NCBI RefSeq assembly: GCF_000515255.1
Contig: NZ_KI911559.1
Coordinates: 1,153,548-1,217,547, forward strand
DNA length: 64,000 bases
Reading direction: 5' to 3'
DNA from: Rhodovibrio salinarum DSM 9154
GTDB lineage: Bacteria; Pseudomonadota; Alphaproteobacteria; Kiloniellales; Rhodovibrionaceae
Shown piece by piece: positions 1 through 64,000 of the stretch. The notes beneath the pieces were generated by a model. It had not been told where the DNA came from. It ran no database searches and saw nothing but the letters and a program-made list of their open reading frames with translations. Both the position numbers and the translations under genes were made by a program. The first letter of the stretch is position 1; the number at the start of each line of letters is the position of its first letter.

Positions 1-310
1 GCAGGCGGTCGGCCACCCTGGCGGCCAGTTCCTCCGCCGGGGCATTTTCGAAATGCAGCCGGTAGGCGAAGGTGGCGCGCGCCATCTGCGCCTGCATCGC
101 TTGCAGCACGTGTGGGTTGGAATGGCCGATGTTCGAGACCATCGCGCCGGACGAGCCGTCCAGGTAGCAGCGGCCGTGGACGTCCCAGATGTAGAGGCCG
201 TCCGCCCGGTCGATCAGCGGCCGGCGCTGGCGGCCTTGATAGAACAGGTGGGACGGTGGATGGGCCTCGTGACGCGTTCTTTGCGGGGCGGCGTTCTGTG
301 CGTTGGTCAT
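1..310 (-). CDS. Class III (PLP) aminotransferase, N-terminal part
   Basis: Partial gene: the first 103 residues are visible and the rest lies beyond the left edge. The stretch YIWDVHGRCYLDGSSGAMV followed by NIGHSNPHVLQAMQAQ is the N-terminal substrate and PLP-pocket region of omega-amino acid / putrescine-type class III aminotransferases. The catalytic lysine is outside the window. The ATG at 308-310 lies 7 nt after the stop of the potA-like gene, so it is the last gene of the polyamine-type transport operon. The context suggests transamination of an imported diamine or related amine; the exact substrate cannot be told from this fragment. Confidence 0.85.
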   Translation of the reverse strand, partial: MTNAQNAAPQRTRHEAHPPSHLFYQGRQRRPLIDRADGLYIWDVHGRCYLDGSSGAMVSNIGHSNPHVLQAMQAQMARATFAYRLHFENAPAEELAARVADRL

Positions 311-317
311 GGCGCGA

Positions 318-1442
318 CTATTCCGCGGCGGCCTTGGCCGCTGTGTTCTCGTCGGCGTCGAGCAGCACCACGTCTTGGGCGCGGATGCGCAGCTTGACCG
401 GCTGGCCTTCATGGAAGGGATGGCGGTCGATCGGGTTGATCGCCTGCAGGCTGAGCGGTCCCGCCTGGAGGAAGTAGCGCGCGGCCTGCCCCTGGTAGTC
501 GACGGCCGTTACCTTGCCGTCCAGCACGACCGAGTCCGGGTCGGGCTCCGGGGCGGCCTCGGACAGGAAGATCTTCTCCGCGCGCACCGCAAGGCGCACC
601 CGTTCGCCCTGTCGTGCGGCGCGGCCGTCGCGGGGGTGGCCCAGCAGCTCACTGCCTGCGTCGAGCGTGAGGCGGGCGGTGGTGCCGGACAGCTCCGCCA
701 CCCGCCCGGAGAAGATGTTGGAGATACCGAGGAAGTTGGCGACGAATTCGCTCGCCGGCTCGTTGTAGACCTGCTCCGGCGTGCCTTCCTGCTCAATCCA
801 TCCCTCGCTCATCACCACCACCTTGTCGGACATCGCCAGCGCCTCCGACTGGTCGTGGGTGACGAAGATGGTGGAAATGCCAAGCTCGCGCTGGATGCGC
901 TTGAGCTCGACGCGCATCTCCTCGCGCAGATTGGCGTCGAGCGCGCTCAACGGCTCGTCGAGCAGCAGCACGTCCGGCTCGATCACGATCGCCCGGGCGA
1001 GCGCGATGCGCTGCTGCTGGCCGCCGGAGAGCTGCTTGGGCACCCGGTCCTCGACGTGCGGCAACTGCACGAGCTGCAGCGCCTCGCGCACCTTCTGGCG
1101 GGCGGTTTCCTTGTCGACGTCGCGGTACTTCAGGCCGAAGGCGACGTTCTCGTAGATCGTCTTGTGCGGGAACAGCGCGTAGTTCTGGAACACGATGCCC
1201 AGGTTGCGCTTGTGGATCGGCACGTCGTTGACGCGCTGGCCCTTGATCCGGATGTCGCCTTCGCTGGCGTTCTCCAGCCCGGCGATCATGCGCAGCGTGG
1301 TCGTCTTGCCGCAGCCGGACGGGCCCACGAAGGTGACGAACGAGCCGCGCTCGACATTCAGGTCCATGCGGTGGACGGCCGTGAAGACGCCGAACCGCTT
1401 GACGACGTTGCGCAGTTCCACCGCGTGTTGGGGGTCGGCCAA
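318..1442 (-). CDS. potA: Spermidine/putrescine-type ABC transporter ATP-binding protein
   Basis: 374-residue ATPase that energises import of polyamines or related cations. Visible in order: Walker A GPSGCGKTT near residue 41, Q-loop QNYALFPH, signature LSGGQQQRIALARA, Walker B LLLDEPLSALD, H-loop VTHDQ, then a C-terminal TOBE-type regulatory domain (about residues 250-365), as in the PotA/CysA class. It follows potD after a GC-rich hairpin (1512-1571) and is nearly contiguous with the aminotransferase gene. Family assignment is firm. The exact substrate (putrescine, spermidine, or another small cation) is inferred from the neighbours. Confidence 0.92.
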   Translation of the reverse strand: MADPQHAVELRNVVKRFGVFTAVHRMDLNVERGSFVTFVGPSGCGKTTTLRMIAGLENASEGDIRIKGQRVNDVPIHKRNLGIVFQNYALFPHKTIYENVAFGLKYRDVDKETARQKVREALQLVQLPHVEDRVPKQLSGGQQQRIALARAIVIEPDVLLLDEPLSALDANLREEMRVELKRIQRELGISTIFVTHDQSEALAMSDKVVVMSEGWIEQEGTPEQVYNEPASEFVANFLGISNIFSGRVAELSGTTARLTLDAGSELLGHPRDGRAARQGERVRLAVRAEKIFLSEAAPEPDPDSVVLDGKVTAVDYQGQAARYFLQAGPLSLQAINPIDRHPFHEGQPVKLRIRAQDVVLLDADENTAAKAAAE

Positions 1443-1511
1443 GGCGGGCTCCCGCGGGGTTGGAACGCACGGCTGGCGCAGGCTGCGCGCGGCCGAGGTC
1501 GGTGAAGGGGT

Positions 1512-1571
1512 GGGCGCGGGAGAACGGCGGATGGTTCGACATTGTGTCGTGAACCGCCGTCTCCCGCGCCC
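1512..1571 (-). terminator. GC-rich hairpin downstream of potD
   Basis: The arms at 1512-1522 and 1561-1571 are perfectly complementary (11 bp), and the inner flanks (ACGGCGG against CCGCCGT) extend the stem. It sits 27 nt after the potD stop and before potA, with no U-run. Likely an intercistronic stabiliser or partial terminator that keeps binding-protein mRNA in excess over the ATPase. Confidence 0.6.
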
Positions 1572-1598
1572 GGTTCGGACGGGGCTAGGCGCGCCCGT

Positions 1599-2753
1599 TT
1601 AGTAGCCGCGCTGGATCCGGCCGAAGGTCTTGGACCAGTCGGCTTCGTTGCTGTTCCAGTAGTCGGGCTTGTAGAAGTTCAGGCCGTCCAGTTTGCCGGT
1701 CGGGTCGTAGGCCGGCAGGTTCTTGATCTTCTCGGTCAGTTCGACCTTGTTCGGGTCGAGCGCCGGGGGATAGTTCTGCCCCTCGGCGACCGCGATCGCG
1801 ACTTCCGGCTCCAGCATGAAGTTGAGCAGCTGTTCGCAGGCTTCCATCGGCGAGCCCTTGAGCACGAACAGGCACTCCTGCCAGCCCAACCCACCCGGCG
1901 GGTCGTAGTAGCCGATATTGTGGCCCTGCGCCTGCAGCGCCGCGATCCGGCCGGACCAGCCCTCGGTTGCGTAGATTTCGCCGTTCGCCAGCAGACTCAT
2001 CAATTCCGCGCCCGACTGCCAGTATTTCAGCGACAGATCGCGGTGGGTGCGCAGCGCCTCCCAGACGGCATCCATGTCCTCGATGCCGTTCGGGTCCTGG
2101 CCGGTCTGGAGCGCGCCGTACCAGATCCGGGTCTTCCACTCGCCCCAACCGCCGATCTTACCTTTATAGGCCTCGTCGAGCAGGATGTTCGGGCCCTTCT
2201 CCTTGATCTCCGCGTCGGAGATGACGTCGCGGTTATAGGCTAGGCCCGTGGTGCCGTAGTCGTACGGCGCCGCCGACAGGCGGCCGTCCGAAACCTCGCG
2301 GAAGGGCTTCTGAAGCGCCTTGATGGTCAGGTCGAGGTTGGGGATGTTGCTTTCGTCTAGCTGCGTCGAGAAGCCGAGGTTGTGGTAGCGGACATAGTCG
2401 AACACGCCCGACAGGTGGGCGATGTTGAACTCGCCCGGCTGGGCCGAGCGCACCCGTGCCAGATACTCGTCGGCGCCGCCGAAGGTGCCGTCGATCACCT
2501 CGATCCCGGTCTCTTCCTCGTATGGCTGGAAGGCGTACTCCCGGAAGGCTTCCGAGACCATGCCGCCCCAGCCGTCGAAGCGCACGCTCTCCGGCTTGGC
2601 GGCCAAGGCGGCCTTGCGCAGGCCCGCCACTGGCGCGCCGACGACACCGGCGGTGACGGTGGCCGCGCCCAGCAGGCTGAGGAAGGTACGGCGGTCGAGG
2701 TCGCCGTTGCGGTAGCGCGCCAATAGGCGCTCGTAGCGTTTTTGATCGTCCAT
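1599..2753 (-). CDS. potD: Polyamine-type ABC transporter substrate-binding protein
   Basis: 384-residue periplasmic binding protein of the PotD/PotF family. The N-terminus carries a Tat-like signal, DRRTFLSLLGAATVTAG around residues 20-36, with a cleavage zone near AALA. The mature part has typical PotD segments such as YEEETGIEVIDGTFGG, and a C-terminal region (ALDPNKVELTEKIKNLPAYDPTGKLDG) like that of periplasmic spermidine/putrescine receptors. It lies in an operon after potB and potC. Tat rather than Sec export is inferred from the twin arginine. Ligand specificity is not readable from sequence alone. Confidence 0.9.
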   Translation of the reverse strand: MDDQKRYERLLARYRNGDLDRRTFLSLLGAATVTAGVVGAPVAGLRKAALAAKPESVRFDGWGGMVSEAFREYAFQPYEEETGIEVIDGTFGGADEYLARVRSAQPGEFNIAHLSGVFDYVRYHNLGFSTQLDESNIPNLDLTIKALQKPFREVSDGRLSAAPYDYGTTGLAYNRDVISDAEIKEKGPNILLDEAYKGKIGGWGEWKTRIWYGALQTGQDPNGIEDMDAVWEALRTHRDLSLKYWQSGAELMSLLANGEIYATEGWSGRIAALQAQGHNIGYYDPPGGLGWQECLFVLKGSPMEACEQLLNFMLEPEVAIAVAEGQNYPPALDPNKVELTEKIKNLPAYDPTGKLDGLNFYKPDYWNSNEADWSKTFGRIQRGY

Positions 2754-2833
2754 CTTGTCTCAGGCCTCCCTGTTTGTGGCATTGGCGTTTTGGACGATTG
2801 GGATGCGGCCCCGGCGGTTGTTCCGCTCTTGGG

Positions 2834-3637
2834 TTAGCCGCCGCGTCGGCTGGCCAGCCATCGGGCCAGCCCGGCGCCGGTCAGCGGCAGGGCCACGGTG
2901 ATCAGGATCATGACGGTGCCGAGCGCGTTGATCTCCGGGCTGATCGAGTTGCGCAGCATGGCGAAGATCTGGGTCGGCACCGTCTCCACCCCCGGCGGCT
3001 TCCAGAACAGCGTGCCGGTGATGTCGTCGAACGAGATCGTGAAGGCGAACAGCATGCCCGCCGCGACCGCCGGCATCAGCAGCGGCAGCGTTACCTGAAA
3101 GAAGGTCTGCAGCGGGTTCGCGCCCAGCGACAGCGCGGCTTCCTCGTATTCCTTGCGGATGCCGACCAGCCGGGCCTGCACCACCAGCACCACGAACGGT
3201 AGGGTGAAGATCACGTGGCCCAGCAGTAGCAGCACGAAGTTTTTGGGCATCGACAGGAACTGCAGGAACAACAGCAGCGAGACCGCGAGCACCACCTCCG
3301 GCACCAGGATCGGCGCGATCAGGGCGGTGTTCAGCAGGTTCTTGCCCGGGAAGTCGTAGCGCACCATCGCCAGCGACGCACACACCCCGATCGTGGTTGA
3401 GATGACTGCCGTCAGCGCGCCCAGTAGCAGCGAGGTCTTGAACGCCCGGATGATCGCGTCGTTCTGCGCCAGCTCGACGAACCAGCGGAAGCTCAGGCCG
3501 GTCATCGGGAAGGAGCCGAACTGACTGGCGTTGAACGCCAGCAGCATGACTACCGCGACCGGGGCGAACATGAAGACGTAGGTCAGGACCGTCGCGATCT
3601 TGATGAAGGTCCAGCCGGTCGGCGCGCGCACGGCCAT
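2834..3637 (-). CDS. potC: Polyamine-type ABC transporter permease (PotC-like)
   Basis: 267-residue inner-membrane permease with about six hydrophobic helices and the EAA-type loop EEAALSLGANPLQTFFQVTLPLLMPA (about residues 166-191) that contacts the ATPase. Its ATG overlaps the stop of the upstream permease (TGATG), showing translational coupling. With the PotB-like partner it should form the membrane channel of the importer. Confidence 0.92.
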   Translation of the reverse strand: MAVRAPTGWTFIKIATVLTYVFMFAPVAVVMLLAFNASQFGSFPMTGLSFRWFVELAQNDAIIRAFKTSLLLGALTAVISTTIGVCASLAMVRYDFPGKNLLNTALIAPILVPEVVLAVSLLLFLQFLSMPKNFVLLLLGHVIFTLPFVVLVVQARLVGIRKEYEEAALSLGANPLQTFFQVTLPLLMPAVAAGMLFAFTISFDDITGTLFWKPPGVETVPTQIFAMLRNSISPEINALGTVMILITVALPLTGAGLARWLASRRGG

Positions 3638-4524
3638 CAGCCCAACCCCTTCGAGATCTGGCCCAGGCTGAGGTAGCGGTTGTACAGCAGCACGACCGCG
3701 CCCAGAACGATCAGCAGCACGATCGACAGCGCCGAGCCGAGCGGCCAGTTCAACTGGGTGATGATGGCGTCGTAGATCAGATTGGCGAACATGCCGTCAC
3801 CGGGCCCGCCCAGCACCAGCGGCGTGATGTAGGTGCCCGATCCCAGCACGAAGCACAGCAGGCTACCGGCGGCTAGGCCGGGCAGGGACAGCGGCAGCGT
3901 CACCTCCCGGAACGCCTGGAACGGCGTCGAGCCGAGCGAGCGGGCCGCGGCGGTCAGGTTGGGGTCGATCCCCTCCAGGCTGACGTAGATGTTGAGCACC
4001 ATGAACGGCAGCAGGAAGTGGATCAGGCCCAGGATCACCGTGGCCTCGTTGTAGAGCATTTGCAGCGGCTCGGAGACGATGCCGAGCGACTGCAGCACGT
4101 AGTTCACCGCACCCGAGACGCCCAGGATGTTGATCCACGACATCGTGCGGATGATGTAGCTGATCCAGAACGGCAGCATCAGCAGCAGCAACAGGAAGGC
4201 CTTGTTGCGCATCTTCGAGAACGCGATGAAATAGGCCGCCGGATAGCCCATCAGGGCGCAGCAGATCGTCGTGATCACGCCAATCTTCAGCGTGTAGAGC
4301 AGGACGTCTCGGTAGAAGGGGTCGGTCAGCACCTCGATCCAGTTGTCGAGGTAGAAGCCGACCTGCTCGTCCCCCGCCGCGGTGCGCAGCCAGAACGAAT
4401 AGACCACGACGAAGCAGGTCGGGATCGCGAGCAGCAGCGTGATCGCCGTCAACGCCGGGGACAACAGCGCCCAGGGGCGCATGTCGCGCGTTTCCGCGTC
4501 GCTCATGGCCATGCCGTCTCCCAA
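3637..4524 (-). CDS. potB: Polyamine-type ABC transporter permease (PotB-like)
   Basis: 295-residue permease, first gene of the minus-strand operon. It has six or so membrane helices and an EAA loop (TAAARSLGSTPFQAFREVTLPLSLPG, about residues 192-217). Three in-frame ATGs lie close together (4524, 4509, 4503); the last, MSDAETRD, is also plausible, since neither spacing nor RBS settles it. A divergent LysR-type regulator starts at 4698, so the AT-rich gap 4600-4660 probably holds both promoters. Confidence 0.9.
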   Translation of the reverse strand: MGDGMAMSDAETRDMRPWALLSPALTAITLLLAIPTCFVVVYSFWLRTAAGDEQVGFYLDNWIEVLTDPFYRDVLLYTLKIGVITTICCALMGYPAAYFIAFSKMRNKAFLLLLLMLPFWISYIIRTMSWINILGVSGAVNYVLQSLGIVSEPLQMLYNEATVILGLIHFLLPFMVLNIYVSLEGIDPNLTAAARSLGSTPFQAFREVTLPLSLPGLAAGSLLCFVLGSGTYITPLVLGGPGDGMFANLIYDAIITQLNWPLGSALSIVLLIVLGAVVLLYNRYLSLGQISKGLG

Positions 4525-4697
4525 TGGCTCCCTGTACGTCTTGCCCGGATCGATCCCGGGCGACCGGTCTTAACCGCCGGCCTCTTGCATGGATTTGGAC
4601 CCAGCAGGGCGGTATAACGCAAATAGATAAAGCGAATGGTTTACATAGATATCGATAATGTCGCCGATCCGTGGGCGTCTGGCGGCAGGAGGTGCGG
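4525..4697. promoter_or_regulatory. Divergent promoter region potB / LysR gene
   Basis: 173 bp between divergent genes. The segment 4615-4660 is markedly AT-rich against the GC-rich background (runs such as AAATAGATAAAGCGAATGG and TTTACATAGATATCGATAA). This fits overlapping promoters and a LysR binding site of the T-N11-A kind. No precise -10/-35 pair can be asserted. Confidence 0.5.
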
Positions 4698-5654
4698 ATG
4701 GACGACGCCAAACTGGAGCGCATTCCCCGGCAGCTCGACTGGAACCTGCTGCGCACCTTCATGGTGATCGTGCAGGAAGGCAGCATCACCCGCGCGGCCA
4801 ACCGTCTGCTGTTGAAACAGCCGACCGTTTCGAGCGCGCTCAAGCGCCTGGAGGTGCAGCTTGACCGGCAGTTGATCGAGCGCGGCGGCGGGGCGTTCCG
4901 CGTCACCGAGGCAGGCGAGCTCCTGTACCGGGAGTGCGTCGATATCTACGGCAACATCTCCCGCCTGTCGGTGTTGTTGCGCGACGTGCGCGAGGAGATC
5001 ACCGGTCACGTCAAGATCGCGTCCGCCAGCCACGTCGTCTGTCCGTTCTACGACGAGACGCTGGCCGACGTGCACGCCCGCCACCCCGGCATCACCTACT
5101 CGATCGAGGTCGACACCAGTGCCGAGGTGCAGCGCGCGGTGCTGCAGAAGACCGCCAGCCTCGGTCTCGGCCTGGTGCACGAGCGCCACCCGCAACTCTC
5201 CTACGACCTGATGTTCCGGGAGCACTTCGGCTTCTTCTGCGGCCCGCGCCATCGCCTGTTTCGCCGGCGCGGGCTGCAGCTCGCCGACCTCAGGAGCGAG
5301 AGCTTCGTCTCCTTCAAGACCGACCAGATCTCCGATGCCCTGCGACCGGTCGCCTTGCTGCGTGCGCAGGAAAATCTCGCGGACCGGATTATCGCGACCT
5401 CCAGTCACCTGGAAGAAGTGCGGCGGATGATCGTCGCCGGCATCGGCATCGGCGTGCTGCCGATCCACGCGGTCGAACGCGACGTGCGCGACGGCCTGCT
5501 GTGGCGCCTGCCGCCCTACGAGGCACCGCCGGCAATCGACATCTATCTGATCGCCAATCCGGCGACGCCGTTCAACCGCGCGGAACAGACCGTGCTGGAC
5601 GCGCTGCGCCGCCGCTTGGCGGAGATCCCGGAAAGCCAGCGGACCTATGCGTGA
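4698..5654 (+). CDS. LysR-family transcriptional regulator
   Basis: 318-residue LysR regulator. The N-terminal winged helix is in the stretch LDWNLLRTFMVIVQEGSITRAANRLLLKQPTVSSALKRLE (about residues 10-49), followed by the two-lobed effector domain. ATG 4698 is preferred because GGAGG precedes it by 5 nt; an upstream in-frame GTG at 4671 would add nine residues. Divergent to the potBCDA-aminotransferase operon, so probably its regulator. Effector unknown; a polyamine-derived ligand is a guess from position. Confidence 0.92.
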   Translation: MDDAKLERIPRQLDWNLLRTFMVIVQEGSITRAANRLLLKQPTVSSALKRLEVQLDRQLIERGGGAFRVTEAGELLYRECVDIYGNISRLSVLLRDVREEITGHVKIASASHVVCPFYDETLADVHARHPGITYSIEVDTSAEVQRAVLQKTASLGLGLVHERHPQLSYDLMFREHFGFFCGPRHRLFRRRGLQLADLRSESFVSFKTDQISDALRPVALLRAQENLADRIIATSSHLEEVRRMIVAGIGIGVLPIHAVERDVRDGLLWRLPPYEAPPAIDIYLIANPATPFNRAEQTVLDALRRRLAEIPESQRTYA

Positions 5655-5667
5655 GACGGGCCGGGCC

Positions 5668-6150
5668 TCAGCGCCGCGCCGCCAGGGTTGCTAGACCGGC
5701 GTCCTCCACCCGGCGCACACTTTCCCCCGGCGCGCTCAGGCCGAGCGCGCGGTAGGCCGCGTCGGCGCCGGGATTACCGTCCGCGACGTTTAGCTCCAGC
5801 CGGCCCCAGCCGCGGTTCAGCGCGGTCTGCGCGGCGGCAACGAGCAGACGCTTGCCGATCCCGCTGCCGCGTGTCTCGGGCACGACGTAAACGTTCTCGA
5901 CCAGCATCACCGGCCCCGGACGGAACAGCGAGAAGGCGCGGTAGAAGGCGAGATAGCCGAGCGCCGCCCCATCGCGTTCGGCCAGCAGCACCTCGATCAT
6001 CGGCGTCTCGCCGGACAGCCACTGCGCGAGCTGCCCAGCCGTCGGGCCGGCGTTGGTCTTGCCCTCGTCCGCCATCAGGCCGGCCACCAGCCCGGCTAGA
6101 GGCGCGGCGTCGTCAGGGGTGGCGGGGCGGATGGTCGGGATGCTGGTCAT
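5668..6150 (-). CDS. GNAT-family N-acetyltransferase
   Basis: 160 residues, a full-length single GNAT domain. It begins TIRPATPDDAAPLAGLVAGL, and the acetyl-CoA-binding motif A reads VVPETRGSGIGKRLL (R/Q-x-x-G-x-G/A), followed by ALNRGWGRLELNV. These are close to the diamine/amino-acid acetyltransferase subgroup. It converges with the LysR gene (stop codons 13 nt apart) and is divergent from cysS. Substrate unknown. A longer frame through the start would run antisense across cysS and is not believable. Confidence 0.85.
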   Translation of the reverse strand: MTSIPTIRPATPDDAAPLAGLVAGLMADEGKTNAGPTAGQLAQWLSGETPMIEVLLAERDGAALGYLAFYRAFSLFRPGPVMLVENVYVVPETRGSGIGKRLLVAAAQTALNRGWGRLELNVADGNPGADAAYRALGLSAPGESVRRVEDAGLATLAARR

Positions 6151-6285
6151 CCGATGGGTTCCTTGCCGGCGAGGCTGGCAGCACGGCCGCGCCCATTGGA
6201 CGCTTGACGTAAAGCTGCTACATCGCGGGCCGATTGGCGTCCACCCGTCAAGCCATCCGTCCGAGATAGAGAGCCCGCACGCGCC

Positions 6286-7671
<1,386 letters not shown>

Positions 7672-7752
7672 GAGTACCGGCCCGCACATCGGTAGCAAAT
7701 TCCAAGCGCCTCCGCCGCCTCCGCCTGTCGAGGCCAGGTGGCGGCGGCCGCG

Positions 7753-9060
7753 CTAGACGCCGAGACCGGGCAGCGGCAGGCCGACGGTGCCGAGCAGCAA
7801 CACGCTGTTCAGAGCGAGCACGATCCCGGCCCCGATGATCGCCGCCAGATGGGTCCAGCGGCCGTTGACGTGTCTGCCCATGACAGCGCGGCGCCCGGTT
7901 AGGTGCACCAGGGCGATCATCGGGATCGGCAGGGCGAAGCTCAGCACCACCTGACTCAGCACCAGGGCGTCGGTCACGTTGGCGCCCAGCGCGACGACGA
8001 CGAACGACGGGGCCATGGTCAGCAGTCGCCGCACCCAGATCGGGATGCGGAAGCCGACGAAGCCCTGCATGATCAGCTGTCCGGCCATGGTCCCGACCAC
8101 CGAACTGGACACGCCCGAGGCAATCACCGAGACCAGGAACACGGAGGCCGCAGCGCTGCCCAGCAGCGGGGTGAGCATGTGGTAGGCGGTATCGATCTCG
8201 CCCACTTCGCTGTGGCCGGCGTGAAAGGCGGCTGCGGCCATCACCACCATCGCCATGTTGACCAGCCCCGCGATGGCAAGCGCCAGGACGACTTCGCGGT
8301 TGGAGAAGCGTACCAGCGTCGCCCGTTCAGACTCTGTGGTGACCGGAACCCGCGCCTGGGTCAGGCCGGAGTGCAGGAACACGGCGTGCGGCATGACGGT
8401 TGCCCCGACGATGCCGACCACGATGACGAGCGCGCCGAAGTCCGGGAGCTGCGGGATCGCCACGCCAGTTCCCACACCGGCCCAGTCGACGTTGGCAAAG
8501 AACAGTTCCGCGACGTAGCTCAACCCGATGATCAGCACGAGCGCGCCGATCACCAATTCCATCAACCGGAAGCCACGGCCCTCGAAGAGCAGGATGGCGT
8601 AGGTCACGACGGCCGTGACCAGCATGCCGGCCAGCAACGGCATGCCGAACAGCAGGGCCAGTCCGATCGCGCCGCCCAGGAACTCGGCGAGGTCGGTGGC
8701 CATCGCCGCGATCTCGCTGACGCCCCACATCGCCCAGATTAGCTTGCGCGGATAGTGCATGCGGCACAGTTCCGCGAGGTTGTGCCCCGTCACGATGCCG
8801 AGCTTGGCGGAAAGCCCCTGGAACAGCATCGCAATCAGGTTGGCGCCCAGCACCACCCAGAGCAACGAATAGCCGTAGCCCGCGCCCGCCTGGATATTGG
8901 TGGCGAAGTTGCCGGGGTCCATGTAGGCGACCGACGCGACCACCGCCGGCCCGAGAAACGGTAGGAATGCCCGCGCCCCCGTGCGGCGGCCCGCCAAGAC
9001 CTCGCGAATGGCATCCGATGTGCGCTCGGTGAGCCTGCCGACGCTGGCGCCGGTCGACAT
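7753..9060 (-). CDS. mntH: NRAMP-family divalent metal (Mn2+/Fe2+) transporter
   Basis: 435-residue inner-membrane proton-coupled metal importer. The metal-binding motifs of the family are intact: DPGNFATN in the first helix and MPHAVFLHSGL in the sixth. About eleven hydrophobic helices are visible. The promoter side holds a perfect TTAGCC-GA-GGCTAA palindrome (9102-9115), 41 nt before the ATG, suggesting control by a DtxR/MntR-class metalloregulator and hence a manganese or iron role. Mn versus Fe preference is inference. Confidence 0.93.
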   Translation of the reverse strand: MSTGASVGRLTERTSDAIREVLAGRRTGARAFLPFLGPAVVASVAYMDPGNFATNIQAGAGYGYSLLWVVLGANLIAMLFQGLSAKLGIVTGHNLAELCRMHYPRKLIWAMWGVSEIAAMATDLAEFLGGAIGLALLFGMPLLAGMLVTAVVTYAILLFEGRGFRLMELVIGALVLIIGLSYVAELFFANVDWAGVGTGVAIPQLPDFGALVIVVGIVGATVMPHAVFLHSGLTQARVPVTTESERATLVRFSNREVVLALAIAGLVNMAMVVMAAAAFHAGHSEVGEIDTAYHMLTPLLGSAAASVFLVSVIASGVSSSVVGTMAGQLIMQGFVGFRIPIWVRRLLTMAPSFVVVALGANVTDALVLSQVVLSFALPIPMIALVHLTGRRAVMGRHVNGRWTHLAAIIGAGIVLALNSVLLLGTVGLPLPGLGV

Positions 9061-9101
9061 CTCCGCGTTCTCCCTGTGTGTGGCCGTCTGAGGTTGAGGT
9101 G

Positions 9102-9115
9102 TTAGCCGAGGCTAA
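9102..9115. promoter_or_regulatory. Palindromic candidate MntR/DtxR operator upstream of mntH
   Basis: Perfect 6-2-6 inverted repeat TTAGCCGAGGCTAA, located 42-55 bp upstream of the mntH start codon. DtxR/MntR-family operators are typically of the TTAGsnnnsCTAA kind, which matches. No regulator gene of this family is in the window. Confidence 0.6.
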
Positions 9116-9216
9116 TTTATTTGGCGAGCTCTAACACATCAAGGCGGATCGGGTATGCAGGGAGAGCAGGTCGCGGCTGTCCTGCGACAGGTGCTTCTTG
9201 TCGGCGGTTAGGGCGG

Positions 9217-9882
9217 CTACCGCTCGATCAGCGCCAGCCGCACCGCCAGGCCGCCCAGCAGCGTACCGGAGACGAGGTTCATTGCCCGCTGAAGGCGGGT
9301 CGAGCGTTGGATGCGCTGGGCGCCCAGGCCGACCAGGCTGGCGACCGTGCTGTTGATCGCGATGCCGCCAACGTTGAGCAGGCTGCCCAGTACCAGCATC
9401 TGCGCCCAAACCGGCCCGCGTGTCGGATCGACGAACTGCGGCAGGAAGGCCAGCATGAAGATCGCGACCTTCGGGTTCAGCACGTTGACCAGCGTGGCTT
9501 CCCAGAAGACCCGGGCATGGCCGCGTGCCGGCAGGTCGGCGCCGCCGGTCGTCGGCTTCGCCAGCAGCAGTTTGAACGCGAGATACAGCAGGTAGGCCGC
9601 GCCGATCCACTTCACCGCCTGGAAGGCGGCCGGGTGCGCCTGCAACAGCGCCGCCAGGCCGGCCGCGGCGGCCACGGTGTGCACGAAGCAGCCCAGCCCG
9701 ATGCCCATCGCGCTGGCATAGCCCGCCACACGACCCTGCGCCGCGGAGCGGGCGATCGTGTAGGTCATGTCCGCGCCGGGCGTCAGGTTGAGCGCCAGGG
9801 TTGCCAGCAGGAACGGGGCGAGGCTGGCCCAGCCGGGCAGGATATCGGGCAGCATGACGGGTGCCTCCCACCGATGAAACAA
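9217..9882 (-). CDS. LysE-family amino-acid/threonine-type exporter
   Basis: 221-residue LysE/RhtB-type translocator. It has the N-terminal family signature (FLLATLALNLTPGADMTYTIARSAAQGRVAGYASAMGIGLGCFVHT), then further hydrophobic helices, including VNVLNPKVAIFMLAFLPQFV. Such proteins export amino acids or small metabolites across the inner membrane. It stands alone between mntH and the cytochrome gene with the same orientation. Substrate unknown. Confidence 0.9.
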   Translation of the reverse strand: MFHRWEAPVMLPDILPGWASLAPFLLATLALNLTPGADMTYTIARSAAQGRVAGYASAMGIGLGCFVHTVAAAAGLAALLQAHPAAFQAVKWIGAAYLLYLAFKLLLAKPTTGGADLPARGHARVFWEATLVNVLNPKVAIFMLAFLPQFVDPTRGPVWAQMLVLGSLLNVGGIAINSTVASLVGLGAQRIQRSTRLQRAMNLVSGTLLGGLAVRLALIER

Positions 9883-9946
9883 CCGGAGCGGGAATCAAGC
9901 GGAGATGGCGGTGCGCTGTCAACCGTACCGAGGTTGGTGCGGCGCG

Positions 9947-10327
9947 CTACTGGGCCGGCATCATCGGTTGCATGCTGTTGTAGGGACTAAGCCCGCCCGC
10001 GCCGCCCGGACGGTGGTCGGTGTTGAAGTGCTCCGCGAGGTAGTCGAGCACATCGGATTCCGTGTCGGGGGCCAGCCGGGGCATGCCCTGCTGGTCCACC
10101 ATCCAGTCGAGCGTCTCGTCCCATTTGGCCCGGGTCATGCCCTGCTGCATCACCAGCTTGACCGAGTGACAGCCGCTGCAGATGGCGAACACCAGCACGC
10201 GGTTCGGCCCTTCAGGCAGGCCGCCGTATTCATTCTGCTGGGCGGTCGCGGGACCGGACCCGGTGGCGAGAACGCCGCCGAGTCCGGTCAGGAATCCGGC
10301 CGCCAAGACGGATCCGCGAAGGAACAT
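9947..10327 (-). CDS. sorB: Periplasmic c-type cytochrome partner of sulfite dehydrogenase (SorB-like)
   Basis: 126 residues with a Sec signal peptide (MFLRGSVLAAGFLTGLGGVLATGSGPATA) and a single haem c attachment motif CSGCH at about residues 50-54; later methionines in the C-terminal half may supply the axial ligand. The gene starts 6 nt after the stop of the molybdopterin oxidoreductase gene, so the two are translated together. By analogy with SorAB it should accept electrons from the molybdenum subunit. The symbol is by analogy; SorB sequences are variable. Confidence 0.75.
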   Translation of the reverse strand: MFLRGSVLAAGFLTGLGGVLATGSGPATAQQNEYGGLPEGPNRVLVFAICSGCHSVKLVMQQGMTRAKWDETLDWMVDQQGMPRLAPDTESDVLDYLAEHFNTDHRPGGAGGLSPYNSMQPMMPAQ

Positions 10328-10333
10328 GGCGGC

Positions 10334-11647
10334 CTACACCTTCACCCGTACGGCGATCCGGTGCATGGCGTTGTTCAGGTAACCCTTCGGGTTCCAGGCG
10401 ACAGTGAAGGGTTGCATCCGGCCCTTGTTGTCGGTCGCCCGCGCCCAGATCTCGTAGTAGCCCTTGGCCGGGAAACGCAGATGCGCGCGCCAACGCTGCC
10501 AGCTGTAGCGGTTGGGCGGACTCTCCAGCTCCGCCTTCTGCCAGGTCGCGCCGAAGTCGGTGGTGACGTGCATCTCCGTCACGTGTTCGTCGCCGGCCCA
10601 GGCATGACCGCGGACCTCCAGGCTGCGGTGGTCCACCGGCAGCGTGTGCCCGCTTCTGGGATAGGTGATCAGCGACTTTACGGGCATGGACTCGATGATC
10701 TGCATCGCCTCGTGCGGCACCTTCTCCCCCGGGGCGACCGGATAGCGCGGCGTGCGGTAGCTGGTCGGACCCATCTTCTGTCCGTCGTGGACGACATCGC
10801 GCAGCTGGATGCGGGTCAGCCACTTCTGCGAGGTGGAGCCTGGCCAGCCGGGCGCCACGATACGCAGCGGCGCGCCGTTCATGCGGTGGATCGGTTGGCC
10901 GTTCTGCTCGAAGGCGATCAGCGTGTGCGGGTCCATCGCTTTCCACATCGGCATGCCGCGCGACACCGCGTCCTTCGCCGGATCGCCGGAGAGGTGCTGG
11001 TCGGCGCCGTAGTGCGCGGTGTAGATCACCTCCGGCCTGACCCCTGCGGCGTTCAGCACGTCGCGCAGCCGCACGCCGGTCCACTCCGAATTGGCGATGG
11101 CGCCGACCGTCCACTGGTTGCCGCTGGCCGGCGGATTGAAGGCGGCGCGGCCGTTGCCGCCGCATTCCAGCTGCAGGGCGTAGCGCACCACCTCGAAGCG
11201 CTCGCGCAGATCGGCGATCGACAGCTCCATCGGCTGATTGACCAGTCCGTCGATCTTGAGCGTCCAGCCGTCGGCGTCGATCTTGGTAGGCGCAATGCCG
11301 TTGTTGCGCACGAAATGGCGCGCGGTCGGCGTGATGTCGTCGTCCAGCAGGTACGCCGGCGTTTCCGCGTTCAAAGGGCGGTCGTTCAGCACCCGCAGAC
11401 CGTCCTTGCCGGCGATCGTGAAGCCGGCGGTGTCTTCCGCCAGTGCGGCCGGGATCAGGCCGGCCGGCATGTTGCGATGAAACGGGATCGATGCCCCGAC
11501 GACCGCTCCCATCGCGGCCAGCCCCGCCCCGCGCAGAAAGCCACGCCGGTCGGCATGCGCCTTGCGACCGAAGATCAACTCGTCGGCGCCTTCCGGATCC
11601 TGCTGATAGAGTTCACACAGTCCACGTTCGCGTGTTTGACGCCGCAT
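10334..11647 (-). CDS. sorA: Sulfite-oxidase-family molybdopterin oxidoreductase (SorA/SoxC-like)
   Basis: 437 residues. Tat signal with twin arginine, DRRGFLRGAGLAAMGAVVG (about residues 33-51), so exported folded with its molybdenum cofactor. The sulfite-oxidase Moco domain contains the cofactor-ligating Cys in YALQLECGGNGRAAF (about residues 155-169) and ends in a Mo-co dimerisation domain (about 310-437). Paired with a monohaem cytochrome, the layout matches periplasmic sulfite dehydrogenase. SoxC would be expected with soxD and other sox genes, which are not here. Its promoter has a 16-bp ATTCA-N6-TGAAT palindrome. Sulfite as substrate is inferred. Confidence 0.87.
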   Translation of the reverse strand: MRRQTRERGLCELYQQDPEGADELIFGRKAHADRRGFLRGAGLAAMGAVVGASIPFHRNMPAGLIPAALAEDTAGFTIAGKDGLRVLNDRPLNAETPAYLLDDDITPTARHFVRNNGIAPTKIDADGWTLKIDGLVNQPMELSIADLRERFEVVRYALQLECGGNGRAAFNPPASGNQWTVGAIANSEWTGVRLRDVLNAAGVRPEVIYTAHYGADQHLSGDPAKDAVSRGMPMWKAMDPHTLIAFEQNGQPIHRMNGAPLRIVAPGWPGSTSQKWLTRIQLRDVVHDGQKMGPTSYRTPRYPVAPGEKVPHEAMQIIESMPVKSLITYPRSGHTLPVDHRSLEVRGHAWAGDEHVTEMHVTTDFGATWQKAELESPPNRYSWQRWRAHLRFPAKGYYEIWARATDNKGRMQPFTVAWNPKGYLNNAMHRIAVRVKV

Positions 11648-11690
11648 GGCATGCCTCCCCGGATGACCGAAGCCTTCGAGGGCTTCGGAT

Positions 11691-11706
11691 ATTCAATTAA
11701 TTGAAT
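11691..11706. promoter_or_regulatory. ATTC-N8-GAAT palindrome upstream of sorA-like gene
   Basis: Perfect 16-bp palindrome ATTCAATTAATTGAAT, 44-59 bp before the sorA-like start. It fits the ATTC-N8-GAAT pattern reported for the persulfide-responsive ArsR-family repressors SqrR/BigR. A second copy of the pattern lies at 14231-14246. Confidence 0.55.
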
Positions 11707-11841
11707 TGATCAGCGTGCGGCGATCAACCGGTCGCGTCAATAGACCGGTCTCGCGCTGCAGCACGGCGGAGGTTATCCAAACGGGGCCACGACGCGCCCG
11801 ATTTGTTTGGGTGGATCGATAGTCCAGCGGGCGCTTCTAAA

Positions 11842-11881
11842 CCCGTCGGCCGGGCACGCGTCTCGGAGCGTGCCTGACGGG
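11842..11881 (-). terminator. Hairpin after the ATP-grasp gene
   Basis: Two-part stem: CCCGTC (11842-11847) pairs with GACGGG (11876-11881), and the inner GGGCACGC pairs approximately with GCGTGCC. It begins 24 nt beyond the stop of the minus-strand ATP-grasp gene. No clear U-run. Confidence 0.5.
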
Positions 11882-11904
11882 CCGCTGCCGCGGTGCGGCA
11901 CACG

Positions 11905-13233
11905 TCACGTCACGCTGCTCGCCTCCTCGGGGTCCGGATGGCGGCGGTGCTTGGTCGGCTTGGCGAAGCGGAATTTCAGGCGCTTGCGGACCTGGGCGAA
12001 GTTGCGCAGCAGCTCCTGCTGGTTGGACGCGCCCATGAAGACGTCGGCGAGCTCGTAGGAGTAGGCGTCCTGGTCCTTCAGGTCGGAGAGCACCGTGCCC
12101 GGCTTGACCCGTACGTCGATCTCGCAGCCGGGGAAGTCGGCTTCGAGCTGCCGGATCGTGTCGGCGTCCGGCACACTGGTGACGCGGGCATCGCTGAACC
12201 GGCGGATGAAGAACTTGGCGGCGCAGTTGGCCTCGCCCTCGCGGCCGGTCCAGTGCGGCGCGCGGCCGATCGCCAGGTCGGTCATGATCTGGAAGTGCGG
12301 CACGCCGTGGACCTTCTCGAACAGGTCGGCGTGAGATTGCGACAGCCGCGGGTTGATCTCCAGCATGGAGAGCTTCTTGCGCTTCGGGTCCCAGAAGAAC
12401 TCCATGTTGAAGGTCGCGTTGTCGTAGCCGATGTGGCTCATGATCCGCTTGGCGACCGCCTCCATCCAGCGCTGCACCCGCCGGGGCAGGCGGGAAGGGT
12501 ACTGGTAGCGCTGGAAGGAGGAGCGGTTGGGCAGGCGGATCGAGTCCACCGTGCCGTAGATCTGCACGTCGCCCTCGTGGACGTAGCCTTCCAGCGTGCA
12601 CTGCCGGCCACCGATGATCTCCTCGGCGATGCAGAAGTGGCCGCCGACAGCCGCGACTTCCTCGGGCAGCTCGACCTTGTTGAGCAGCGCGTCGAACGGG
12701 TCGCCCAGCCGCCCGATCTCCTGCCGGATGATCTCGATCGCATGGTCGAAGTCCGCCTCCGAGTTGATCCGGAAGCCGAGCTGACTGGCGAAGCCCTTCA
12801 CCGGTTTGATCCAGAAGGGATAGTCCAGGGTGAGTTGGCTTTTCGGATCGTCGTGGAAGGGGTCGACCGCGCAGAAGTTCGGGATGTAGTCCGGGATCGC
12901 CTCGCGCTGGGCCAAGCGCGACCAGTATTTGTGCTCGCACTTCAACACGCTTTCCAGGCTCGGCCCCGGGAGGCCGAAGCGCTGGCAGATTTGCGGCACC
13001 AGCGAGGTGGTGGGGAAATCCCACCAGCCGATCACGCCGTCGCGCGGATCGGTCCTGTCCTGCAATCGCTGGCAGGCGGTTTCGAGCAGATCGTTGAAGT
13101 TGATCGTGTCCTGGCCCTTGACCTCCTCGTAGGCCATCAAAGGATGTACGCGCAGCCCTTCCGGCATGTCGATGCGCTGTAGCTTACTGCCGTTGAAATC
13201 GTCGAGGCCGACAACGTGGATGTGCTTGGTCAT
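11905..13233 (-). CDS. ATP-grasp domain protein of unknown substrate
   Basis: 442 residues. The central part has the ATP-grasp layout: substrate-side region to about residue 130, DYPFWIKPVKGFAS (lysine binding ATP phosphate, about residues 137-150), and the late metal-binding stretch FNMEFFWDPKRKKLSMLEINPRLSQSHADLF, whose E..N pair coordinates Mg. Such enzymes ligate a carboxylate to an amine or thiol through an acyl phosphate. The C-terminal quarter is basic (KRLKFRFAKPTKHRRHPDPEE). It is monocistronic and I cannot name its product. It is not a biotin carboxylase or a D-Ala ligase by length and motifs. Confidence 0.8.
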   Translation of the reverse strand: MTKHIHVVGLDDFNGSKLQRIDMPEGLRVHPLMAYEEVKGQDTINFNDLLETACQRLQDRTDPRDGVIGWWDFPTTSLVPQICQRFGLPGPSLESVLKCEHKYWSRLAQREAIPDYIPNFCAVDPFHDDPKSQLTLDYPFWIKPVKGFASQLGFRINSEADFDHAIEIIRQEIGRLGDPFDALLNKVELPEEVAAVGGHFCIAEEIIGGRQCTLEGYVHEGDVQIYGTVDSIRLPNRSSFQRYQYPSRLPRRVQRWMEAVAKRIMSHIGYDNATFNMEFFWDPKRKKLSMLEINPRLSQSHADLFEKVHGVPHFQIMTDLAIGRAPHWTGREGEANCAAKFFIRRFSDARVTSVPDADTIRQLEADFPGCEIDVRVKPGTVLSDLKDQDAYSYELADVFMGASNQQELLRNFAQVRKRLKFRFAKPTKHRRHPDPEEASSVT

Positions 13234-13371
13234 GGCCGTGCGCGGGCGTCCTTGTTCGGGAAGGGGGCGGACGGTTGCCGGGGAGAAGGCGCTGGGTCAA
13301 CCGCGCTGGTGCGACAGCGCCCGATTTTACCCTTCAGATCCCGTGTGAAACGGCCATCGACACGCTATAGC

Positions 13372-13534
13372 GCAGCATCGGTGATATCTGCGACCTGTGC
13401 CATCCCGATGCGTGCCGAAACGCCTCCACCATACGGGGTCTGGGAATGACCAGCTGGCAGATGGTCTAGAGGCGCTTGTCTCAGCGCACGCAAGAGAACG
13501 GGACGGTTCCCAGGTTGGGAGCCGCCCCGTTTTT
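13372..13534 (+). ncRNA. Candidate structured small RNA with intrinsic terminator
   Basis: The 330-bp gap 13234-13563 has no convincing protein gene but shows nested complementary arms: GCGTGC 13410-13415 / GCACGC 13486-13491, CGCCTC 13421-13426 / GAGGCG 13469-13474, ACCAT 13428-13432 / ATGGT 13461-13465, and GGTC 13437-13440 / GACC 13448-13451. A terminator hairpin with a T-run follows on the plus strand. A TATAGC (13366-13371) could be the -10 element, giving a transcript of roughly 160 nt. The 5' end is uncertain. It does not match the tmRNA, RNase P or SRP consensus that I know. Confidence 0.45.
13497..13534 (+). terminator. Rho-independent terminator (plus strand)
   Basis: Arms AACGGG...CGG...TCCCA and TGGGA...CCG...CCCGTT pair across a short loop and are followed by a five-T run (13530-13534). 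The T-run is only on the plus-strand side, where no CDS precedes it, supporting a non-coding transcript. Confidence 0.75.
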
Positions 13535-13563
13535 CGTGATTGCCCGGACTTGGGCATGCGCGC

Positions 13564-14184
13564 TCAGTTCGGGGTGAGCGGCTTGACGAAGGTGAAGGCG
13601 CCGCGTAGCTCGCCCAGCGCGAAGCCGGTGGCCGCGTCGGCTGGATAGCGCGCGTGGATCGCCTGCTGAACCTCCGGCGCCACATCGCTGCCGTGACAGG
13701 CGAGGCAGAGGTCCTGGGTGGGGATCGCCTTCATATAGTGCAGGTAGCGCCGGTTGCCTTCCTCGATGATGGCGGCACTTTCCATGTTCTTGAAGTCTTC
13801 GCCGGCGGCGTGGCGTTGCTGGAAGTCCATCAGCACCGCGCGTTCGCGCACGCTGGGGCTGTTGCGTGGGTTGCGCACCTTGAGTGCCGTGCGGCCGATG
13901 GCCCAGCCGCCCTGATCGGAGACGCTGCCCGCGATCGCCGGCGCAACCGCGCCACACACCCCGATCGCATGCGCCGGGCCGCCATCCTCGATCCCGTTCT
14001 GAAGCTCGCCCATCAGCCTGGTCGCGAAAGCTTTCATCAGGCCGCGGGCCTCTTGGAGTTCGGCCGCCGGCACGTCGCCGGTTGCCGCCGGCGCCTCATC
14101 GGCGCGGGCGCTTCCGGTCGGCAAGCCCGCAAGCGTAGCCATGGCCAGGGCTAGCGAAGCCGTGGTCAGCAGACGCTTCATCAT
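13564..14184 (-). CDS. Tll0287-like (DUF3365) periplasmic haem protein
   Basis: 206 residues. Sec signal peptide (MMKRLLTTASLALAMATLAGLPTGSARA) and a DUF3365/Tll0287-like domain. Typical family segments are seen: AIGVCGAVAPAIAG, GWAIGRTALKVRNPRNSPSVRERAVLMDFQ and the haem c motif CLACH near residues 165-169. Members are sensor- or cytochrome-like haem proteins of the periplasm or of sensor kinases; this one has no kinase part. Its promoter carries an ATTCA-N6-TGAAT repeat like that ahead of the sulfite dehydrogenase. Function unknown; redox or sulfur-stress sensing is inference. Confidence 0.85.
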   Translation of the reverse strand: MMKRLLTTASLALAMATLAGLPTGSARADEAPAATGDVPAAELQEARGLMKAFATRLMGELQNGIEDGGPAHAIGVCGAVAPAIAGSVSDQGGWAIGRTALKVRNPRNSPSVRERAVLMDFQQRHAAGEDFKNMESAAIIEEGNRRYLHYMKAIPTQDLCLACHGSDVAPEVQQAIHARYPADAATGFALGELRGAFTFVKPLTPN

Positions 14185-14230
14185 ATGACCCTCCCGAAGG
14201 GTTTGCGTATCAGAGTTTCGATGTTCTTAA

Positions 14231-14246
14231 ATTCACGAGTATGAAT
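14231..14246. promoter_or_regulatory. ATTC-N8-GAAT inverted repeat upstream of DUF3365 gene
   Basis: ATTCA CGAGTA TGAAT, 47-62 bp upstream of the DUF3365 start; same half-sites and spacing as 11691-11706. A further inverted repeat ATATCAG-N6-CTGATAT abuts it (14247-14266). Confidence 0.55.
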
Positions 14247-14342
14247 ATATCAGCAAAACCTGATATGCGACGCGGCGATTCGCCACGTCCGCCATCGGGA
14301 GAAGGATTTTGCGACCGGACGCGCGGGGCGTGCCACCTCAAG

Positions 14343-14720
14343 CTACAGCCGCTTGATCGCAACCCAGTACTGATTCGGGGTATTGGAGGTCAGCATGCGC
14401 ACCCGGATGTGGTCGGCGCGCGGGTCCATGTCGGTTTCGAACTCGAAATCGAGGGCCAGCCCGCCCTCCTGGATTCCTTCCTCAAACCGCCCGCGGAAGA
14501 AGGGATTGTCCATACAGGGCGCGATTTCGGTGAAGAAGTTGTGGTTGATCCGACGGGCGAAATCGATTTCCACGATTTCGCTTTCGATCCGGTTGTAGCC
14601 GACGATCCGTCCCGCGCTGTCCAGCTTAAGGATGCCGAATGGCAATGCATCGAGCTGTTCCTGGGGCATCGCGTCCAACCGAGTGGCCAGGTTTGGATCA
14701 CCGAAGTCGATCGCCGTCAT
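14343..14720 (-). CDS. pyp: Photoactive yellow protein (PYP) blue-light receptor
   Basis: 125 residues, the same length as Halorhodospira halophila PYP, and alignable without gaps over most of its length. Chromophore residues fall on the canonical numbers: Tyr42 (GYN), Glu46 (IES) and Cys69 in IAPCMDNP, which would bind p-coumaric acid as a thioester. Also kept are NFF (61-63), YW (118-119) and KR (123-124). Departures from the H. halophila protein: Val50 for Thr, Ile52 for Arg, Ser47 and Glu51 for Gly, Thr96 for Phe, Met98 for Tyr. AAGGAG lies 13 nt before the ATG, rather far. A CoA-ligase-like gene in the same cluster could activate the chromophore. No tyrosine ammonia lyase gene is in the window. 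Confidence 0.95.
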   Translation of the reverse strand: MTAIDFGDPNLATRLDAMPQEQLDALPFGILKLDSAGRIVGYNRIESEIVEIDFARRINHNFFTEIAPCMDNPFFRGRFEEGIQEGGLALDFEFETDMDPRADHIRVRMLTSNTPNQYWVAIKRL

Positions 14721-14842
14721 TTGGGAGTCCCGTCTCCTTAGCGTGCCCGTCGTCGACGCTGGTCTCAGCACCGACAGTCTAAGCCTCATAAAGGGAGGCT
14801 GTCGTTAAGGCATTAACTTAATTTAGTTTTCTGTACGTGACA

Positions 14843-15340
14843 TCAGCCGCTGTAGATCGCTCCGCCCAAGACCGCGCTCACTGTTTTGCCGTCTTCCGAC
14901 AGCGGGAGCAGCAGGCGTTCGAACTCGCCGACCGGTCCGCCGTCGTTGAAGTTATAGCGCATGTATTCCCGTGTCGGCCGGACCTGTTCGACGCAGGCTT
15001 GATAGCTCTTGAAGAAGCTGCCGGCGCCAGCATCGATCAGGGTCCCCGTGTAGCGCTGTCCGAGTTGCTGTTCCAACGCGCTCCCGACCATATGGAATTG
15101 GAAGCGCAACGGGTTGTACAGCACCTCGGCCAGGATCAGGTGCGGCAAATGTGAGGTCAGGTGACTTGGGTCGATGTCGCTGCGCCGTGGCATGTCGGCG
15201 TTCCCACGCTTGGCGCGCCAATAGTCCGCCAGATCGCGCAGAGCCGGCGTGCGCAACTTTCCGAATGTCTTCTCCAGGGTCACCAAGTCCAAAAAGTGAA
15301 GCTCTATCGTTGCTTGGAATAAGGGCCCGCGAGGAAGCAT
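14843..15340 (-). CDS. PAS_5-family protein in the PYP locus
   Basis: About 165 residues, forming one PAS_5-type domain (pfam07310-like). The hallmarks are LADYWRAKRGNADMPRRSDIDP (about residues 32-53), LPHLILAEVLYNPLRFQFHMVGSALEQQLGQRYTG, and the hydrophobic C-terminal strand. No output domain and no cysteine-lyase motif are seen. It lies between the CoA-ligase-like gene (103 nt gap) and pyp (122 nt gap), all on the minus strand. The start is uncertain: ATG 15340 or ATG 15424. Members of this family are usually of unknown function. Its place suggests a PYP partner or a second sensor; that is inference only. Confidence 0.72.
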   Translation of the reverse strand: MLPRGPLFQATIELHFLDLVTLEKTFGKLRTPALRDLADYWRAKRGNADMPRRSDIDPSHLTSHLPHLILAEVLYNPLRFQFHMVGSALEQQLGQRYTGTLIDAGAGSFFKSYQACVEQVRPTREYMRYNFNDGGPVGEFERLLLPLSEDGKTVSAVLGGAIYSG

Positions 15341-15443
15341 GGTTGCCCCAATGGCGCGCGATAGACGCCTACCACATTTTCTGTCAAAAATCAGTGTATA
15401 ACGGCTGGCAATGATCCAGGTCATAGCCCTGGAAGCCGGACGC

Positions 15444-16676
15444 CTAATGTGTGTCGAGCGGCCAGTCGGTTTCCTTGCCGAGCGCGTCGCGCGGAACAGT
15501 ATCCGAAACCGTGTAGGTGATCGGGCGTTCTGCCGGTTGCAGCGTCGTTTCCGCCCAGCGCCGGACGTCCCGGCGCAGCGCAAGGGCATCCGTGCCGCGC
15601 TCGGGGACCAGCAGCGCCTTCAGCCGGTTACCGCTGGGCCGTACGCGTGCGTCCTGAACGCCTGGACACCTGGCTAGTTTGCGCGCGATGGCATCGGGAT
15701 GCACCGTGACCCCGGCGACCGTCACCGCGCCGTCCAGGCGGCCAGTGGGGCACAGGTGCCGTGGTCCTTCCCAAACCAGCCTGTCGGGGGGCTGCACGCG
15801 TGCCCCGTCGCTGCTACGCACCAGGGTGCCGGGGGCGTCGTTTTCCGGCTGCCCGTCCCATGCCTCTGCGGTCGCCCAGGTCGCAAGCAGTTCGAAGGGA
15901 TGGTTGGGATCGTCGCGTAGGCCGATGCCGGCGGTCTCGCTCGACCCGTAAACCTCCACGATCCGGGCGAAGCCGGTTTCGTTGACCAGACCGCAGGCGG
16001 TTTCCGCGTCCAGCGGCGCGGCGGAGGAGGTGCCCGCGACACCTTTTGGCACGTCGGCCAGGGCTCGATGGAGGTAACGCCAGACCGCGGGCACCGCGAC
16101 CACGAGATCGCGTGGGGCCAGGTGCCGGCGAAGGGCGCCCGCGCCCTCGGCACTTAGGTCCAGGACGGGAACGCTGAGCGCGCGCGGCAGCAGCACGGTG
16201 AAGATGAAGCCATAGATATGATGGGCGGGCACCAGCGATACGATCCGACGCCGTCCGGGCAGGTGATCTGCGAGGACGCGTGCTTCCGCCCAGAGCTGTG
16301 CGGCCGAATGGACCACCCGCTTGGGATCGCCTTGGCTGCCGGAGGACGTGAATATGAACCGTTCGGGGCCCTGGGCCCAGCTTTCCGCAGCGAAATCCAC
16401 CCAGCTGCCGAGGTCCCGGCGCGCCAGCAGCAGGTCCTCCCGACCCAACCGGCGCAGATCGAACACATCCGCGACCCGTTCGGCAAGCTGCAGGCAGCCC
16501 AGGGAATCCGTGCCGAGGTCGGCCTCGTCCAGTCGGCGCGCCCGGCTCAGCGTCGCCAGCCGCGGCGCGCCGTCGGTAAACTGCTCGGGCGCATGGGCCA
16601 AGAGGCTTGCCAGCACGCGCCAAGCGTCGGTTTCATCGAGCGGAGGGCACGGCGGCAAAGGGGCGGTGTTGGACAT
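15444..16676 (-). CDS. pcl: AMP-forming acyl/aryl-CoA ligase, probable p-coumarate:CoA ligase of the PYP system
   Basis: 410 residues, a short member of the ANL adenylating family. P-loop-like motif FTSSGSQGDPKRVVHS (about residues 109-124), then RIVSLVPAHHIYGFIFTVLLPRAL, the YGSSETAG motif, PTGRLDG in the hinge region, and the catalytic Lys in RDALGKETDWP near the C-terminus. The position beside pyp suggests it makes p-coumaroyl-CoA for chromophore loading. The family also includes aryl-polyene and xanthomonadin-type ligases, so substrate needs proof. The N-terminus has an LGTDSL stretch resembling a carrier-protein motif. It starts only 34 nt after the purC stop. Confidence 0.75.
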   Translation of the reverse strand: MSNTAPLPPCPPLDETDAWRVLASLLAHAPEQFTDGAPRLATLSRARRLDEADLGTDSLGCLQLAERVADVFDLRRLGREDLLLARRDLGSWVDFAAESWAQGPERFIFTSSGSQGDPKRVVHSAAQLWAEARVLADHLPGRRRIVSLVPAHHIYGFIFTVLLPRALSVPVLDLSAEGAGALRRHLAPRDLVVAVPAVWRYLHRALADVPKGVAGTSSAAPLDAETACGLVNETGFARIVEVYGSSETAGIGLRDDPNHPFELLATWATAEAWDGQPENDAPGTLVRSSDGARVQPPDRLVWEGPRHLCPTGRLDGAVTVAGVTVHPDAIARKLARCPGVQDARVRPSGNRLKALLVPERGTDALALRRDVRRWAETTLQPAERPITYTVSDTVPRDALGKETDWPLDTH

Positions 16677-16710
16677 AGTCCCCAGCGGGCGAGAAGCAGC
16701 AGACCTCTCT

Positions 16711-17472
16711 CTATTGAACGGTCTTCGGCCCCTTCAAGTCCAGCGGCCCAGCTTCGGGCAGCACGCCCAGGCGCCGCGCGACCTCCTGATAGGCCTCCTC
16801 GACCCCGCCCATGTCTCGGCGGAAGCGGTCCTTGTCCATCCGCTCGCCGCTCTCGACGTCCCACAGCCGGCAGGAATCGGGGCTGATCTCGTCGGCGAGC
16901 ACGAGGCGCATCTCCTCGTCCTCCCACAGCCGACCGAACTCCAGCTTGAAGTCGACCAGCGTCAGCCCGCAACCGATGAACAGGCCCTGCAGGAAGTCGT
17001 TCACCCGCAGCGACATCTGCATCACTTCATCCAGATCCTGGGTCGCCGCCCAGCCCATGGCGGTGATGTGCTCTTCGGTGATCAGCGGGTCGTCCAGCTC
17101 ATCGGACTTGTAGTAATACTCGATGATCGAGCGGGGCAGGCGGCCGCCTTCCTCCAGCCCGAAGCGCTTGGCGAAAGATCCGGCGGCGACGTTGCGCACC
17201 ACCACCTCGATGGGCAGGATTTCGACTTCCCGGACCAGCTGCTCGCGCATGTTCAACCGGCGCATGAAGTGCGTGGGCACGCCGATGTCGTTCAACCGGC
17301 TCATGATGAACTCGCTGATCCGGTTGTTCAGCACGCCCTTACCGGTGATCGTGCCCGTCTTCTTGTTGTTGAAGGCGGTCGCGTCGTCCTTGAAGTACTG
17401 CACCACGGTGCCGGGTTCGGGCCCTTCGAACAGGACCTTGCCCTTGCCTTCGTAAATCCGTCTGCGTCGCAT
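16711..17472 (-). CDS. purC: Phosphoribosylaminoimidazole-succinocarboxamide synthase
   Basis: 253 residues, normal length for bacterial SAICAR synthase, which joins aspartate to CAIR in purine synthesis using ATP. Clear landmarks: [30 protein letters not shown] at the N-terminus (phosphate-binding GKGK), [29 protein letters not shown], and [12 protein letters not shown] with the Mg-binding acidic [14 protein letters not shown]-like segment. The downstream neighbour is the PYP-locus ligase. Confidence 0.96.
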
Positions 17473-17617
17473 GCTCGCTCGCCTTCGCGCGTATCGCCGG
17501 CTGTGAAGATCCGGACCCGCCGCAACGGGCCTCCAGTCCCGCGGGTGCGGGGCGCCGGCCGGGAACGGCGTCCTATACCAACTCCCTGCCCGAGAGACAA
17601 ACTATGCGGTGGCCATC

Positions 17618-18424
17618 CTACCGACCGGTGCGTCCGACATCGGCGACTGGTTCGTAAGGCGTCTGGCTGGGCGGGCCGGCGGCGAACAGGTGTTCCGCCG
17701 GTCGCGGCTCCGCATCCAGGCTCTGCGGCGGGGCTGGCAGGGCGATCAGGTTGGACGACAAGGTTCCGAAACCGTCGTCCCGCATGAAGCAGGCAGCCGA
17801 AGTCACCCCGGCGCCGGAAGCCGGGGCGCGATCGGCCAGCAAGCGCGTCCAGGATGACCAGTCACCGGTTTCGGGATCGGGCGCAGGGGCGTTACGGAAC
17901 GCCTCAAGGTAGCGGGCGACCCGGGGGTCGTTGAGATCGTTCAACTCGCCGGCGGTGATCATCGACAAGCCCTCCGGTACAGCCTGTACTTCGATGGAGT
18001 CCGCGGGGCCGCCATGCGGGGTCTCGCCGTCGCCCAGGTTGCGCAGCCAGTAGGCTTCGCGGGCATCGGCAACCAGCAGGTTGAACGAGCGGTAGGCGCC
18101 TGGTTCCAGATCGCGCAGCGCCTTGGCCGCCTCGCGCGCCTCGGCGTGGTCGAGCGCTTCCAGTACCAGTTCGCCCCGGCTGCGCTTCTGCGCGTCCGAG
18201 CCCAGCGAGCCGTAGCGGTTGAGCACCGCTGCGGTGACGCCCCAGTCATTCAGGCCACACCAGCTCCCGCCCGACAGCGCGTCCAGCCCGGCGACCACCT
18301 CGGGCCGGTCCGGCCAGTGCCGGGCTGGCGCCTGCCATGGGCGCCCGCGCATCTCGTCCCGGTTAGCGGCCAGAATCAGCGGCCAGTCGTGCCCGGGCCG
18401 GCGCAGCAGCACGGCGGTGCACAT
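17618..18424 (-). CDS. NRDE-family protein (TANGO2 homologue)
   Basis: 268 residues starting MCTAVLL, with the conserved Cys2 and the eponymous motif AANRDEMRGRP (residues 19-29) and SGGSWCGLNDWGVTAAVLN. These mark the NRDE/TANGO2 family, Ntn-hydrolase-like proteins implicated in haem and lipid homeostasis in other organisms; the bacterial function is unknown. Divergent from the zeta-type gene. Confidence 0.88.
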   Translation of the reverse strand: MCTAVLLRRPGHDWPLILAANRDEMRGRPWQAPARHWPDRPEVVAGLDALSGGSWCGLNDWGVTAAVLNRYGSLGSDAQKRSRGELVLEALDHAEAREAAKALRDLEPGAYRSFNLLVADAREAYWLRNLGDGETPHGGPADSIEVQAVPEGLSMITAGELNDLNDPRVARYLEAFRNAPAPDPETGDWSSWTRLLADRAPASGAGVTSAACFMRDDGFGTLSSNLIALPAPPQSLDAEPRPAEHLFAAGPPSQTPYEPVADVGRTGR

Positions 18425-18569
18425 ACGCGAACTCCTCGACGATTGCGGATAAGCGTAGCCGACCGTGGTCTCGGCGGTTCACCTCAAGCCGGCAAGCCGT
18501 TATAAGACAGGTCAGGACCTATCACCGCCCCGTGCATGGGGCAATCCAACGCCTGGAGACCGCGCCAGC

Positions 18570-18893
18570 ATGACCAGTTTCAAGGACCGCGAAGAGGCCT
18601 TCGAAAACAAGTACAAGCACGACGAAGACCTGCGCTTCAAGACGATCGCCCGGCGCAACAAGCTGTTCGGCCTGTGGGTGGCCGAGCAGCTTGGCCTGAA
18701 GGGCGAGGAGGCGCAGCAGTACGCGCGCTCGGTCGTCAAGGCGGATATGCAGATGCCAGGCGACCAGGACGTGATCGACAAGGTCAAGAAGGACGTCGAC
18801 GACGCCGGTCTCTCGGACCTGTCCGAACACCGCCTGCACAAGCGCCTGGGCGAGTGCTTCGAGGACGCCAAGCAGCAGGTGATGGACGAGTAG
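18570..18893 (+). CDS. DUF1476 protein: F1-ATPase zeta-type inhibitor
   Basis: 107 residues, cytosolic, strongly charged. The N-terminus, SFKDREEAFENKYKHDEDLRFKTIARRNKLFGLWVAEQLGL, is the hallmark of the alphaproteobacterial DUF1476 family. In Paracoccus this protein is the zeta subunit that blocks ATP hydrolysis by F1. The helical remainder (YARSVVKADMQMPGDQDVIDKVKKDVDDAGL) also fits. ATG 18570 gives the classical start; a terminator follows at 18943-18976. Confidence 0.92.
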   Translation: MTSFKDREEAFENKYKHDEDLRFKTIARRNKLFGLWVAEQLGLKGEEAQQYARSVVKADMQMPGDQDVIDKVKKDVDDAGLSDLSEHRLHKRLGECFEDAKQQVMDE

Positions 18894-18942
18894 GACGCGC
18901 CTGCGCGCGAGGGTACGCGCCCTCGGGTTTCGGAACATGCAA

Positions 18943-18976
18943 GCCCCGCCGGCCCGCCGAGGTTGGCGGGGCCTTT
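18943..18976 (+). terminator. Terminator after the zeta-type gene
   Basis: GCCCCGCC (18943-18950) pairs with GGCGGGGC (18965-18972) and is followed by CTTTC. Loop 14 nt, located 50 nt after the stop. Confidence 0.7.
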
Positions 18977-19058
18977 CGTGCGCGGGCCTGTGACTTGCCG
19001 TGATCGGGCGGTCGGCGTAACGTTAGAGGTGATTGTTCCTGATTAACGGTGATTGACG

Positions 19059-19319
19059 ATGGCGACCCGCACCTTCACGGCGCATGTGCCCGACGAGCTT
19101 GCGGACAAGGTCGACCGGATCGCCGAACGGCGCGAGCGCTCGCGCGGCTGGGTGATCAAGCAGGCGCTGGCGGCCTGGGTCGCCGATGAGGAGGAGCGCC
19201 ACCGCCTCACCCAGGAAGCGCTCGCCGATGCCGACGCCGGCCGGGTAACGGAACACGCGCGCGTCCAGGATTGGGCACAGAGGCTTTCGGCGGCCAATTT
19301 GGGTGACACTGGCCAGTGA
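19059..19319 (+). CDS. Ribbon-helix-helix (CopG/ParD-type) antitoxin
   Basis: 86 residues. The N-terminal RHH DNA-binding fold is seen in TRTFTAHVPDELADKVDRIAERRERSRGWVIKQALAAWV (residues 3-41), followed by a flexible toxin-binding tail. The start is ATG 19059. Its TGA overlaps the GTG of a ParE-like frame, the usual coupled antitoxin-toxin arrangement, but the toxin is truncated, so this antitoxin is probably an orphan. Confidence 0.85.
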   Translation: MATRTFTAHVPDELADKVDRIAERRERSRGWVIKQALAAWVADEEERHRLTQEALADADAGRVTEHARVQDWAQRLSAANLGDTGQ

Positions 19320-19432
19320 ATCGGATCGACTGGACCGACGGGGCCCTGTCCGACCTACGGCGCTTATACGACTTTCTGGCACCGGTAAATTTGCAGGGGC
19401 ACGCTCCACGCTGCCTGCGAGAGGGCGATTAG
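19316..19432 (+). pseudogene. Truncated ParE/RelE-type toxin remnant
   Basis: A GTG overlapping the antitoxin stop opens a frame reading NRIDWTDGALSDLRRLYDFLAPVN, the N-terminal helix pair of ParE toxins. After residue 25 (about 19391) the sequence stops resembling ParE, and the frame ends at residue 38. A normal toxin is about 90-100 residues. The break coincides with the change to AT-rich DNA, so the gene was probably cut by an insertion or deletion. The catalytic C-terminal part is absent. Confidence 0.75.
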
Positions 19433-20105
19433 GTCTTGTTTGAGATGCGCTGTTATTGAATGCAAACTTGGCACCAAATTTAAACCGCGGCGTGACGGTA
19501 TGGCTTCTGGGTTTCCTGTCACCTTTGCGGCTTTCAGAAATATAACCGACTCATGAATGTAAATGGGAGGCGGAATGTCAATCGACCAGCTCAACGATCA
19601 AGGGTTAGAAAATTTAATTTCCAACTATAACAAGAAAGGCGTGACCGTTGGTGGAAAATACACACTCAACGAATGTGTTTCGGAGAGATTGCGACGAAAA
19701 GGTATGGCCTACACGGGAGAAGATGTGACTCGAGTGATATTGAGGCAATCACGTTCCAGCCCGGACAATTTGGTGACTTATAGCGAAGTGTGGAAAACAT
19801 TCTATCCTGACAAAAAATGGGTTGGGCATGGTTCTCAAACCGAGGTTAAAAAAGCGTTAGATGCTGCGATAATTTATTGTATTCAAAATAGCTTGCCAAT
19901 TGTTACTTCTATTGTTGTACAATCGTCGTCACGCCAGCTTACAAGCGAAGCTAAAGATAACATAAAATCTCGCGTTCGCCAGTTTGGTTTTAGCGTACAC
20001 GAGGATGCAGAAGATTTTGTACATATACAAGCAGAGAAAACAAAGTACTTGTCACCTCAGTGGTTTCCGTAGCCTGAAATCGGCGAAACGGCCGCTTCAA
20101 AGAAG
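19391..20105. other. AT-rich islet, probably horizontally acquired
   Basis: Base composition shifts abruptly from GC-rich to AT-rich (for example the stretches around 19600-19660 and 19860-19990) and back again before purB. It begins inside the broken parE and contains one gene (19575-20072). No transposase, tRNA or clear flanking repeat is visible. Boundaries are approximate. Confidence 0.7.
19575..20072 (+). CDS. Hypothetical protein of the AT-rich islet
   Basis: 165 residues, codon use unlike every neighbour (A/T-ending codons dominate). GGGAGG at 19565-19570 precedes ATG 19575 by 4 nt; an ATG at 19563 would overlap that RBS and is less likely. I do not recognise the family. The middle part has VTYSEVWKTFYPDKKW, then AAIIYCIQNSLPIVTSIVV, a layout (VTY ... 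yC ... LP ... VV) vaguely like small domains in island-encoded, often defence-related proteins; this is only an impression. No signal peptide or membrane helix. Confidence 0.7.
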   Translation: MSIDQLNDQGLENLISNYNKKGVTVGGKYTLNECVSERLRRKGMAYTGEDVTRVILRQSRSSPDNLVTYSEVWKTFYPDKKWVGHGSQTEVKKALDAAIIYCIQNSLPIVTSIVVQSSSRQLTSEAKDNIKSRVRQFGFSVHEDAEDFVHIQAEKTKYLSPQWFP

Positions 20106-20119
20106 TTTCTCTTGGGTGG

Positions 20120-21415
<1,296 letters not shown>

Positions 21416-21557
21416 GGGGCAGGGCTCCTGAGGGACTGCGGCAAGGGATGTCTGAAGTCGCGCGGACCAAACCCCGGGCAGCCTGCCCCTGTCAAGCTGG
21501 CGTGCAGGGCGTTAGCTTGCGAGGGCAGCGAGGTCTTGCCCATCCAAGGGAACCGGC

Positions 21558-22505
21558 ATGAGCGACGACACGACGGACGCCCCGAAAACCGCCCCGCGCG
21601 CCCGGCCCAAGGCCGCGGACGCGCGTGCCCTGGAGCAGTTCCTGGTGCGCCCGGACCCGAGCGACCCGCGCCTGACCCAGGAGGTCGAGGGCGTCGATCA
21701 GGACGGCCAGCCGGTGGCGACCCGCGTGGTGATCGAGCGACCGCTGACGATCTACCTGAACAACCAGGAGATCGTCACCGCCATGACGGTGGCGGACTAT
21801 CCAGAATACCTCGCGGTCGGGTTCCTGCTGAACCAGAACATGCTGCGCGCGGACGACGTTGTCACCGGCATCGACCACGACGACGAGCTGGAGGTCGTGG
21901 TGGTGCGCACCGAGCGCGAGACCGACTACGAGGAGAAGCTGAAGAAGAAGACCAAGACCTCGGGCTGCGCGCAGGGCACCTCGTTCGGCGACCTGATGGA
22001 GAAGTTCGACGAGATCGCGCTGCCGGGCGACGCCCGGATCAAGACTTCCTGGCTGTACAGCCTGACACGCACGATCAACGCCACGCCCAGCCTGTACCTG
22101 GAGGCCGGTGCGATCCACGGCTGCGTGCTGTGCCAGGAGGATCGTCCGTTGCTCTATATGGAGGATGTCGGCCGGCACAACGCGGTGGATAAGATCGCCG
22201 GCTACATGTTCCTGAACGACATCTCTCCGGCCGATAAAATCTTTTATACGACTGGGCGGCTGACGAGCGAGATGGTGATCAAGACGGTGCAGATGGGCAT
22301 CCCGATCCTGGCCTCGCGCTCCGGCTTCACCGCCTGGGGCGTCGATCTCGCCCGGCAGGCCGGTCTGACCCTGATCGGCCGGGCCAAGGGCAAGCGCTTC
22401 ATGGCGCTGTCGGGGGCGGAGCGGATCGTCTACGACGTCGATCCGCACAAGCTGGCCGAGGAGGATCCCAAGCACCAGCGCAAGGGGAGCCGCGACGATG
22501 GCTGA
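21558..22505 (+). CDS. fdhD: FdhD-family formate dehydrogenase accessory sulfurtransferase
   Basis: 315 residues. FdhD proteins pass sulfur from a cysteine desulfurase to the molybdenum cofactor of formate dehydrogenase. Family landmarks: ERPLTIYLNNQEIVTAMTVADYPEYLAVGFLLNQ, YMEDVGRHNAVDKIAGYMFLND and TTGRLTSEMVIKTVQMGIPILASRSGFT. Unusual: the CxxC of E. coli FdhD is represented here by SGCAQGT with a single Cys, while a CVLC pair appears in the following conserved block (AIHGCVLCQED). It overlaps mobA by 8 nt, so the two are co-translated in a molybdenum-cofactor operon. The N-terminal about 45 residues are a low-complexity extension. Confidence 0.9.
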   Translation: MSDDTTDAPKTAPRARPKAADARALEQFLVRPDPSDPRLTQEVEGVDQDGQPVATRVVIERPLTIYLNNQEIVTAMTVADYPEYLAVGFLLNQNMLRADDVVTGIDHDDELEVVVVRTERETDYEEKLKKKTKTSGCAQGTSFGDLMEKFDEIALPGDARIKTSWLYSLTRTINATPSLYLEAGAIHGCVLCQEDRPLLYMEDVGRHNAVDKIAGYMFLNDISPADKIFYTTGRLTSEMVIKTVQMGIPILASRSGFTAWGVDLARQAGLTLIGRAKGKRFMALSGAERIVYDVDPHKLAEEDPKHQRKGSRDDG

Positions 22506-23163
22506 GGCGATCAGGGGAGCGCCGGACAATCCGCACGCCCCTGCCGCCTGCGGCGTGCTGCTGGCGGGCGGTCAGTCACGCCGGATGGGCGGTGGCGACA
22601 AGACGCTGCGCAAGCTGGGCGACCGTACGATCCTGCAGCACGTGATCGACCGCGCCGCCCCGCAGGTCGAGCGGCTGATCCTGAACGCCAATGGCGATCC
22701 GCACCGTTTCGCGGAGGTGCGCCTGCCAGTCGCCCCGGACGTGGTCGACGGCTTCGCCGGCCCGCTGGCGGGCGTGCTCACCGGCATGGAGTGGGCGGCC
22801 CGGCATGCTCCGGAGGTTACCTGGATCGCGACCTTCGCCTGCGACGCGCCCTTCCTGCCGCGCGAGCTGGTGGCCCGGCTGCGCCAGGCGGTATCGGACG
22901 CGGACGCCGACCTTGCCTGTGCGGCCAGTAACGGGCGCAGTCACCCTGTGTTCGGCCTGTGGCGCGTCGATCTGCGCCACGATCTGCGCCAAGCGATGAT
23001 CGACGAAGATATCCGAAAGGTCGACGTCTGGACCGCCCGGCACAAGCTGGTGACCGTCGATTTTCCGCTGGAAACACGCGCCGACGGTCCGCGCGATCCC
23101 TTCTTCAACGCCAACCACCCCGACGACCTAGCCGAGGCCGAGCGGCTGCTGGCGACGGGATAG
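22498..23163 (+). CDS. mobA: Molybdenum cofactor guanylyltransferase
   Basis: 221 residues. Nucleotidyltransferase motif LLAGGQSRRMGGGDKTL (about residues 21-37) binds GTP, followed by GPLAGVLTGMEWA and ATFACDAPFLPRELV, where the acidic pair binds Mg. It makes the GMP-form (MGD) molybdopterin used by enzymes of the DMSO-reductase family such as formate dehydrogenase. Overlaps fdhD; a strong terminator hairpin starts within its last codons. Confidence 0.94.
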   Translation: MAEAIRGAPDNPHAPAACGVLLAGGQSRRMGGGDKTLRKLGDRTILQHVIDRAAPQVERLILNANGDPHRFAEVRLPVAPDVVDGFAGPLAGVLTGMEWAARHAPEVTWIATFACDAPFLPRELVARLRQAVSDADADLACAASNGRSHPVFGLWRVDLRHDLRQAMIDEDIRKVDVWTARHKLVTVDFPLETRADGPRDPFFNANHPDDLAEAERLLATG

Positions 23164-23184
23164 GGCAACGGCCCTATCCCGTCG
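23153..23184 (+). terminator. Hairpin at the end of mobA
   Basis: Perfect 14-bp stem, CGACGGGATAGGGC (23153-23166) with GCCCTATCCCGTCG (23171-23184), loop AACG. The mobA stop codon is inside the left arm. No U-run follows. Confidence 0.7.
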
Positions 23185-23306
23185 TGGCGTGCATCAAGCC
23201 CTTCTTTACAGCGTCTGCACCCTTTAAGCAGGCATTGCGCTGCGCGCGAAAAGGTGGCTAAAGCCCATTCACCTCGGACGATCGGGCCTTACACATTGGG
23301 GATGCG

Positions 23307-24224
23307 ATGGCGTTGCGCAGCATCGACGATCGCACGCTGGAGTGCGTTCTTGCGATCTATGACGGCGGATCGATCCGGGCGGCGGCGGACGAGGTGAACG
23401 TGGCGGCGTCCGCGATCAGTCGGCGCCTTTCTGCCCTGGAGGCGGAACTCGGCGCCCGACTGTTCGAGCGCTTTTCCACCGGGCTGCGCCCGACACCGAT
23501 CGCGGAGGCGCTGGTCCGTTACGCCCGGGAACGTCGCCACCTGAGCGATCTGCTCGCCACGGAAATCGATCTGTTGCGCGGCGGTGAAGGCGGACGTGTG
23601 TCGGTCGCGGTTGGGGAGGGCTATCTGGCCGGGGTCGTCGCGCAGGTGCTCACGCCCTTTCACGCCCAGCATCCAGGCGTTCAGGTGTCGCTGGAAACCG
23701 GCAGTACGGCCGAGGTGATGCAGGCCGTGGAGGAAAGCCGTGTCGATGTCGGCCTCGCCTATAATGCGCCGTCCAACAAGGCCATCGACGTGCTCGCGCA
23801 TGCGCCTGCGCCGTTGTGCGCGATCCTGCCGGTCGGCCACGAGCTCGCGCGCTGGACGCGCCTGTCGCTGCACGATCTGGAGCCGTATCCCTTGACGCTG
23901 CTCGATGGACGCCATGGGGTCCGGCGTCTGTTCGACATGGCCTGCAGCGTCGACAGCGTGTCCGCGACCGTCCGGCTGGAGTGCAACTCGATTGCCGCGT
24001 TGCGCCGGTACATCGCGGCCGGCAGTGGGATCGGGGTGTTGCCCAAATTCGCTGCCGAGCCCGAGCTGTCGGACGGTGCCGTCAAAGCGGTTGCCTTGAT
24101 GAGTGATCTGCTGAACGAGGGGAAAAGCTCTCTTATGCTGCGGCACGGAAGGCGCCCGACGCCGCCAGTTCGAGCCCTGATTCAACATCTCGATCCCGCA
24201 GTGCGGTCGTTCGGTTTCAGTTGA
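23307..24224 (+). CDS. LysR-family transcriptional regulator
   Basis: 305 residues. HTH in LECVLAIYDGGSIRAAADEVNVAASAISRRLSALEAELGARLFER (about residues 9-53), then a periplasmic-binding-fold effector domain with GSGIGVLPKFAA near residues 235-246. It precedes the DUF3100 gene by 150 bp in the same orientation and is the likely controller of the 24.4-28.2 kb gene set. Ligand unknown. Confidence 0.9.
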   Translation: MALRSIDDRTLECVLAIYDGGSIRAAADEVNVAASAISRRLSALEAELGARLFERFSTGLRPTPIAEALVRYARERRHLSDLLATEIDLLRGGEGGRVSVAVGEGYLAGVVAQVLTPFHAQHPGVQVSLETGSTAEVMQAVEESRVDVGLAYNAPSNKAIDVLAHAPAPLCAILPVGHELARWTRLSLHDLEPYPLTLLDGRHGVRRLFDMACSVDSVSATVRLECNSIAALRRYIAAGSGIGVLPKFAAEPELSDGAVKAVALMSDLLNEGKSSLMLRHGRRPTPPVRALIQHLDPAVRSFGFS

Positions 24225-24374
24225 GTGTTGCTGAAACGCGAACGCCCTGGTCTCCAGATTGATCTTCAGGCGCGACATTACGGCGCACTAGCGTGGCAGC
24301 CCGCGTCGCCGGTTAAGGCAGATGGCCTGCCGGTTCGCTGCGTACATCCGGAATACTTATAACAGGGAGGCGAT

Positions 24375-25235
24375 ATGGAAGCCGTCCGGAGAGTCGCATC
24401 TTTATGGCGCCTGCACGTTCTCGTGCTCGCGTTCACGATTGCGGCGGAGCTAGTGGGGATCGTGAAGATCCCAATCGGGATCGGCGCGATTCTGTTGCTG
24501 CCGCTGCTCTACAGCTTCGTGCTCGGATTGCTGGCCAATCCCAACATCACCGCGCTTGGCCGGAAGTTCATCGGCTCCGATGAAGTGAAGGCTGCAACCC
24601 CGCTGATCGTGATCGCGATCATGCCGTTCATCGCCAAGTTCGGCACCACGATTGGCCCGGCCATCGACAAGATCATCTCGGCCGGTCCGGCACTGCTGGC
24701 CCAGGAGATTGGCAACCTTGGCACCATCATCCTTGCTTTCCCGATCGCGGTGCTGGTGCTGCGGATGGGGCGCGAGGCGATCGGCGCCACCTTCTCGATC
24801 GCGCGCGAGCCCAACATCGCGATCATCGCCGACAAGTTCACCCTCAAAAGCAAGGAAGGGGCGGGCGTTCTCGGCGTCTACGTCGTCGGCACGCTGGCCG
24901 GTACGTTCATCTTCGCCGTGATGGCCTCGATCCTGGCCACGACCGGTCTGCTCGACATTCGCGCCCTCGCGATGGCGTGCGGGGTCGGCAGCGGCTCGAT
25001 GATGGCCGCCTGCAGCGGTGCGCTGACAAGCGCGATGCCGAGCATGGAGGAAGAGATCCTCGCGCTCGCCGGGGCGAGTAACCTCCTGACCTATGCCACC
25101 GGCCTGTACATCGGCCTGTTCGTCGCGCTGCCGCTGGTCAACTGGGCCTACAAGGTCCTGCGTGGTGCCGAGGATGAGGGCGCGGCGCAGCGGGACAGTG
25201 CCGACAAGCCCGCCAACCGCAAGCAGGAGGGCTAA
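24375..25235 (+). CDS. DUF3100 integral membrane protein
   Basis: 286 residues with about eight to nine hydrophobic segments beginning LHVLVLAFTIAAELVGIVKIPIGIGAILLLPLLYSFVLGLL, features of the DUF3100 family. Glycine-rich helix breaks (KFGTTIGPAIDKII, CGVGSGSMMAACSGALTSAMPSMEEE) recall the substrate-binding hairpins of ion-coupled transporters, and the start GGGAGG-N5-ATG is strong. Followed after 4 nt by a smaller membrane protein gene, so probably a two-protein carrier. The substrate is unknown; the two dehydrogenase genes downstream suggest an organic acid. Confidence 0.8.
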   Translation: MEAVRRVASLWRLHVLVLAFTIAAELVGIVKIPIGIGAILLLPLLYSFVLGLLANPNITALGRKFIGSDEVKAATPLIVIAIMPFIAKFGTTIGPAIDKIISAGPALLAQEIGNLGTIILAFPIAVLVLRMGREAIGATFSIAREPNIAIIADKFTLKSKEGAGVLGVYVVGTLAGTFIFAVMASILATTGLLDIRALAMACGVGSGSMMAACSGALTSAMPSMEEEILALAGASNLLTYATGLYIGLFVALPLVNWAYKVLRGAEDEGAAQRDSADKPANRKQEG

Positions 25236-25239
25236 TCCC

Positions 25240-25710
25240 ATGAGTGCTGTCACACGTCCGCACATCGACCTTGCGGATCACGCCGCCGTCCTGTTCGTGG
25301 TGAGCGCGCTATGCCTGGTCGGCAACACCGTTGGTCCCGGTAACCCAATCGTCGGCGGCCTGATCGGCATCGCGATTCTTTACGCCATCGTGATGGCCGG
25401 GCTGGCGCTCGCGAAGTGGGTGCCGTTCTACCTGCCGAGCGTGGCCTGGATCTCGATCGTCGGGATCGTCATCACCCTGCCGGGGGTGCCGGGTCAGGAG
25501 TGGATCGTCGCGCAGACGGGGAATGTCAACTTCCTGATCCTGGCCACGCCGTGCCTGGCCTATGCGGGCCTGGCGATTGCCCGGGAAGAGATCGAGATCG
25601 CCAAGACCTCGGGCTGGCGCATTGCCCTGGTCGCGGTGTTTGTGCTCGCCGGCACCTACCTGGGCTCCGCCCTGATCGCAGATCTTGTCCTGTCATTGCA
25701 GGGCGCATGA
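25240..25710 (+). CDS. Small integral membrane protein paired with DUF3100
   Basis: 156 residues with about five hydrophobic helices (AAVLFVVSALCLVGNTVG; IVGGLIGIAILYAIVMAGLALA; VAWISIVGIVITLPGVPG; FLILATPCLAYAGLAI; IALVAVFVLAGTYLGSALIADLVL). Start ATG 25240, 4 nt after the DUF3100 stop and preceded by GGAGG inside the upstream gene end. I do not recognise a named family. The tight pairing suggests the second subunit of a bipartite transporter. Confidence 0.75.
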   Translation: MSAVTRPHIDLADHAAVLFVVSALCLVGNTVGPGNPIVGGLIGIAILYAIVMAGLALAKWVPFYLPSVAWISIVGIVITLPGVPGQEWIVAQTGNVNFLILATPCLAYAGLAIAREEIEIAKTSGWRIALVAVFVLAGTYLGSALIADLVLSLQGA

Positions 25711-25716
25711 CTTGAG

Positions 25717-25748
25717 ACGGCCGCGCCGCCGGCAGACGGCGCGGCCGT
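25717..25748 (+). terminator. Perfect GC hairpin between membrane and dehydrogenase genes
   Basis: 12-bp perfect stem ACGGCCGCGCCG (25717-25728) / CGGCGCGGCCGT (25737-25748), 8-nt loop. It starts 6 nt after the small membrane protein stop and ends 27 nt before the next start. Without a U-run it may act as a partial terminator or 3'-end stabiliser. Confidence 0.6.
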
Positions 25749-25775
25749 GATCCCGTTCACGAAAAGGAGGTGCTG

Positions 25776-26645
25776 GTGACGCGCGGAACCGTAGCGGTCA
25801 TCGGACTCGGGCGCATGGGAGCGGCAATGGCCGGGCGCCTGATCGAGCAGGGCTTCGAGGTTGTCGGGTACGACGTTCAGCCGCAGGCCCGCGAGGCGTT
25901 GCAGGCGCGTGCCGAGGTCGTGGAGAGCGCCGCGGCCCTGGCCGGACGTGCCGACTGGTATCTGATCTCACTGCCCAGCTCGCGAGAGGTAGAACAGATT
26001 CTGATCCAAGACACGGGATTGCTGCGAAGTCTCGAACCGGGGGCGTGCGTGATCGACTGCTCGTCGAGCGACCCGCGGTCGACCCGGGGCTTGGCGGAGG
26101 TCGCCAACAGCCGGGGCATCGCCTTCCTCGATGCGCCGGTCAGCGGCGGCCCGGCGGGCGCGGAGGCCGGCACGCTGGCGATCGCCGTCGGCGGCACGGT
26201 GGATGCCTTGGAGACGGCTTGGCCGGTCCTGGGCGCGATGGCGGCCCGGATCGTCCATGTCGGCGACAGCGGCGCCGGGCACGTCGCCAAGATCGCCAAC
26301 AACCTGCTGTGTGCGGCTCATTTGATGGTCGACGGGGCCGGCGTGCGTCTGGCCGCGGCGGCTGGCGTCGACCCCGAACGTTTGCTGGAAGCGGTGAACG
26401 CCGGGTCGGGCCGGAGTGCGGTCACCGAAGCGTTCATGCCGAAGTGGGTGCTCAACAACGCCTTCAATTCGGGCTTCACGATGAGCCTGATGCAGAAGGA
26501 TCTGGGCCTGGCGCGCGACCTGCTTGCCGAGTTCAGGGACGACGCAATGCTCTCGGGCCTGATTGACCGCTGGGACCAGGAAACCGAACGCCTGGGCGGC
26601 CAGAGCGATTTCACCAACGTAGCCTCGGTATCTTTGAGGGAATGA
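25776..26645 (+). CDS. NAD(P)-dependent 3-hydroxyisobutyrate-dehydrogenase-family oxidoreductase
   Basis: 289 residues of the beta-hydroxyacid dehydrogenase family. N-terminal Rossmann motif VAVIGLGRMGAAMAGRLIEQG, substrate loop FLDAPVSGGPAGAEAGTLAI, and the catalytic Lys in GAGHVAKIANNLL. The GTG at 25776 is chosen because AAGGAGG ends 5 nt before it. The family oxidises short beta-hydroxyacids (hydroxyisobutyrate, tartronate semialdehyde and relatives). Its stop overlaps the start of the aldehyde dehydrogenase gene, so the two enzymes are probably sequential in one pathway. Confidence 0.87.
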   Translation: MTRGTVAVIGLGRMGAAMAGRLIEQGFEVVGYDVQPQAREALQARAEVVESAAALAGRADWYLISLPSSREVEQILIQDTGLLRSLEPGACVIDCSSSDPRSTRGLAEVANSRGIAFLDAPVSGGPAGAEAGTLAIAVGGTVDALETAWPVLGAMAARIVHVGDSGAGHVAKIANNLLCAAHLMVDGAGVRLAAAAGVDPERLLEAVNAGSGRSAVTEAFMPKWVLNNAFNSGFTMSLMQKDLGLARDLLAEFRDDAMLSGLIDRWDQETERLGGQSDFTNVASVSLRE

Positions 26646-28168
26646 TGCTTGATCACGCGATGAATGCGCGCGCGCGCGCCGAACGCATCGGCCAGGTCTG
26701 GGAACAGCTGTGTGGCGACGTCCCGTACGGCAGCCTGATTGCCGGGCAGGTGCGCCGGGGCGAAGGCGACGCGGTGACGATCCTGGACCCGGCGAGCGGG
26801 GACCAGCTTCTGCACTATCCAGATGCCGGGGCGCAGCTTGCCCGCGACGCGGCGCAGGCGGCCGAGCGCGCGCGGCACAGCTGGTATCGGGACATCAGTG
26901 CGGTGCAGCGGGGCCGTGTGATGTGGCAGGCCGCCCAGCAGGTGCGCGCCTGCATCGAGGAGCTCGCCGAACTGGAAGCGCTCAGCGCTGGCAAGCCGAT
27001 CCGCGATACGCGTGTCGAGGCGACCAAGGTCGCGGAGATGTTCGAGTACTATGCCGGCTGGTGCGACAAGCTCTACGGCGAGGTAATCCCGGTCCCGACC
27101 AGCCATCTCAACTATACCCAGCGGGTGCCGCACGGCGTCGTGGCGCAGGTCACGCCCTGGAACGCGCCGGTTTTCACCGGCGGCTGGCAGATCGCTCCGG
27201 CGCTGGCCGCGGGCAACACCGTCGTGATCAAGCCGAGCGAGCTGACGCCGCTGTCCACGGTCGCGCTCGGCTGCCTCCTCCAGAAGGCCGGTGTGCCGGA
27301 AGGGGCCGTGAACGTGCTGGCCGGTCTGGGCGGCACAACCGGTGCCGCGATGTTCGCGGCGCCCGAGGTGCAGCTTGCCGTGTTCGTCGGCTCGCCGGAG
27401 ACCGGCCGGGTGATCGCGCGCGCGGCCGCTGACCGTCTGATCCCGTGCATCCTGGAGCTTGGCGGAAAGTCCGCCAACGTCGTCTTCGAGGATGCCGACC
27501 TTGCGAAGGCGGCTGGCGGCGCTGCAGCCGGGATTTACGCTGCAGCCGGGCAGAGCTGTGTGGCCGGCTCGCGCCTGCTGATCCAGAAAAGCGTCTACGA
27601 GGACGTGCTCGCGCGGCTTGCAGACAAAGCGGGCGGCTTGCGCATGGGCCCGCCGGAGACCCCGGAGACGCAGGTCGGTCCGCTCAATGGGGCCGCGCAG
27701 CAGCGCCGGGTGCTCGACTACATCGATCGCGCGCGCCAAGCCGGTGCCCGGGTGGTGTGCGGCGGACAAGCGGAATCGCCGGGGTATTTCGTGCAGCCGA
27801 CCGTGATCGCCGATGTCCGGAACGACTGGGAGATCGCCCAGGACGAGATCTTCGGGCCGGTGGTCGTCGCTATGCCGTTCGAGGACGAGCAGGAAGCCGT
27901 GCGTCTGGCTAACCAGACCCGTTTCGGCTTGGCTGGGGCCGTCTGGACCGGTCGGGTCGAGCGGGCTCACAGGATCGCCGGCCAGATCGAGGCCGGCACG
28001 GTTTGGATCAACGGCTACAAGACGATCGGCGTGATGAGCCCGTTCGGCGGCTTCAAGGAGAGCGGGTATGGCCGCTCTTCGGGCCGGGAGGCGTTGATGG
28101 AATACACGCGCGCGCGCAGCGTGTGGACCGAGACGTCGGACGATCCGACGATGGCCTTCGGCTATTAG
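26642..28168 (+). CDS. NAD(P)-dependent aldehyde dehydrogenase
   Basis: 508 residues, full-length ALDH. Motifs: TPWNAPVFTGGWQIAPALAAGNTVVIKPSELTP (cofactor Lys), ELGGKSANVVFEDADL with the general-base Glu, and the catalytic Cys in AAGQSCVAGSRLL, then EIFGPVV and GGFKESGYGRSSG. It overlaps the preceding stop (ATGATG, either ATG at 26642 or 26645). Substrate class is not clear; similarity is to the betaine-aldehyde / gamma-aminobutyraldehyde-like branch rather than methylmalonate-semialdehyde dehydrogenase. Confidence 0.88.
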   Translation: MMLDHAMNARARAERIGQVWEQLCGDVPYGSLIAGQVRRGEGDAVTILDPASGDQLLHYPDAGAQLARDAAQAAERARHSWYRDISAVQRGRVMWQAAQQVRACIEELAELEALSAGKPIRDTRVEATKVAEMFEYYAGWCDKLYGEVIPVPTSHLNYTQRVPHGVVAQVTPWNAPVFTGGWQIAPALAAGNTVVIKPSELTPLSTVALGCLLQKAGVPEGAVNVLAGLGGTTGAAMFAAPEVQLAVFVGSPETGRVIARAAADRLIPCILELGGKSANVVFEDADLAKAAGGAAAGIYAAAGQSCVAGSRLLIQKSVYEDVLARLADKAGGLRMGPPETPETQVGPLNGAAQQRRVLDYIDRARQAGARVVCGGQAESPGYFVQPTVIADVRNDWEIAQDEIFGPVVVAMPFEDEQEAVRLANQTRFGLAGAVWTGRVERAHRIAGQIEAGTVWINGYKTIGVMSPFGGFKESGYGRSSGREALMEYTRARSVWTETSDDPTMAFGY

Positions 28169-28211
28169 GCTCCGGTGCGGGTCGGTGCGCCGGTCCCGCG
28201 CAGCGCATGAG

Positions 28212-28262
28212 CCGCCCCGCCCTTCCGGCCAACGTCTGAAAGTTCGGAAAAGGGCGGGGCGG
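28212..28262 (+). terminator. Terminator after the aldehyde dehydrogenase gene
   Basis: 13-bp perfect stem CCGCCCCGCCCTT (28212-28224) / AAGGGCGGGGCGG (28250-28262). It lies between convergent genes, so it may serve both strands. Confidence 0.6.
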
Positions 28263-28306
28263 TCTATCGACAGACGGCGGCAAAGCTGCCGTGCAGACAA
28301 CAGGGG

Positions 28307-29464
28307 CTACATCGGCAGGAACTTATAGATCGTCGTCTGGGTGTATTTCTCGCCCGGCCGGAGGACGGTGCTGGGGAAGTCCGGCTGGTTCGGCGAGTCC
28401 GGGAAGTGCTGCGCTTCCAGGGTGAAACCGCCCCAGTGCGGGTAGGTTTCGCCGTCCTGCCCCTGGACGTCGTCCAGGAAGTTGCTGGTGTAGAACTGCA
28501 CGCCGGGCTCGGTGGTGTACATCTCCACTGTGCGGCCACTCTGCGGGTCGGTGACCCGGGCGGCGAGCGCGCTGAGGTCGCCGGGGTTGTTCAGCACGTA
28601 GTTGTGATCGTAGCCGCCCTGCTCGGGTTCGGCGTATTTGAGCTGCTGATGGTCGGCCCGGATGTTCTGGCCGATCGGCGTCGGGGTGGTGAAGTCGAGC
28701 GGCGTGCCCTCAACTTCCAGGTAGTCGCCCGTCGGGATCAGCGTATCGTCGACCGGTGTGATCCGATCGGCGTTCAGCATCGCCACCTGGTCCAGGATCG
28801 TCCCGTTCCCGGCTCCGGCCATGTTGAGGTACACGTGGTTGGTCAGGTTCAGGACCGTCGGCGCATCGGTGACGGCAGAGTAGTGGATGCGCAGGTCATT
28901 GTCGTTGTTCAGCGTATAGCGGACCGTAACGGCGAGGTTGCCGGGGTAGCCCATCTCGCCGTTCGGGGAGAAATAGGTCAGCTCGACCCCGACGTGGTCG
29001 CCCGTGCGGATCGGGGAGGCGGCCCAGACGCGCTTGTCGAAGCCCTTGGTGCCGCCGTGTAGGCTGTTCGGGCCATTGTTGACCGGCAGTTCGTAGCTTT
29101 CCCCGTCCAGGGTGAAGGTGCCGCCGGCGATCCGGTTACCGAACCGGCCGATCAGCGCGCCGAAGTACGGGTTTCGCTCGACGTAGCTTTCCAGATCGTC
29201 GAAGCCGAGCGAGACGTCGTCGATCTCGCCGTTTCGGTCAGGCACCCGGATCGACTGCACGATGCTGCCATAGGTCAGGATGGTCACTTCCATCCGGTTG
29301 GCGTTGGTCAACGTGTAGATATCGACCTCGGTGCCGTCGGACAGCGTTCCGAACGTCTCCTTATTAACGCCCAGCGCGGCCGCCTGGGCGCCCGATACAA
29401 CGGCCATGGCCAGACCGCAGGCCAGCATGAGTGGGCCAAAACTGAAGTGATGTCGGATGCGCAT
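28307..29464 (-). CDS. Exported aldose 1-epimerase (galactose mutarotase)
   Basis: 385 residues with a Sec signal peptide (PLMLACGLAMAVVSGAQAA), thus periplasmic. Mutarotase landmarks: FDDLESYVERNPYFGALIGRFGNRIAGG, PNSLHGGTKGFDKRVW (catalytic His) and the late EAQHFPDSPNQPDFPSTVLRPGEKY, whose Glu is the other catalytic residue. It interconverts alpha and beta anomers of galactose or related sugars, feeding the periplasmic or cytosolic sugar dehydrogenase pathway. GGGAGG precedes the ATG by 8 nt. Confidence 0.92.
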   Translation of the reverse strand: MRIRHHFSFGPLMLACGLAMAVVSGAQAAALGVNKETFGTLSDGTEVDIYTLTNANRMEVTILTYGSIVQSIRVPDRNGEIDDVSLGFDDLESYVERNPYFGALIGRFGNRIAGGTFTLDGESYELPVNNGPNSLHGGTKGFDKRVWAASPIRTGDHVGVELTYFSPNGEMGYPGNLAVTVRYTLNNDNDLRIHYSAVTDAPTVLNLTNHVYLNMAGAGNGTILDQVAMLNADRITPVDDTLIPTGDYLEVEGTPLDFTTPTPIGQNIRADHQQLKYAEPEQGGYDHNYVLNNPGDLSALAARVTDPQSGRTVEMYTTEPGVQFYTSNFLDDVQGQDGETYPHWGGFTLEAQHFPDSPNQPDFPSTVLRPGEKYTQTTIYKFLPM

Positions 29465-29664
29465 TGCGTTTACCTCCCGTGCGCGCGCCTTTCCTGGCGC
29501 TTTCTTGACGGATGGTCGGGGAGGCTAGCAGGAAAAGTATGATTATACAATCTACGCGGAGTAGGGCGGCGCTGCTTTCACCAGCCAGTATAGGGTGTTT
29601 CAGACGGTCTCAGCCTGATATTCCGCTGAGAGTCGGGCGATTAGTATGACCGATAAGGGGCAAG
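29465..29664. promoter_or_regulatory. Promoter region of the mutarotase gene
   Basis: 200 bp. Includes an AT-rich inverted repeat GTAT-N4-ATAC (29537-29548), resembling the AT-rich repeats in the other promoters of this sugar locus. Nothing else recognised. Confidence 0.4.
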
Positions 29665-30537
29665 CTAGCCGGCGAACCGTCGTTCCGGCAGGCCCGCCAC
29701 GTCGAGGTCGACGGCCAGCAGATTGCCGGCCAGGGGCTGCTCTGCCAGCGCGTCCGGAGCAAGCCCGACCGACGCGGTGGTGATGAACAGGGTTTTCAGG
29801 TCCGGGCCGCCGAAGGCGCACGACGTGGGACGCTGCACCGGCAGGTCCAGCGCACGCTCGACCGTGCCGTCCGGGGTGTAGCGAAGCACGCGCCAGCCAT
29901 CCCATTGCGCGCACCAAAGGCACCCCTCCGCGTCGACCGTGGCCCCGTCTGGATTGCCGGCTTGGTCCGGCGGGGAGGTGAAGACGCGACGGTTGACGAT
30001 CGCACCGGTGGCGGGGGCGTGGTCATAGGCGTAGATCGTCCGCGCCGCCGTGTCGGCGAAGTACATCGTACAACTGTCCGGTGACCAAGCGAGGGCGTTG
30101 GGAATGCCGATGCCGGTTTCCATGGAGTGGACGCTCAGGTCTGGATCGATGCGGTACAGCGCGCCGCTGCTTTGCCTTTCCGCATCGTCCATCGTGCCGG
30201 CCCAGAAGCGGCCCTGTCGGTCACACTTGCCGTCGTTCATACGATTGTCCGGGCGGTCGGGTTCGGGGTGGGCGATCCAATTCAGGGTGGCGTCGGTGAA
30301 ATCGAACAAGGCGAAGCCGGACTGCAGCGCCAGGATGGCCCCGCCCGTCTCCCGTAGGGCCGCGCAGCCGATCTGTTCGGGCAGCTGCCAGCGTTGTACC
30401 GCGCCGGTTTGCGGTATCAGTCGCTGCAGCAACTGCGCCTTGATATCGACCCAATAAAGCGCCTGCTCCCGGACATCCCATACCGGGCCTTCACCCAAGG
30501 TATTGTGCACGTCCGCAACGCTGCGTACTTGCGCCAT
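29665..30537 (-). CDS. SMP-30/gluconolactonase-family sugar lactonase
   Basis: 290 residues, six-bladed propeller. Metal-site signatures: HNTLGEGPVWDVREQALYWVDI (Glu ligand near residue 17), PDNRMNDGKCDRQGRFWAGTM, GIPNALAWSPDSCTMYFADT and GNPDGATVDAEGCLWCAQW. It hydrolyses the aldonolactone made by the sugar dehydrogenase. It is divergent from dgoK over a 353-bp intergenic region. Confidence 0.9.
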   Translation of the reverse strand: MAQVRSVADVHNTLGEGPVWDVREQALYWVDIKAQLLQRLIPQTGAVQRWQLPEQIGCAALRETGGAILALQSGFALFDFTDATLNWIAHPEPDRPDNRMNDGKCDRQGRFWAGTMDDAERQSSGALYRIDPDLSVHSMETGIGIPNALAWSPDSCTMYFADTAARTIYAYDHAPATGAIVNRRVFTSPPDQAGNPDGATVDAEGCLWCAQWDGWRVLRYTPDGTVERALDLPVQRPTSCAFGGPDLKTLFITTASVGLAPDALAEQPLAGNLLAVDLDVAGLPERRFAG

Positions 30538-30890
30538 CGTCGCCCCCCGCAGACCCGACAGAGTTTCGGTCGTGGTGTGCTGTTCGGTTCAGATTTTATA
30601 CGACTATTGGACCAGAGATTTGTGCTTTGTCCATCACCGGCAGCTCGTTCGATTGGTCGATGGCGATGTCGGTCAGCAGAGGTTTCCAGCGATCGTCCGG
30701 ACACCGCGGCGATTAGCCATCTTATTGATGAATCATATTAATATGCGTAGAAGTCTTGAGAGAGTTGCGCGGGTGATCCGCTGCGTGCGGATTTCAGAGG
30801 TAGAACAGCAGAGACAGAGCCTGGGGAGGCAAAGGTGCGGCGCAGGCAATGCAGTGCCGAGGAGACGACCCGGCACGTGAGGACGCTCCC
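30538..30890. promoter_or_regulatory. Divergent promoter region lactonase / dgoK
   Basis: 353 bp without a believable gene. It holds a perfect 12-bp palindrome CATATTAATATG (30734-30745) and an AT-rich segment TTTTATACGACTATTGG (about 30595). Both are candidate operators for the GntR-family regulator encoded at 32455-33210. Confidence 0.4.
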
Positions 30891-31823
30891 GTGAGCGCGG
30901 CGTCGACCACGGCGTTGATCGCCGTCGACTGGGGGACGACCGCGCTTCGGGCGTATCGCCTGACCGCCAGCGGCGATGTCATCGAGACGCGCCGCAGCGG
31001 CGACGGCATTCTGTCCGTCGATGGCGCGTTCGCCGCCGCGCTGACGCGCCATGTCGAGGACTGGACGGCGGATGGGGCCGTGCCGGTGCTGCTCTCCGGC
31101 ATGATCGGCAGCCGCCAGGGCTGGCACGAGACCCCGTATCTTACCTGCCCGTGCTCTTTGCAGCAGTTGGCCGATGCGCTGGTGCCACTAGATCATCCAC
31201 GGTTGGACGTTCGCGTGGTTCCGGGACTCGCCGACCATCGAGACGGTCGCGACGATGTCATGCGCGGGGAGGAAGTGCAGGTGTTCGGTGCCCTGGCAGA
31301 GGCCGAGACCGGCCACTTCCTGCTGCCGGGCACCCATTCCAAGTGGGTTCGCGTTCGAGACCGCCGGATCGTTGAGATCCGCACCTACATGACCGGTGAG
31401 ATTTACGCCGCTTGCCGCAACCACACGATCCTTGGCCGGTTGATGGACGAAGGCGGTTGGTGCGAGTCGTCTTTCCGACGTGGGGTCGCCGACGGCGCCG
31501 CCGACGGGACGCCGGGCGCGCTGCTGGGGCGTTTGTTCGGGGTGCGCACCGCCGGTCTGTTCGATCGCCTGGCGGCGGGCGAATTGCCGGACTATCTAAG
31601 CGGCCTGTTGATCGGCGCCGAATTGGCCGACGCCGCAGGCGATGGCAGCGAACCGGTGACCATCGTCGGGGATAGTGGGTTGGTGGAACGCTATCGCACC
31701 GCCGCCGACACCCTTAGCATCGCCTGCAGCCTTGGCGAGTCGGATGCGAGCGTGGGCGCCTACATCGCCATCGCCAGGATGGCCGGACTGTTGGGGCAAA
31801 GCGGATCGAGGAGAGGCGTGTGA
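30891..31823 (+). CDS. dgoK: 2-dehydro-3-deoxygalactonokinase
   Basis: 310 residues. DgoK phosphorylates 2-keto-3-deoxygalactonate. The phosphate-1 motif is IAVDWGTTALRAYRL near the N-terminus, then LLSGMIGSRQGWHETPYLTCP and GEEVQVFGAL, all typical. Start GTG 30891 with GAGGA upstream, in place of longer frames. Its stop overlaps dgoA by 4 nt (GTGA). Confidence 0.93.
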   Translation: MSAASTTALIAVDWGTTALRAYRLTASGDVIETRRSGDGILSVDGAFAAALTRHVEDWTADGAVPVLLSGMIGSRQGWHETPYLTCPCSLQQLADALVPLDHPRLDVRVVPGLADHRDGRDDVMRGEEVQVFGALAEAETGHFLLPGTHSKWVRVRDRRIVEIRTYMTGEIYAACRNHTILGRLMDEGGWCESSFRRGVADGAADGTPGALLGRLFGVRTAGLFDRLAAGELPDYLSGLLIGAELADAAGDGSEPVTIVGDSGLVERYRTAADTLSIACSLGESDASVGAYIAIARMAGLLGQSGSRRGV

Positions 31824-32458
31824 TCGCGTACGACGAGGCGTTCGAGGCATTGCCGCTGGTGGCGATCCTGCGCGGAATCGCACCGGACGAGGCGGTGGAG
31901 GTCGGTCAGGCGCTGATCGATTCCGGGTTCCGCATCCTCGAGGTGCCGCTGAACTCGCCGCAGCCGTTGCGCTCGATAGAGCGCCTGGCCGACCGGTTCG
32001 GCGACGACGCGTTGGTTGGGGCCGGCACGGTGATGACGGAGGCCGAGGTGGAACAGGTCGCAGCCGCCGGCGGACGTCTAATCGTCATGCCGCACAGCGA
32101 CCCGGCCGTGATCGCCGCGGCGAAGCGCGCCAACCTGACGTGCCTGCCGGGCGTGGCGACGCCGACCGAGGGCTTTGCCGCTGTGTCTGCTGGCGCCGAT
32201 GCCCTAAAGCTGTTCCCCGGTGAGGCGATGCCGCCGAAGGTAGTCAAGGCCTGGACGGCCGTGTTCCCGAAACAGGTGCCATTGCTGCCGGTTGGCGGCG
32301 TGACGCCGGAGCGGATCGCCGATTACGTGGATGCGGGCGCGGGTGGGTTCGGATTGGGCTCGGCGCTCTATCAGCCGGGGATGGCGCCAGAAGCCGTCCG
32401 GGCGAACGCCCAGCGGTTCGTCGCGGCCTGGCAGGAAGCGGCTGCGGCGGCGGGCTAG
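31820..32458 (+). CDS. dgoA: 2-dehydro-3-deoxy-6-phosphogalactonate aldolase
   Basis: 212 residues, the KDPGal/KDPG aldolase fold. LVAILRGIAPDEAVEVG carries the catalytic Glu, and GVATPTEGFAAVSAGADALKLFPGE has the Schiff-base Lys before the FPGE motif. It yields pyruvate and glyceraldehyde-3-phosphate. Coupled to dgoK and convergent with the GntR gene; their stop codons overlap. Confidence 0.93.
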   Translation: MIAYDEAFEALPLVAILRGIAPDEAVEVGQALIDSGFRILEVPLNSPQPLRSIERLADRFGDDALVGAGTVMTEAEVEQVAAAGGRLIVMPHSDPAVIAAAKRANLTCLPGVATPTEGFAAVSAGADALKLFPGEAMPPKVVKAWTAVFPKQVPLLPVGGVTPERIADYVDAGAGGFGLGSALYQPGMAPEAVRANAQRFVAAWQEAAAAAG

Positions 32459-33210
32459 CCGCTGGCGTGCGCTGCCGTTTCCGGCTGGCTGTAGCTCGCG
32501 CGGTCGAGCACTTCTTCGGTGATGTCGAGCAGCGATACCATCGCCTTGCGGGCCGCGGCGGCGTTGCCGCGGCGGACCGCCTCGAACACCTCGATGTGTT
32601 TGTCGAGCGCGAACCGGCTGCCGACCTGCGGATGCGAGGTGACGGCGATCGAGGCCCGCAGCGCTTCCTCGATGGTGGCGCCGAGGCCCGAGAGCAACGG
32701 GTTGCCGCTGGCGGCGAGCAGCAGGCGGTGGAAGTCGACGTCCGCCTGAATGGTTTCATCGGTTCGCTCGCCATTGCCGCGAGCCATGCTCATGACCGCC
32801 TGCTGGAGGTTCGCGAGCATCTCGGCTTCGATGTTCTGGGCCGCGAGCGCGGCGGTTTCCGGTTCCACCATTCGGCGCACGGCGAACAGGTCCCGCAGGA
32901 AGACTTCACGGCTGACCGTCTTCTCGCGCCAGCGCAGCATATCGCCATCCAGGAAATTCCACTGCAGCGGGTCGTTTACGACCGTGCCGACCCGCGGGCG
33001 CGAGTAGACCAGCCCCTTGGCGCTCAACATTTGCAGCGCTTCGCGCAGACAGGTCCGGCTGACGCCGAATTCGTGCAGAAGATCGCTCTCGTGGGGGATG
33101 GGCGTGCTGGGAGGATAGTCCTTGCGGAGAATCCGCAGCGCTATCGTTTCGGCCACCTTGCCCTTGAGGCGTTTGGCTGGAACCCGAAGGGTGTTGCTCA
33201 TAGTGATCAC
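32455..33210 (-). CDS. FadR-subfamily GntR regulator (DgoR-like)
   Basis: 251 residues. N-terminal winged helix, ETIALRILRKDYPPSTPIPHESDLLHEFGVSRTCLREALQMLSAKGLVYSRPRVGTVVN (about residues 21-79), followed by the linker WNFLDGDMLRWR seen in sugar-acid regulators like DgoR, and an all-helical FCD effector domain. GTG 33210 has AGGAG 5 nt upstream, better than ATG 33201. Position between the dgoKA genes and the ABC genes suggests it represses both in the absence of a sugar-acid ligand. Confidence 0.88.
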   Translation of the reverse strand: MITMSNTLRVPAKRLKGKVAETIALRILRKDYPPSTPIPHESDLLHEFGVSRTCLREALQMLSAKGLVYSRPRVGTVVNDPLQWNFLDGDMLRWREKTVSREVFLRDLFAVRRMVEPETAALAAQNIEAEMLANLQQAVMSMARGNGERTDETIQADVDFHRLLLAASGNPLLSGLGATIEEALRASIAVTSHPQVGSRFALDKHIEVFEAVRRGNAAAARKAMVSLLDITEEVLDRASYSQPETAAHASG

Positions 33211-33479
33211 TGAATCTCCTATTAAAAATCATATAACATGAACTCGGCGTAATAAAATAGGCGGCAAGATCGTTGGGTGGCAGAGGGGGTGCAAAAGCGT
33301 ATTTGCGGAGAAACGATGGCTGATGACGTGTTCCGCCGCATTGGGTAGACGGCCTCCTGCTGCAACCTGTGAGAGCAAGCGTTGCAATGATCATACTTTT
33401 CGCGGTAGGGTTCGATAACAATTCGCTGCGATAAGCAGCGGCAAGAATAAGACAACCTGACCTTTCGGGAGGTAATGTG
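33211..33479. promoter_or_regulatory. Divergent promoter region GntR gene / sugar ABC operon
   Basis: 269 bp. AT-rich elements AATCATATAACATG (about 33226) and GATCATACTTTT (about 33389) share the AATCATAY-like core with the other promoters of the locus. No protein gene. Confidence 0.4.
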
Positions 33480-34472
33480 ATGAGGGTGTGGCTGCGAACC
33501 GCAGTGGCGTGTGCGCTGCTGGCCGTTGGTTGGTCCGGCAGTGCGGCGGCGCAGGATGCGAACTACGAATGTGATAAGAAATTCGTCTTCTTCCCCGGCG
33601 GCCCGCAGGGCGGGGCGTTCGCGTCGATCGTCTATAACGGCGCGCGTCTGGCGGAGAAGCAGACCGGATGCAACGTCGAATACGTCTGGTCGGACTGGAA
33701 CCCGGAGCAGATGGTCCGGCAGTTTTCCCAGGCGATCGGCCGCAACCCCGATGGGATCGCGGTGATGGGCCACCCGGGCGAGGACGCGCTGGGCCCCATG
33801 ATCGAGAAGGCGCGCGAGCGGGGCATCGTCGTGACGACGCAGAACGTCGCGCTGCCGAAGTCCGAGTCCGAGTACAAGACCAAGGGCTTCGGCTACGTCG
33901 GCGCCCACAACTATTCCGCCGGCGAGAACCTGGGCAAAGGCATCCTCAACCGCTGTGACGTGGAGGAAGGCGATGTGGCCTTCGTCTGGGGCCTGCTGGG
34001 TCAGGAGGCGCGCGGCCAGCGCACCAAGGGCGTGATCGACGCGCTGAAGGAAGGCGGCGTCGAGATCGAGTATCTCGAGATCGCGGACAGCGTGAACAAG
34101 GACCCTGCTCAGGGTATCCCGACCTTCGCGTCCTTCCTGGCGTCCAACCCCGATATCAATATCGTGGTGACCGACCATGGCGCCCTGACCGCGACGCTGC
34201 CGTCCTATCTCAAGGCCGCCGGCAGGTCGGGCGAGGAGACCTGCGCCGCCGGCTTCGACCTGTCGGCCGCCACGGTGCAGGGGCTGCAGGATGGCAAGAT
34301 CGACCTAGTCCTCGACCAGCAGCCCTTCCTGCAAGGCTATCTACCGATCCACCAGCTGTACCTGACCACCAAGTTCGGCTTCGCCGGTATGAACATCGAC
34401 ACCGGTGCGGCGCTGATCACGCCGCAGAACGTCGACGCGGTGGCCGATCTGGCCGACGCCGCGATCCGCTGA
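33480..34472 (+). CDS. CUT2-type sugar ABC transporter substrate-binding protein
   Basis: 330 residues with signal peptide (LRTAVACALLAVGWSGSAAAQ). Type I periplasmic-binding fold, with segments VFFPGGPQGGAFASIVYNGARLAEKQTGCNVEYVWSDWN and VTDHGALTATLPSYLKAAGR near the hinge. Relatives include the ribose/fructose/rhizopine-binding group. ATG 33480 follows GGGAGG by 7 nt; a GTG at 33477 is the alternative. Followed by a half-size ATPase and a permease; the sugar is not known. Confidence 0.87.
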   Translation: MRVWLRTAVACALLAVGWSGSAAAQDANYECDKKFVFFPGGPQGGAFASIVYNGARLAEKQTGCNVEYVWSDWNPEQMVRQFSQAIGRNPDGIAVMGHPGEDALGPMIEKARERGIVVTTQNVALPKSESEYKTKGFGYVGAHNYSAGENLGKGILNRCDVEEGDVAFVWGLLGQEARGQRTKGVIDALKEGGVEIEYLEIADSVNKDPAQGIPTFASFLASNPDINIVVTDHGALTATLPSYLKAAGRSGEETCAAGFDLSAATVQGLQDGKIDLVLDQQPFLQGYLPIHQLYLTTKFGFAGMNIDTGAALITPQNVDAVADLADAAIR

Positions 34473-34480
34473 CTTCTGGG

Positions 34481-34505
34481 GTGCCGGCCCCAAGTGGGCC
34501 GGCAC
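34481..34505 (+). terminator. Hairpin directly after the binding-protein gene
   Basis: 10-bp perfect stem GTGCCGGCCC (34481-34490) / GGGCCGGCAC (34496-34505), loop CAAGT, 8 nt after the stop. No long U-run; probably an mRNA-stabilising or partial terminator element. Confidence 0.65.
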
Positions 34506-34574
34506 TTCGTCCAGTCTGACGTCGGGCCGATCCCGGCGGTGTGTCTTTCACCTGTGACAGCGGAACTCTTTGCG

Positions 34575-35345
34575 ATGAGCGAAACTCAGCCAGTGGCCCG
34601 GCTCGTCGACGTGCATAAGTCGTTCGGGCGGGTCAACGTCCTTCAGGGCATCGACATGGAGGTCTACCCCGGCGAGATCGTCGCGCTGGTCGGCGACAAC
34701 GGCGCCGGCAAGTCGACCCTGATCAAGGTCATCACCGGCGTACACAAGCCGAGCTACGGCGAGGTCTGGATCAAGGGCGAGCGCGTCGAGATGCAGTCGG
34801 TGCAGGACGCGCGCCGGCTCGGCGTCGAAACCGTTTATCAGGAGCGTGCGCTGGCCGACCAGCAGTCGCTCTGGCGCAACATCTTCGCCGGGCGCGAGAT
34901 CACCGGGCCACTCGGCTTCATGAAAGTCGGTGAGCAGCGCAAGGAAGCCGAGCGGCTGCTGCGCTCGCGGATGGGCTTCACCTCGCAGGCGTTCGAGGTC
35001 GACGGCGAGGTCAGTGGCCTGTCCGGCGGCGAGAAGCAGGGGATCGCGATCGCCCGCGCGCTCTACTTCGATGCCGAGATGATCATCCTCGACGAGCCGA
35101 CCATGGGGCTCAGCCTGAAGGAAACCGAGCGCGTCCTGAACTTTGCCCGTGGCATCCGGGACGCTGGGAAATCGGTGGTGTTGATCGACCACAACATCCT
35201 GCACGTCTACAGCGTCGCCGATCGATTCATCGTGCTCGACCGCGGCCGGGTCGCGGCGCAGTTCACCAAGGACGAGATCAGCCGCGATCAACTGGTCGAC
35301 CTGATGGTCGAGCTTCACCAGACCGGGCAGGTTCACGTCGCATGA
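34575..35345 (+). CDS. Sugar ABC transporter ATP-binding protein (half-size)
   Basis: 256 residues, a single nucleotide-binding domain rather than the duplicated about 500-residue form usual for ribose/xylose importers. Walker [12 protein letters not shown]-loop VYQERALADQ, signature LSGGEKQGIAIARAL, Walker B MIILDEPTMGLS, and switch His in LIDHN. Half-size ATPases of this type are known from alphaproteobacterial FrcBCA systems. Overlaps the permease by 4 nt. Confidence 0.9.
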   Translation: MSETQPVARLVDVHKSFGRVNVLQGIDMEVYPGEIVALVGDNGAGKSTLIKVITGVHKPSYGEVWIKGERVEMQSVQDARRLGVETVYQERALADQQSLWRNIFAGREITGPLGFMKVGEQRKEAERLLRSRMGFTSQAFEVDGEVSGLSGGEKQGIAIARALYFDAEMIILDEPTMGLSLKETERVLNFARGIRDAGKSVVLIDHNILHVYSVADRFIVLDRGRVAAQFTKDEISRDQLVDLMVELHQTGQVHVA

Positions 35346-36373
35346 CCACGCAAACGGATAACACCATGGCCAGTGTCCGCTCCGGAGTGCTCGGCATGAC
35401 ACCGGCGCGGCGCGAGCGCCTGCGCCTGTTCGTCAAGCGCAACCGCATCGAACTCAGCATCACCGGCATCTTCGTGGTGCTGTACGCGATCTTCATCGTC
35501 GGCGCGCCCGGGGTCTATACCAACTTCGATATCTATCGCTCGTTCATGTCGACGCTGCCGTTCATGGGGGTGATGGCGCTGGCGGCCACCTTCGTGATCA
35601 CACTGGGCGAGATCGATTTGTCGTTCCCCTCGGTCATGGGCATGGCCGCCTGGGGGTTTGGGTCCACCTTCGTAGCAACCGGCAGCTACCCGCTGGCGGT
35701 CCTGGTCGCGCTTGCGACCGGCGGCGCCTGCGGCCTGCTCAACGGTGTCATGGTGGCGATCGTCGGGGTGCCGTCGATCGTGGCCACGATCGGCACGATG
35801 TTCTTCTGGCGTGGGTTCGTGAACGTCCTGGCCGAAGGTAAGGGAATCCCCCTGTCGACGCTGTCGGAGTCCTGGATGCACCCGATCTTTGTCGGCCGGA
35901 TCGTGGGCGATATTCCGATGCAGTTCGTCTGGTTCCTGGCGATTGCGGTGATCATGATGATGGTCTACCGCCGCCACGTTTTCGGCAGCCAGGTGCTGTT
36001 CGTCGGCGACAACCAGAACTCCGCGCACATGATGGGCATCAAGGTCGCCCGGGTGAAAATCCTCTGCTTCACCCTGCTCGGGGTCATGGCCGGGCTTGGC
36101 GGTGTGCTGCTGCTGTCGGAGGTGACTTACTTCTGGCCCACCACGGGCGATGGCTACCTGCTGCCGGCGCTGGCCGCCGTGTTTATCGGCGGCACCCCGG
36201 TGTTCGGCGGACGTGGGTCGATGTATGGCACGTTCATCGGTGTCCTGATCATCGGCTCGCTCGAGGCCGGTGTCGTCGCGATGGGAATCCAAGGCTTCTA
36301 CACCCAGGTCATCTACGGCCTGCTGATTACCATCGCGGTGACGATCTATGCCGTGATCATGCGGAGGAACTGA
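35342..36373 (+). CDS. CUT2-type sugar ABC transporter permease
   Basis: 343 residues with about eight to ten helices and the BPD_transp_2 pattern: MGVMALAATFVITLGEIDLSFPSVMGMAAW, NGVMVAIVGVPSIVATIGTMFFWRGF, and LAAVFIGGTPVFGGRGSMYGTFIGVLIIGSLEAGV. A basic cytosolic N-terminus (TPARRERLRLFVKRNR) precedes the first helix. Overlaps the ATPase gene (ATGA) and is followed within 1 nt by the sugar dehydrogenase gene. Confidence 0.92.
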   Translation: MTTQTDNTMASVRSGVLGMTPARRERLRLFVKRNRIELSITGIFVVLYAIFIVGAPGVYTNFDIYRSFMSTLPFMGVMALAATFVITLGEIDLSFPSVMGMAAWGFGSTFVATGSYPLAVLVALATGGACGLLNGVMVAIVGVPSIVATIGTMFFWRGFVNVLAEGKGIPLSTLSESWMHPIFVGRIVGDIPMQFVWFLAIAVIMMMVYRRHVFGSQVLFVGDNQNSAHMMGIKVARVKILCFTLLGVMAGLGGVLLLSEVTYFWPTTGDGYLLPALAAVFIGGTPVFGGRGSMYGTFIGVLIIGSLEAGVVAMGIQGFYTQVIYGLLITIAVTIYAVIMRRN

Positions 36374-36374
36374 G

Positions 36375-37145
36375 ATGGCCAGTAGTGCCGATGCGATCTA
36401 CCCCAGCTTGCAGGGGTGCCCCGTGCTCGTCACCGGCGGCGCCAGCGGTATCGGCGAGGCGATCGTCCGTCGCTTCGCCGGCCAGGGCGCCAAGGTCGGC
36501 TTTCTGGATATCGCGGTCGAGCAAGGCCAAGCCCTGGCGGAAGAACTTAAGCAGGACGGGGGCGAGGTGCATTTCGTCCCGTGCGACCTCACCGACATCG
36601 AGGCGTTGCGCGAGGCCGTCAAACAGGTGGCCGATACGCTCGGCCCGATCCGGGTCCTGGTCAACAATGCCGCGAACGACGACCGGCACGATTGGCGGGA
36701 GGTGACGCCGGAATACTGGGACGCGCGCCAGGCGGTGAATATTCGCCACCAGTTCTTCGCGATCCAGGCGGTTGCGCCCGGCATGATCGATGCCGGTGGC
36801 GGCTCGATCATCAACTTCGGTTCGATCTCCTGGATGCTGGGGCAGGGCGGCATGCCGGGCTACACCACCGCGAAGTCCGCGGTTCATGGCCTGACACGGT
36901 CGTTCGCCCGCGATCTCGGTGGGCACGGCATTCGCGTGAATTCGGTCACGCCGGGATGGGTGATGACGCAGCGCCAACTCGACCTCTGGGTGACCGACGA
37001 GTCGATGCGGGAAATCGAGCAGGGCCAGGTGCTCAAGGGGCATGTGCAACCGGATCACCTTGCCCGCATGGTGCTGTTCCTGGCCTCCGATGAAAGCGCG
37101 ATGTGCTCGGCCCAGAACTACATGGTCGATGCGGGCTGGCTTTAG
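36375..37145 (+). CDS. SDR-family sugar 1-dehydrogenase (XylB-like)
   Basis: 256 residues. Classical SDR: NAD motif TGGASGIGEAIVRRFAGQGA, VNNAANDD, catalytic Ser in GSISW, and YTTAKSAVHG with Tyr and Lys. The opening IYPSLQG, the VNIRHQFFAIQAVAPGM stretch and the C-terminal VLFLASDESAMCSAQNYMVDAGW are very like Caulobacter D-xylose dehydrogenase XylB. It oxidises an aldose to its lactone. Xylose, arabinose or galactose are all possible substrates. Co-transcribed with the ABC genes. Confidence 0.88.
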   Translation: MASSADAIYPSLQGCPVLVTGGASGIGEAIVRRFAGQGAKVGFLDIAVEQGQALAEELKQDGGEVHFVPCDLTDIEALREAVKQVADTLGPIRVLVNNAANDDRHDWREVTPEYWDARQAVNIRHQFFAIQAVAPGMIDAGGGSIINFGSISWMLGQGGMPGYTTAKSAVHGLTRSFARDLGGHGIRVNSVTPGWVMTQRQLDLWVTDESMREIEQGQVLKGHVQPDHLARMVLFLASDESAMCSAQNYMVDAGWL

Positions 37146-37310
37146 CCGCGGGCGGCAGGCATGCCCTCATAATTGACGCATGCAAAGGTTGGTCCGTAGC
37201 ATTGGCGTGTAACCTCTCGCGTGCTGCCGGCGGCTTCGCCAAACGGGGCACGTGGCGTGTCGACAAGAAAAAATGCAACGCACGTTTTTTGTGAGCTGGG
37301 GAGGCTCTTC

Positions 37311-38378
37311 ATGAACGAACGTCTTCGGATGGCGGTCGCGGGTGGACTGCTGGCGCTCTTCGTCGGTGCTTTGACGGTCCTGGCGCCGCAACCGGTCGCG
37401 GCGCAGGACGATCTGACCATCGGTGTCAGCTGGTCGAACTTCCAGGAAGAGCGCTGGAAGCGCGATGAGAATGCGATGAAGCAGGCGATCGAGGCCGCTG
37501 GCGCCACCTATATCTCGACCGACGCGCAGAGCCAGTCGTCCAAGCAGTTGACCGATGTGGAGAACCTGATCGCGCGTGGGGCCGATGCGCTGATTATCCT
37601 GGCCTGGGACTCTGATGCGATCATCCCGGCGGTGCAGTCCGCGCGTAACCAGGGCATCCCGGTGGTCGGCTACGACCGCCTGATCGAACATCCGGAGGCC
37701 TTCTACATCAGCTACGACAACCGCGAGGTTGGCCGTCAGCAGGCGCTGGCGGTTCTCAATGTCCAGCCGACCGGCAATTACGTCTTTATCAAGGGCGCTC
37801 AAACGGATCCGAACGCGGACATTCTGCACAAGGGTCAGATGGATGTGATGGGCGAGCTCATCGAGACGGGCAAGATCAAGGTCGTTGGCGAGCAATACAC
37901 CGACGGCTGGGCCCCCAGCGTTGCCCAGGAGAACATGGAGCAGATCCTGACCCGCACGAATAACGAGGTCGATGCGGTCGTCGCGTCCAACGACGGCACC
38001 GCCGGCGGGGCGATCTCGGCCCTGGCCTCCCAGGGCATGGCGGGGAGCGTCCCGGTCTCGGGGCAGGATGCCGATCATGCGGCCCTGAACCGGATCGCGC
38101 GCGGCACGCAGACGATCAGCGTGTTCAAGGACGCCCGCGAACTGGGCCGACAAGCGGCCGAGGTCGCGATCAAGCTCGCCAAGGGCACGGCGCTTTCGGA
38201 GATTCCGGACACGCGTCAATGGAGCAATGGCCCGCGTGAGGTCGAGATGACCGCGCGTTTGTTGAAGCCGATCCCGGTCACCCGCGCCAACCTGGACATC
38301 GTGCTGCATGCGGACTGGATCGACAAGGAGACGCTGTGCCGCGGCGTTGAGAGCGACGAGGTCGCGGCCTGCAACTAG
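37311..38378 (+). CDS. xylF: D-xylose-type ABC transporter substrate-binding protein
   Basis: 355 residues, signal peptide ([26 protein letters not shown]). It follows the XylF pattern: [101 protein letters not shown] and the late [14 protein letters not shown]. The Arg and Asp residues of the xylose site lie in these blocks. ATG 37311 follows GGGGAGG by 8 nt. First gene of the xylFHG-like set. Confidence 0.92.
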
Positions 38379-38445
38379 CGCGCAGTTATGGGTGGGGCAG
38401 TTGGCCTCGCGTTGCTTGCGATGGGGTCTGGGCGCATTTGCCCGC

Positions 38446-38478
38446 GCCGGTGGGATGGGGCGTGATCATCCCACCGGC
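38446..38478 (+). terminator. Hairpin after xylF
   Basis: 12-bp perfect stem GCCGGTGGGATG (38446-38457) / CATCCCACCGGC (38467-38478) with a 9-nt loop, in the 162-bp gap before the permease gene. Probably limits read-through so that binding protein exceeds the membrane parts. Confidence 0.65.
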
Positions 38479-38540
38479 GGACTACCCGCCTTGAGTCCTT
38501 GAGGCCAGTTCCACAGCACGGGAGGCCAGGCTGATTCGCC

Positions 38541-39854
38541 ATGGCAAGTGAAACCGACGTCTCTGAGGGAAGCAGGGTCGGCCGCAGCTCGCGCAAAGGC
38601 CTGCGCAGCCTGATCGCGGAGGCGGAAATCGATACGCGGCTGGTCGGCATGACGGCCGCCCTGTTGATTATCTGGATCGGCTTCGACGTGGTCACCGGCG
38701 GGTTGTTCATCACCCCGCGTAACCTGTTCAACCTGTCGCTTCAGGCCGCGGCCGTCGCGGTGATGGCCACCGGCATGGTGCTGGTGCTCGTCACCCGCAA
38801 TGTCGACCTGTCGGTCGGCTCCTTGCTCGGCGTTCTCGCCATGGTCATGGGGGCCGTGCAGGTCTACGTGCTGCCGGACATCCTCGGCTACGGGCATCCG
38901 TTGATCTGGGTGCTGACCCTGCTGATCGGGATGCTGCTGGGCGGTTTGATCGGCCTGGTGCAGGGGTCTGTGGTCGCGTTCGGCGGCGTCCCGTCGTTCA
39001 TCGTGACGCTGGGAGGTCTGCTGATCTGGCGCGGCGCTGCGTGGTGGGTCACAGAGGGTCAGACCATCGCGCCGCTCGATGACAATTTCAACGTGATCGG
39101 TGGCGGCGTCAGCGGCACGATCGGCCCGATGTGGAGCTGGGTGATTGGCGTGCTGGCCATCGTGCTCGTGATCGCACAGCTCTGGAACGCGCGGCGCCGG
39201 CGTCGGAAGTTCGGCTTCCCGCTCCGTCCGCTTTGGGCGGAGGGGATGATCGCATTGCTGCTGGCCGCGGCGACGGTCGCCGTGGTCGCCACGATGAACG
39301 CGTACCCGCTCCCCGAGCGGATCGCGCAGCAGGTCCTGGAAGCCCGCGGGGTCGAGGTGGCGCAGGGGCAGAGCGTCGAGCTCGGCCACGGCTTGGCGGT
39401 GCCGGTGTTGATCCTCGCCGGCGTGGCGATCGCGATCGCGCTGCTGGCGCGCCGCACCAGGTTCGGCCGCCACGTCTTCGCCATCGGCGGCAACCCGGAT
39501 GCGGCCGAACTGGCCGGCGTGCGCACCCGGCGCACCGTGGTTCTGGTGTTCGCCTTGATGGGCGTGCTCTGCGCGGTCGCCGCGGCGATCACCTCGGCGC
39601 GCTTGCAGGCGGCGTCCAACGATCTGGGCACGCTCGACGAACTGCGCGTGATCGCCGCCGCCGTGATCGGCGGGACCTCGCTTGGAGGCGGTATCGGCTC
39701 GGTGATCGGTGCGGTGTTGGGCGCGGTAGTGATGCAGTCGCTGCAGTCCGGGATGGCGCTGGTCGGGATCGCCGCCAGCCTGCAGAACATCGTCATTGGC
39801 TTGGTGCTGATCCTGGCGGTTTATCTCGACCGCCTGTATCAGCGCCGGAAGTGA
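38541..39854 (+). CDS. xylH: Xylose-type ABC transporter permease
   Basis: 437 residues, long for a CUT2 permease, as usual for XylH because of a central insertion (about residues 205-285) with an extra hydrophilic stretch. Patterns [60 protein letters not shown] and [33 protein letters not shown] are XylH-like. Follows xylF; 11 nt before the ATPase gene. Confidence 0.92.
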
Positions 39855-39865
39855 GGGAGGGCAGC

Positions 39866-40642
39866 ATGTCCGCCAGCCAACCGCTCGTCGAGATGCGGGG
39901 CATGACCAAGTCGTTCGGCGGCGTCGTTGCCGTGGACAACGTCGATCTGTCGCTTCGCCGCGGCGAGGTCGTCGGCCTGCTCGGCCATAACGGCGCGGGC
40001 AAATCGACCTTGATCAAGATGCTTTCCGGCGCGCTCAGGGCCGATTCCGGCGAGATTCGCGTCCAAGGCGCGCCGGTCGTCATGGACAATCCGCGCAAGG
40101 CCAAGGACGCCGGGATCGAGACGATCTATCAGAACCTGGCCCTGGCCGAGAACCTGGACGCGGCCGCGAACCTCTTCCTGGGACGGGAGATCCTGACCCG
40201 GTTCGGCTTCCTGGACGAAGTGGCGATGGAGAACGAGACGCGGAATCTGATGAAGCGGATCAATCCGAACTTCACCAACTTCGTCCAGCCGGTGCACCAA
40301 CTCTCCGGCGGTCAGCGTCAGTCGGTGGCGATCGCCCGGGCGCTGTATTTCGAGGCCAAGATCCTGATCATGGACGAGCCGACGGCCGCGTTGGGACCGC
40401 AGGAGACCGAGCAGGTCTCGGAGTTGATCCGTTCCCTGCAGCGCGAGGGCATCGGCATCTTCTTGATCAGCCACGACATCCACGATGTGTTCGACCTGTC
40501 CGACCGTTTCGCGGTGCTGAAAAACGGGCGCAATGTCGGCACGGTCGACCGCGACCAGGTGACGAAGGACGAGCTGCTCGGGATGGTGATTATGGGCAAT
40601 CAGCCGGCCGCCTTGGCCGGCGCCGCAGCCCCGGCCGGCTGA
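39866..40642 (+). CDS. xylG: Xylose-type ABC transporter ATP-binding protein (half-size)
   Basis: 258 residues, one nucleotide-binding domain: [71 protein letters not shown] and [10 protein letters not shown]. coli XylG has two such domains, so this is the FrcA-like half-size form and presumably works as a homodimer. ATG 39866 with GGGAGGG upstream; longer upstream frame is antisense-like noise within xylH. Confidence 0.9.
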
Positions 40643-40675
40643 TACGGGCTCCTGGTCGCCAGACGCCCTGCGAAG

Positions 40676-40715
40676 GCAAAATGCCGGAAGGTGTCTCCAC
40701 CTTCCGGCGTTTTGC
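40676..40715. terminator. Bidirectional terminator between xylG and the dehydratase gene
   Basis: Stem GCCGGAAGGTG (40683-40693) / CACCTTCCGGC (40698-40708), loop TCTC, flanked by GCAAAA and TTTTGC, giving a U-run for both strands. Ends 2 nt before the minus-strand dehydratase stop. Confidence 0.85.
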
Positions 40716-40716
40716 T

Positions 40717-42513
40717 TTAGTGGTTGTCGCGCGGGACCTTGCCGTGGGCGACGTTGAGGTACTTGATCGCCGGCTTCAGCACCATGCCCTCGTCGAACTG
40801 CGAGACGAGCCCACGCTGGATTTCCTGCCACGGTGTCTGCGAGGCCGGGTAGGCGAAGCCGCCGGCCTGGTCCAAAGCCTGCTTGCGGCGCTGGAACTCG
40901 GCGTCGTCGATCAGGATGTTCGCCTCGCCGCGACGCAGGTCGATGCGCACGCGGTCGCCGCTCTGCAGGATCGCCAGGCCGCCGCCGACCGCTGCTTCTG
41001 GGGAGGCATTGAGGATCGAGGCGGATCCCGAGGTGCCGGACTGGCGGCCGTCGCCGATGCAGGGCAGCGAGCGGATACCGCGTTTCAACAGCTCCGCCGG
41101 CGGCTGCATGTTCACCACTTCGGCGCCCCCGGGGTAACCAACCGGCCCGGTGCCCCGGATGAACAGGATGCAGTGCTCGTCGACCCCCAGTTCCGGGTCC
41201 TCGATGCGGTCGTGATAATCCTCCGGTCCCTCGAACACGATCGCCCGGCCCTCGAACGCCTCGGGGTCGTCCGGGTTCGACAGGTAGCGTTCGCGGAACT
41301 CGTTGGTGATCACGGACGTCTTCATGATCGCGGAATTGAACAGGTTCCCCTTCAGATTGACGAAGCCGGCCCGCGGGCGCATCGGCTTGTCGAAGGGATA
41401 GATCACGTCCGGGTTCTCTGCGTACCGCGCCTTGCAGTTCTCGCCGACGGTTTGGCCGTTCACGTTGAGCGCGCCTTCATGCAGCTTGCCGGCGCGCAAC
41501 AACTCGCCGATCACCGCCGGGACGCCGCCGGCGCGGTGGTAGTCCTCGCCAAGGTACTCGCCGGCGGGCTGCAGGTTGACCAGCAGCGGAATCTCGTAGC
41601 CAAGCTGCTGCCAGTCATCGTTCGTCAACTCGATGCCAAGGTGACGGGCGACCGCGTTCAGGTGGATCGGCGCGTTGGTAGAGCCGCCGATCGCCGAGTT
41701 CACGACGATCGCGTTCTCGAAGGCCTGGCGGGTCATGATGTCGGACGGCTTCATGTCCTCCCACACCATGTCGACGATCCGCTGGCCGGTCTCGTAAGCG
41801 AACTGGCCGCGCTCGCGGTAGGGGGCCGGGATCGCCGCCCCGCCTGGGAGCTGCATGCCCAGGGCCTCGGTCAGCGAGTTCATCGTGGTCGCTGTGCCCA
41901 TGGTGTTGCAGTAGCCCACCGACGGCGTGGAAGAGGCGACCTTCTCGATGAACTGCTCGAAGTCGAGCTGACCTTCGGCCAGCATCTCGCGCGCTTTCCA
42001 GACGATCGTGCCGGAGCCGGTCCGCTCCCCCTTGTGCCAGCCGTTCAGCATCGGCCCGACCGACAGCGCGATGGCCGGCAGGTTCGCCGTCGCCGCGCCC
42101 ATCAGCAGGGCTGGGGTCGTCTTGTCGCAGCCGGTCGTCAGGACCACGCCGTCCAATGGGTAGCCATGCAGGACCTCGACCAGGCTCAAGTAGGCCAGGT
42201 TGCGGTCCAGCGCCGCGGTCGGCCGCTTGCCGGTTTCCTGGATCGGATGGATCGGGAATTCGAAGCAGATCCCGCCCGCGGCGATGATCCCGTCGCGTAC
42301 GCGCTTGGCCAGCTCGATGTGGTGGCGGTTGCACGGCGACAGGTCGGAGCCGGTTTGCGCGATGCCGATGATCGGTTTGCCGGACTGCAGTTCCTCGCGG
42401 GTGATGCCGTAGTTCAGGTAGCGCTCCAGATAGAGCGCCGTCATCCCGGGGTTGTCGGGATTGTCGAACCACTCCTGCGAACGCAGCGGACGCTTGGGCG
42501 CGGTCTTCATCAT
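40717..42513 (-). CDS. IlvD/Edd-family sugar-acid dehydratase (xylonate dehydratase-like)
   Basis: 598 residues. Iron-sulfur cysteines are in [31 protein letters not shown] and [13 protein letters not shown]. The C-terminal block [30 protein letters not shown] is characteristic. It aligns closely end to end with Caulobacter XylD ([21 protein letters not shown], ending LP..NH). It removes water from an aldonate to give 2-keto-3-deoxyaldonate. Xylonate, arabinonate and galactonate are all used by this family; dgoK and dgoA nearby would suit galactonate. GGAGAG precedes the ATG. Confidence 0.92.
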
Positions 42514-42540
42514 CTCTCCAAATTTGTAGTATTTTTAGTC

Positions 42541-42587
42541 TGCCTCCTATTCCGCGCGTCGATTGCCGCCGCGCGGAATAGGAGGCA
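42541..42587 (-). repeat. 18-bp perfect inverted repeat in the leader of the dehydratase gene
   Basis: TGCCTCCTATTCCGCGCG (42541-42558) and its exact complement (42570-42587) with an 11-nt spacer, beginning 28 bp upstream of the dehydratase ATG. Each strand carries an AGGAGG-like element in one arm. It could be an operator, an attenuator or a leader hairpin. No U-run follows. Confidence 0.7.
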
Positions 42588-42865
42588 GGCGGCCCTGATT
42601 TGAGGATAGCGGCAACGGATCAGTTTGGAAAGAAGTCGTACTTTAACGCGCGCGTTCCGGTGCCGATCCGCCGGTGTCGTTCCGCACGATATAATGTCGC
42701 CTTCGGGCTTGGCCAGGGAAAGCCGTGCCGGCAGAAACCTGCCGCCGCGCGCCGATCTACGCGGCGCCGGTCTGTGTGATTAATTAAATTTGGCGGGTGA
42801 CGTCACCGCTTTAGGGCGGACAGGCCCCAAGCTGCACCATACGAGTCATGAGACAGGCGCGTAGA

Positions 42866-42898
42866 CGCCCCGCCGCGACCTTGGGCCGGGGCGGGGCG
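42866..42898 (-). terminator. Terminator of the pyrimidine operon
   Basis: CGCCCCGCC (42866-42874) pairs with GGCGGGGCG (42890-42898), 15-nt loop, 8 nt beyond the hydA stop on the minus strand. Confidence 0.6.
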
Positions 42899-42906
42899 CA
42901 CCGGCG

Positions 42907-44385
<1,479 letters not shown>

Positions 44386-44433
44386 TCAGCGCGCGGGCGG
44401 ATGGCCGCCCGGAATCGGCCGGCAATACCGAAA

Positions 44434-44464
44434 CCGGCCCCGGCGGAATGCCCGCCGGGGCCGG
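44434..44464 (-). terminator. Hairpin between binding-protein gene and hydA
   Basis: 13-bp perfect stem CCGGCCCCGGCGG (44434-44446) / CCGCCGGGGCCGG (44452-44464), 5-nt loop, starting 10 nt after the minus-strand binding-protein stop. Confidence 0.7.
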
Positions 44465-44474
44465 TGCGGTCTGG

Positions 44475-45485
44475 CTACATCTCCTGCATCTTGTCGGTCA
44501 CCTTGTGGGTCCAGGCACCGGTCGGCTCCTTGGTGATGACGGGATCGGAGCCGCCCTGCAGCAGGGTCTTGACCGTGCGTTCATAATCGGCCGGATCCAG
44601 GACGCCCTCGCCGTCGCCGAGCAGCTTGGCGATCTCGCCCATCATGCGGACCTGGTGCTTCTCGGTCTGGGCGCCGGTGGCGTCGTTTTCCAGGACGATC
44701 ATCGCCGCCTCTTCCTGGTGGTCGCGCGCCCAGGTCCAGCCCTTCATGCTGGCGTCGACGAAGCGGGCCATCGTGTCGACGAACGCGGGGTCGTCCAGCC
44801 GATCCTCCATGACGTACAGGCCGTCTTCGAGGGTGGCGACGCCCTGGTCCTCGTACTTGAAGACCACGAGGTCGTCGGGCGACAGGCCGGCGTCGATCAC
44901 CTGCCAGTACTCGTTATAGGTCATGGTGGAGATGCAGGCCGCCTGCTCCTGCAGCAGCGGGTCGACGTTGAAGCCCTGCTTCAGCACCTCGACACCCTCG
45001 TCCGAGCCGTCGGTCGGGATGTCGAGCTGCGACATCCAGGCCAGGAAGGGATACTCGTTGCCGAAGAACCAGACCCCCAGCGTGTGGCCGCGCAGATCCT
45101 GCGGCTCCTTGATACCGGTCTCCTCGCGGCAGGTCAGCATCATGCCCGAGCGCTGGAACGGCTGGGCGATGTTGACCAGCGGCACGCCCTTCTCGCGCGA
45201 AGCCAGCGCCGAGGGCATCCAGTCGATGATCACATCCGCGCCGCCGCCGGCGATCACCTGCGGCGGGGCGATGTCCGGACCGCCCGGCTGGATCGTCACG
45301 TCGAGCCCGGCGTCCTCGTAGAAGCCCTGATCCTGGGCGACGTAGTAGCCCGCGAACTGCGCCTGCGTGACCCACTTCAACTGCAGCGTGACCTCGTCGG
45401 CCGCCTCCGCCTGGCCGACCTGGGCCGCGGTGACGCCCAGGCCGAGCGCCAGGGCGGCAACACCTGCCAAAACCTTCTTCATCAA
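44475..45485 (-). CDS. NMT1/THI5-like ABC substrate-binding protein (pyrimidine operon)
   Basis: 336 residues with signal peptide (MMKKVLAGVAALALGLGVTAAQVGQAEA). The start of the mature protein, VTLQLKWVTQAQFAGYYVAQDQGFYEDAGLDVTIQPGG, is the NMT1/THI5 signature, found in binding proteins for pyrimidine-like ligands. The operon context (dihydropyrimidinase, ureidopropionase) suggests import of a pyrimidine base or hydropyrimidine. Downstream hairpin before hydA. Confidence 0.87.
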   Translation of the reverse strand: MMKKVLAGVAALALGLGVTAAQVGQAEAADEVTLQLKWVTQAQFAGYYVAQDQGFYEDAGLDVTIQPGGPDIAPPQVIAGGGADVIIDWMPSALASREKGVPLVNIAQPFQRSGMMLTCREETGIKEPQDLRGHTLGVWFFGNEYPFLAWMSQLDIPTDGSDEGVEVLKQGFNVDPLLQEQAACISTMTYNEYWQVIDAGLSPDDLVVFKYEDQGVATLEDGLYVMEDRLDDPAFVDTMARFVDASMKGWTWARDHQEEAAMIVLENDATGAQTEKHQVRMMGEIAKLLGDGEGVLDPADYERTVKTLLQGGSDPVITKEPTGAWTHKVTDKMQEM

Positions 45486-45526
45486 GGACCCTTCCCTGTT
45501 CGGTTATGCGTCTTGTTGTTCCGCGC

Positions 45527-46723
45527 CTAACGCCGCTGGCGGTAGGACGGGTGCCAAAAGGTCACGGTCCGCTCGACGAGCGCGACCGCGCCGTAGAACA
45601 CCGAGCCGGCGAGGGCCGCCATCGCGATCTCGGCCCACACCATGTCGACGTTCATGCGCCCCACCTCGGTGGAGATCCGGAACCCCATGCCCACGGTGGG
45701 AGTGCCGAAGAACTCCGCGACGATCGCGCCGATCAGCGCGAGCGTGGAGTTGATCTTCAGCGCGTTGAAGATGAACGGCATCGCCGACGGCAGCCGCAGC
45801 ATCAGGAGCGTCTGCCGATAGCTGGCGGCGTAGGAACGCATCAGTTCGCGCTGCTGCGCGTCCGCCGCGTTCAGGCCGGCGACCGTGTTCACCAGCATCG
45901 GGAAGAAGGTCATGACGACCACGACGGCCGCCTTCGACTGCCAGTCGAAGCCGAACCACATCACCATGATCGGCGCGATGCCGACGATCGGCAGCGCGCT
46001 CACCAGGTTGCCGAGCGGTAGCAGCCCGCGCTTCAGGAACGGCACCCGGTCGACCAGCACGGCCACCACCAGCCCAGCGGTGCAGCCCATCACGTAGCCG
46101 CTCAGCACCGCGCGCAGGAAGGTCTGCTTGAAGTCGGCGGCCAGGGTGCCGGTGGAATTGGCGATCCGGTCCCCGATCAGGCTGGGCGCGGGCAGCAGCA
46201 CCTGTGGCACGCCGAAGCCGAGCGCCAGCACTTCCCACAGGAACAGCAGCGTGAGACCGAACACCGCCGGCACCACCGTATCGACCGCCCGCTGGATGCG
46301 TTGGTCGCGGACGCTGAACGCCGCGATGCCGTCGACCGCCCGCCAGGCGATCAGCCAGGTCACCAGAACGAACAGCCAGAAGCCGCGCGTTGCTTGCGCG
46401 CCGACATCGTGGACAAGCCCGAGCGCGCTTACCATCGCCCACGCCGAAGCGGCCAGCAGCACGAAGCCGTAAGCAGCCGGACCCAGGCCACGCACCACGC
46501 CGGTCTGCCGCGCCAGGCCCAGCCCCGCGCCCGCCAGCAGGGCCAGAAGCGCAACCAGCGCGCCCGGCCGGTCCAGCCAGCCCACCGCCGCCGTCTCCTC
46601 GCGCGCCAGGGCGAGCGGGAAGGCGAGGGCGAGCACGCCCAAGAGCAGGGCGGCCGTGCACCAAGGGTCTGGACGGCCGAGCGCGTTGGGTCGGGGCACG
46701 CTCGTGTCGATCTGCACGCTCAT
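45527..46723 (-). CDS. ABC transporter permease with N-terminal extension
   Basis: 398 residues. The C-terminal about 260 residues are an SsuC/TauC-type permease (EAA-like loop RSYAASYRQTLLMLRLPSAMPFIFNALKI). The first about 140 residues are an extra, mostly hydrophobic part with about four helices (AALLLGVLALAFPLALA; ALVALLALLAGAGLGLA; AYGFVLLAASAWAMVSALGLV; GFWLFVLVTWLIAWRAV). ATG 46723 overlaps the upstream permease stop (ATGA). The very long frame upstream of this start is antisense-like read-through over the neighbouring permease and is not used. Confidence 0.87.
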   Translation of the reverse strand: MSVQIDTSVPRPNALGRPDPWCTAALLLGVLALAFPLALAREETAAVGWLDRPGALVALLALLAGAGLGLARQTGVVRGLGPAAYGFVLLAASAWAMVSALGLVHDVGAQATRGFWLFVLVTWLIAWRAVDGIAAFSVRDQRIQRAVDTVVPAVFGLTLLFLWEVLALGFGVPQVLLPAPSLIGDRIANSTGTLAADFKQTFLRAVLSGYVMGCTAGLVVAVLVDRVPFLKRGLLPLGNLVSALPIVGIAPIMVMWFGFDWQSKAAVVVVMTFFPMLVNTVAGLNAADAQQRELMRSYAASYRQTLLMLRLPSAMPFIFNALKINSTLALIGAIVAEFFGTPTVGMGFRISTEVGRMNVDMVWAEIAMAALAGSVFYGAVALVERTVTFWHPSYRQRR

Positions 46724-47664
46724 GGCGTCGCCCCCATGCGCCGGTGGGCCCAGCGTTCCCCGACCGCGACCAGACCGACCAGCGTGGCGGCCAGGACGGA
46801 GGCGGCCACCAGCGCCGACCAGATCTGGATCGTTTGGCCGTAGTACGAGCCCGCCAGCATGCGCGCGCCCAAACCGGCCTGCGCCCCGGTCGGCAGCTCG
46901 GCGACGATCGCGCCGACCAGGCTGATCGCGATGGCGACCTTCAGGCTGGCGAACAGGAACGGCAGGGAGGACGGCCAGCGCAGCAGCCAGAAGGTTTGCC
47001 AGCGGCTGGCGGAATAGGTGCGCATCAGGTCCATCTGCAACAGGTCGGGCGAACGCAGGCCCTTCACCATGCCGATCGCGACCGGGAAGAAGCAGAGGTA
47101 CATCGAGATCACGGCCTTGGGGATCAGCCCCTTCAGGCCGATCGCCCCCAGCACCACCACGATCATCGGCGCGATCGCCAGGATCGGCACCGTCTGGGAG
47201 GAGATGATCCAGGGCAGTAGGCTTTTCTCCAGCGACCGGGCATGCACGATCCCGACCGCCAGTAGGATTCCTAAAAGCGTGCCGATGCCAAACCCGGCGA
47301 GGGTCGAGGAGAGTGTCACCCAGCTGTGGTAGACGAGGCTGCGCACGCTGGTGATCGAGGTTTCGAAGACCGTTTTGTTCAGCTCGGCCAGAATCTGGTG
47401 CGGGGCGGGCAGCATCGGCCGGTCCTGCGACCAGGTGCCGAGCACCAGCTCGCCGAATGTCCAGGCCTGATCGCCGCGCTCGAAACGGTTGATTTGCAGG
47501 TCCGCGTTCATCCAGATCGCAAGCGCGTACCACAGCACGATGATCGCTACGCTGACGACCGCGATCGGCAGGGCGCGGCCCTGTACCGCCCGGTCCAGGC
47601 CGGCGCGCAGGCGCCCGCGCGCCGGTGCGTCGGGCGTGGTCGCGATCTGCGCGTCAGTCGTCAT
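46720..47664 (-). CDS. ABC transporter permease
   Basis: 314 residues, SsuC/TauC class with about six helices. EAA-like segment MRTYSASRWQTFWLLRWPSSLPFLFASLKVAIAISLVGAIVAE near residues 210-252. ATG 47664 lies 11 nt inside the end of the ATPase gene, showing coupling; an upstream frame start at 47775 would overlap it wholly. Forms a heterodimeric channel with the following permease. Confidence 0.87.
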   Translation of the reverse strand: MTTDAQIATTPDAPARGRLRAGLDRAVQGRALPIAVVSVAIIVLWYALAIWMNADLQINRFERGDQAWTFGELVLGTWSQDRPMLPAPHQILAELNKTVFETSITSVRSLVYHSWVTLSSTLAGFGIGTLLGILLAVGIVHARSLEKSLLPWIISSQTVPILAIAPMIVVVLGAIGLKGLIPKAVISMYLCFFPVAIGMVKGLRSPDLLQMDLMRTYSASRWQTFWLLRWPSSLPFLFASLKVAIAISLVGAIVAELPTGAQAGLGARMLAGSYYGQTIQIWSALVAASVLAATLVGLVAVGERWAHRRMGATP

Positions 47665-48511
47665 CGGCCATGCCCTGGCGCAGGCCCATACGCACCCGAT
47701 GGGCGACGTCGATGAACGCCTGCGTCTCGCGGATATCGAGATCACGGTCGCGCGGGAAGTCGGTTTCGATGACATCGGCGACCCGCCCCGGGCGCGGTGA
47801 CATCACCACGATCTTGTTGGACAGGAACACCGCCTCGGAAATCGAGTGGGTGACGAACACGACCGTCTTGCCGGTGGTGTCCCAGAGCTTCAGCAACTGT
47901 TCGTTCAGGTGGTCGCGGACGATCTCGTCGAGCGCGCCGAACGGTTCGTCCATCAGCAACAGATCGGGATCGAAGCACAGGGCCCGGGCGATCGAGGCGC
48001 GCTGCTGCATGCCGCCGGAGAGCTGCCAGGGGTATTTCCGCTCGAAGCCCGCGAGGTTGACCATCTCCAGGTACGTGGCCGCGCGCTCCCGCCGCTCGGC
48101 CTGGGGCACGCCCATGATCTCCAGCGGCAGGGTCACGTTGCGCTCGATCGTGCGCCAGGGGTAGAGCCCGGCGGCCTGGAAGACATAACCGTAGGAGCGG
48201 TTGAGGCGCGCCTGGTGCGGGCTGACGCCGTTGACCTGGATCTCGCCCTGGGTGGGTTGCTCCAGGTCGGCGATCACGCGCAGCAAGGTGGTCTTGCCGC
48301 AGCCGGACGGTCCGATCAGCGAGACGAAGTCGCCTTCCTCCACGCGCAGGTCGATGTCGCTCAGCGCATAGACCGGGCCGTCGGCGGTCTGGAAGGTCAG
48401 CGACAGGTTCTGCGTGCGGACCACGGGGCCGTCTGCAGCAGTTGCGGCGACGGGGCGGGCGGCCGGGTCGACCGGCGCGGTCGCGGGGGCAGGATCGGCG
48501 GATGGCGTCAT
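47654..48511 (-). CDS. ABC transporter ATP-binding protein (pyrimidine operon)
   Basis: 285 residues, SsuB/TauB-type ATPase: Walker A GPSGCGKTTLLRVIADLE, Q-loop FQAAGLYPW, signature LSGGMQQRASIARAL, Walker B LLMDEPFGALDEI, His in VTHSISEA. The first about 30 residues are an Ala/Pro/Asp-rich extension. Energises the two permeases and the NMT1-type binding protein. Confidence 0.92.
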   Translation of the reverse strand: MTPSADPAPATAPVDPAARPVAATAADGPVVRTQNLSLTFQTADGPVYALSDIDLRVEEGDFVSLIGPSGCGKTTLLRVIADLEQPTQGEIQVNGVSPHQARLNRSYGYVFQAAGLYPWRTIERNVTLPLEIMGVPQAERRERAATYLEMVNLAGFERKYPWQLSGGMQQRASIARALCFDPDLLLMDEPFGALDEIVRDHLNEQLLKLWDTTGKTVVFVTHSISEAVFLSNKIVVMSPRPGRVADVIETDFPRDRDLDIRETQAFIDVAHRVRMGLRQGMADDD

Positions 48512-48554
48512 GTCACCTCGCGGCAGCGTGTGAAGCGGTCGGTTGCGCGTTGGT

Positions 48555-49808
48555 TCACCCCACCCGGCCGGCCATCTCCAGGACCGCGTGCAGCAGCACG
48601 TTGGCCCCGGCGGTCACCCATTCGGGCTTGCACTCTTCGGTTTCGTTGTGGCTGACCCCGTCGACGCAGGGCACGAACACCATCGCGGTTGGTGCGACGG
48701 CGGCGATGTAGACCGCGTCGTGTCCGGCGCCGGAGAGGATGTCGCGGTGGCTGTAGCCGCACGCCTTGGCGCCTTCGCGCACGGCCGCCACGCAGGTTTC
48801 GTCGAAGTGCACGGGCGCGAACGAGAAGATCTGCTCCAGCTTGCGGTCCAGGCCGGTCCGCTCGGCGATCTCGGCGACGCCGGCCTCCAGCGCCGCGCAC
48901 ATCTCCTCCAGCGCCGCGTCGTCCGGGTGGCGGAAGTCGATCGTCAGGAAGACCTCGCCCGGGATCACGTTGCGGGAGTTCGGGTGCACGTCGATCTGGC
49001 CGACGGTGGCGCGGGCGTCGGGCGCGCGCTCCAGACCGATCCGGTTGACCAGGTCGATCACCTGCGCGGCGCCCACAAGCGCATCGCGCCGGCGGTCCAT
49101 CGGGGTCGGGCCAGCGTGCGCCTCGAAGCCGGTCAGGGTCAGCTCGTACCAGCGTTGGCCCTGGCAGTCGGTGACCACGCCGACCGTCTTCTCCTCGGCT
49201 TCCAGGATCGGGCCTTGTTCGATGTGCAGTTCGAAGAAGGCGTGGATGTCGCGTCCGCCGACCGGCGCGTCGCCCTTGTAGCCGATCCGCTCCAGCTCCG
49301 TGCCGAGCGTGTTGCCGTCGCGGTCGGCGCGGGCGTAGGCCCAGTCCATCGTGAAGGCGCCGGCGAACACGCCCGAGGCGATCATCGCCGGGGCGAAGCG
49401 GGAGCCCTCCTCGTTCGTCCAGTTGACGATCTCGATCGGCCGCTCGGTCTCGATGCCACGGTCGTTCAGGGTGCGCACCATCTCCAGCGCGGCGAGCACG
49501 CCCAGCACGCCGTCGTACTTGCCGCCGGTCGGCTGGGTGTCCAGATGGCTGCCCGCCATGACGGGGGCGAGGTCATCGCGCGTGCCCGGCCGGCGGGCGA
49601 ACATGTTGCCCATCTGATCGACGCTGACGCGCATGCCCGCTTGGGCGCACCATTCGGCGAACAGGTCGCGCACCTGCCGGTCCAGGTCGGTCAGGGTCAG
49701 GCGGTTGTTGCCGCCCTTGGCGGTCGCCCCGTATTGCGCGACCTCCATCAGCGCATCCCACAGCCGCTTATCGTCGATGGCGAGGTTGGTGATCTGCTGG
49801 CCGTCCAT
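48555..49808 (-). CDS. M20-family Zn hydrolase, N-carbamoyl-beta-alanine / allantoate amidohydrolase type
   Basis: 417 residues. Metal-binding motifs GSHLDTQPTGGKYDGVLGVLAALE (about residues 85-108), NWTNEEGSRFAPAM, ELHIEQGPILEAE and the C-terminal SGAGHDAVYIA. It matches the HyuC/PydC/AllC group, which hydrolyse N-carbamoyl amino acids. In this operon the expected substrate is N-carbamoyl-beta-alanine. A second, nitrilase-type candidate for the same step is encoded just upstream. Confidence 0.88.
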   Translation of the reverse strand: MDGQQITNLAIDDKRLWDALMEVAQYGATAKGGNNRLTLTDLDRQVRDLFAEWCAQAGMRVSVDQMGNMFARRPGTRDDLAPVMAGSHLDTQPTGGKYDGVLGVLAALEMVRTLNDRGIETERPIEIVNWTNEEGSRFAPAMIASGVFAGAFTMDWAYARADRDGNTLGTELERIGYKGDAPVGGRDIHAFFELHIEQGPILEAEEKTVGVVTDCQGQRWYELTLTGFEAHAGPTPMDRRRDALVGAAQVIDLVNRIGLERAPDARATVGQIDVHPNSRNVIPGEVFLTIDFRHPDDAALEEMCAALEAGVAEIAERTGLDRKLEQIFSFAPVHFDETCVAAVREGAKACGYSHRDILSGAGHDAVYIAAVAPTAMVFVPCVDGVSHNETEECKPEWVTAGANVLLHAVLEMAGRVG

Positions 49809-49842
49809 GTTGGTACCTCCCGACCCGGTGTGCCGCTTGCGC

Positions 49843-50709
49843 TCAGTTCAGTTCGATCAGCGGATCGTAGGTGTCGGGCCGGCGGTCGCGGAAGAACTGC
49901 CAGAGGTTGCGGACCTCCCGGACCATGTCGAGGTCGATCTCGTGGACCAGCAACTCGTCCTTGTCCTGGCTGGCCTGCGCCTCGATCTGGCCGCGCGGGT
50001 TGACGACGTAGCTGTTGCCGTAGAACTCGCCGATATTCCACGGCGCCTCCCAGCCGACCCGATTGATCGCGCCGATGAAGTAGCCGTTGGCCACCGCCGA
50101 GGCCGGCTGCTCCAGCTCCCAGAGGTACTGCGACAGCCCCGCAACGGTAGCCGAGGGGTTGACCACATACTCCGCGCCGTTCAGCGCCAGCGCGCGCCAG
50201 CCTTCCGGGAAGTGGCGATCGTAGCAGATGTAGACGCCCAGCTTGCAGTAGGCGGTGTTGAACACCGGGTAATCGGAGGCGCCGGGCTTGAAGAAGAACT
50301 TCTCCCAGAAGCCGGCGACCTGCGGGATGTGCGTCTTGGAGTACTTGCCGAGGTAGCTGCCGTCGGCGTCGATCACCGCGGCGGTGTTATAGTACACGCC
50401 CGGCATCCGCTCCTCGTAGATCGGTACGACGATGACCATCGCGTACTTCTTGGCGTACGCCTGCATCAGCTTGGTCGTCGGGCCGTCCGGAATGGCTTCC
50501 GCTGCGTCGTACCACTTGGTGTCCTGGCTGGGGCAGAAGTAAGGTTGGGTGAAGACCTCCTGGAAGCACAGCACCTGAACGCCCTGCTGTCCGGCATCGT
50601 CGATCAAGGGGGCGTGCGCCTTCAGCATGCGCTCCCGGATTTCATCCGGGGTCATGTCGGTGGTGCCCTTCAGACTCATCTGGATCAGGCCGGTCTTCAG
50701 CTTCGCCAT
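49843..50709 (-). CDS. Nitrilase-superfamily amidase, beta-ureidopropionase type
   Basis: 288 residues. Catalytic triad visible: Glu in LCFQEVFTQPYF, Lys in YSKTHIPQ, Cys in GVYICYDRHFPE. The FWEKFFFKPG and RVGWEAPWNIGEFYGNSYVVNPRG stretches resemble beta-ureidopropionase, which cleaves N-carbamoyl-beta-alanine to beta-alanine, CO2 and ammonia. Start ATG 50709 chosen; a GTG at 50718 is possible. First gene of the operon, 417 bp from a RutR-like palindrome. Confidence 0.88.
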   Translation of the reverse strand: MAKLKTGLIQMSLKGTTDMTPDEIRERMLKAHAPLIDDAGQQGVQVLCFQEVFTQPYFCPSQDTKWYDAAEAIPDGPTTKLMQAYAKKYAMVIVVPIYEERMPGVYYNTAAVIDADGSYLGKYSKTHIPQVAGFWEKFFFKPGASDYPVFNTAYCKLGVYICYDRHFPEGWRALALNGAEYVVNPSATVAGLSQYLWELEQPASAVANGYFIGAINRVGWEAPWNIGEFYGNSYVVNPRGQIEAQASQDKDELLVHEIDLDMVREVRNLWQFFRDRRPDTYDPLIELN

Positions 50710-51364
50710 CGGCTTCACGTCCCCTGCATGGTCTCGGCTTCCGCAGGATACACCCGACCTGTTCACCGGCTGCGGTCGATTGAAACGCAGACACGGCGTT
50801 GGTGCGGACGCACCTCGTGCGGCCGGAACCGCGCACCCGGGTTCGGACGTGCCGGGTGCCGGTCGATTGTCGACTGGAACGTTCGCGTGAAGGGCTCACA
50901 TGCGGCGGAACGCGTCGGGACGTCTCAAGCGCGGCACTCAAGCGCTTCGCCCGTGATCGACGCTTCCTCGTCCGCCCGCCGGCTGGCTCCCGCGCGCTCC
51001 CTGTTATTTGCGCGGCCATCTGGCGCGGTCTCAAGGCCCGCTTGCGCCTGACGGGGCAGGCGGGACCTGGCCGCATTCTTCTCCCGGGCCTTGTCATCAT
51101 CGCCCGGGCGGGCCGCTATCATTTAACCTGACCAGTTGGTCAGGCTAGTATCCTGAGCGAGCGACGTGCACACGGTCAAGACGAATCTCGGCTCGATTGG
51201 TCCTGGTCTCTGACCCGGCGTGCGTGCCATTTCTGACGTGGGCGCTACGTCAGACGGGTAGGCCGTTGCCCGTGCTGGCTCTTGCCGGTTCAAGACAACC
51301 ACACGTACCGGTACGGCTGATCTGCCCCTCGGCCCGTCCCGGTCGGGGAGGAGGGACATGACAG
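50710..51364. promoter_or_regulatory. Divergent intergenic region, pyrimidine operon / rutR
   Basis: 655 bp. The only clear signal is the RutR-like palindrome at 51127-51144. Frames across it are GC-driven and lack gene-like features. A long 5' leader for the minus-strand operon is implied if the palindrome marks its promoter. Confidence 0.5.
51127..51144. promoter_or_regulatory. RutR-like operator
   Basis: Perfect palindrome CCTGACCA-GT-TGGTCAGG, matching the TTGACCA-N2-TGGTCAA consensus known for RutR at the central TGACCA-N2-TGGTCA. It lies between the pyrimidine operon and the rutR-like gene. Confidence 0.75.
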
Positions 51365-52099
51365 ATGGAGACAACGCGCGCGCACGACGCGTCCGGTTCC
51401 GATAATACCGCTGCCTCCGATAATACCGCTGCCGAGGAGCGCGCACCGACGCGCACGCGGGCGGGCCGGGCGCGCAGCAAGGCCGCGATCCGGACAGTCA
51501 ACGAGCAGGCGTTGCTGGCGGCTGCGGAATCGGTGTTTGCCGATTACGGCTTCGAGGGTGCGACCACCCGCCTGATCGCCGAGCGCGCGGGCGTACCCAA
51601 AGCGAACCTGCACTACTATTTCCCGACCAAGCTGGCGCTGTATCGCCAGGTAGTGGACCGGATTTTCCAGATCTGGCTGAAGGCTGCCGACTCGCTGGAC
51701 ACGATCGACGATCCACGCACGGCCCTGACCCGCTATATCCACGCCAAGATGGACATGTCCCGGCAGTATCCCCTGGGCTCGAAGGTCTGGGCGAGCGAGG
51801 TGATGCACCGCGCCCCGCTGATCCAGGACTATCTTGAAACGCGCCTGACCGAATGGACGGCCGACCGGGCCGCCGCGATCGCGCGCTGGGTGCGCGAAGG
51901 CCGGATCGCGCCGGTCGAGCCGTACACGCTGCTCTACATGATCTGGGCGACCACCCAGCACTATGCCGACTTCGGCCACCAGATCACGACCCTGAACGGC
52001 GGCCAGGAGTTGAGCGACGTGCAGTTCGAGCGCGCCAAGGAGGAGGTTACCGCGATCATCCTGCGCGGGGTTGGGCTTGAACCCTTGACCTCATCCTGA
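51365..52099 (+). CDS. rutR: RutR-type TetR-family regulator
   Basis: 244 residues. A charged N-terminal extension with an in-frame 18-bp tandem duplication (SDNTAA twice) precedes the TetR HTH, AESVFADYGFEGATTRLIAERAGVPKANLHYYFPTK (about residues 53-89). The effector domain (RYIHAKMDMSRQYPLGSKVWASEVMHRAPLIQDYL) matches the RutR/YcdC group, which senses uracil or thymine. Divergent to the degradation and transport operon, with a RutR-like palindrome between. Confidence 0.88.
   Translation: METTRAHDASGSDNTAASDNTAAEERAPTRTRAGRARSKAAIRTVNEQALLAAAESVFADYGFEGATTRLIAERAGVPKANLHYYFPTKLALYRQVVDRIFQIWLKAADSLDTIDDPRTALTRYIHAKMDMSRQYPLGSKVWASEVMHRAPLIQDYLETRLTEWTADRAAAIARWVREGRIAPVEPYTLLYMIWATTQHYADFGHQITTLNGGQELSDVQFERAKEEVTAIILRGVGLEPLTSS
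51398..51433 (+). repeat. 18-bp tandem duplication within rutR
   Basis: Exact direct repeat of 18 nt (51398-51415 and 51416-51433), keeping frame and adding six residues to the N-terminal tail before the HTH. Confidence 0.85.
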
Positions 52100-52128
52100 C
52101 CTCCGCGCCGCAGGCTGGCGCGCCTTAG

Positions 52129-53448
52129 CTACTCCGCTGGTTCGGTTTCGCTAACGCAGTTCTGCGGGTTGTTCGGGTGGGTGGTCCAGTTGCCGTACGC
52201 GGTCGTGATCGCCATGCCAGTGCGTGGGTCCACGCCTTCGGTCTGGTGTTCCATGGTGATGCAGTCGGGCACCGGGCAGACGTCGACGCACAGGTTGCAG
52301 CCGACGCACATCTCGTCGACCACCTCGAAATGGCGCACACCGTCCTTGGTCGCCGTGATCGCCTGATGCGAGGTGTCTTCGCAGGCGATGTGGCAGCGCC
52401 CGCACTCGATACATTTCTCTTGGTCGATGCGCGCCTTCACCACGTAGTTCAGGTTCAGGTACTGCCAGTCGGTGACATTTGGGACCGCCTTGCCGACGAA
52501 CTGGTCGATGCGCTCGTAGCCCTTGTCGCGCATCCAGTTCGCGAGACCTGACGTCATTTCTTCGACGATGTGGAAGCCGTAGACCATCGCCGCGGTGCAG
52601 ACCTGAACGTTGCCGGCGCCGAGTGCCATGAACTCGGCGGCGTCGCGCCAGGTGGTGATGCCGCCGATGCCGGAGATCGGCAGGCCGCGGGTTTCGGGAT
52701 CGCGCGCGATCTCGGCGACCATGTTGAGCGCGATCGGCTTGACCGCTTCGCCGCAGTAACCGCCGTGTGTGCCCTTGCCGTCGGTGGTCGGCGCGGGGGC
52801 CATCTGGTCCAGGTCGACGCTGACGATCGAGTTGATCGTGTTGATCAGCGACACCGCGTCGGCGCCGCCCGCTTTTGCGGCGCGCGCGGGCTGGCGCACG
52901 TCGGTGACGTTCGGGGTCAGCTTCACGATCACCGGCATGCGGGTGTGCTGTTTGCACCAGCGGGTGACCATCTCGACGTATTCCGGCACCTGTCCGACGG
53001 CCGAGCCCATGCCGCGTTCCGACATGCCGTGCGGGCAGCCGAAGTTGAGTTCGATGCCGTCCGCCCCGGTCGCCTCGACCCGTTTGACGATCGCCTTCCA
53101 GCTTTCCTCCGTGCAGGGCACCATCAGCGAGACCACGATGGCGCGGTCCGGCCAGCGCGCCTTGACCTCCTTGATCTCCTGCAAGTTGGTTTCCAGCGGC
53201 CGATCGGAGATCAGTTCGATGTTGTTGAAGCCGATCACCCGGCGATCGCTGCCGTAGAGCGCGCCGTAGCGCGGCCCGGAGATGTTCACGATCGGCGGGT
53301 CTTCGCCCAGCGTCTTCCAGACAACCCCGCCCCAGCCGGCCTTGAACGCCCGCTCGACGTTGTAGGCCTTGTCGGTCGGTGGGGCGGAGGCGAGCCAGAA
53401 GGGGTTGGGCGACTTGATGCCCAGGAAGTCCGTGGAAAGGTCGACCAT
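52129..53448 (-). CDS. preA: NAD-dependent dihydropyrimidine dehydrogenase subunit PreA
   Basis: 439 residues. Dihydroorotate-dehydrogenase-like FMN barrel with the active-site Cys in LNFGCPHGMSERGMG (about residues 134-148), followed by a C-terminal double [4Fe-4S] ferredoxin domain: CIECGRCHIACEDTSHQAI and CVGCNLCVDVCPVPDCI. Reduces uracil and thymine with electrons from PreT. Second gene of the preT-preA pair. Confidence 0.95.
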   Translation of the reverse strand: MVDLSTDFLGIKSPNPFWLASAPPTDKAYNVERAFKAGWGGVVWKTLGEDPPIVNISGPRYGALYGSDRRVIGFNNIELISDRPLETNLQEIKEVKARWPDRAIVVSLMVPCTEESWKAIVKRVEATGADGIELNFGCPHGMSERGMGSAVGQVPEYVEMVTRWCKQHTRMPVIVKLTPNVTDVRQPARAAKAGGADAVSLINTINSIVSVDLDQMAPAPTTDGKGTHGGYCGEAVKPIALNMVAEIARDPETRGLPISGIGGITTWRDAAEFMALGAGNVQVCTAAMVYGFHIVEEMTSGLANWMRDKGYERIDQFVGKAVPNVTDWQYLNLNYVVKARIDQEKCIECGRCHIACEDTSHQAITATKDGVRHFEVVDEMCVGCNLCVDVCPVPDCITMEHQTEGVDPRTGMAITTAYGNWTTHPNNPQNCVSETEPAE

Positions 53449-53509
53449 GGCATGGCTCCCGGCCGGTTTCGCGTGGCCCTGGTTATAGGGAAAGGGAACG
53501 CCGGCCGGA

Positions 53510-54871
53510 TCAGGCCGACAGCAGATGCGTGTGGATCGAAAGGGCGGCCTGCTTGCCGTCCTCGACGGCGGCGACGGTCAGGTCCTCGCCGCCGGCGATG
53601 CAATCGCCGCCCGCCCAGACGCCGGGCAACGAGGTCGCGCGCGCAGCGTCGACGCGGATGCGTCCGCCCTCCAGCGCGATCGCCGTCTCGTCGGCGGTCA
53701 GCGCCCCGTTGGCGCCGAGTGTCTGGCCGATCGCCTTGAACACGACGTCCGCCGCCAGCGTCCGTGTCTCGCCGGTGCCTTCCAACTGGCCGTTGCTGCC
53801 GGTCCGGGTGTATTCCAGTTCGATCCCCGTGACCCCCTCAGGGCCGCCCAGGACGCGCTTGGGCGCCAGCCAGTGCTTGATCTGCACGCCGGCGGTCTGC
53901 GCGTGCTCCTGCTCGACGACGCTGGCGTTCATCCGGTCCGGTCCGCGGCGATAGACGATCGTGACGTCCTCCGCGCCCAGGAGCTTGGACTGTACGGCGA
54001 TGTCGACCGCCGTCATGCCGCCGCCGACCACGACGACCCGGCGGCCGACCGGCAGGCTGCTCAGGTCGCGCGCTTGGCGTAGGTCGGCGATGTAGTCGAC
54101 CGCGTCCAGCGCACCGTCAAGGTCCTCGCCCTCGACCCCCAGCGCGTTGACCCCGGCGAGGCCCATGCCGAGGAAGACCGCGTCGTAGTCGCGCCGCAGG
54201 TCGGCCAGTTGCATGTCGCGGCCGAGCGCCTTGCCGGTTTCAAGCTGGATGCCGCCGATCTCGAGGATGTAGGCGAGTTCGCGTTGGGCGAAGTCGTCCA
54301 CCGCCTTGTACGCGGCGATGCCGTATTCGTTCAGGCCGCCGCCCTTGGGCCGGGCGTCGAACATCGTCACGTCATGGCCCAACACCGCCAGCCGGTGCGC
54401 GCAGGCGAGACCCGCCGGGCCGGCGCCGACCACCGCGACCGTCTTGCCGGTCGGCGCGGCGCGCGCGAACACCTGACGGCCGTCTTCGAACAAAGCATCG
54501 GTGGCGTGGCGCTGCAGCAGACCGATCTTGACCGGCTTGCCCTCGCTGGCGACGCGCACGCAGGCTTCCTCGCACAGCGTTTCGGTTGGGCAGACGCGCG
54601 CGCACATGCCGCCCATCACGTTCTGCTGCAGGATCGTTTCCGCCGCGCCCAGGTTGTTCCCGGCGGCGATCTGGCGGATGAACAGCGGGATGTCGATTTG
54701 CGTGGGGCAGGCGTTCAGGCAGGGCGCGTCGTAACAGAAGTAGCAGCGTGACGCTTCCACAACCGCCGCATGGTCGCTGAGCGGCGGATAGGCGTCGGCG
54801 AAGTTGCTCGCCAGTTGATCCGGAGCCAGCCGGCCCGTTGAGACGTCCCGCGGGTGCGTGCTTTCCGCCAA
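53510..54871 (-). CDS. preT: NAD(P)-dependent dihydropyrimidine dehydrogenase subunit PreT
   Basis: 453 residues, GltD/PreT family. N-terminal [4Fe-4S] cysteines CYFCYDAPCLNACPTQIDIP and CARVCPTETLCEEACV; FAD motif VAVVGAGPAGLACAHRLAVLGHDVTMFDA (about residues 146-174); NAD(P) motif VVVVGGGMTAVDIAVQSKLLGAEDV. Transfers electrons from the nicotinamide cofactor to PreA. A RutR-like half-perfect palindrome lies about 100 bp upstream. Confidence 0.94.
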   Translation of the reverse strand: MAESTHPRDVSTGRLAPDQLASNFADAYPPLSDHAAVVEASRCYFCYDAPCLNACPTQIDIPLFIRQIAAGNNLGAAETILQQNVMGGMCARVCPTETLCEEACVRVASEGKPVKIGLLQRHATDALFEDGRQVFARAAPTGKTVAVVGAGPAGLACAHRLAVLGHDVTMFDARPKGGGLNEYGIAAYKAVDDFAQRELAYILEIGGIQLETGKALGRDMQLADLRRDYDAVFLGMGLAGVNALGVEGEDLDGALDAVDYIADLRQARDLSSLPVGRRVVVVGGGMTAVDIAVQSKLLGAEDVTIVYRRGPDRMNASVVEQEHAQTAGVQIKHWLAPKRVLGGPEGVTGIELEYTRTGSNGQLEGTGETRTLAADVVFKAIGQTLGANGALTADETAIALEGGRIRVDAARATSLPGVWAGGDCIAGGEDLTVAAVEDGKQAALSIHTHLLSA

Positions 54872-55246
54872 CGTGAGCTCCCCGGTCTGCGGCCCGGCGG
54901 TCGCGCGTGTGCGCCTCGCCGGCCTATGGTCCGACCCGCCAGCGCACCAGCGGAAGCCCCCATTGACGCAAAACCTGATCGATCGGTCAAGTTCTATAAG
55001 GTGGTCTCATCAACTCAGACGCGTAGCCTGGCTCTCGCTCTCGCTCTCGCTCTTGGGCTTAGGTGTTCTGGTGCGGCTTCGAAAACGCTTGCAGCGCCAG
55101 CGCCGCGCGGGCGCTTTGAGGCAGCGGGCCGCCGGTTTTTTTGATATCTCATGCCCCACGCTTTCCGAGCACAGATTCGCCGTCCGGGCCTCACCGCGTT
55201 TCGTCCGCAATCGCGAAGGCGGGATGCCGTTTATTCCTTCCGCCCG
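54872..55246. promoter_or_regulatory. Intergenic region upstream of preT
   Basis: 375 bp. Besides the RutR-like site it has a short hexanucleotide array (CTCTCG, about 3.5 copies, 55032-55053). No gene recognised. Confidence 0.45.
54974..54990. promoter_or_regulatory. Second RutR-like operator, upstream of preT
   Basis: On the minus strand it reads TTGACCG-AT-CGATCAG(G), an imperfect version of TTGACCA-N2-TGGTCAA: the left half-site is intact at six positions and the right half weaker. 103-119 bp upstream of the preT start. Confidence 0.5.
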
Positions 55247-56599
55247 TCAGGAGGTCTCGGGAGCCGGCAGGTAGATGCCGCGGCCGTCGCGGGCTTCCAG
55301 CTTTTGCAAGGTTTGTCGGATCGCCGGGGCGAACCGCTCGCTCAGGCGTTTCGGCCCGATCGTCCAGGACAGCCCCAGCTGCAGCGCCCGGTCGATTGTC
55401 TCCAGATCGCCGACGCCTTCCGCGGCGGCGAAGCCGGCCTCGTTGACCAGCACGCTTGCCGCGCGCAGGGCGATCAAGCCCGGGCTGTCGGACACCTCGA
55501 CCAGCGCGATCCCCTCGTGCCGGGCGGTCTTGTGCAGTTCGTGCCTAGTCGCCGCGTCCAGCCCGGCGGTCGTGAAGGCGAGGCAGGGGCGCTCCATGAA
55601 CGGGGCCGGGGCGATGTCCAGCAGGGCGAGGCCGTTCGATCCCGCGCGCTCCGCGGCCGTACGGCCGTCGGTCGTGGCGACCGGGCAGACCTGGGCCAGC
55701 AGCTCCATGAACGGCCCGACCTCGTTGACGGCTTCCGGTGTTTCAGGCGTCGGGCGGGGGTGATCGTAGAAGCCGCTGCCGCTCTGCCAGCCGAGCTTGC
55801 CGCTGGCCGCCAGCTCGGCGACCTTGGGATCGGGGGCGAACCGCGCGGGCTGCCCGAGTGCCTGCCACAGCCGTTCGGCGTGTTCGGCGGCGACATTCGT
55901 GCCCGTGAGGTCGATCTGTGCGAACGGGCCCAGCGGCGCGCCCAGCGCGGTGGCGAGGCAGCCGTCCAGCGCGTCGACGTCGGCCAGGCCCTCGGCGCGC
56001 ATGCGCCCGGCTTCCAGGAACAGCGGCTGGGAACAGCGGTCGACCAGAAAACCGGGACTGTCCGCGACGCGCAGCGCGACCTTACCCAGACGCATGGCAA
56101 ACTCGTTGAGCGGTGCCCAGGCGGGCGCGGCGCACACCACCTCGACCACGCGGGTTCGCGGTACCGGGGGCACGAAGTGCAGGCCGGCCAGATCGGTCCG
56201 GCCGATGGCCTGGCCCAGCGCGGTGACCGACAGCGTACGGGTGTTGGTCGCCAAGCGGGCGGTGGGCACTGTTGCGGCCAGGTCGCGGAGCAGCGCCGCC
56301 TTGGCCTCGAAATCCTCGGGAATCGCCTCGATGATCAGGTCGCTGTCGGCCAACGCGTCCAGCCGCCCGACCGTCAGCCCGGCCAGCGCGCGGTCGCGCT
56401 CCGCCGCGTTCAGCCGCCCGCGTTCGACCGCACGGTCAAGGGCATCCCGAAGGGTCCTTTGTGCGCGATCGGCGGTCGGGGGATCGCGGTCGACCAGCAC
56501 GGTGGGGAGCCCGGACAGCATGCAGGCCTGCGCGATCCCGGTCCCCATGCGCCCGGCGCCGACCACCCCGACGCGCCGAATGGCGTTGTCCGTCATCAA
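55247..56599 (-). CDS. 3-hydroxyacyl-CoA dehydrogenase
   Basis: 450 residues. NAD-binding motif [30 protein letters not shown] at the start, [16 protein letters not shown] with the catalytic His, and two copies of the C-terminal 3HCDH helical domain, as in the PaaH-like long form ([19 protein letters not shown]... and [23 protein letters not shown]). Oxidises a 3-hydroxyacyl-CoA, perhaps in aromatic or glutarate breakdown, given the glutaryl-CoA-dehydrogenase-like neighbour 39 nt away. Confidence 0.88.
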
Positions 56600-56638
56600 G
56601 CCCCCTGCTTGGCCACGCGTCTCCGCGAGGTGAAACGC

Positions 56639-57865
56639 CTACTGGAAGGCCTGCAGGCCGGTCTGCGCGCGGCCGAGGATCAGGGCGTGGATGTCGTGCG
56701 TGCCCTCGTAGGTGTTGACCGCTTCCAGGTTCATGACGTGGCGGATCACGTGGTACTCGTCGGCGATGCCGTTGCCGCCGTGCATGTCGCGCGCCTGCCG
56801 GGCGATCTCCAGCGCCTTGCCGCAGGCGTTGCGTTTCATCATTGAGATCATCTCCGGCGTGTCGCGTCCGGCATCCATCAGGCGGCCAAGCTGCAAGGCA
56901 CCCTGCAGGGCGAGCGCGATCTCGGTCTGCATGTCGGCCAGCTTCTTCTGGACCAACTGGGTCTGGGCGAGCGGCTTGCCGAACTGCTTGCGGTCCAGCG
57001 TGTACTGCCGGGCGGCGTGCCAGCAGAACTCCGCCGCTCCCACGGCGCCCCAGGAGATGCCGTAGCGCGCCTTGTTCAGGCAGCCGAACGGGCCCTTGAT
57101 GCCGGAGACGTTGGGCAGAAGGTTCTCCTCCGGCACGAACACCTCGTCCATCACGATCTCGCCGGTGTCCCAGGCGCGCAGCGAAAACTTGCCTTCGATC
57201 TTCGGGCTGCTCAGGCCTTCCATCCCGCGTTCCAGGATGAAGCCGCGGATCTTGCCGTCGTGCGCGTCCGACTTGGCCCAAACGATGAAGACGTCGGCGA
57301 TCGGGGAGGAGGTGATCCACATCTTCGCGCCCGACAGCGTGTAGCCGCCGTCGACCTGCTTGGCGCGCGTCTTCATCGAGCCGGGGTCGGAGCCGGCGTC
57401 CGGCTCGGTCAGGCCGAAGCAGCCGAGCCATTCGCCGCTGGCCAGCTTGGGCAGGAACTTCTGCTTCTGGCTTTCGCTGCCGTAAGCGTGGATCGGGTGC
57501 ATGACCAGCGACGACTGCACGCTGAGCGCCGAACGGTAGGCGCTGTCGACCCGCTCCACCTCGCGTGCGATCAGGCCGTAGGAGACGGCGTTGACGCCCG
57601 CCCCGCCGTAGGCTTCCGGGATCGTGGCGCCGAGCAGGCCGAGTTCGCCCATCTCGTTGATCACCGCGCGATCGGTGCGCTCGTGGCGGTTCGCCTCCAG
57701 CACGCGCGGCATCAGCTTGTCCTGGCAATAGTCCCGCGCGCTGTCGCGGATCATCCGCTCTTCATCGCTGAGCTGCTCGTCCAGGCGCAGCGGATCGTCC
57801 CAGGCGAACGGCGGCTTCTCCTGCCGCGCGGGGTCGGTCTTCGGCGCGGGATCGGCGGGCGTCAT
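56639..57865 (-). CDS. Glutaryl-CoA dehydrogenase-like acyl-CoA dehydrogenase
   Basis: 408 residues. FAD/acyl-CoA dehydrogenase with [21 protein letters not shown] (substrate and flavin site), [52 protein letters not shown], and the end [28 protein letters not shown], where the Glu in YEGTHD is the catalytic base, typical of glutaryl-CoA dehydrogenase. ATG 57865 starts a Pro/Asp-rich leader of about 25 residues. Confidence 0.9.
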
Positions 57866-58014
57866 GGCGGGTCCTTCATGCGTTCGGTGACGTCGGCTTG
57901 GTCCGGCGCGCGCGGGGCGCAGGCGGCCGGGCGCATGCGTCTCTGACGGCGAGATTATAGCCGCCTGCGGGCGGGGCAAGCCACCCCGGGCCTTTCTGCC
58001 AGCGCTGGCGCCGG

Positions 58015-58452
58015 CTAGCCGTGCTCAATCGTGAAGCCGTCGTGCGCCAGCACCATACGCTCGATCGCGATGCCGCCGTAGTCGCCGGTTCCGGACAGGG
58101 CCGGTCCCTCGATCTTGCGGATGAAGGCGCCCTTCACCCGCCACACCACGACGGGGGTGTGCTCCTCGTTGAGCAGTGCAATCCTGATATCCCGGCGCTC
58201 TGCCTTCATTCCTTCGACCGTGCGGAACCAAGCGTAGAGGTCGTTGTCGCCGGCTACGATGCCCCGGTGCAGAACGATGTCGGCGTATCGGATCACGGTG
58301 GGGATCGGGCGTGGCGCGTATTCCGGGCTGTTGCCTTCCCGGTAGTAGGTCACGTCCGTTTCCGCCGTCAGGCCTTCGACGCGCGTAAAGCCCAAGCGGG
58401 TGCCACCCCACTCGACGGTGAAGTGGAAGTTCAGCAGCGGATGGCTGGTCAT
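58015..58452 (-). CDS. Phage-tail-tube-like protein (gp19/TIGR02241 family)
   Basis: 145 residues, one complete tail-tube domain: [89 protein letters not shown] and the end [18 protein letters not shown]. This is the inner-tube family of contractile phage tails and extracellular injection systems. It overlaps the second tail-type gene by 4 nt. No sheath, baseplate, spike or ClpV-like gene is in the neighbourhood, so the pair stands alone. Confidence 0.85.
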
Positions 58453-58964
58453 GTCGTGTTCCCTTCGTCGTCGCGGGCATCGCCCTTCGGTTTCGCCAGC
58501 ACCCAGCTGATCGTGGTGTAGCTGAGTTCGAGTTCCTCCAAGGCGAGCTCGGGCCATACCGCATCGAACCGCGGCCCGGTCCAGCGCACCGGGAAGGCCT
58601 GGAGCAAGGTAAAGGTCCAGGCAGGCGTTTCGTCCCAGGGCTGGCGCAGGTGATGGATGCGCACCCGGCGCCGGTCATCGCCGCTGCGTGCGGCATCCCG
58701 GCGCCAGCGGTAGAAGGTCTGGTCGCTGTCGATCGCGCGGGTCAGGGTGACCGTTTGCGCCGCGCCATCGGCCGTGCGCTTGGGATCGGTTAGCTGCAAG
58801 TCCGAGACCTGCCGCACGCCGACTTCCGTCTCGCCGATCAAAACCCGGAAATGACCGTTCAGGATCGGGTCCGGCCGACCGCCGCCGGCCGCGAAACCCG
58901 GCACCCGCAGGTCGGGCAGGCGGATGTTTGGGCGGAAACGATCGACGAAGCGGCGCGTGGGCAT
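58449..58964 (-). CDS. Second phage-tail-type protein
   Basis: 171 residues. Divergent gp19-like domain: FRVLIGETEVGVRQVSDLQLT, VTLTRAIDSDQTFYRWRRDAARSGDDRRRVRIHHL, PAWTFTLLQAFPVRWTGPRFDAVWPELALEELELSYTTISWV. A basic/Pro N-terminal stretch precedes it. ATG 58964 is chosen; longer frames start in intergenic sequence. Upstream partner of the gp19-like gene with ATGA coupling, so both proteins are made together and may assemble as a hetero-tube. Confidence 0.78.
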   Translation of the reverse strand: MPTRRFVDRFRPNIRLPDLRVPGFAAGGGRPDPILNGHFRVLIGETEVGVRQVSDLQLTDPKRTADGAAQTVTLTRAIDSDQTFYRWRRDAARSGDDRRRVRIHHLRQPWDETPAWTFTLLQAFPVRWTGPRFDAVWPELALEELELSYTTISWVLAKPKGDARDDEGNTT

Positions 58965-59157
58965 GCGGGGTAGGATGCGGTGACCGCTCGTCGGGGTCAA
59001 CGCACGGTTGATTGGACGGCACCCTTGCTTGCGCCGGCCATACAGCATTCACAGCCATTGTGGATGGCGTCGGGTTGACCTTCCAGTGGGGGCAAACACC
59101 ACCTGTCAGTCAACCAAACGGTTCGAAGCCAGAGATAAGGACAAGGACCGAGACACG

Positions 59158-59805
59158 ATGACCCTGTTGCAAACGATCCTGGCGCTCTGGGCCGTCACGG
59201 CGGCGGCCAGCGTTGTCCTGCTGCTGCGCGATTTGCGGCGCAACAATCCGGAGATTCAGGGCCTGATGCGCTGGGTCTGGATTCTGACCGTGCTGTATTC
59301 CGGGCCGCTCGGCCTGGCCGGCTATTTCTGGGCGGGGCGCAAGCAGATACCGCACGACGATCTGGCGCGCCGGGCCTTCCGGTCGGTCGCGCACTGCTAT
59401 TCCGGCTGCGGGCTGGGCGAAATCGGCGGCCTGCTGCTCACCGTCGGGCTGCTTGGCTTGGGGACCACGGCGACCGCGCTCGTCACCTTTGCCGCCGCTT
59501 ATGTGGCGGGCTTCGCCCTGACCATCGGGCCGTTGATGCAGGGTGGCGAATCCTTCCGCGAGGCCCTGTCCGATACGCTGTGGAGCGAGACCGCCAGCAT
59601 CGCCGTCATGGAAGTCACCGCGATCGCGGTCGACCTCTGGCTTGCTGGCTCGGCCGGCATCGGGGCGGCCTTGTTCTGGATTTCGCTGGTGGTGTCGCTG
59701 ACGATCGGGCTGGTCGCGGCCTATCCGGTCAACGTGTTGCTGATCCGCTTCGGCGTGAAGGAAGGCATGCACAGCCCGAAGGCGCACGCCGCCCACGCGC
59801 ACTGA
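59158..59805 (+). CDS. DUF4396 membrane protein
   Basis: 215 residues. Hydrophobic helices TILALWAVTAAASVVLLL, WVWILTVLYSGPLGLAGYFWAG, LLLTVGLLGLGTTATALVTFAAAYVAGFALTIGPLM and LFWISLVVSLTIGLVAAYPVNVLLIRFGVKEGMHSPKAHAAHAH. The CYSGCGLGEIGG and GVKEGM segments, with a His-rich tail, mark the DUF4396 family, whose function is unknown; the Cys/His content hints at metal or copper binding. Start ATG 59158. Divergent from the tail-like genes. Confidence 0.85.
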   Translation: MTLLQTILALWAVTAAASVVLLLRDLRRNNPEIQGLMRWVWILTVLYSGPLGLAGYFWAGRKQIPHDDLARRAFRSVAHCYSGCGLGEIGGLLLTVGLLGLGTTATALVTFAAAYVAGFALTIGPLMQGGESFREALSDTLWSETASIAVMEVTAIAVDLWLAGSAGIGAALFWISLVVSLTIGLVAAYPVNVLLIRFGVKEGMHSPKAHAAHAH

Positions 59806-59817
59806 GGATCCAGGCGC

Positions 59818-60708
59818 CTACCGGCCGTCCAGGGCCGCGCGCAGGGCGGTCCAGGTTTTGACCGGCTTGCTCAGGCGTACGCGTCGGTCCCCCGGGAAGC
59901 CCTCGGCTTCGAGCTGCGTCAGCAGCCGGGCGTAGACTTCCAGCATGATCCGGCAGGGCCGCGCCGAGGCCGGGTGCAGCTCCGCCAGCTGCGTGCGTAC
60001 TTCGGCGTAGCGGCGACGCGCCTGTTCGGCCAGCGCGCGGCAAGCACCAATCCGGTTCGGGTCTGCGAGGACGCCGGCGGCATCGCGCGCGTCGACCCCG
60101 GCATCGGCCAGCAGGTCGCTCGGCAGGTACAGCCGGCCTTCCGCGCCGTCGCCCGCCTGGTCGCGCAGGATGTTGGTGAACTGCAAAGCTTCGCCCAGTG
60201 CGACCGCGATCTCGTGCTTGCGGTAGGCGGTTGCCTGCGGGTCGCCATCGCCGAAGATCTGCATGGTCAGCATGCCGACCGCGCCCGCGACCTGCCGGCA
60301 GTAGTCGCGTAGCTCGGCGAAGGTCGGGGCGACCAGGCCGCCGCGCGCGTCGACCGCCATGCCGTCAATCACCGCGTGGAACTCCTCGCGCGGCAGGGAA
60401 AAGCGGTCGCGATAGCTGGCGAGCACGCGCGTCGTCGCGGTCTGCGGCCGGCCGCGGTAGATCCGGTTGACTTCCGCGCGCCAGCTGTCCAGCCGGTCCA
60501 GCTTGCGGGTCTGCGTCTCATTGCCATCGGCGACGTCGTCGACCGCCCGGCAGAAGGCGTAGACGGCATAGGCGGCCTCGCGCCGTTCGCGCGGCAACAG
60601 CCGCATGCCCCAGAAGAACGAGGTGCCGGCCGCGCGCACCACTTGGCGCACCTCGCCGATATCCCAGTGCGAATGTGCCGGCGCCGGATCGAACGTGGCG
60701 GCGGTCAT
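59818..60708 (-). CDS. hpnD: Presqualene diphosphate synthase (HpnD-type)
   Basis: 296 residues, trans-isoprenyl head-to-head synthase. First Asp-rich motif AVYAFCRAVDDVADG, then second VALGEALQFTNILRD (DxxxD-type NILRD), and the substrate region SFFWGMRLLPRERREA at the start. Makes presqualene diphosphate for hopanoid synthesis. The other hpn genes are not here. The phytoene synthase alternative is possible but the size and motifs resemble HpnD. Confidence 0.87.
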   Translation of the reverse strand: MTAATFDPAPAHSHWDIGEVRQVVRAAGTSFFWGMRLLPRERREAAYAVYAFCRAVDDVADGNETQTRKLDRLDSWRAEVNRIYRGRPQTATTRVLASYRDRFSLPREEFHAVIDGMAVDARGGLVAPTFAELRDYCRQVAGAVGMLTMQIFGDGDPQATAYRKHEIAVALGEALQFTNILRDQAGDGAEGRLYLPSDLLADAGVDARDAAGVLADPNRIGACRALAEQARRRYAEVRTQLAELHPASARPCRIMLEVYARLLTQLEAEGFPGDRRVRLSKPVKTWTALRAALDGR

Positions 60709-60765
60709 GGGCGAGTAGCGTCCTTATTTATGACAAGGGAAGGAAGCGGCACGGGGCAATGCGCT

Positions 60766-60841
60766 TGGTGCCGGCGGAGAGACTCGAACTCCCAACCTAC
60801 CGATTACAAATCGGTTGCTCTGCCAGTTGAGCTACGCCGGC
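60766..60841 (-). tRNA. tRNA-Thr (anticodon TGT)
   Basis: Acceptor stem GCCGGCG / CGCCGGC, D arm GCTC..GAGC, anticodon stem ACCGA / TCGGT with loop TTTGTAA (anticodon TGT at positions 34-36), T arm GGGAG-TTCGAGT-CTCTC, discriminator A, and CCA encoded (60766-60768). The 5' end is at 60841. All arms pair perfectly. Confidence 0.97.
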
Positions 60842-60917
60842 GCTGGCCCCGGTGGGCACGACAGCCGCAAGATATCTGCGCATCCAGGCGCTCGCAAGGA
60901 ACGTGGGCGCGCGTTGC

Positions 60918-61787
60918 CTACAACTTCCCGTCCAATGTCAGCAGCGGATCGTACAGTTCCGGCCGGCGGTCGCGGAACAGGCCCCAGGCAGCCCGCTGGT
61001 TGGCGAGCGCGTCGAGGTCGAAGGTGGCGGCGACGGCGGTTTCGCGGTCCTCACCGGCTTCGGCCAGTAGGGCGCCGGTGTTGTCGGTGACGAACGAGCG
61101 GCCGTAGAAGGTGACGGTGCAACTGTCGCCTTCTTCCGCGCCGATCCGGTTGCTGGCGACCACCGGCATCAGGTTGGCGGCGGCGTGGCCCTGCATCACC
61201 CGCTGCCAGTGGCCGCGGCTGTCCAGGGTGGGGTCCTGCGGTTCGCTGCCGATCGCGGTCGGGTAGAACAGCACCTCCGCGCCCATCAGCGCCATCGCGC
61301 GCGCGGCTTCCGGGAACCACTGGTCCCAGCAGATCGCCGTGCCCATGCGCCCGAAGTGGGTGTCGAACACCATGAAACCGGTGTCGCCGGGGTTGAAGTA
61401 GAACTTCTCCTGATAACCCGGCCCATCGGGGATGTGACTCTTGCGGTAGACGCCCAGGATCGTGCCGTCGGCGTCGATCATGGCGAGGGAATTGTAGTGC
61501 GCGGTGTTGGCGCGTTCGAAGAAGGAGATCGGCAGCACCACGCCCAATTCGCCTGCCAGCGCGGCGAAGCGCGCGATCACCGGATGTCCTTCGAACGGGC
61601 GGGCGAGGTTGAACAGCTCCGCCTTCTGGTCCTTGCAGAAGTAGGGCGTCTCGAACAGCTCCTGCAGCAGGATCGCCTGGGCGCCGTCGGCCGCGGCCTG
61701 GCGGACCAAGGCTTCCGCCCGGTCCAGGTTGTCGTGCGTATCCCAACTGCAGGCCATCTGCGTGGCCGCGACGGTGATCTCGCGCAT
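60918..61787 (-). CDS. aguB: N-carbamoylputrescine amidase
   Basis: 289 residues, nitrilase superfamily. Glu in LLQELFETPYFCKDQ, Lys in YRKSHIPDGPGYQEKFYF, Cys in GTAICWDQWFPEAARAM, all as in AguB; GHWQRVMQGHAAANLMPVVASNRIG is also characteristic. Converts N-carbamoylputrescine from agmatine to putrescine. No agmatine deiminase (AguA) is in view. Next to putrescine aminotransferase-like and glutamine-synthetase-like genes. Confidence 0.94.
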   Translation of the reverse strand: MREITVAATQMACSWDTHDNLDRAEALVRQAAADGAQAILLQELFETPYFCKDQKAELFNLARPFEGHPVIARFAALAGELGVVLPISFFERANTAHYNSLAMIDADGTILGVYRKSHIPDGPGYQEKFYFNPGDTGFMVFDTHFGRMGTAICWDQWFPEAARAMALMGAEVLFYPTAIGSEPQDPTLDSRGHWQRVMQGHAAANLMPVVASNRIGAEEGDSCTVTFYGRSFVTDNTGALLAEAGEDRETAVAATFDLDALANQRAAWGLFRDRRPELYDPLLTLDGKL

Positions 61788-61896
61788 CTTGGGTGTCCGC
61801 CCCTTGTCGGTGGCTCGTCCTGACTGCGGTCGATTGCATCAGCAAACGGGCGCGAGACCAAGGGGCAACGCGCCCGTGCCGGTGCTGGGCGGCTGG

Positions 61897-63273
61897 CTAG
61901 AGCACACCCAGATCGCGCGCGGTGCGGTCGATGCAGGTCCGCAGCGTGTCGACCATCTGGTCGATATGCGTGCGCTCGAACGTGAGCGGCGGGGAGACGA
62001 TCATGGCGTCGCGCACCGCCCGCAGGATCACGTCCGAGGCGAAACAATGGTCGCGGCAGATCGTTCCCGCCTTGCCCAGTGGTTCGAAGTGTCGGCGGGT
62101 CGCCGGGTCGGCGCACAGCTCGACCGCGCCAACCAGGCCCAGCGACCGGACCTCGCCCACGATCGGATGGTCGCGCAACTCCGCCAGTCGCCGGGCCAGG
62201 TAGGGGCCGGTGTCGTCGCGGACCTTCTCGACCAGCTGCTCGCGTTCCAGGATCGCCAGGTTTTCCAGCGCGACCGCGCAGGCGACCGGGTGGCCGGAAT
62301 AGGTGAAGCCGTGGAAGAATTCGCCGCCCTCGGCGATCAGCGTGTCCGCCACGCGCGGGCCGACCATCACCGCGGACAGCGGCAGATAGCCGCTGGTGAT
62401 CCCCTTGGCCAGGATCATCAGGTCGGGCTCCAGGCCGTAGTATTCGCTGGCGAACCAGTGGCCGGTGCGCCCGAAGCCGGTGATCACCTCGTCCACGATC
62501 AGCAGCACGTCGTACTTGCGGCAGATATCCTGCACCCGCGGCCAGTAGGTCTCCGGCGGGATGATCACGCCGCCCGCGCCCTGCAGCGGCTCGCCAACGA
62601 AGGCGGCCACGTTTTCCGGGCCGATCGACAGGATCTTGTCCTCGACCGCCTGGGCGGCGGCCTCCCCGAAGGTGGCGGGCGACAGCTCGCCGCCGTAGTC
62701 GAACCAGTAGGGCGGCATCACATGCTCGAAGCCGGGCAGCGGCAGGCCACCCTGGCCGTGCATCGCCGCCTGACCGCCCAGCGACGCGGAGGCCATGGTC
62801 GAGCCGTGGTAGGCGTGCACGCGGGAGAGGAAGACCGTCTTTTCCGGCTGGCCCTTGAGCGCCCAGAAGTGCCGGACCATCCGCACCATCGTATCGTTGG
62901 CGTCCGAGCCGGAGGAGCCGAAGAACGCCCGGTCCAGGCCCTTCGGCGTCAGCTCGGCCAGCTTGGCCGCAAGCTCGATCGAGGGCGGCGTCGCCGTCTT
63001 GAAGAAGGCGTTGTAGTAGGGCAGCTGCAGCATCTGGTCGTAGGCGGCCTGCGCCAGCTCCGGCCGGCCGTAGCCGACGTTGACGCACCACAGCCCGGCC
63101 ATGGCGTCCAGGATGCGCCGGCCCTCGCTGTCGGTCAGGTGCACGCCGTCGGCGTGGGTGATGATCCGGCTGCCGCCTTCCTCGGCAAGGCCCTTGTAGT
63201 CGGTGAAGGGGTGCAGGTGATGCGCGGTGTCGCTTTCGCGCCAGCGGACGGTCTGGTCGGGTTGGCTGGTCAT
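61897..63273 (-). CDS. spuC: Class III aminotransferase, putrescine-pyruvate type
   Basis: 458 residues. Cofactor-binding FFGSSGSDANDTMVRMV, EPLQGAGGVI, LLIVDEVITGFGRTGHWFASE, and the PLP Lys in LAKGITSGYLPLSAV (about residue 290). The HLHPFTDYKGLAEEGGSRIITHADGVHLTDSEGRRILDAMAGLWCVNVGYGRPEL opening is like SpuC-type omega-amine:pyruvate aminotransferases. The flanking aguB and gamma-glutamylputrescine-synthetase-like genes support putrescine as substrate, though related diamines or beta-alanine are possible. Confidence 0.88.
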   Translation of the reverse strand: MTSQPDQTVRWRESDTAHHLHPFTDYKGLAEEGGSRIITHADGVHLTDSEGRRILDAMAGLWCVNVGYGRPELAQAAYDQMLQLPYYNAFFKTATPPSIELAAKLAELTPKGLDRAFFGSSGSDANDTMVRMVRHFWALKGQPEKTVFLSRVHAYHGSTMASASLGGQAAMHGQGGLPLPGFEHVMPPYWFDYGGELSPATFGEAAAQAVEDKILSIGPENVAAFVGEPLQGAGGVIIPPETYWPRVQDICRKYDVLLIVDEVITGFGRTGHWFASEYYGLEPDLMILAKGITSGYLPLSAVMVGPRVADTLIAEGGEFFHGFTYSGHPVACAVALENLAILEREQLVEKVRDDTGPYLARRLAELRDHPIVGEVRSLGLVGAVELCADPATRRHFEPLGKAGTICRDHCFASDVILRAVRDAMIVSPPLTFERTHIDQMVDTLRTCIDRTARDLGVL

Positions 63274-63334
63274 GTCGGGGTCGGCTCCGAACGGGAAATC
63301 CTGAGGGGAGAAACGGCGGCGGCAGGCCGCGTCC

Positions 63335-63442
63335 TCAGGGGTTGAAGCCGATCCGGGCGCAGGTGATCAGCACGTCCGCCGCGACGTCGCGGGCGCGGCG
63401 GGGCAGGGGATGTTCGCTGGTCGGAATCATCTTTTCGCTCAC
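63335..63442 (-). CDS. Short frame after the glutamine-synthetase-family gene
   Basis: 35 residues starting GTG, overlapping the synthetase stop (GTGTGAGC), reading SEKMIPTSEHPLPRRARDVAADVLITCARIGFNP. Tight coupling and codon use suggest it might be translated, but there is no recognised family. Confidence 0.3.
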   Translation of the reverse strand: MSEKMIPTSEHPLPRRARDVAADVLITCARIGFNP

Positions 63443-64000
63443 ACGTTGAGCAGCAGGTGCTCGCGCTCCCAGCTGGAGATCACACGCTGGTAGGCTTCCA
63501 GCTCGGCGTCCTTCACGGAGGTCACCACCTGCACCAAATCTTCGCCCAGCACGCGCTTCAGGCCGCTGGACCGGGAGAAGCGGTGGAGCGCGTCATAGAG
63601 CGTGCGCGGCAGGGTGTGCGCCAAACGGTAGCCGCTGCCCTCGACCGGCTTGGTCGGCTCCAGCTCCTCGACCATACCAAGATAGCCGCAGGCGAGCGAG
63701 GCGGCCATCGCCAGGTAGGGGTTGCAGTCCGCGCCAGCGCAGCGGTTCTCCACCCGCCGGCTGTCGGCGCCGGACACGGGCACGCGGAAGCCCACCGTGC
63801 GGTTGTCCAGGCCCCAGTGCGTGTTGATCGGCGCATCGGAGTGGCGCATCAGCCGGCGATAGGAATTCACGTTGGGCGCCAAGAGCGGCATCACCGCCGG
63901 CAGATACTTCTGCAGCCCGGCGATGTAGGAGAGGAACAGCTCGCTGTTTTCGCCGTTGTGGGAATTGGCGAACAGGTTGCGCCCGGTGGTTGAGTCCAGC
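63439..64000 (-). CDS. Glutamine synthetase-family protein (gamma-glutamylputrescine synthetase type), C-terminal part
   Basis: The last 187 residues of a gene cut by the right edge. Glutamine synthetase catalytic-domain features: LAPNVNSYRRL, NRTVGFRVPVSGADSRRVENRCAGADCNPYLAMAASLACGYLGMVEELEPTKPV, and the C-terminal LGEDLVQVVTSVKDAELEAYQRVISSWEREHLLLNV. The R-x-E-x-R and the ADCNPYLAMAA motif are as in PuuA-type enzymes rather than GlnA. Context with aguB and the putrescine aminotransferase supports polyamine use. Confidence 0.88.
   Translation of the reverse strand, partial: LDSTTGRNLFANSHNGENSELFLSYIAGLQKYLPAVMPLLAPNVNSYRRLMRHSDAPINTHWGLDNRTVGFRVPVSGADSRRVENRCAGADCNPYLAMAASLACGYLGMVEELEPTKPVEGSGYRLAHTLPRTLYDALHRFSRSSGLKRVLGEDLVQVVTSVKDAELEAYQRVISSWEREHLLLNV

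Follow-up and report, generated by a model that had tools for sequence, protein, structure and literature searches.

The photoactive yellow protein (PYP) of Rhodovibrio salinarum DSM 9154, a halophilic purple bacterium, is a true but unusually divergent member of its family, and the main interest of its locus is that this divergent lineage has its own PAS_5 partner. We examined the locus within a 64,000-nucleotide stretch of the genome (the window) whose first-pass annotation had also presented PYP as rare and implied a full chromophore pathway; both claims are overstated. Our preferred reading, which we hold with somewhat better than even confidence, is that the locus encodes a blue-light module in which a p-coumarate ligase (pCL) would load p-coumarate on PYP, and PYP would signal via the PAS_5 protein to a kinase or to chemotaxis. 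PYP is among the best-studied photoreceptor proteins, and the signaling targets of single-domain PYPs are still largely unknown (PMC9664959). A constant PAS_5 partner gives a concrete binding candidate, and a PYP–PAS_5 relay, if true, would give single-domain PYPs a new way of passing on their signal.

Positions 14343–16676 hold exactly three genes, and these and their flanking genes are listed in Table 1. The successive intergenic gaps from purC to the Tll0287-like gene are 34, 103, 122, and 158 nt. The gene order is identical in Rhodovibrio sodomensis, the nearest named relative, whose PYP is 86% identical. Canonical PYP loci have the order PYP-pCL(-TAL), where TAL is tyrosine ammonia lyase; here, instead, PAS_5 lies directly upstream of PYP, and pCL, which canonically follows PYP, lies upstream of the PAS_5–PYP pair and behind purC. 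The first-pass annotation was right to describe a PYP with a ligase two genes upstream, but it missed that the intervening gene is a PAS_5 gene marking a separate PYP lineage. Possibly, purC is the head of the locus transcript; a promoter and terminator scan of the locus gave nothing above chance. The Tll0287-like protein, which carries a CLACH motif, is encoded downstream of PYP in R. salinarum and R. sodomensis alike and could be a haem sensor or a passenger gene; as a syntenic neighbor, it is at most a candidate member of the PYP system.

Table 1. Genes of the PYP locus and its flanks, in minus-strand order (window positions).
Feature	Position	Strand	Remarks
purC (SAICAR synthase)	16711..17472	-	flanking gene, 34 nt ahead of pCL; synteny shared with R. 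sodomensis
PYP-type p-coumarate ligase (pCL), 410 aa	15444..16676	-	TIGR02372; carrier-protein-like N-terminal domain and short ANL adenylation domain
PAS_5 (PF07310, MopJ-type) single-domain protein, 165 aa	14843..15340	-	122 nt upstream of PYP start
Photoactive yellow protein (PYP), 125 aa, divergent PAS_5-linked lineage	14343..14720	-	Y42, E46, C69 kept
Tll0287-like protein (PF11845), CLACH haem-binding motif	13564..14184	-	downstream of PYP; syntenic in R. sodomensis

The PYP reading frame ends in a single stop, and its product aligns with PYP without gaps and, as the first-pass annotation had stated, over its full length. It matches the TIGR02373 photo_yellow model across positions 2–124 of 124 (E = 5.4e-30) at 104 bits, which is below the curated equivalog cut-off of 143 bits. 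TIGR02373 recovers just ∼20% of PYP homologues (PMC9664959), so a score under the cut-off leaves PYP membership possible. In a phmmer search, residues 3–125 matched PYPs of the PDB with E = 8e-24, and identity to canonical PYPs is 34 to 37%. The annotation had also suggested modeling the protein; an AlphaFold model built with 55 homologues (pLDDT 91.7, pTM 0.86) has the full-length PYP fold with its N-terminal cap, and when this model was searched with Foldseek, the first 40 PDB ranks were all PYPs or PYP-derived, with TM-scores up to 0.92. A whole-genome search found no second PYP in R. salinarum.

The protein between pCL and PYP is a member of the PAS_5 family (49.3 bits against PF07310, over a Pfam gathering score of 22) but is not MopJ, since it reaches 42.7 bits against the MopJ equivalog NF051868, far below the curated cut-off of 200. 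Like MopJ of Caulobacter crescentus (PMC4432633), it is an alphaproteobacterial protein with a single PAS_5 domain of ∼165 aa; unlike MopJ, it is paired with a PYP. This pairing extends beyond the window. A PAS_5 gene or domain lies directly upstream on the same strand of all nine PYPs of one clade and of 0/110 other PYPs, where a broader PAS_5 profile returned weak, nonadjacent, or cross-PAS matches only. The nine comprise those of Rhodovibrio (including two R. sodomensis loci), five from Skermanella, and one from another Azospirillaceae genus (genome G494); our search of 82 Azospirillaceae genomes yielded six PYPs of the lineage. In the PYP tree, a branch with 99/97 support separates the nine from the rest; a second change counted there arose from a duplicate entry of the sequence from the Skermanella genome G404. 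The PAS_5 tree covered 35 domains, and in it the nine PYP-linked ones likewise cluster together (93/90, 94% of bootstrap trees), apart from 26 PAS_5 paralogues of R. salinarum, G404, G494, and G515. G494 sits on a long branch, and its placement differs between the two trees. Plasmid records contained only canonical or distant PYPs (26–34% identity), none near this clade.

The form of the partner varies. At a second PYP locus of R. sodomensis, whose PYP is 67% identical, a PAS_5 gene is again directly upstream, and in G494, a stand-alone PAS_5 gene ends 6 nt ahead of PYP. In all five Skermanella genomes, PYP is preceded by a PAS_5 domain. We read one upstream gene in full (G404), and it encodes a hybrid kinase, dCache-PAS-HisKA-HATPase-REC, with a C-terminal PAS_5 tail; three further Skermanella loci have upstream ORFs of similar length with a like tail. 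Assignment of these tails to PAS_5 is based on phmmer with the window PAS_5 protein (E about 1e-18) and on their place in the PAS_5 clade rather than on Pfam, which reported PAS_5 in only one of three (E = 0.006). The upstream stop codon and PYP start codon overlap by 4 nt (ATGA) in 4/5 Skermanella loci. Genome G515 carries a canonical PYP identical to that of Skermanella aerolata, and several PYPs of the 82-genome set match those of named Azospirillaceae records exactly, which places the set in this family.

We were concerned that PYP might be an ordinary functional photoreceptor whose PAS_5 neighbor is an unrelated gene, kept adjacent by shared ancestry of the region. The nine loci are related by descent and come from only three genera, so they are not independent; the independent cases number ∼4 (Rhodovibrio locus 1, R. 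sodomensis locus 2, Skermanella, and G494). PAS_5 genes are also common in these genomes, with 5 to 11 in each of those examined, and it is generally not known what single-domain PYPs signal to (PMC9664959). Nevertheless, R. salinarum has only 11 PAS_5 genes in a single 4.18-Mb contig, the pair is kept at the duplicated R. sodomensis site in a completely different neighborhood, and it recurs in Azospirillaceae with different neighbors; purC, pCL, and Tll0287 do not accompany it. The partner PAS_5s form a single clade, and in Skermanella the two genes overlap. We therefore consider an unrelated PAS_5 neighbor unlikely, although it is the strongest competitor to a functional pairing. We found no earlier description of a PYP–PAS_5 partnership in the literature searched, where PYP and PAS_5 occur together in one general PAS survey; neither PAS_5 nor Rhodovibrio is mentioned in the main text of the 2022 study of PYP neighborhoods (PMC9664959).

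Turning to the chromophore pocket, we compared the window PYP with the single-domain PYP of Halorhodospira halophila (clade A of PMC9664959). The two share length, fold, Tyr42, Glu46, Cys69, Ala67, Pro68, and Phe62, with 36 to 37% identity in a full-length ungapped alignment. The window protein differs, besides its score below the TIGR02373 cut-off, by T50V, R52I, T70M, Y94F, F96T, and M100P in the alignment, where residue equivalences within the loop 94–105 are provisional because alignment and model are least certain there (block pLDDT 79–85). The first-pass reading of the pocket was thus correct for Tyr42, Glu46, and Cys69, all of which align without gaps, but it overlooked the loss of several other pocket residues (R52, T70, F96, and M100). 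Tyr42 and Glu46, the hydrogen-bond pair, are both present, and Cys69 is invariant in every row of the PYP alignment. Across the PAS_5-linked clade, T70 is replaced by Met in 9/9 members versus 0/110 other PYPs, R52 is lost in 9/9 versus 1/110, F96 is lost, M100 is Pro or Asp, and H108 is Arg. Mutations of Phe96 slow the PYP photocycle, and Met100 has been proposed as a re-isomerization catalyst (PMC9664959). Because R52, F96, and M100 are lost, we predict that PAS_5-linked PYPs have an altered photocycle, probably slower and spectrally shifted. The photocycle of a lineage without R52, T70, F96, and M100 would show which residues set color and recovery.

The same substitutions could instead mean that the protein is a neofunctionalized, PYP-like PAS domain that has given up p-coumarate binding and either responds to some other input or plays a structural role beside the PAS_5 protein. 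Besides the clade-wide loss of R52, T70, F96, and M100, this reading draws on G494, whose PYP has Phe at position 42 in the alignment and whose nominally 100% complete genome has no pCL anywhere, so that chromophore binding is not certain clade-wide; on the failure to find a tyrosine ammonia lyase in the R. salinarum genome; and on the proposal that some methylobacterial Ppr-PYPs have lost chromophore binding (PMC9664959). Against it stand the retention of Cys69, Glu46, Pro68, and Ala67 in 9/9 and of Tyr42 in 8/9 PAS_5-linked PYPs, the PYP-type ligase that adjoins PYP in both Rhodovibrio species, and the pCL present in all five Skermanella genomes. Moreover, R52Q and T50V variants of PYP have been crystallized (PDB 2d02, 1f98). 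We regard loss of p-coumarate binding as improbable; PYP is most likely loaded with p-coumarate, as family knowledge and the intact residues suggest. Separately, the G494 pair (L181:5596-6654) is a candidate for a chromophore-free or differently loaded PYP.

We looked for a source of p-coumarate, since the first-pass annotation had advised a genome search for a tyrosine ammonia lyase gene. None was found in the R. salinarum genome; its sole PF00221 enzyme is hutH, which lies in a hutI-hutH-hutG run and has a Ser-His motif, whereas in genome G002, of the same family, the lyase beside a canonical PYP-pCL pair has a His-Leu motif. We take Ser-His to mark a histidase and His-Leu a tyrosine ammonia lyase. 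The complete chromophore pathway of TAL, pCL, and PYP is consequently lacking its TAL in this genome, and the cell probably does not derive p-coumarate from tyrosine but imports it or obtains it by another route. A missing TAL is not fatal to the PYP reading, because two genomes with PYP and pCL (G233 and G328) have a histidase only and G222 lacks aromatic lyases altogether. A pCL adjoins PYP at 74 of 80 named PYP loci and an aromatic lyase at 39, in line with the published finding that pCL neighbors of PYP outnumber TAL neighbors (PMC9664959).

The ligase assignment of the first-pass annotation was borne out: the enzyme lies two genes upstream on the same strand with only PAS_5 between, it is syntenic in R. 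sodomensis, and TIGR02372 (PYP-activation-type 4-coumarate ligase) is by far its best family, at 296 bits versus 59 for the next. The TIGR02372 match is full length (E = 2.3e-88), and its 296.5 bits fall below the curated equivalog cut-off of 334.7. Like the Rhodobacter capsulatus-type pCL, the window enzyme has a short ANL fold, an N-terminal Asp-Ser carrier-like motif, and the catalytic lysine; it differs in scoring below the cut-off and in replacing T115, G189, and N324. These departures from the family (T115Q, G189R, and N324T), the low score, and the presence of purC only 34 nt upstream could indicate a ligase that serves general aromatic-acid metabolism and not PYP activation. This we judge very improbable, given the margin over the next family, the pCL homologue beside PYP at 74/80 named loci, and the retention of the conserved E247, D298, R313, and K401, along with Ser58; furthermore, the short form with a carrier-like N terminus is the PYP-linked type.

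That N terminus may have a function of its own. Among 90 PYP-linked pCLs, it has the motif G-x-G-A-D-S-L-E..., in which Asp57 is present in 98% and Ser58 in 100% of the sequences. In the AlphaFold model of the window enzyme (pLDDT 92.7), the carrier-like region spans residues about 15–102, and its helices (15–27, 58–71, 80–83, and 89–101) have the topology of an acyl carrier, with the serine opening helix II; beyond this domain, model and Foldseek agree on a short adenylating enzyme. A profile of pCL N termini aligned the motif with that of E. coli AcpP at 14 bits (hhalign P = 4e-4, probability only 35%), Pfam PP-binding was reported in 1/41 members (E = 0.034), and the best 50 Foldseek matches listed for pCL were adenylating enzymes only, without a direct carrier match. 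From the invariant Ser58, the predicted topology, and the weak AcpP profile matches, we infer that the N terminus is a built-in carrier domain. Ser58 suggests that the chromophore may be loaded via a built-in phosphopantetheine arm and not via free CoA, and an invariant carrier-type serine in pCLs questions the assumed coumaroyl-CoA route. The literature we searched makes no mention of a carrier domain in PYP-type ligases.

In the blue-light module that we favor, pCL would activate p-coumarate and load it onto Cys69, light would drive a conformational change in PYP, PYP would hand the signal to the co-encoded PAS_5 protein, and PAS_5 would relay it to a histidine kinase or into the chemotaxis system. 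We infer each of these steps, that is, chromophore loading, light response, PYP–PAS_5 contact, and kinase or chemotaxis output. Passage of the signal from PYP to PAS_5 is the most likely route, on the strength of genome association. Two precedents make the output plausible: MopJ acts with DivJ and DivL in Caulobacter (PMC4432633), and the PYP-containing kinase Ppr binds CheW (PMC2993699). The Skermanella fusion of PAS_5 to a hybrid kinase also hints where the PYP signal may go. Counting against the module are the absent TAL, the Phe42 and missing pCL of G494, the clade-wide loss of R52, T70, F96, and M100, the lack of a ligase near R. sodomensis locus 2, and, among the neighboring genes that we examined, the lack of any histidine kinase or chemoreceptor gene adjoining the window pair. 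More tentatively, and at somewhat less than even confidence, PYP and its cognate PAS_5 may form a dedicated two-protein photosensor, a PAS-to-PAS relay that would dock on kinases or chemoreceptors, with pCL loading the chromophore via its putative phosphopantetheine carrier.

Known PYP systems offer partial parallels. Ppr of Rhodocista centenaria and Ppd are hybrids of PYP with a bacteriophytochrome and a kinase or GGDEF domain. Ppr likewise ties blue-light PYP input to a histidine kinase and is linked to chemotaxis via CheW (PMC2993699), whereas here PYP is separate, the link would run through a PAS_5 protein or domain, and there is no phytochrome module. The second PAS_5–PYP pair of R. sodomensis sits between two chemoreceptor genes and adjoins a PAS histidine kinase. 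It thereby resembles the clade B PYP beside sensorless chemoreceptors in Leptospira (PMC9664959) but differs in having a PAS_5 partner, and no chemoreceptor gene adjoins the window copy. This R. sodomensis region (L023:3534-10131) may be a phototaxis cluster, one that lacks a ligase of its own.

Finally, PYP is less scarce than the first-pass annotation held, which called it rare and known from few described chromosomal loci. One pattern scan across genome contigs turned up 304 stretches that encode PYP relatives, ∼2% of the sampled Alphaproteobacteria carry a PYP, and a 2022 survey counted 789 PYP homologues (PMC9664959). Three of our loci (L005, L018, and L019, from genomes G079 and G210) encode a long protein with a C-terminal PYP domain and Gln at position 46; its N-terminal part resembles a chemotaxis-type signaling region, and it is possibly a one-piece photoreceptor-transducer.
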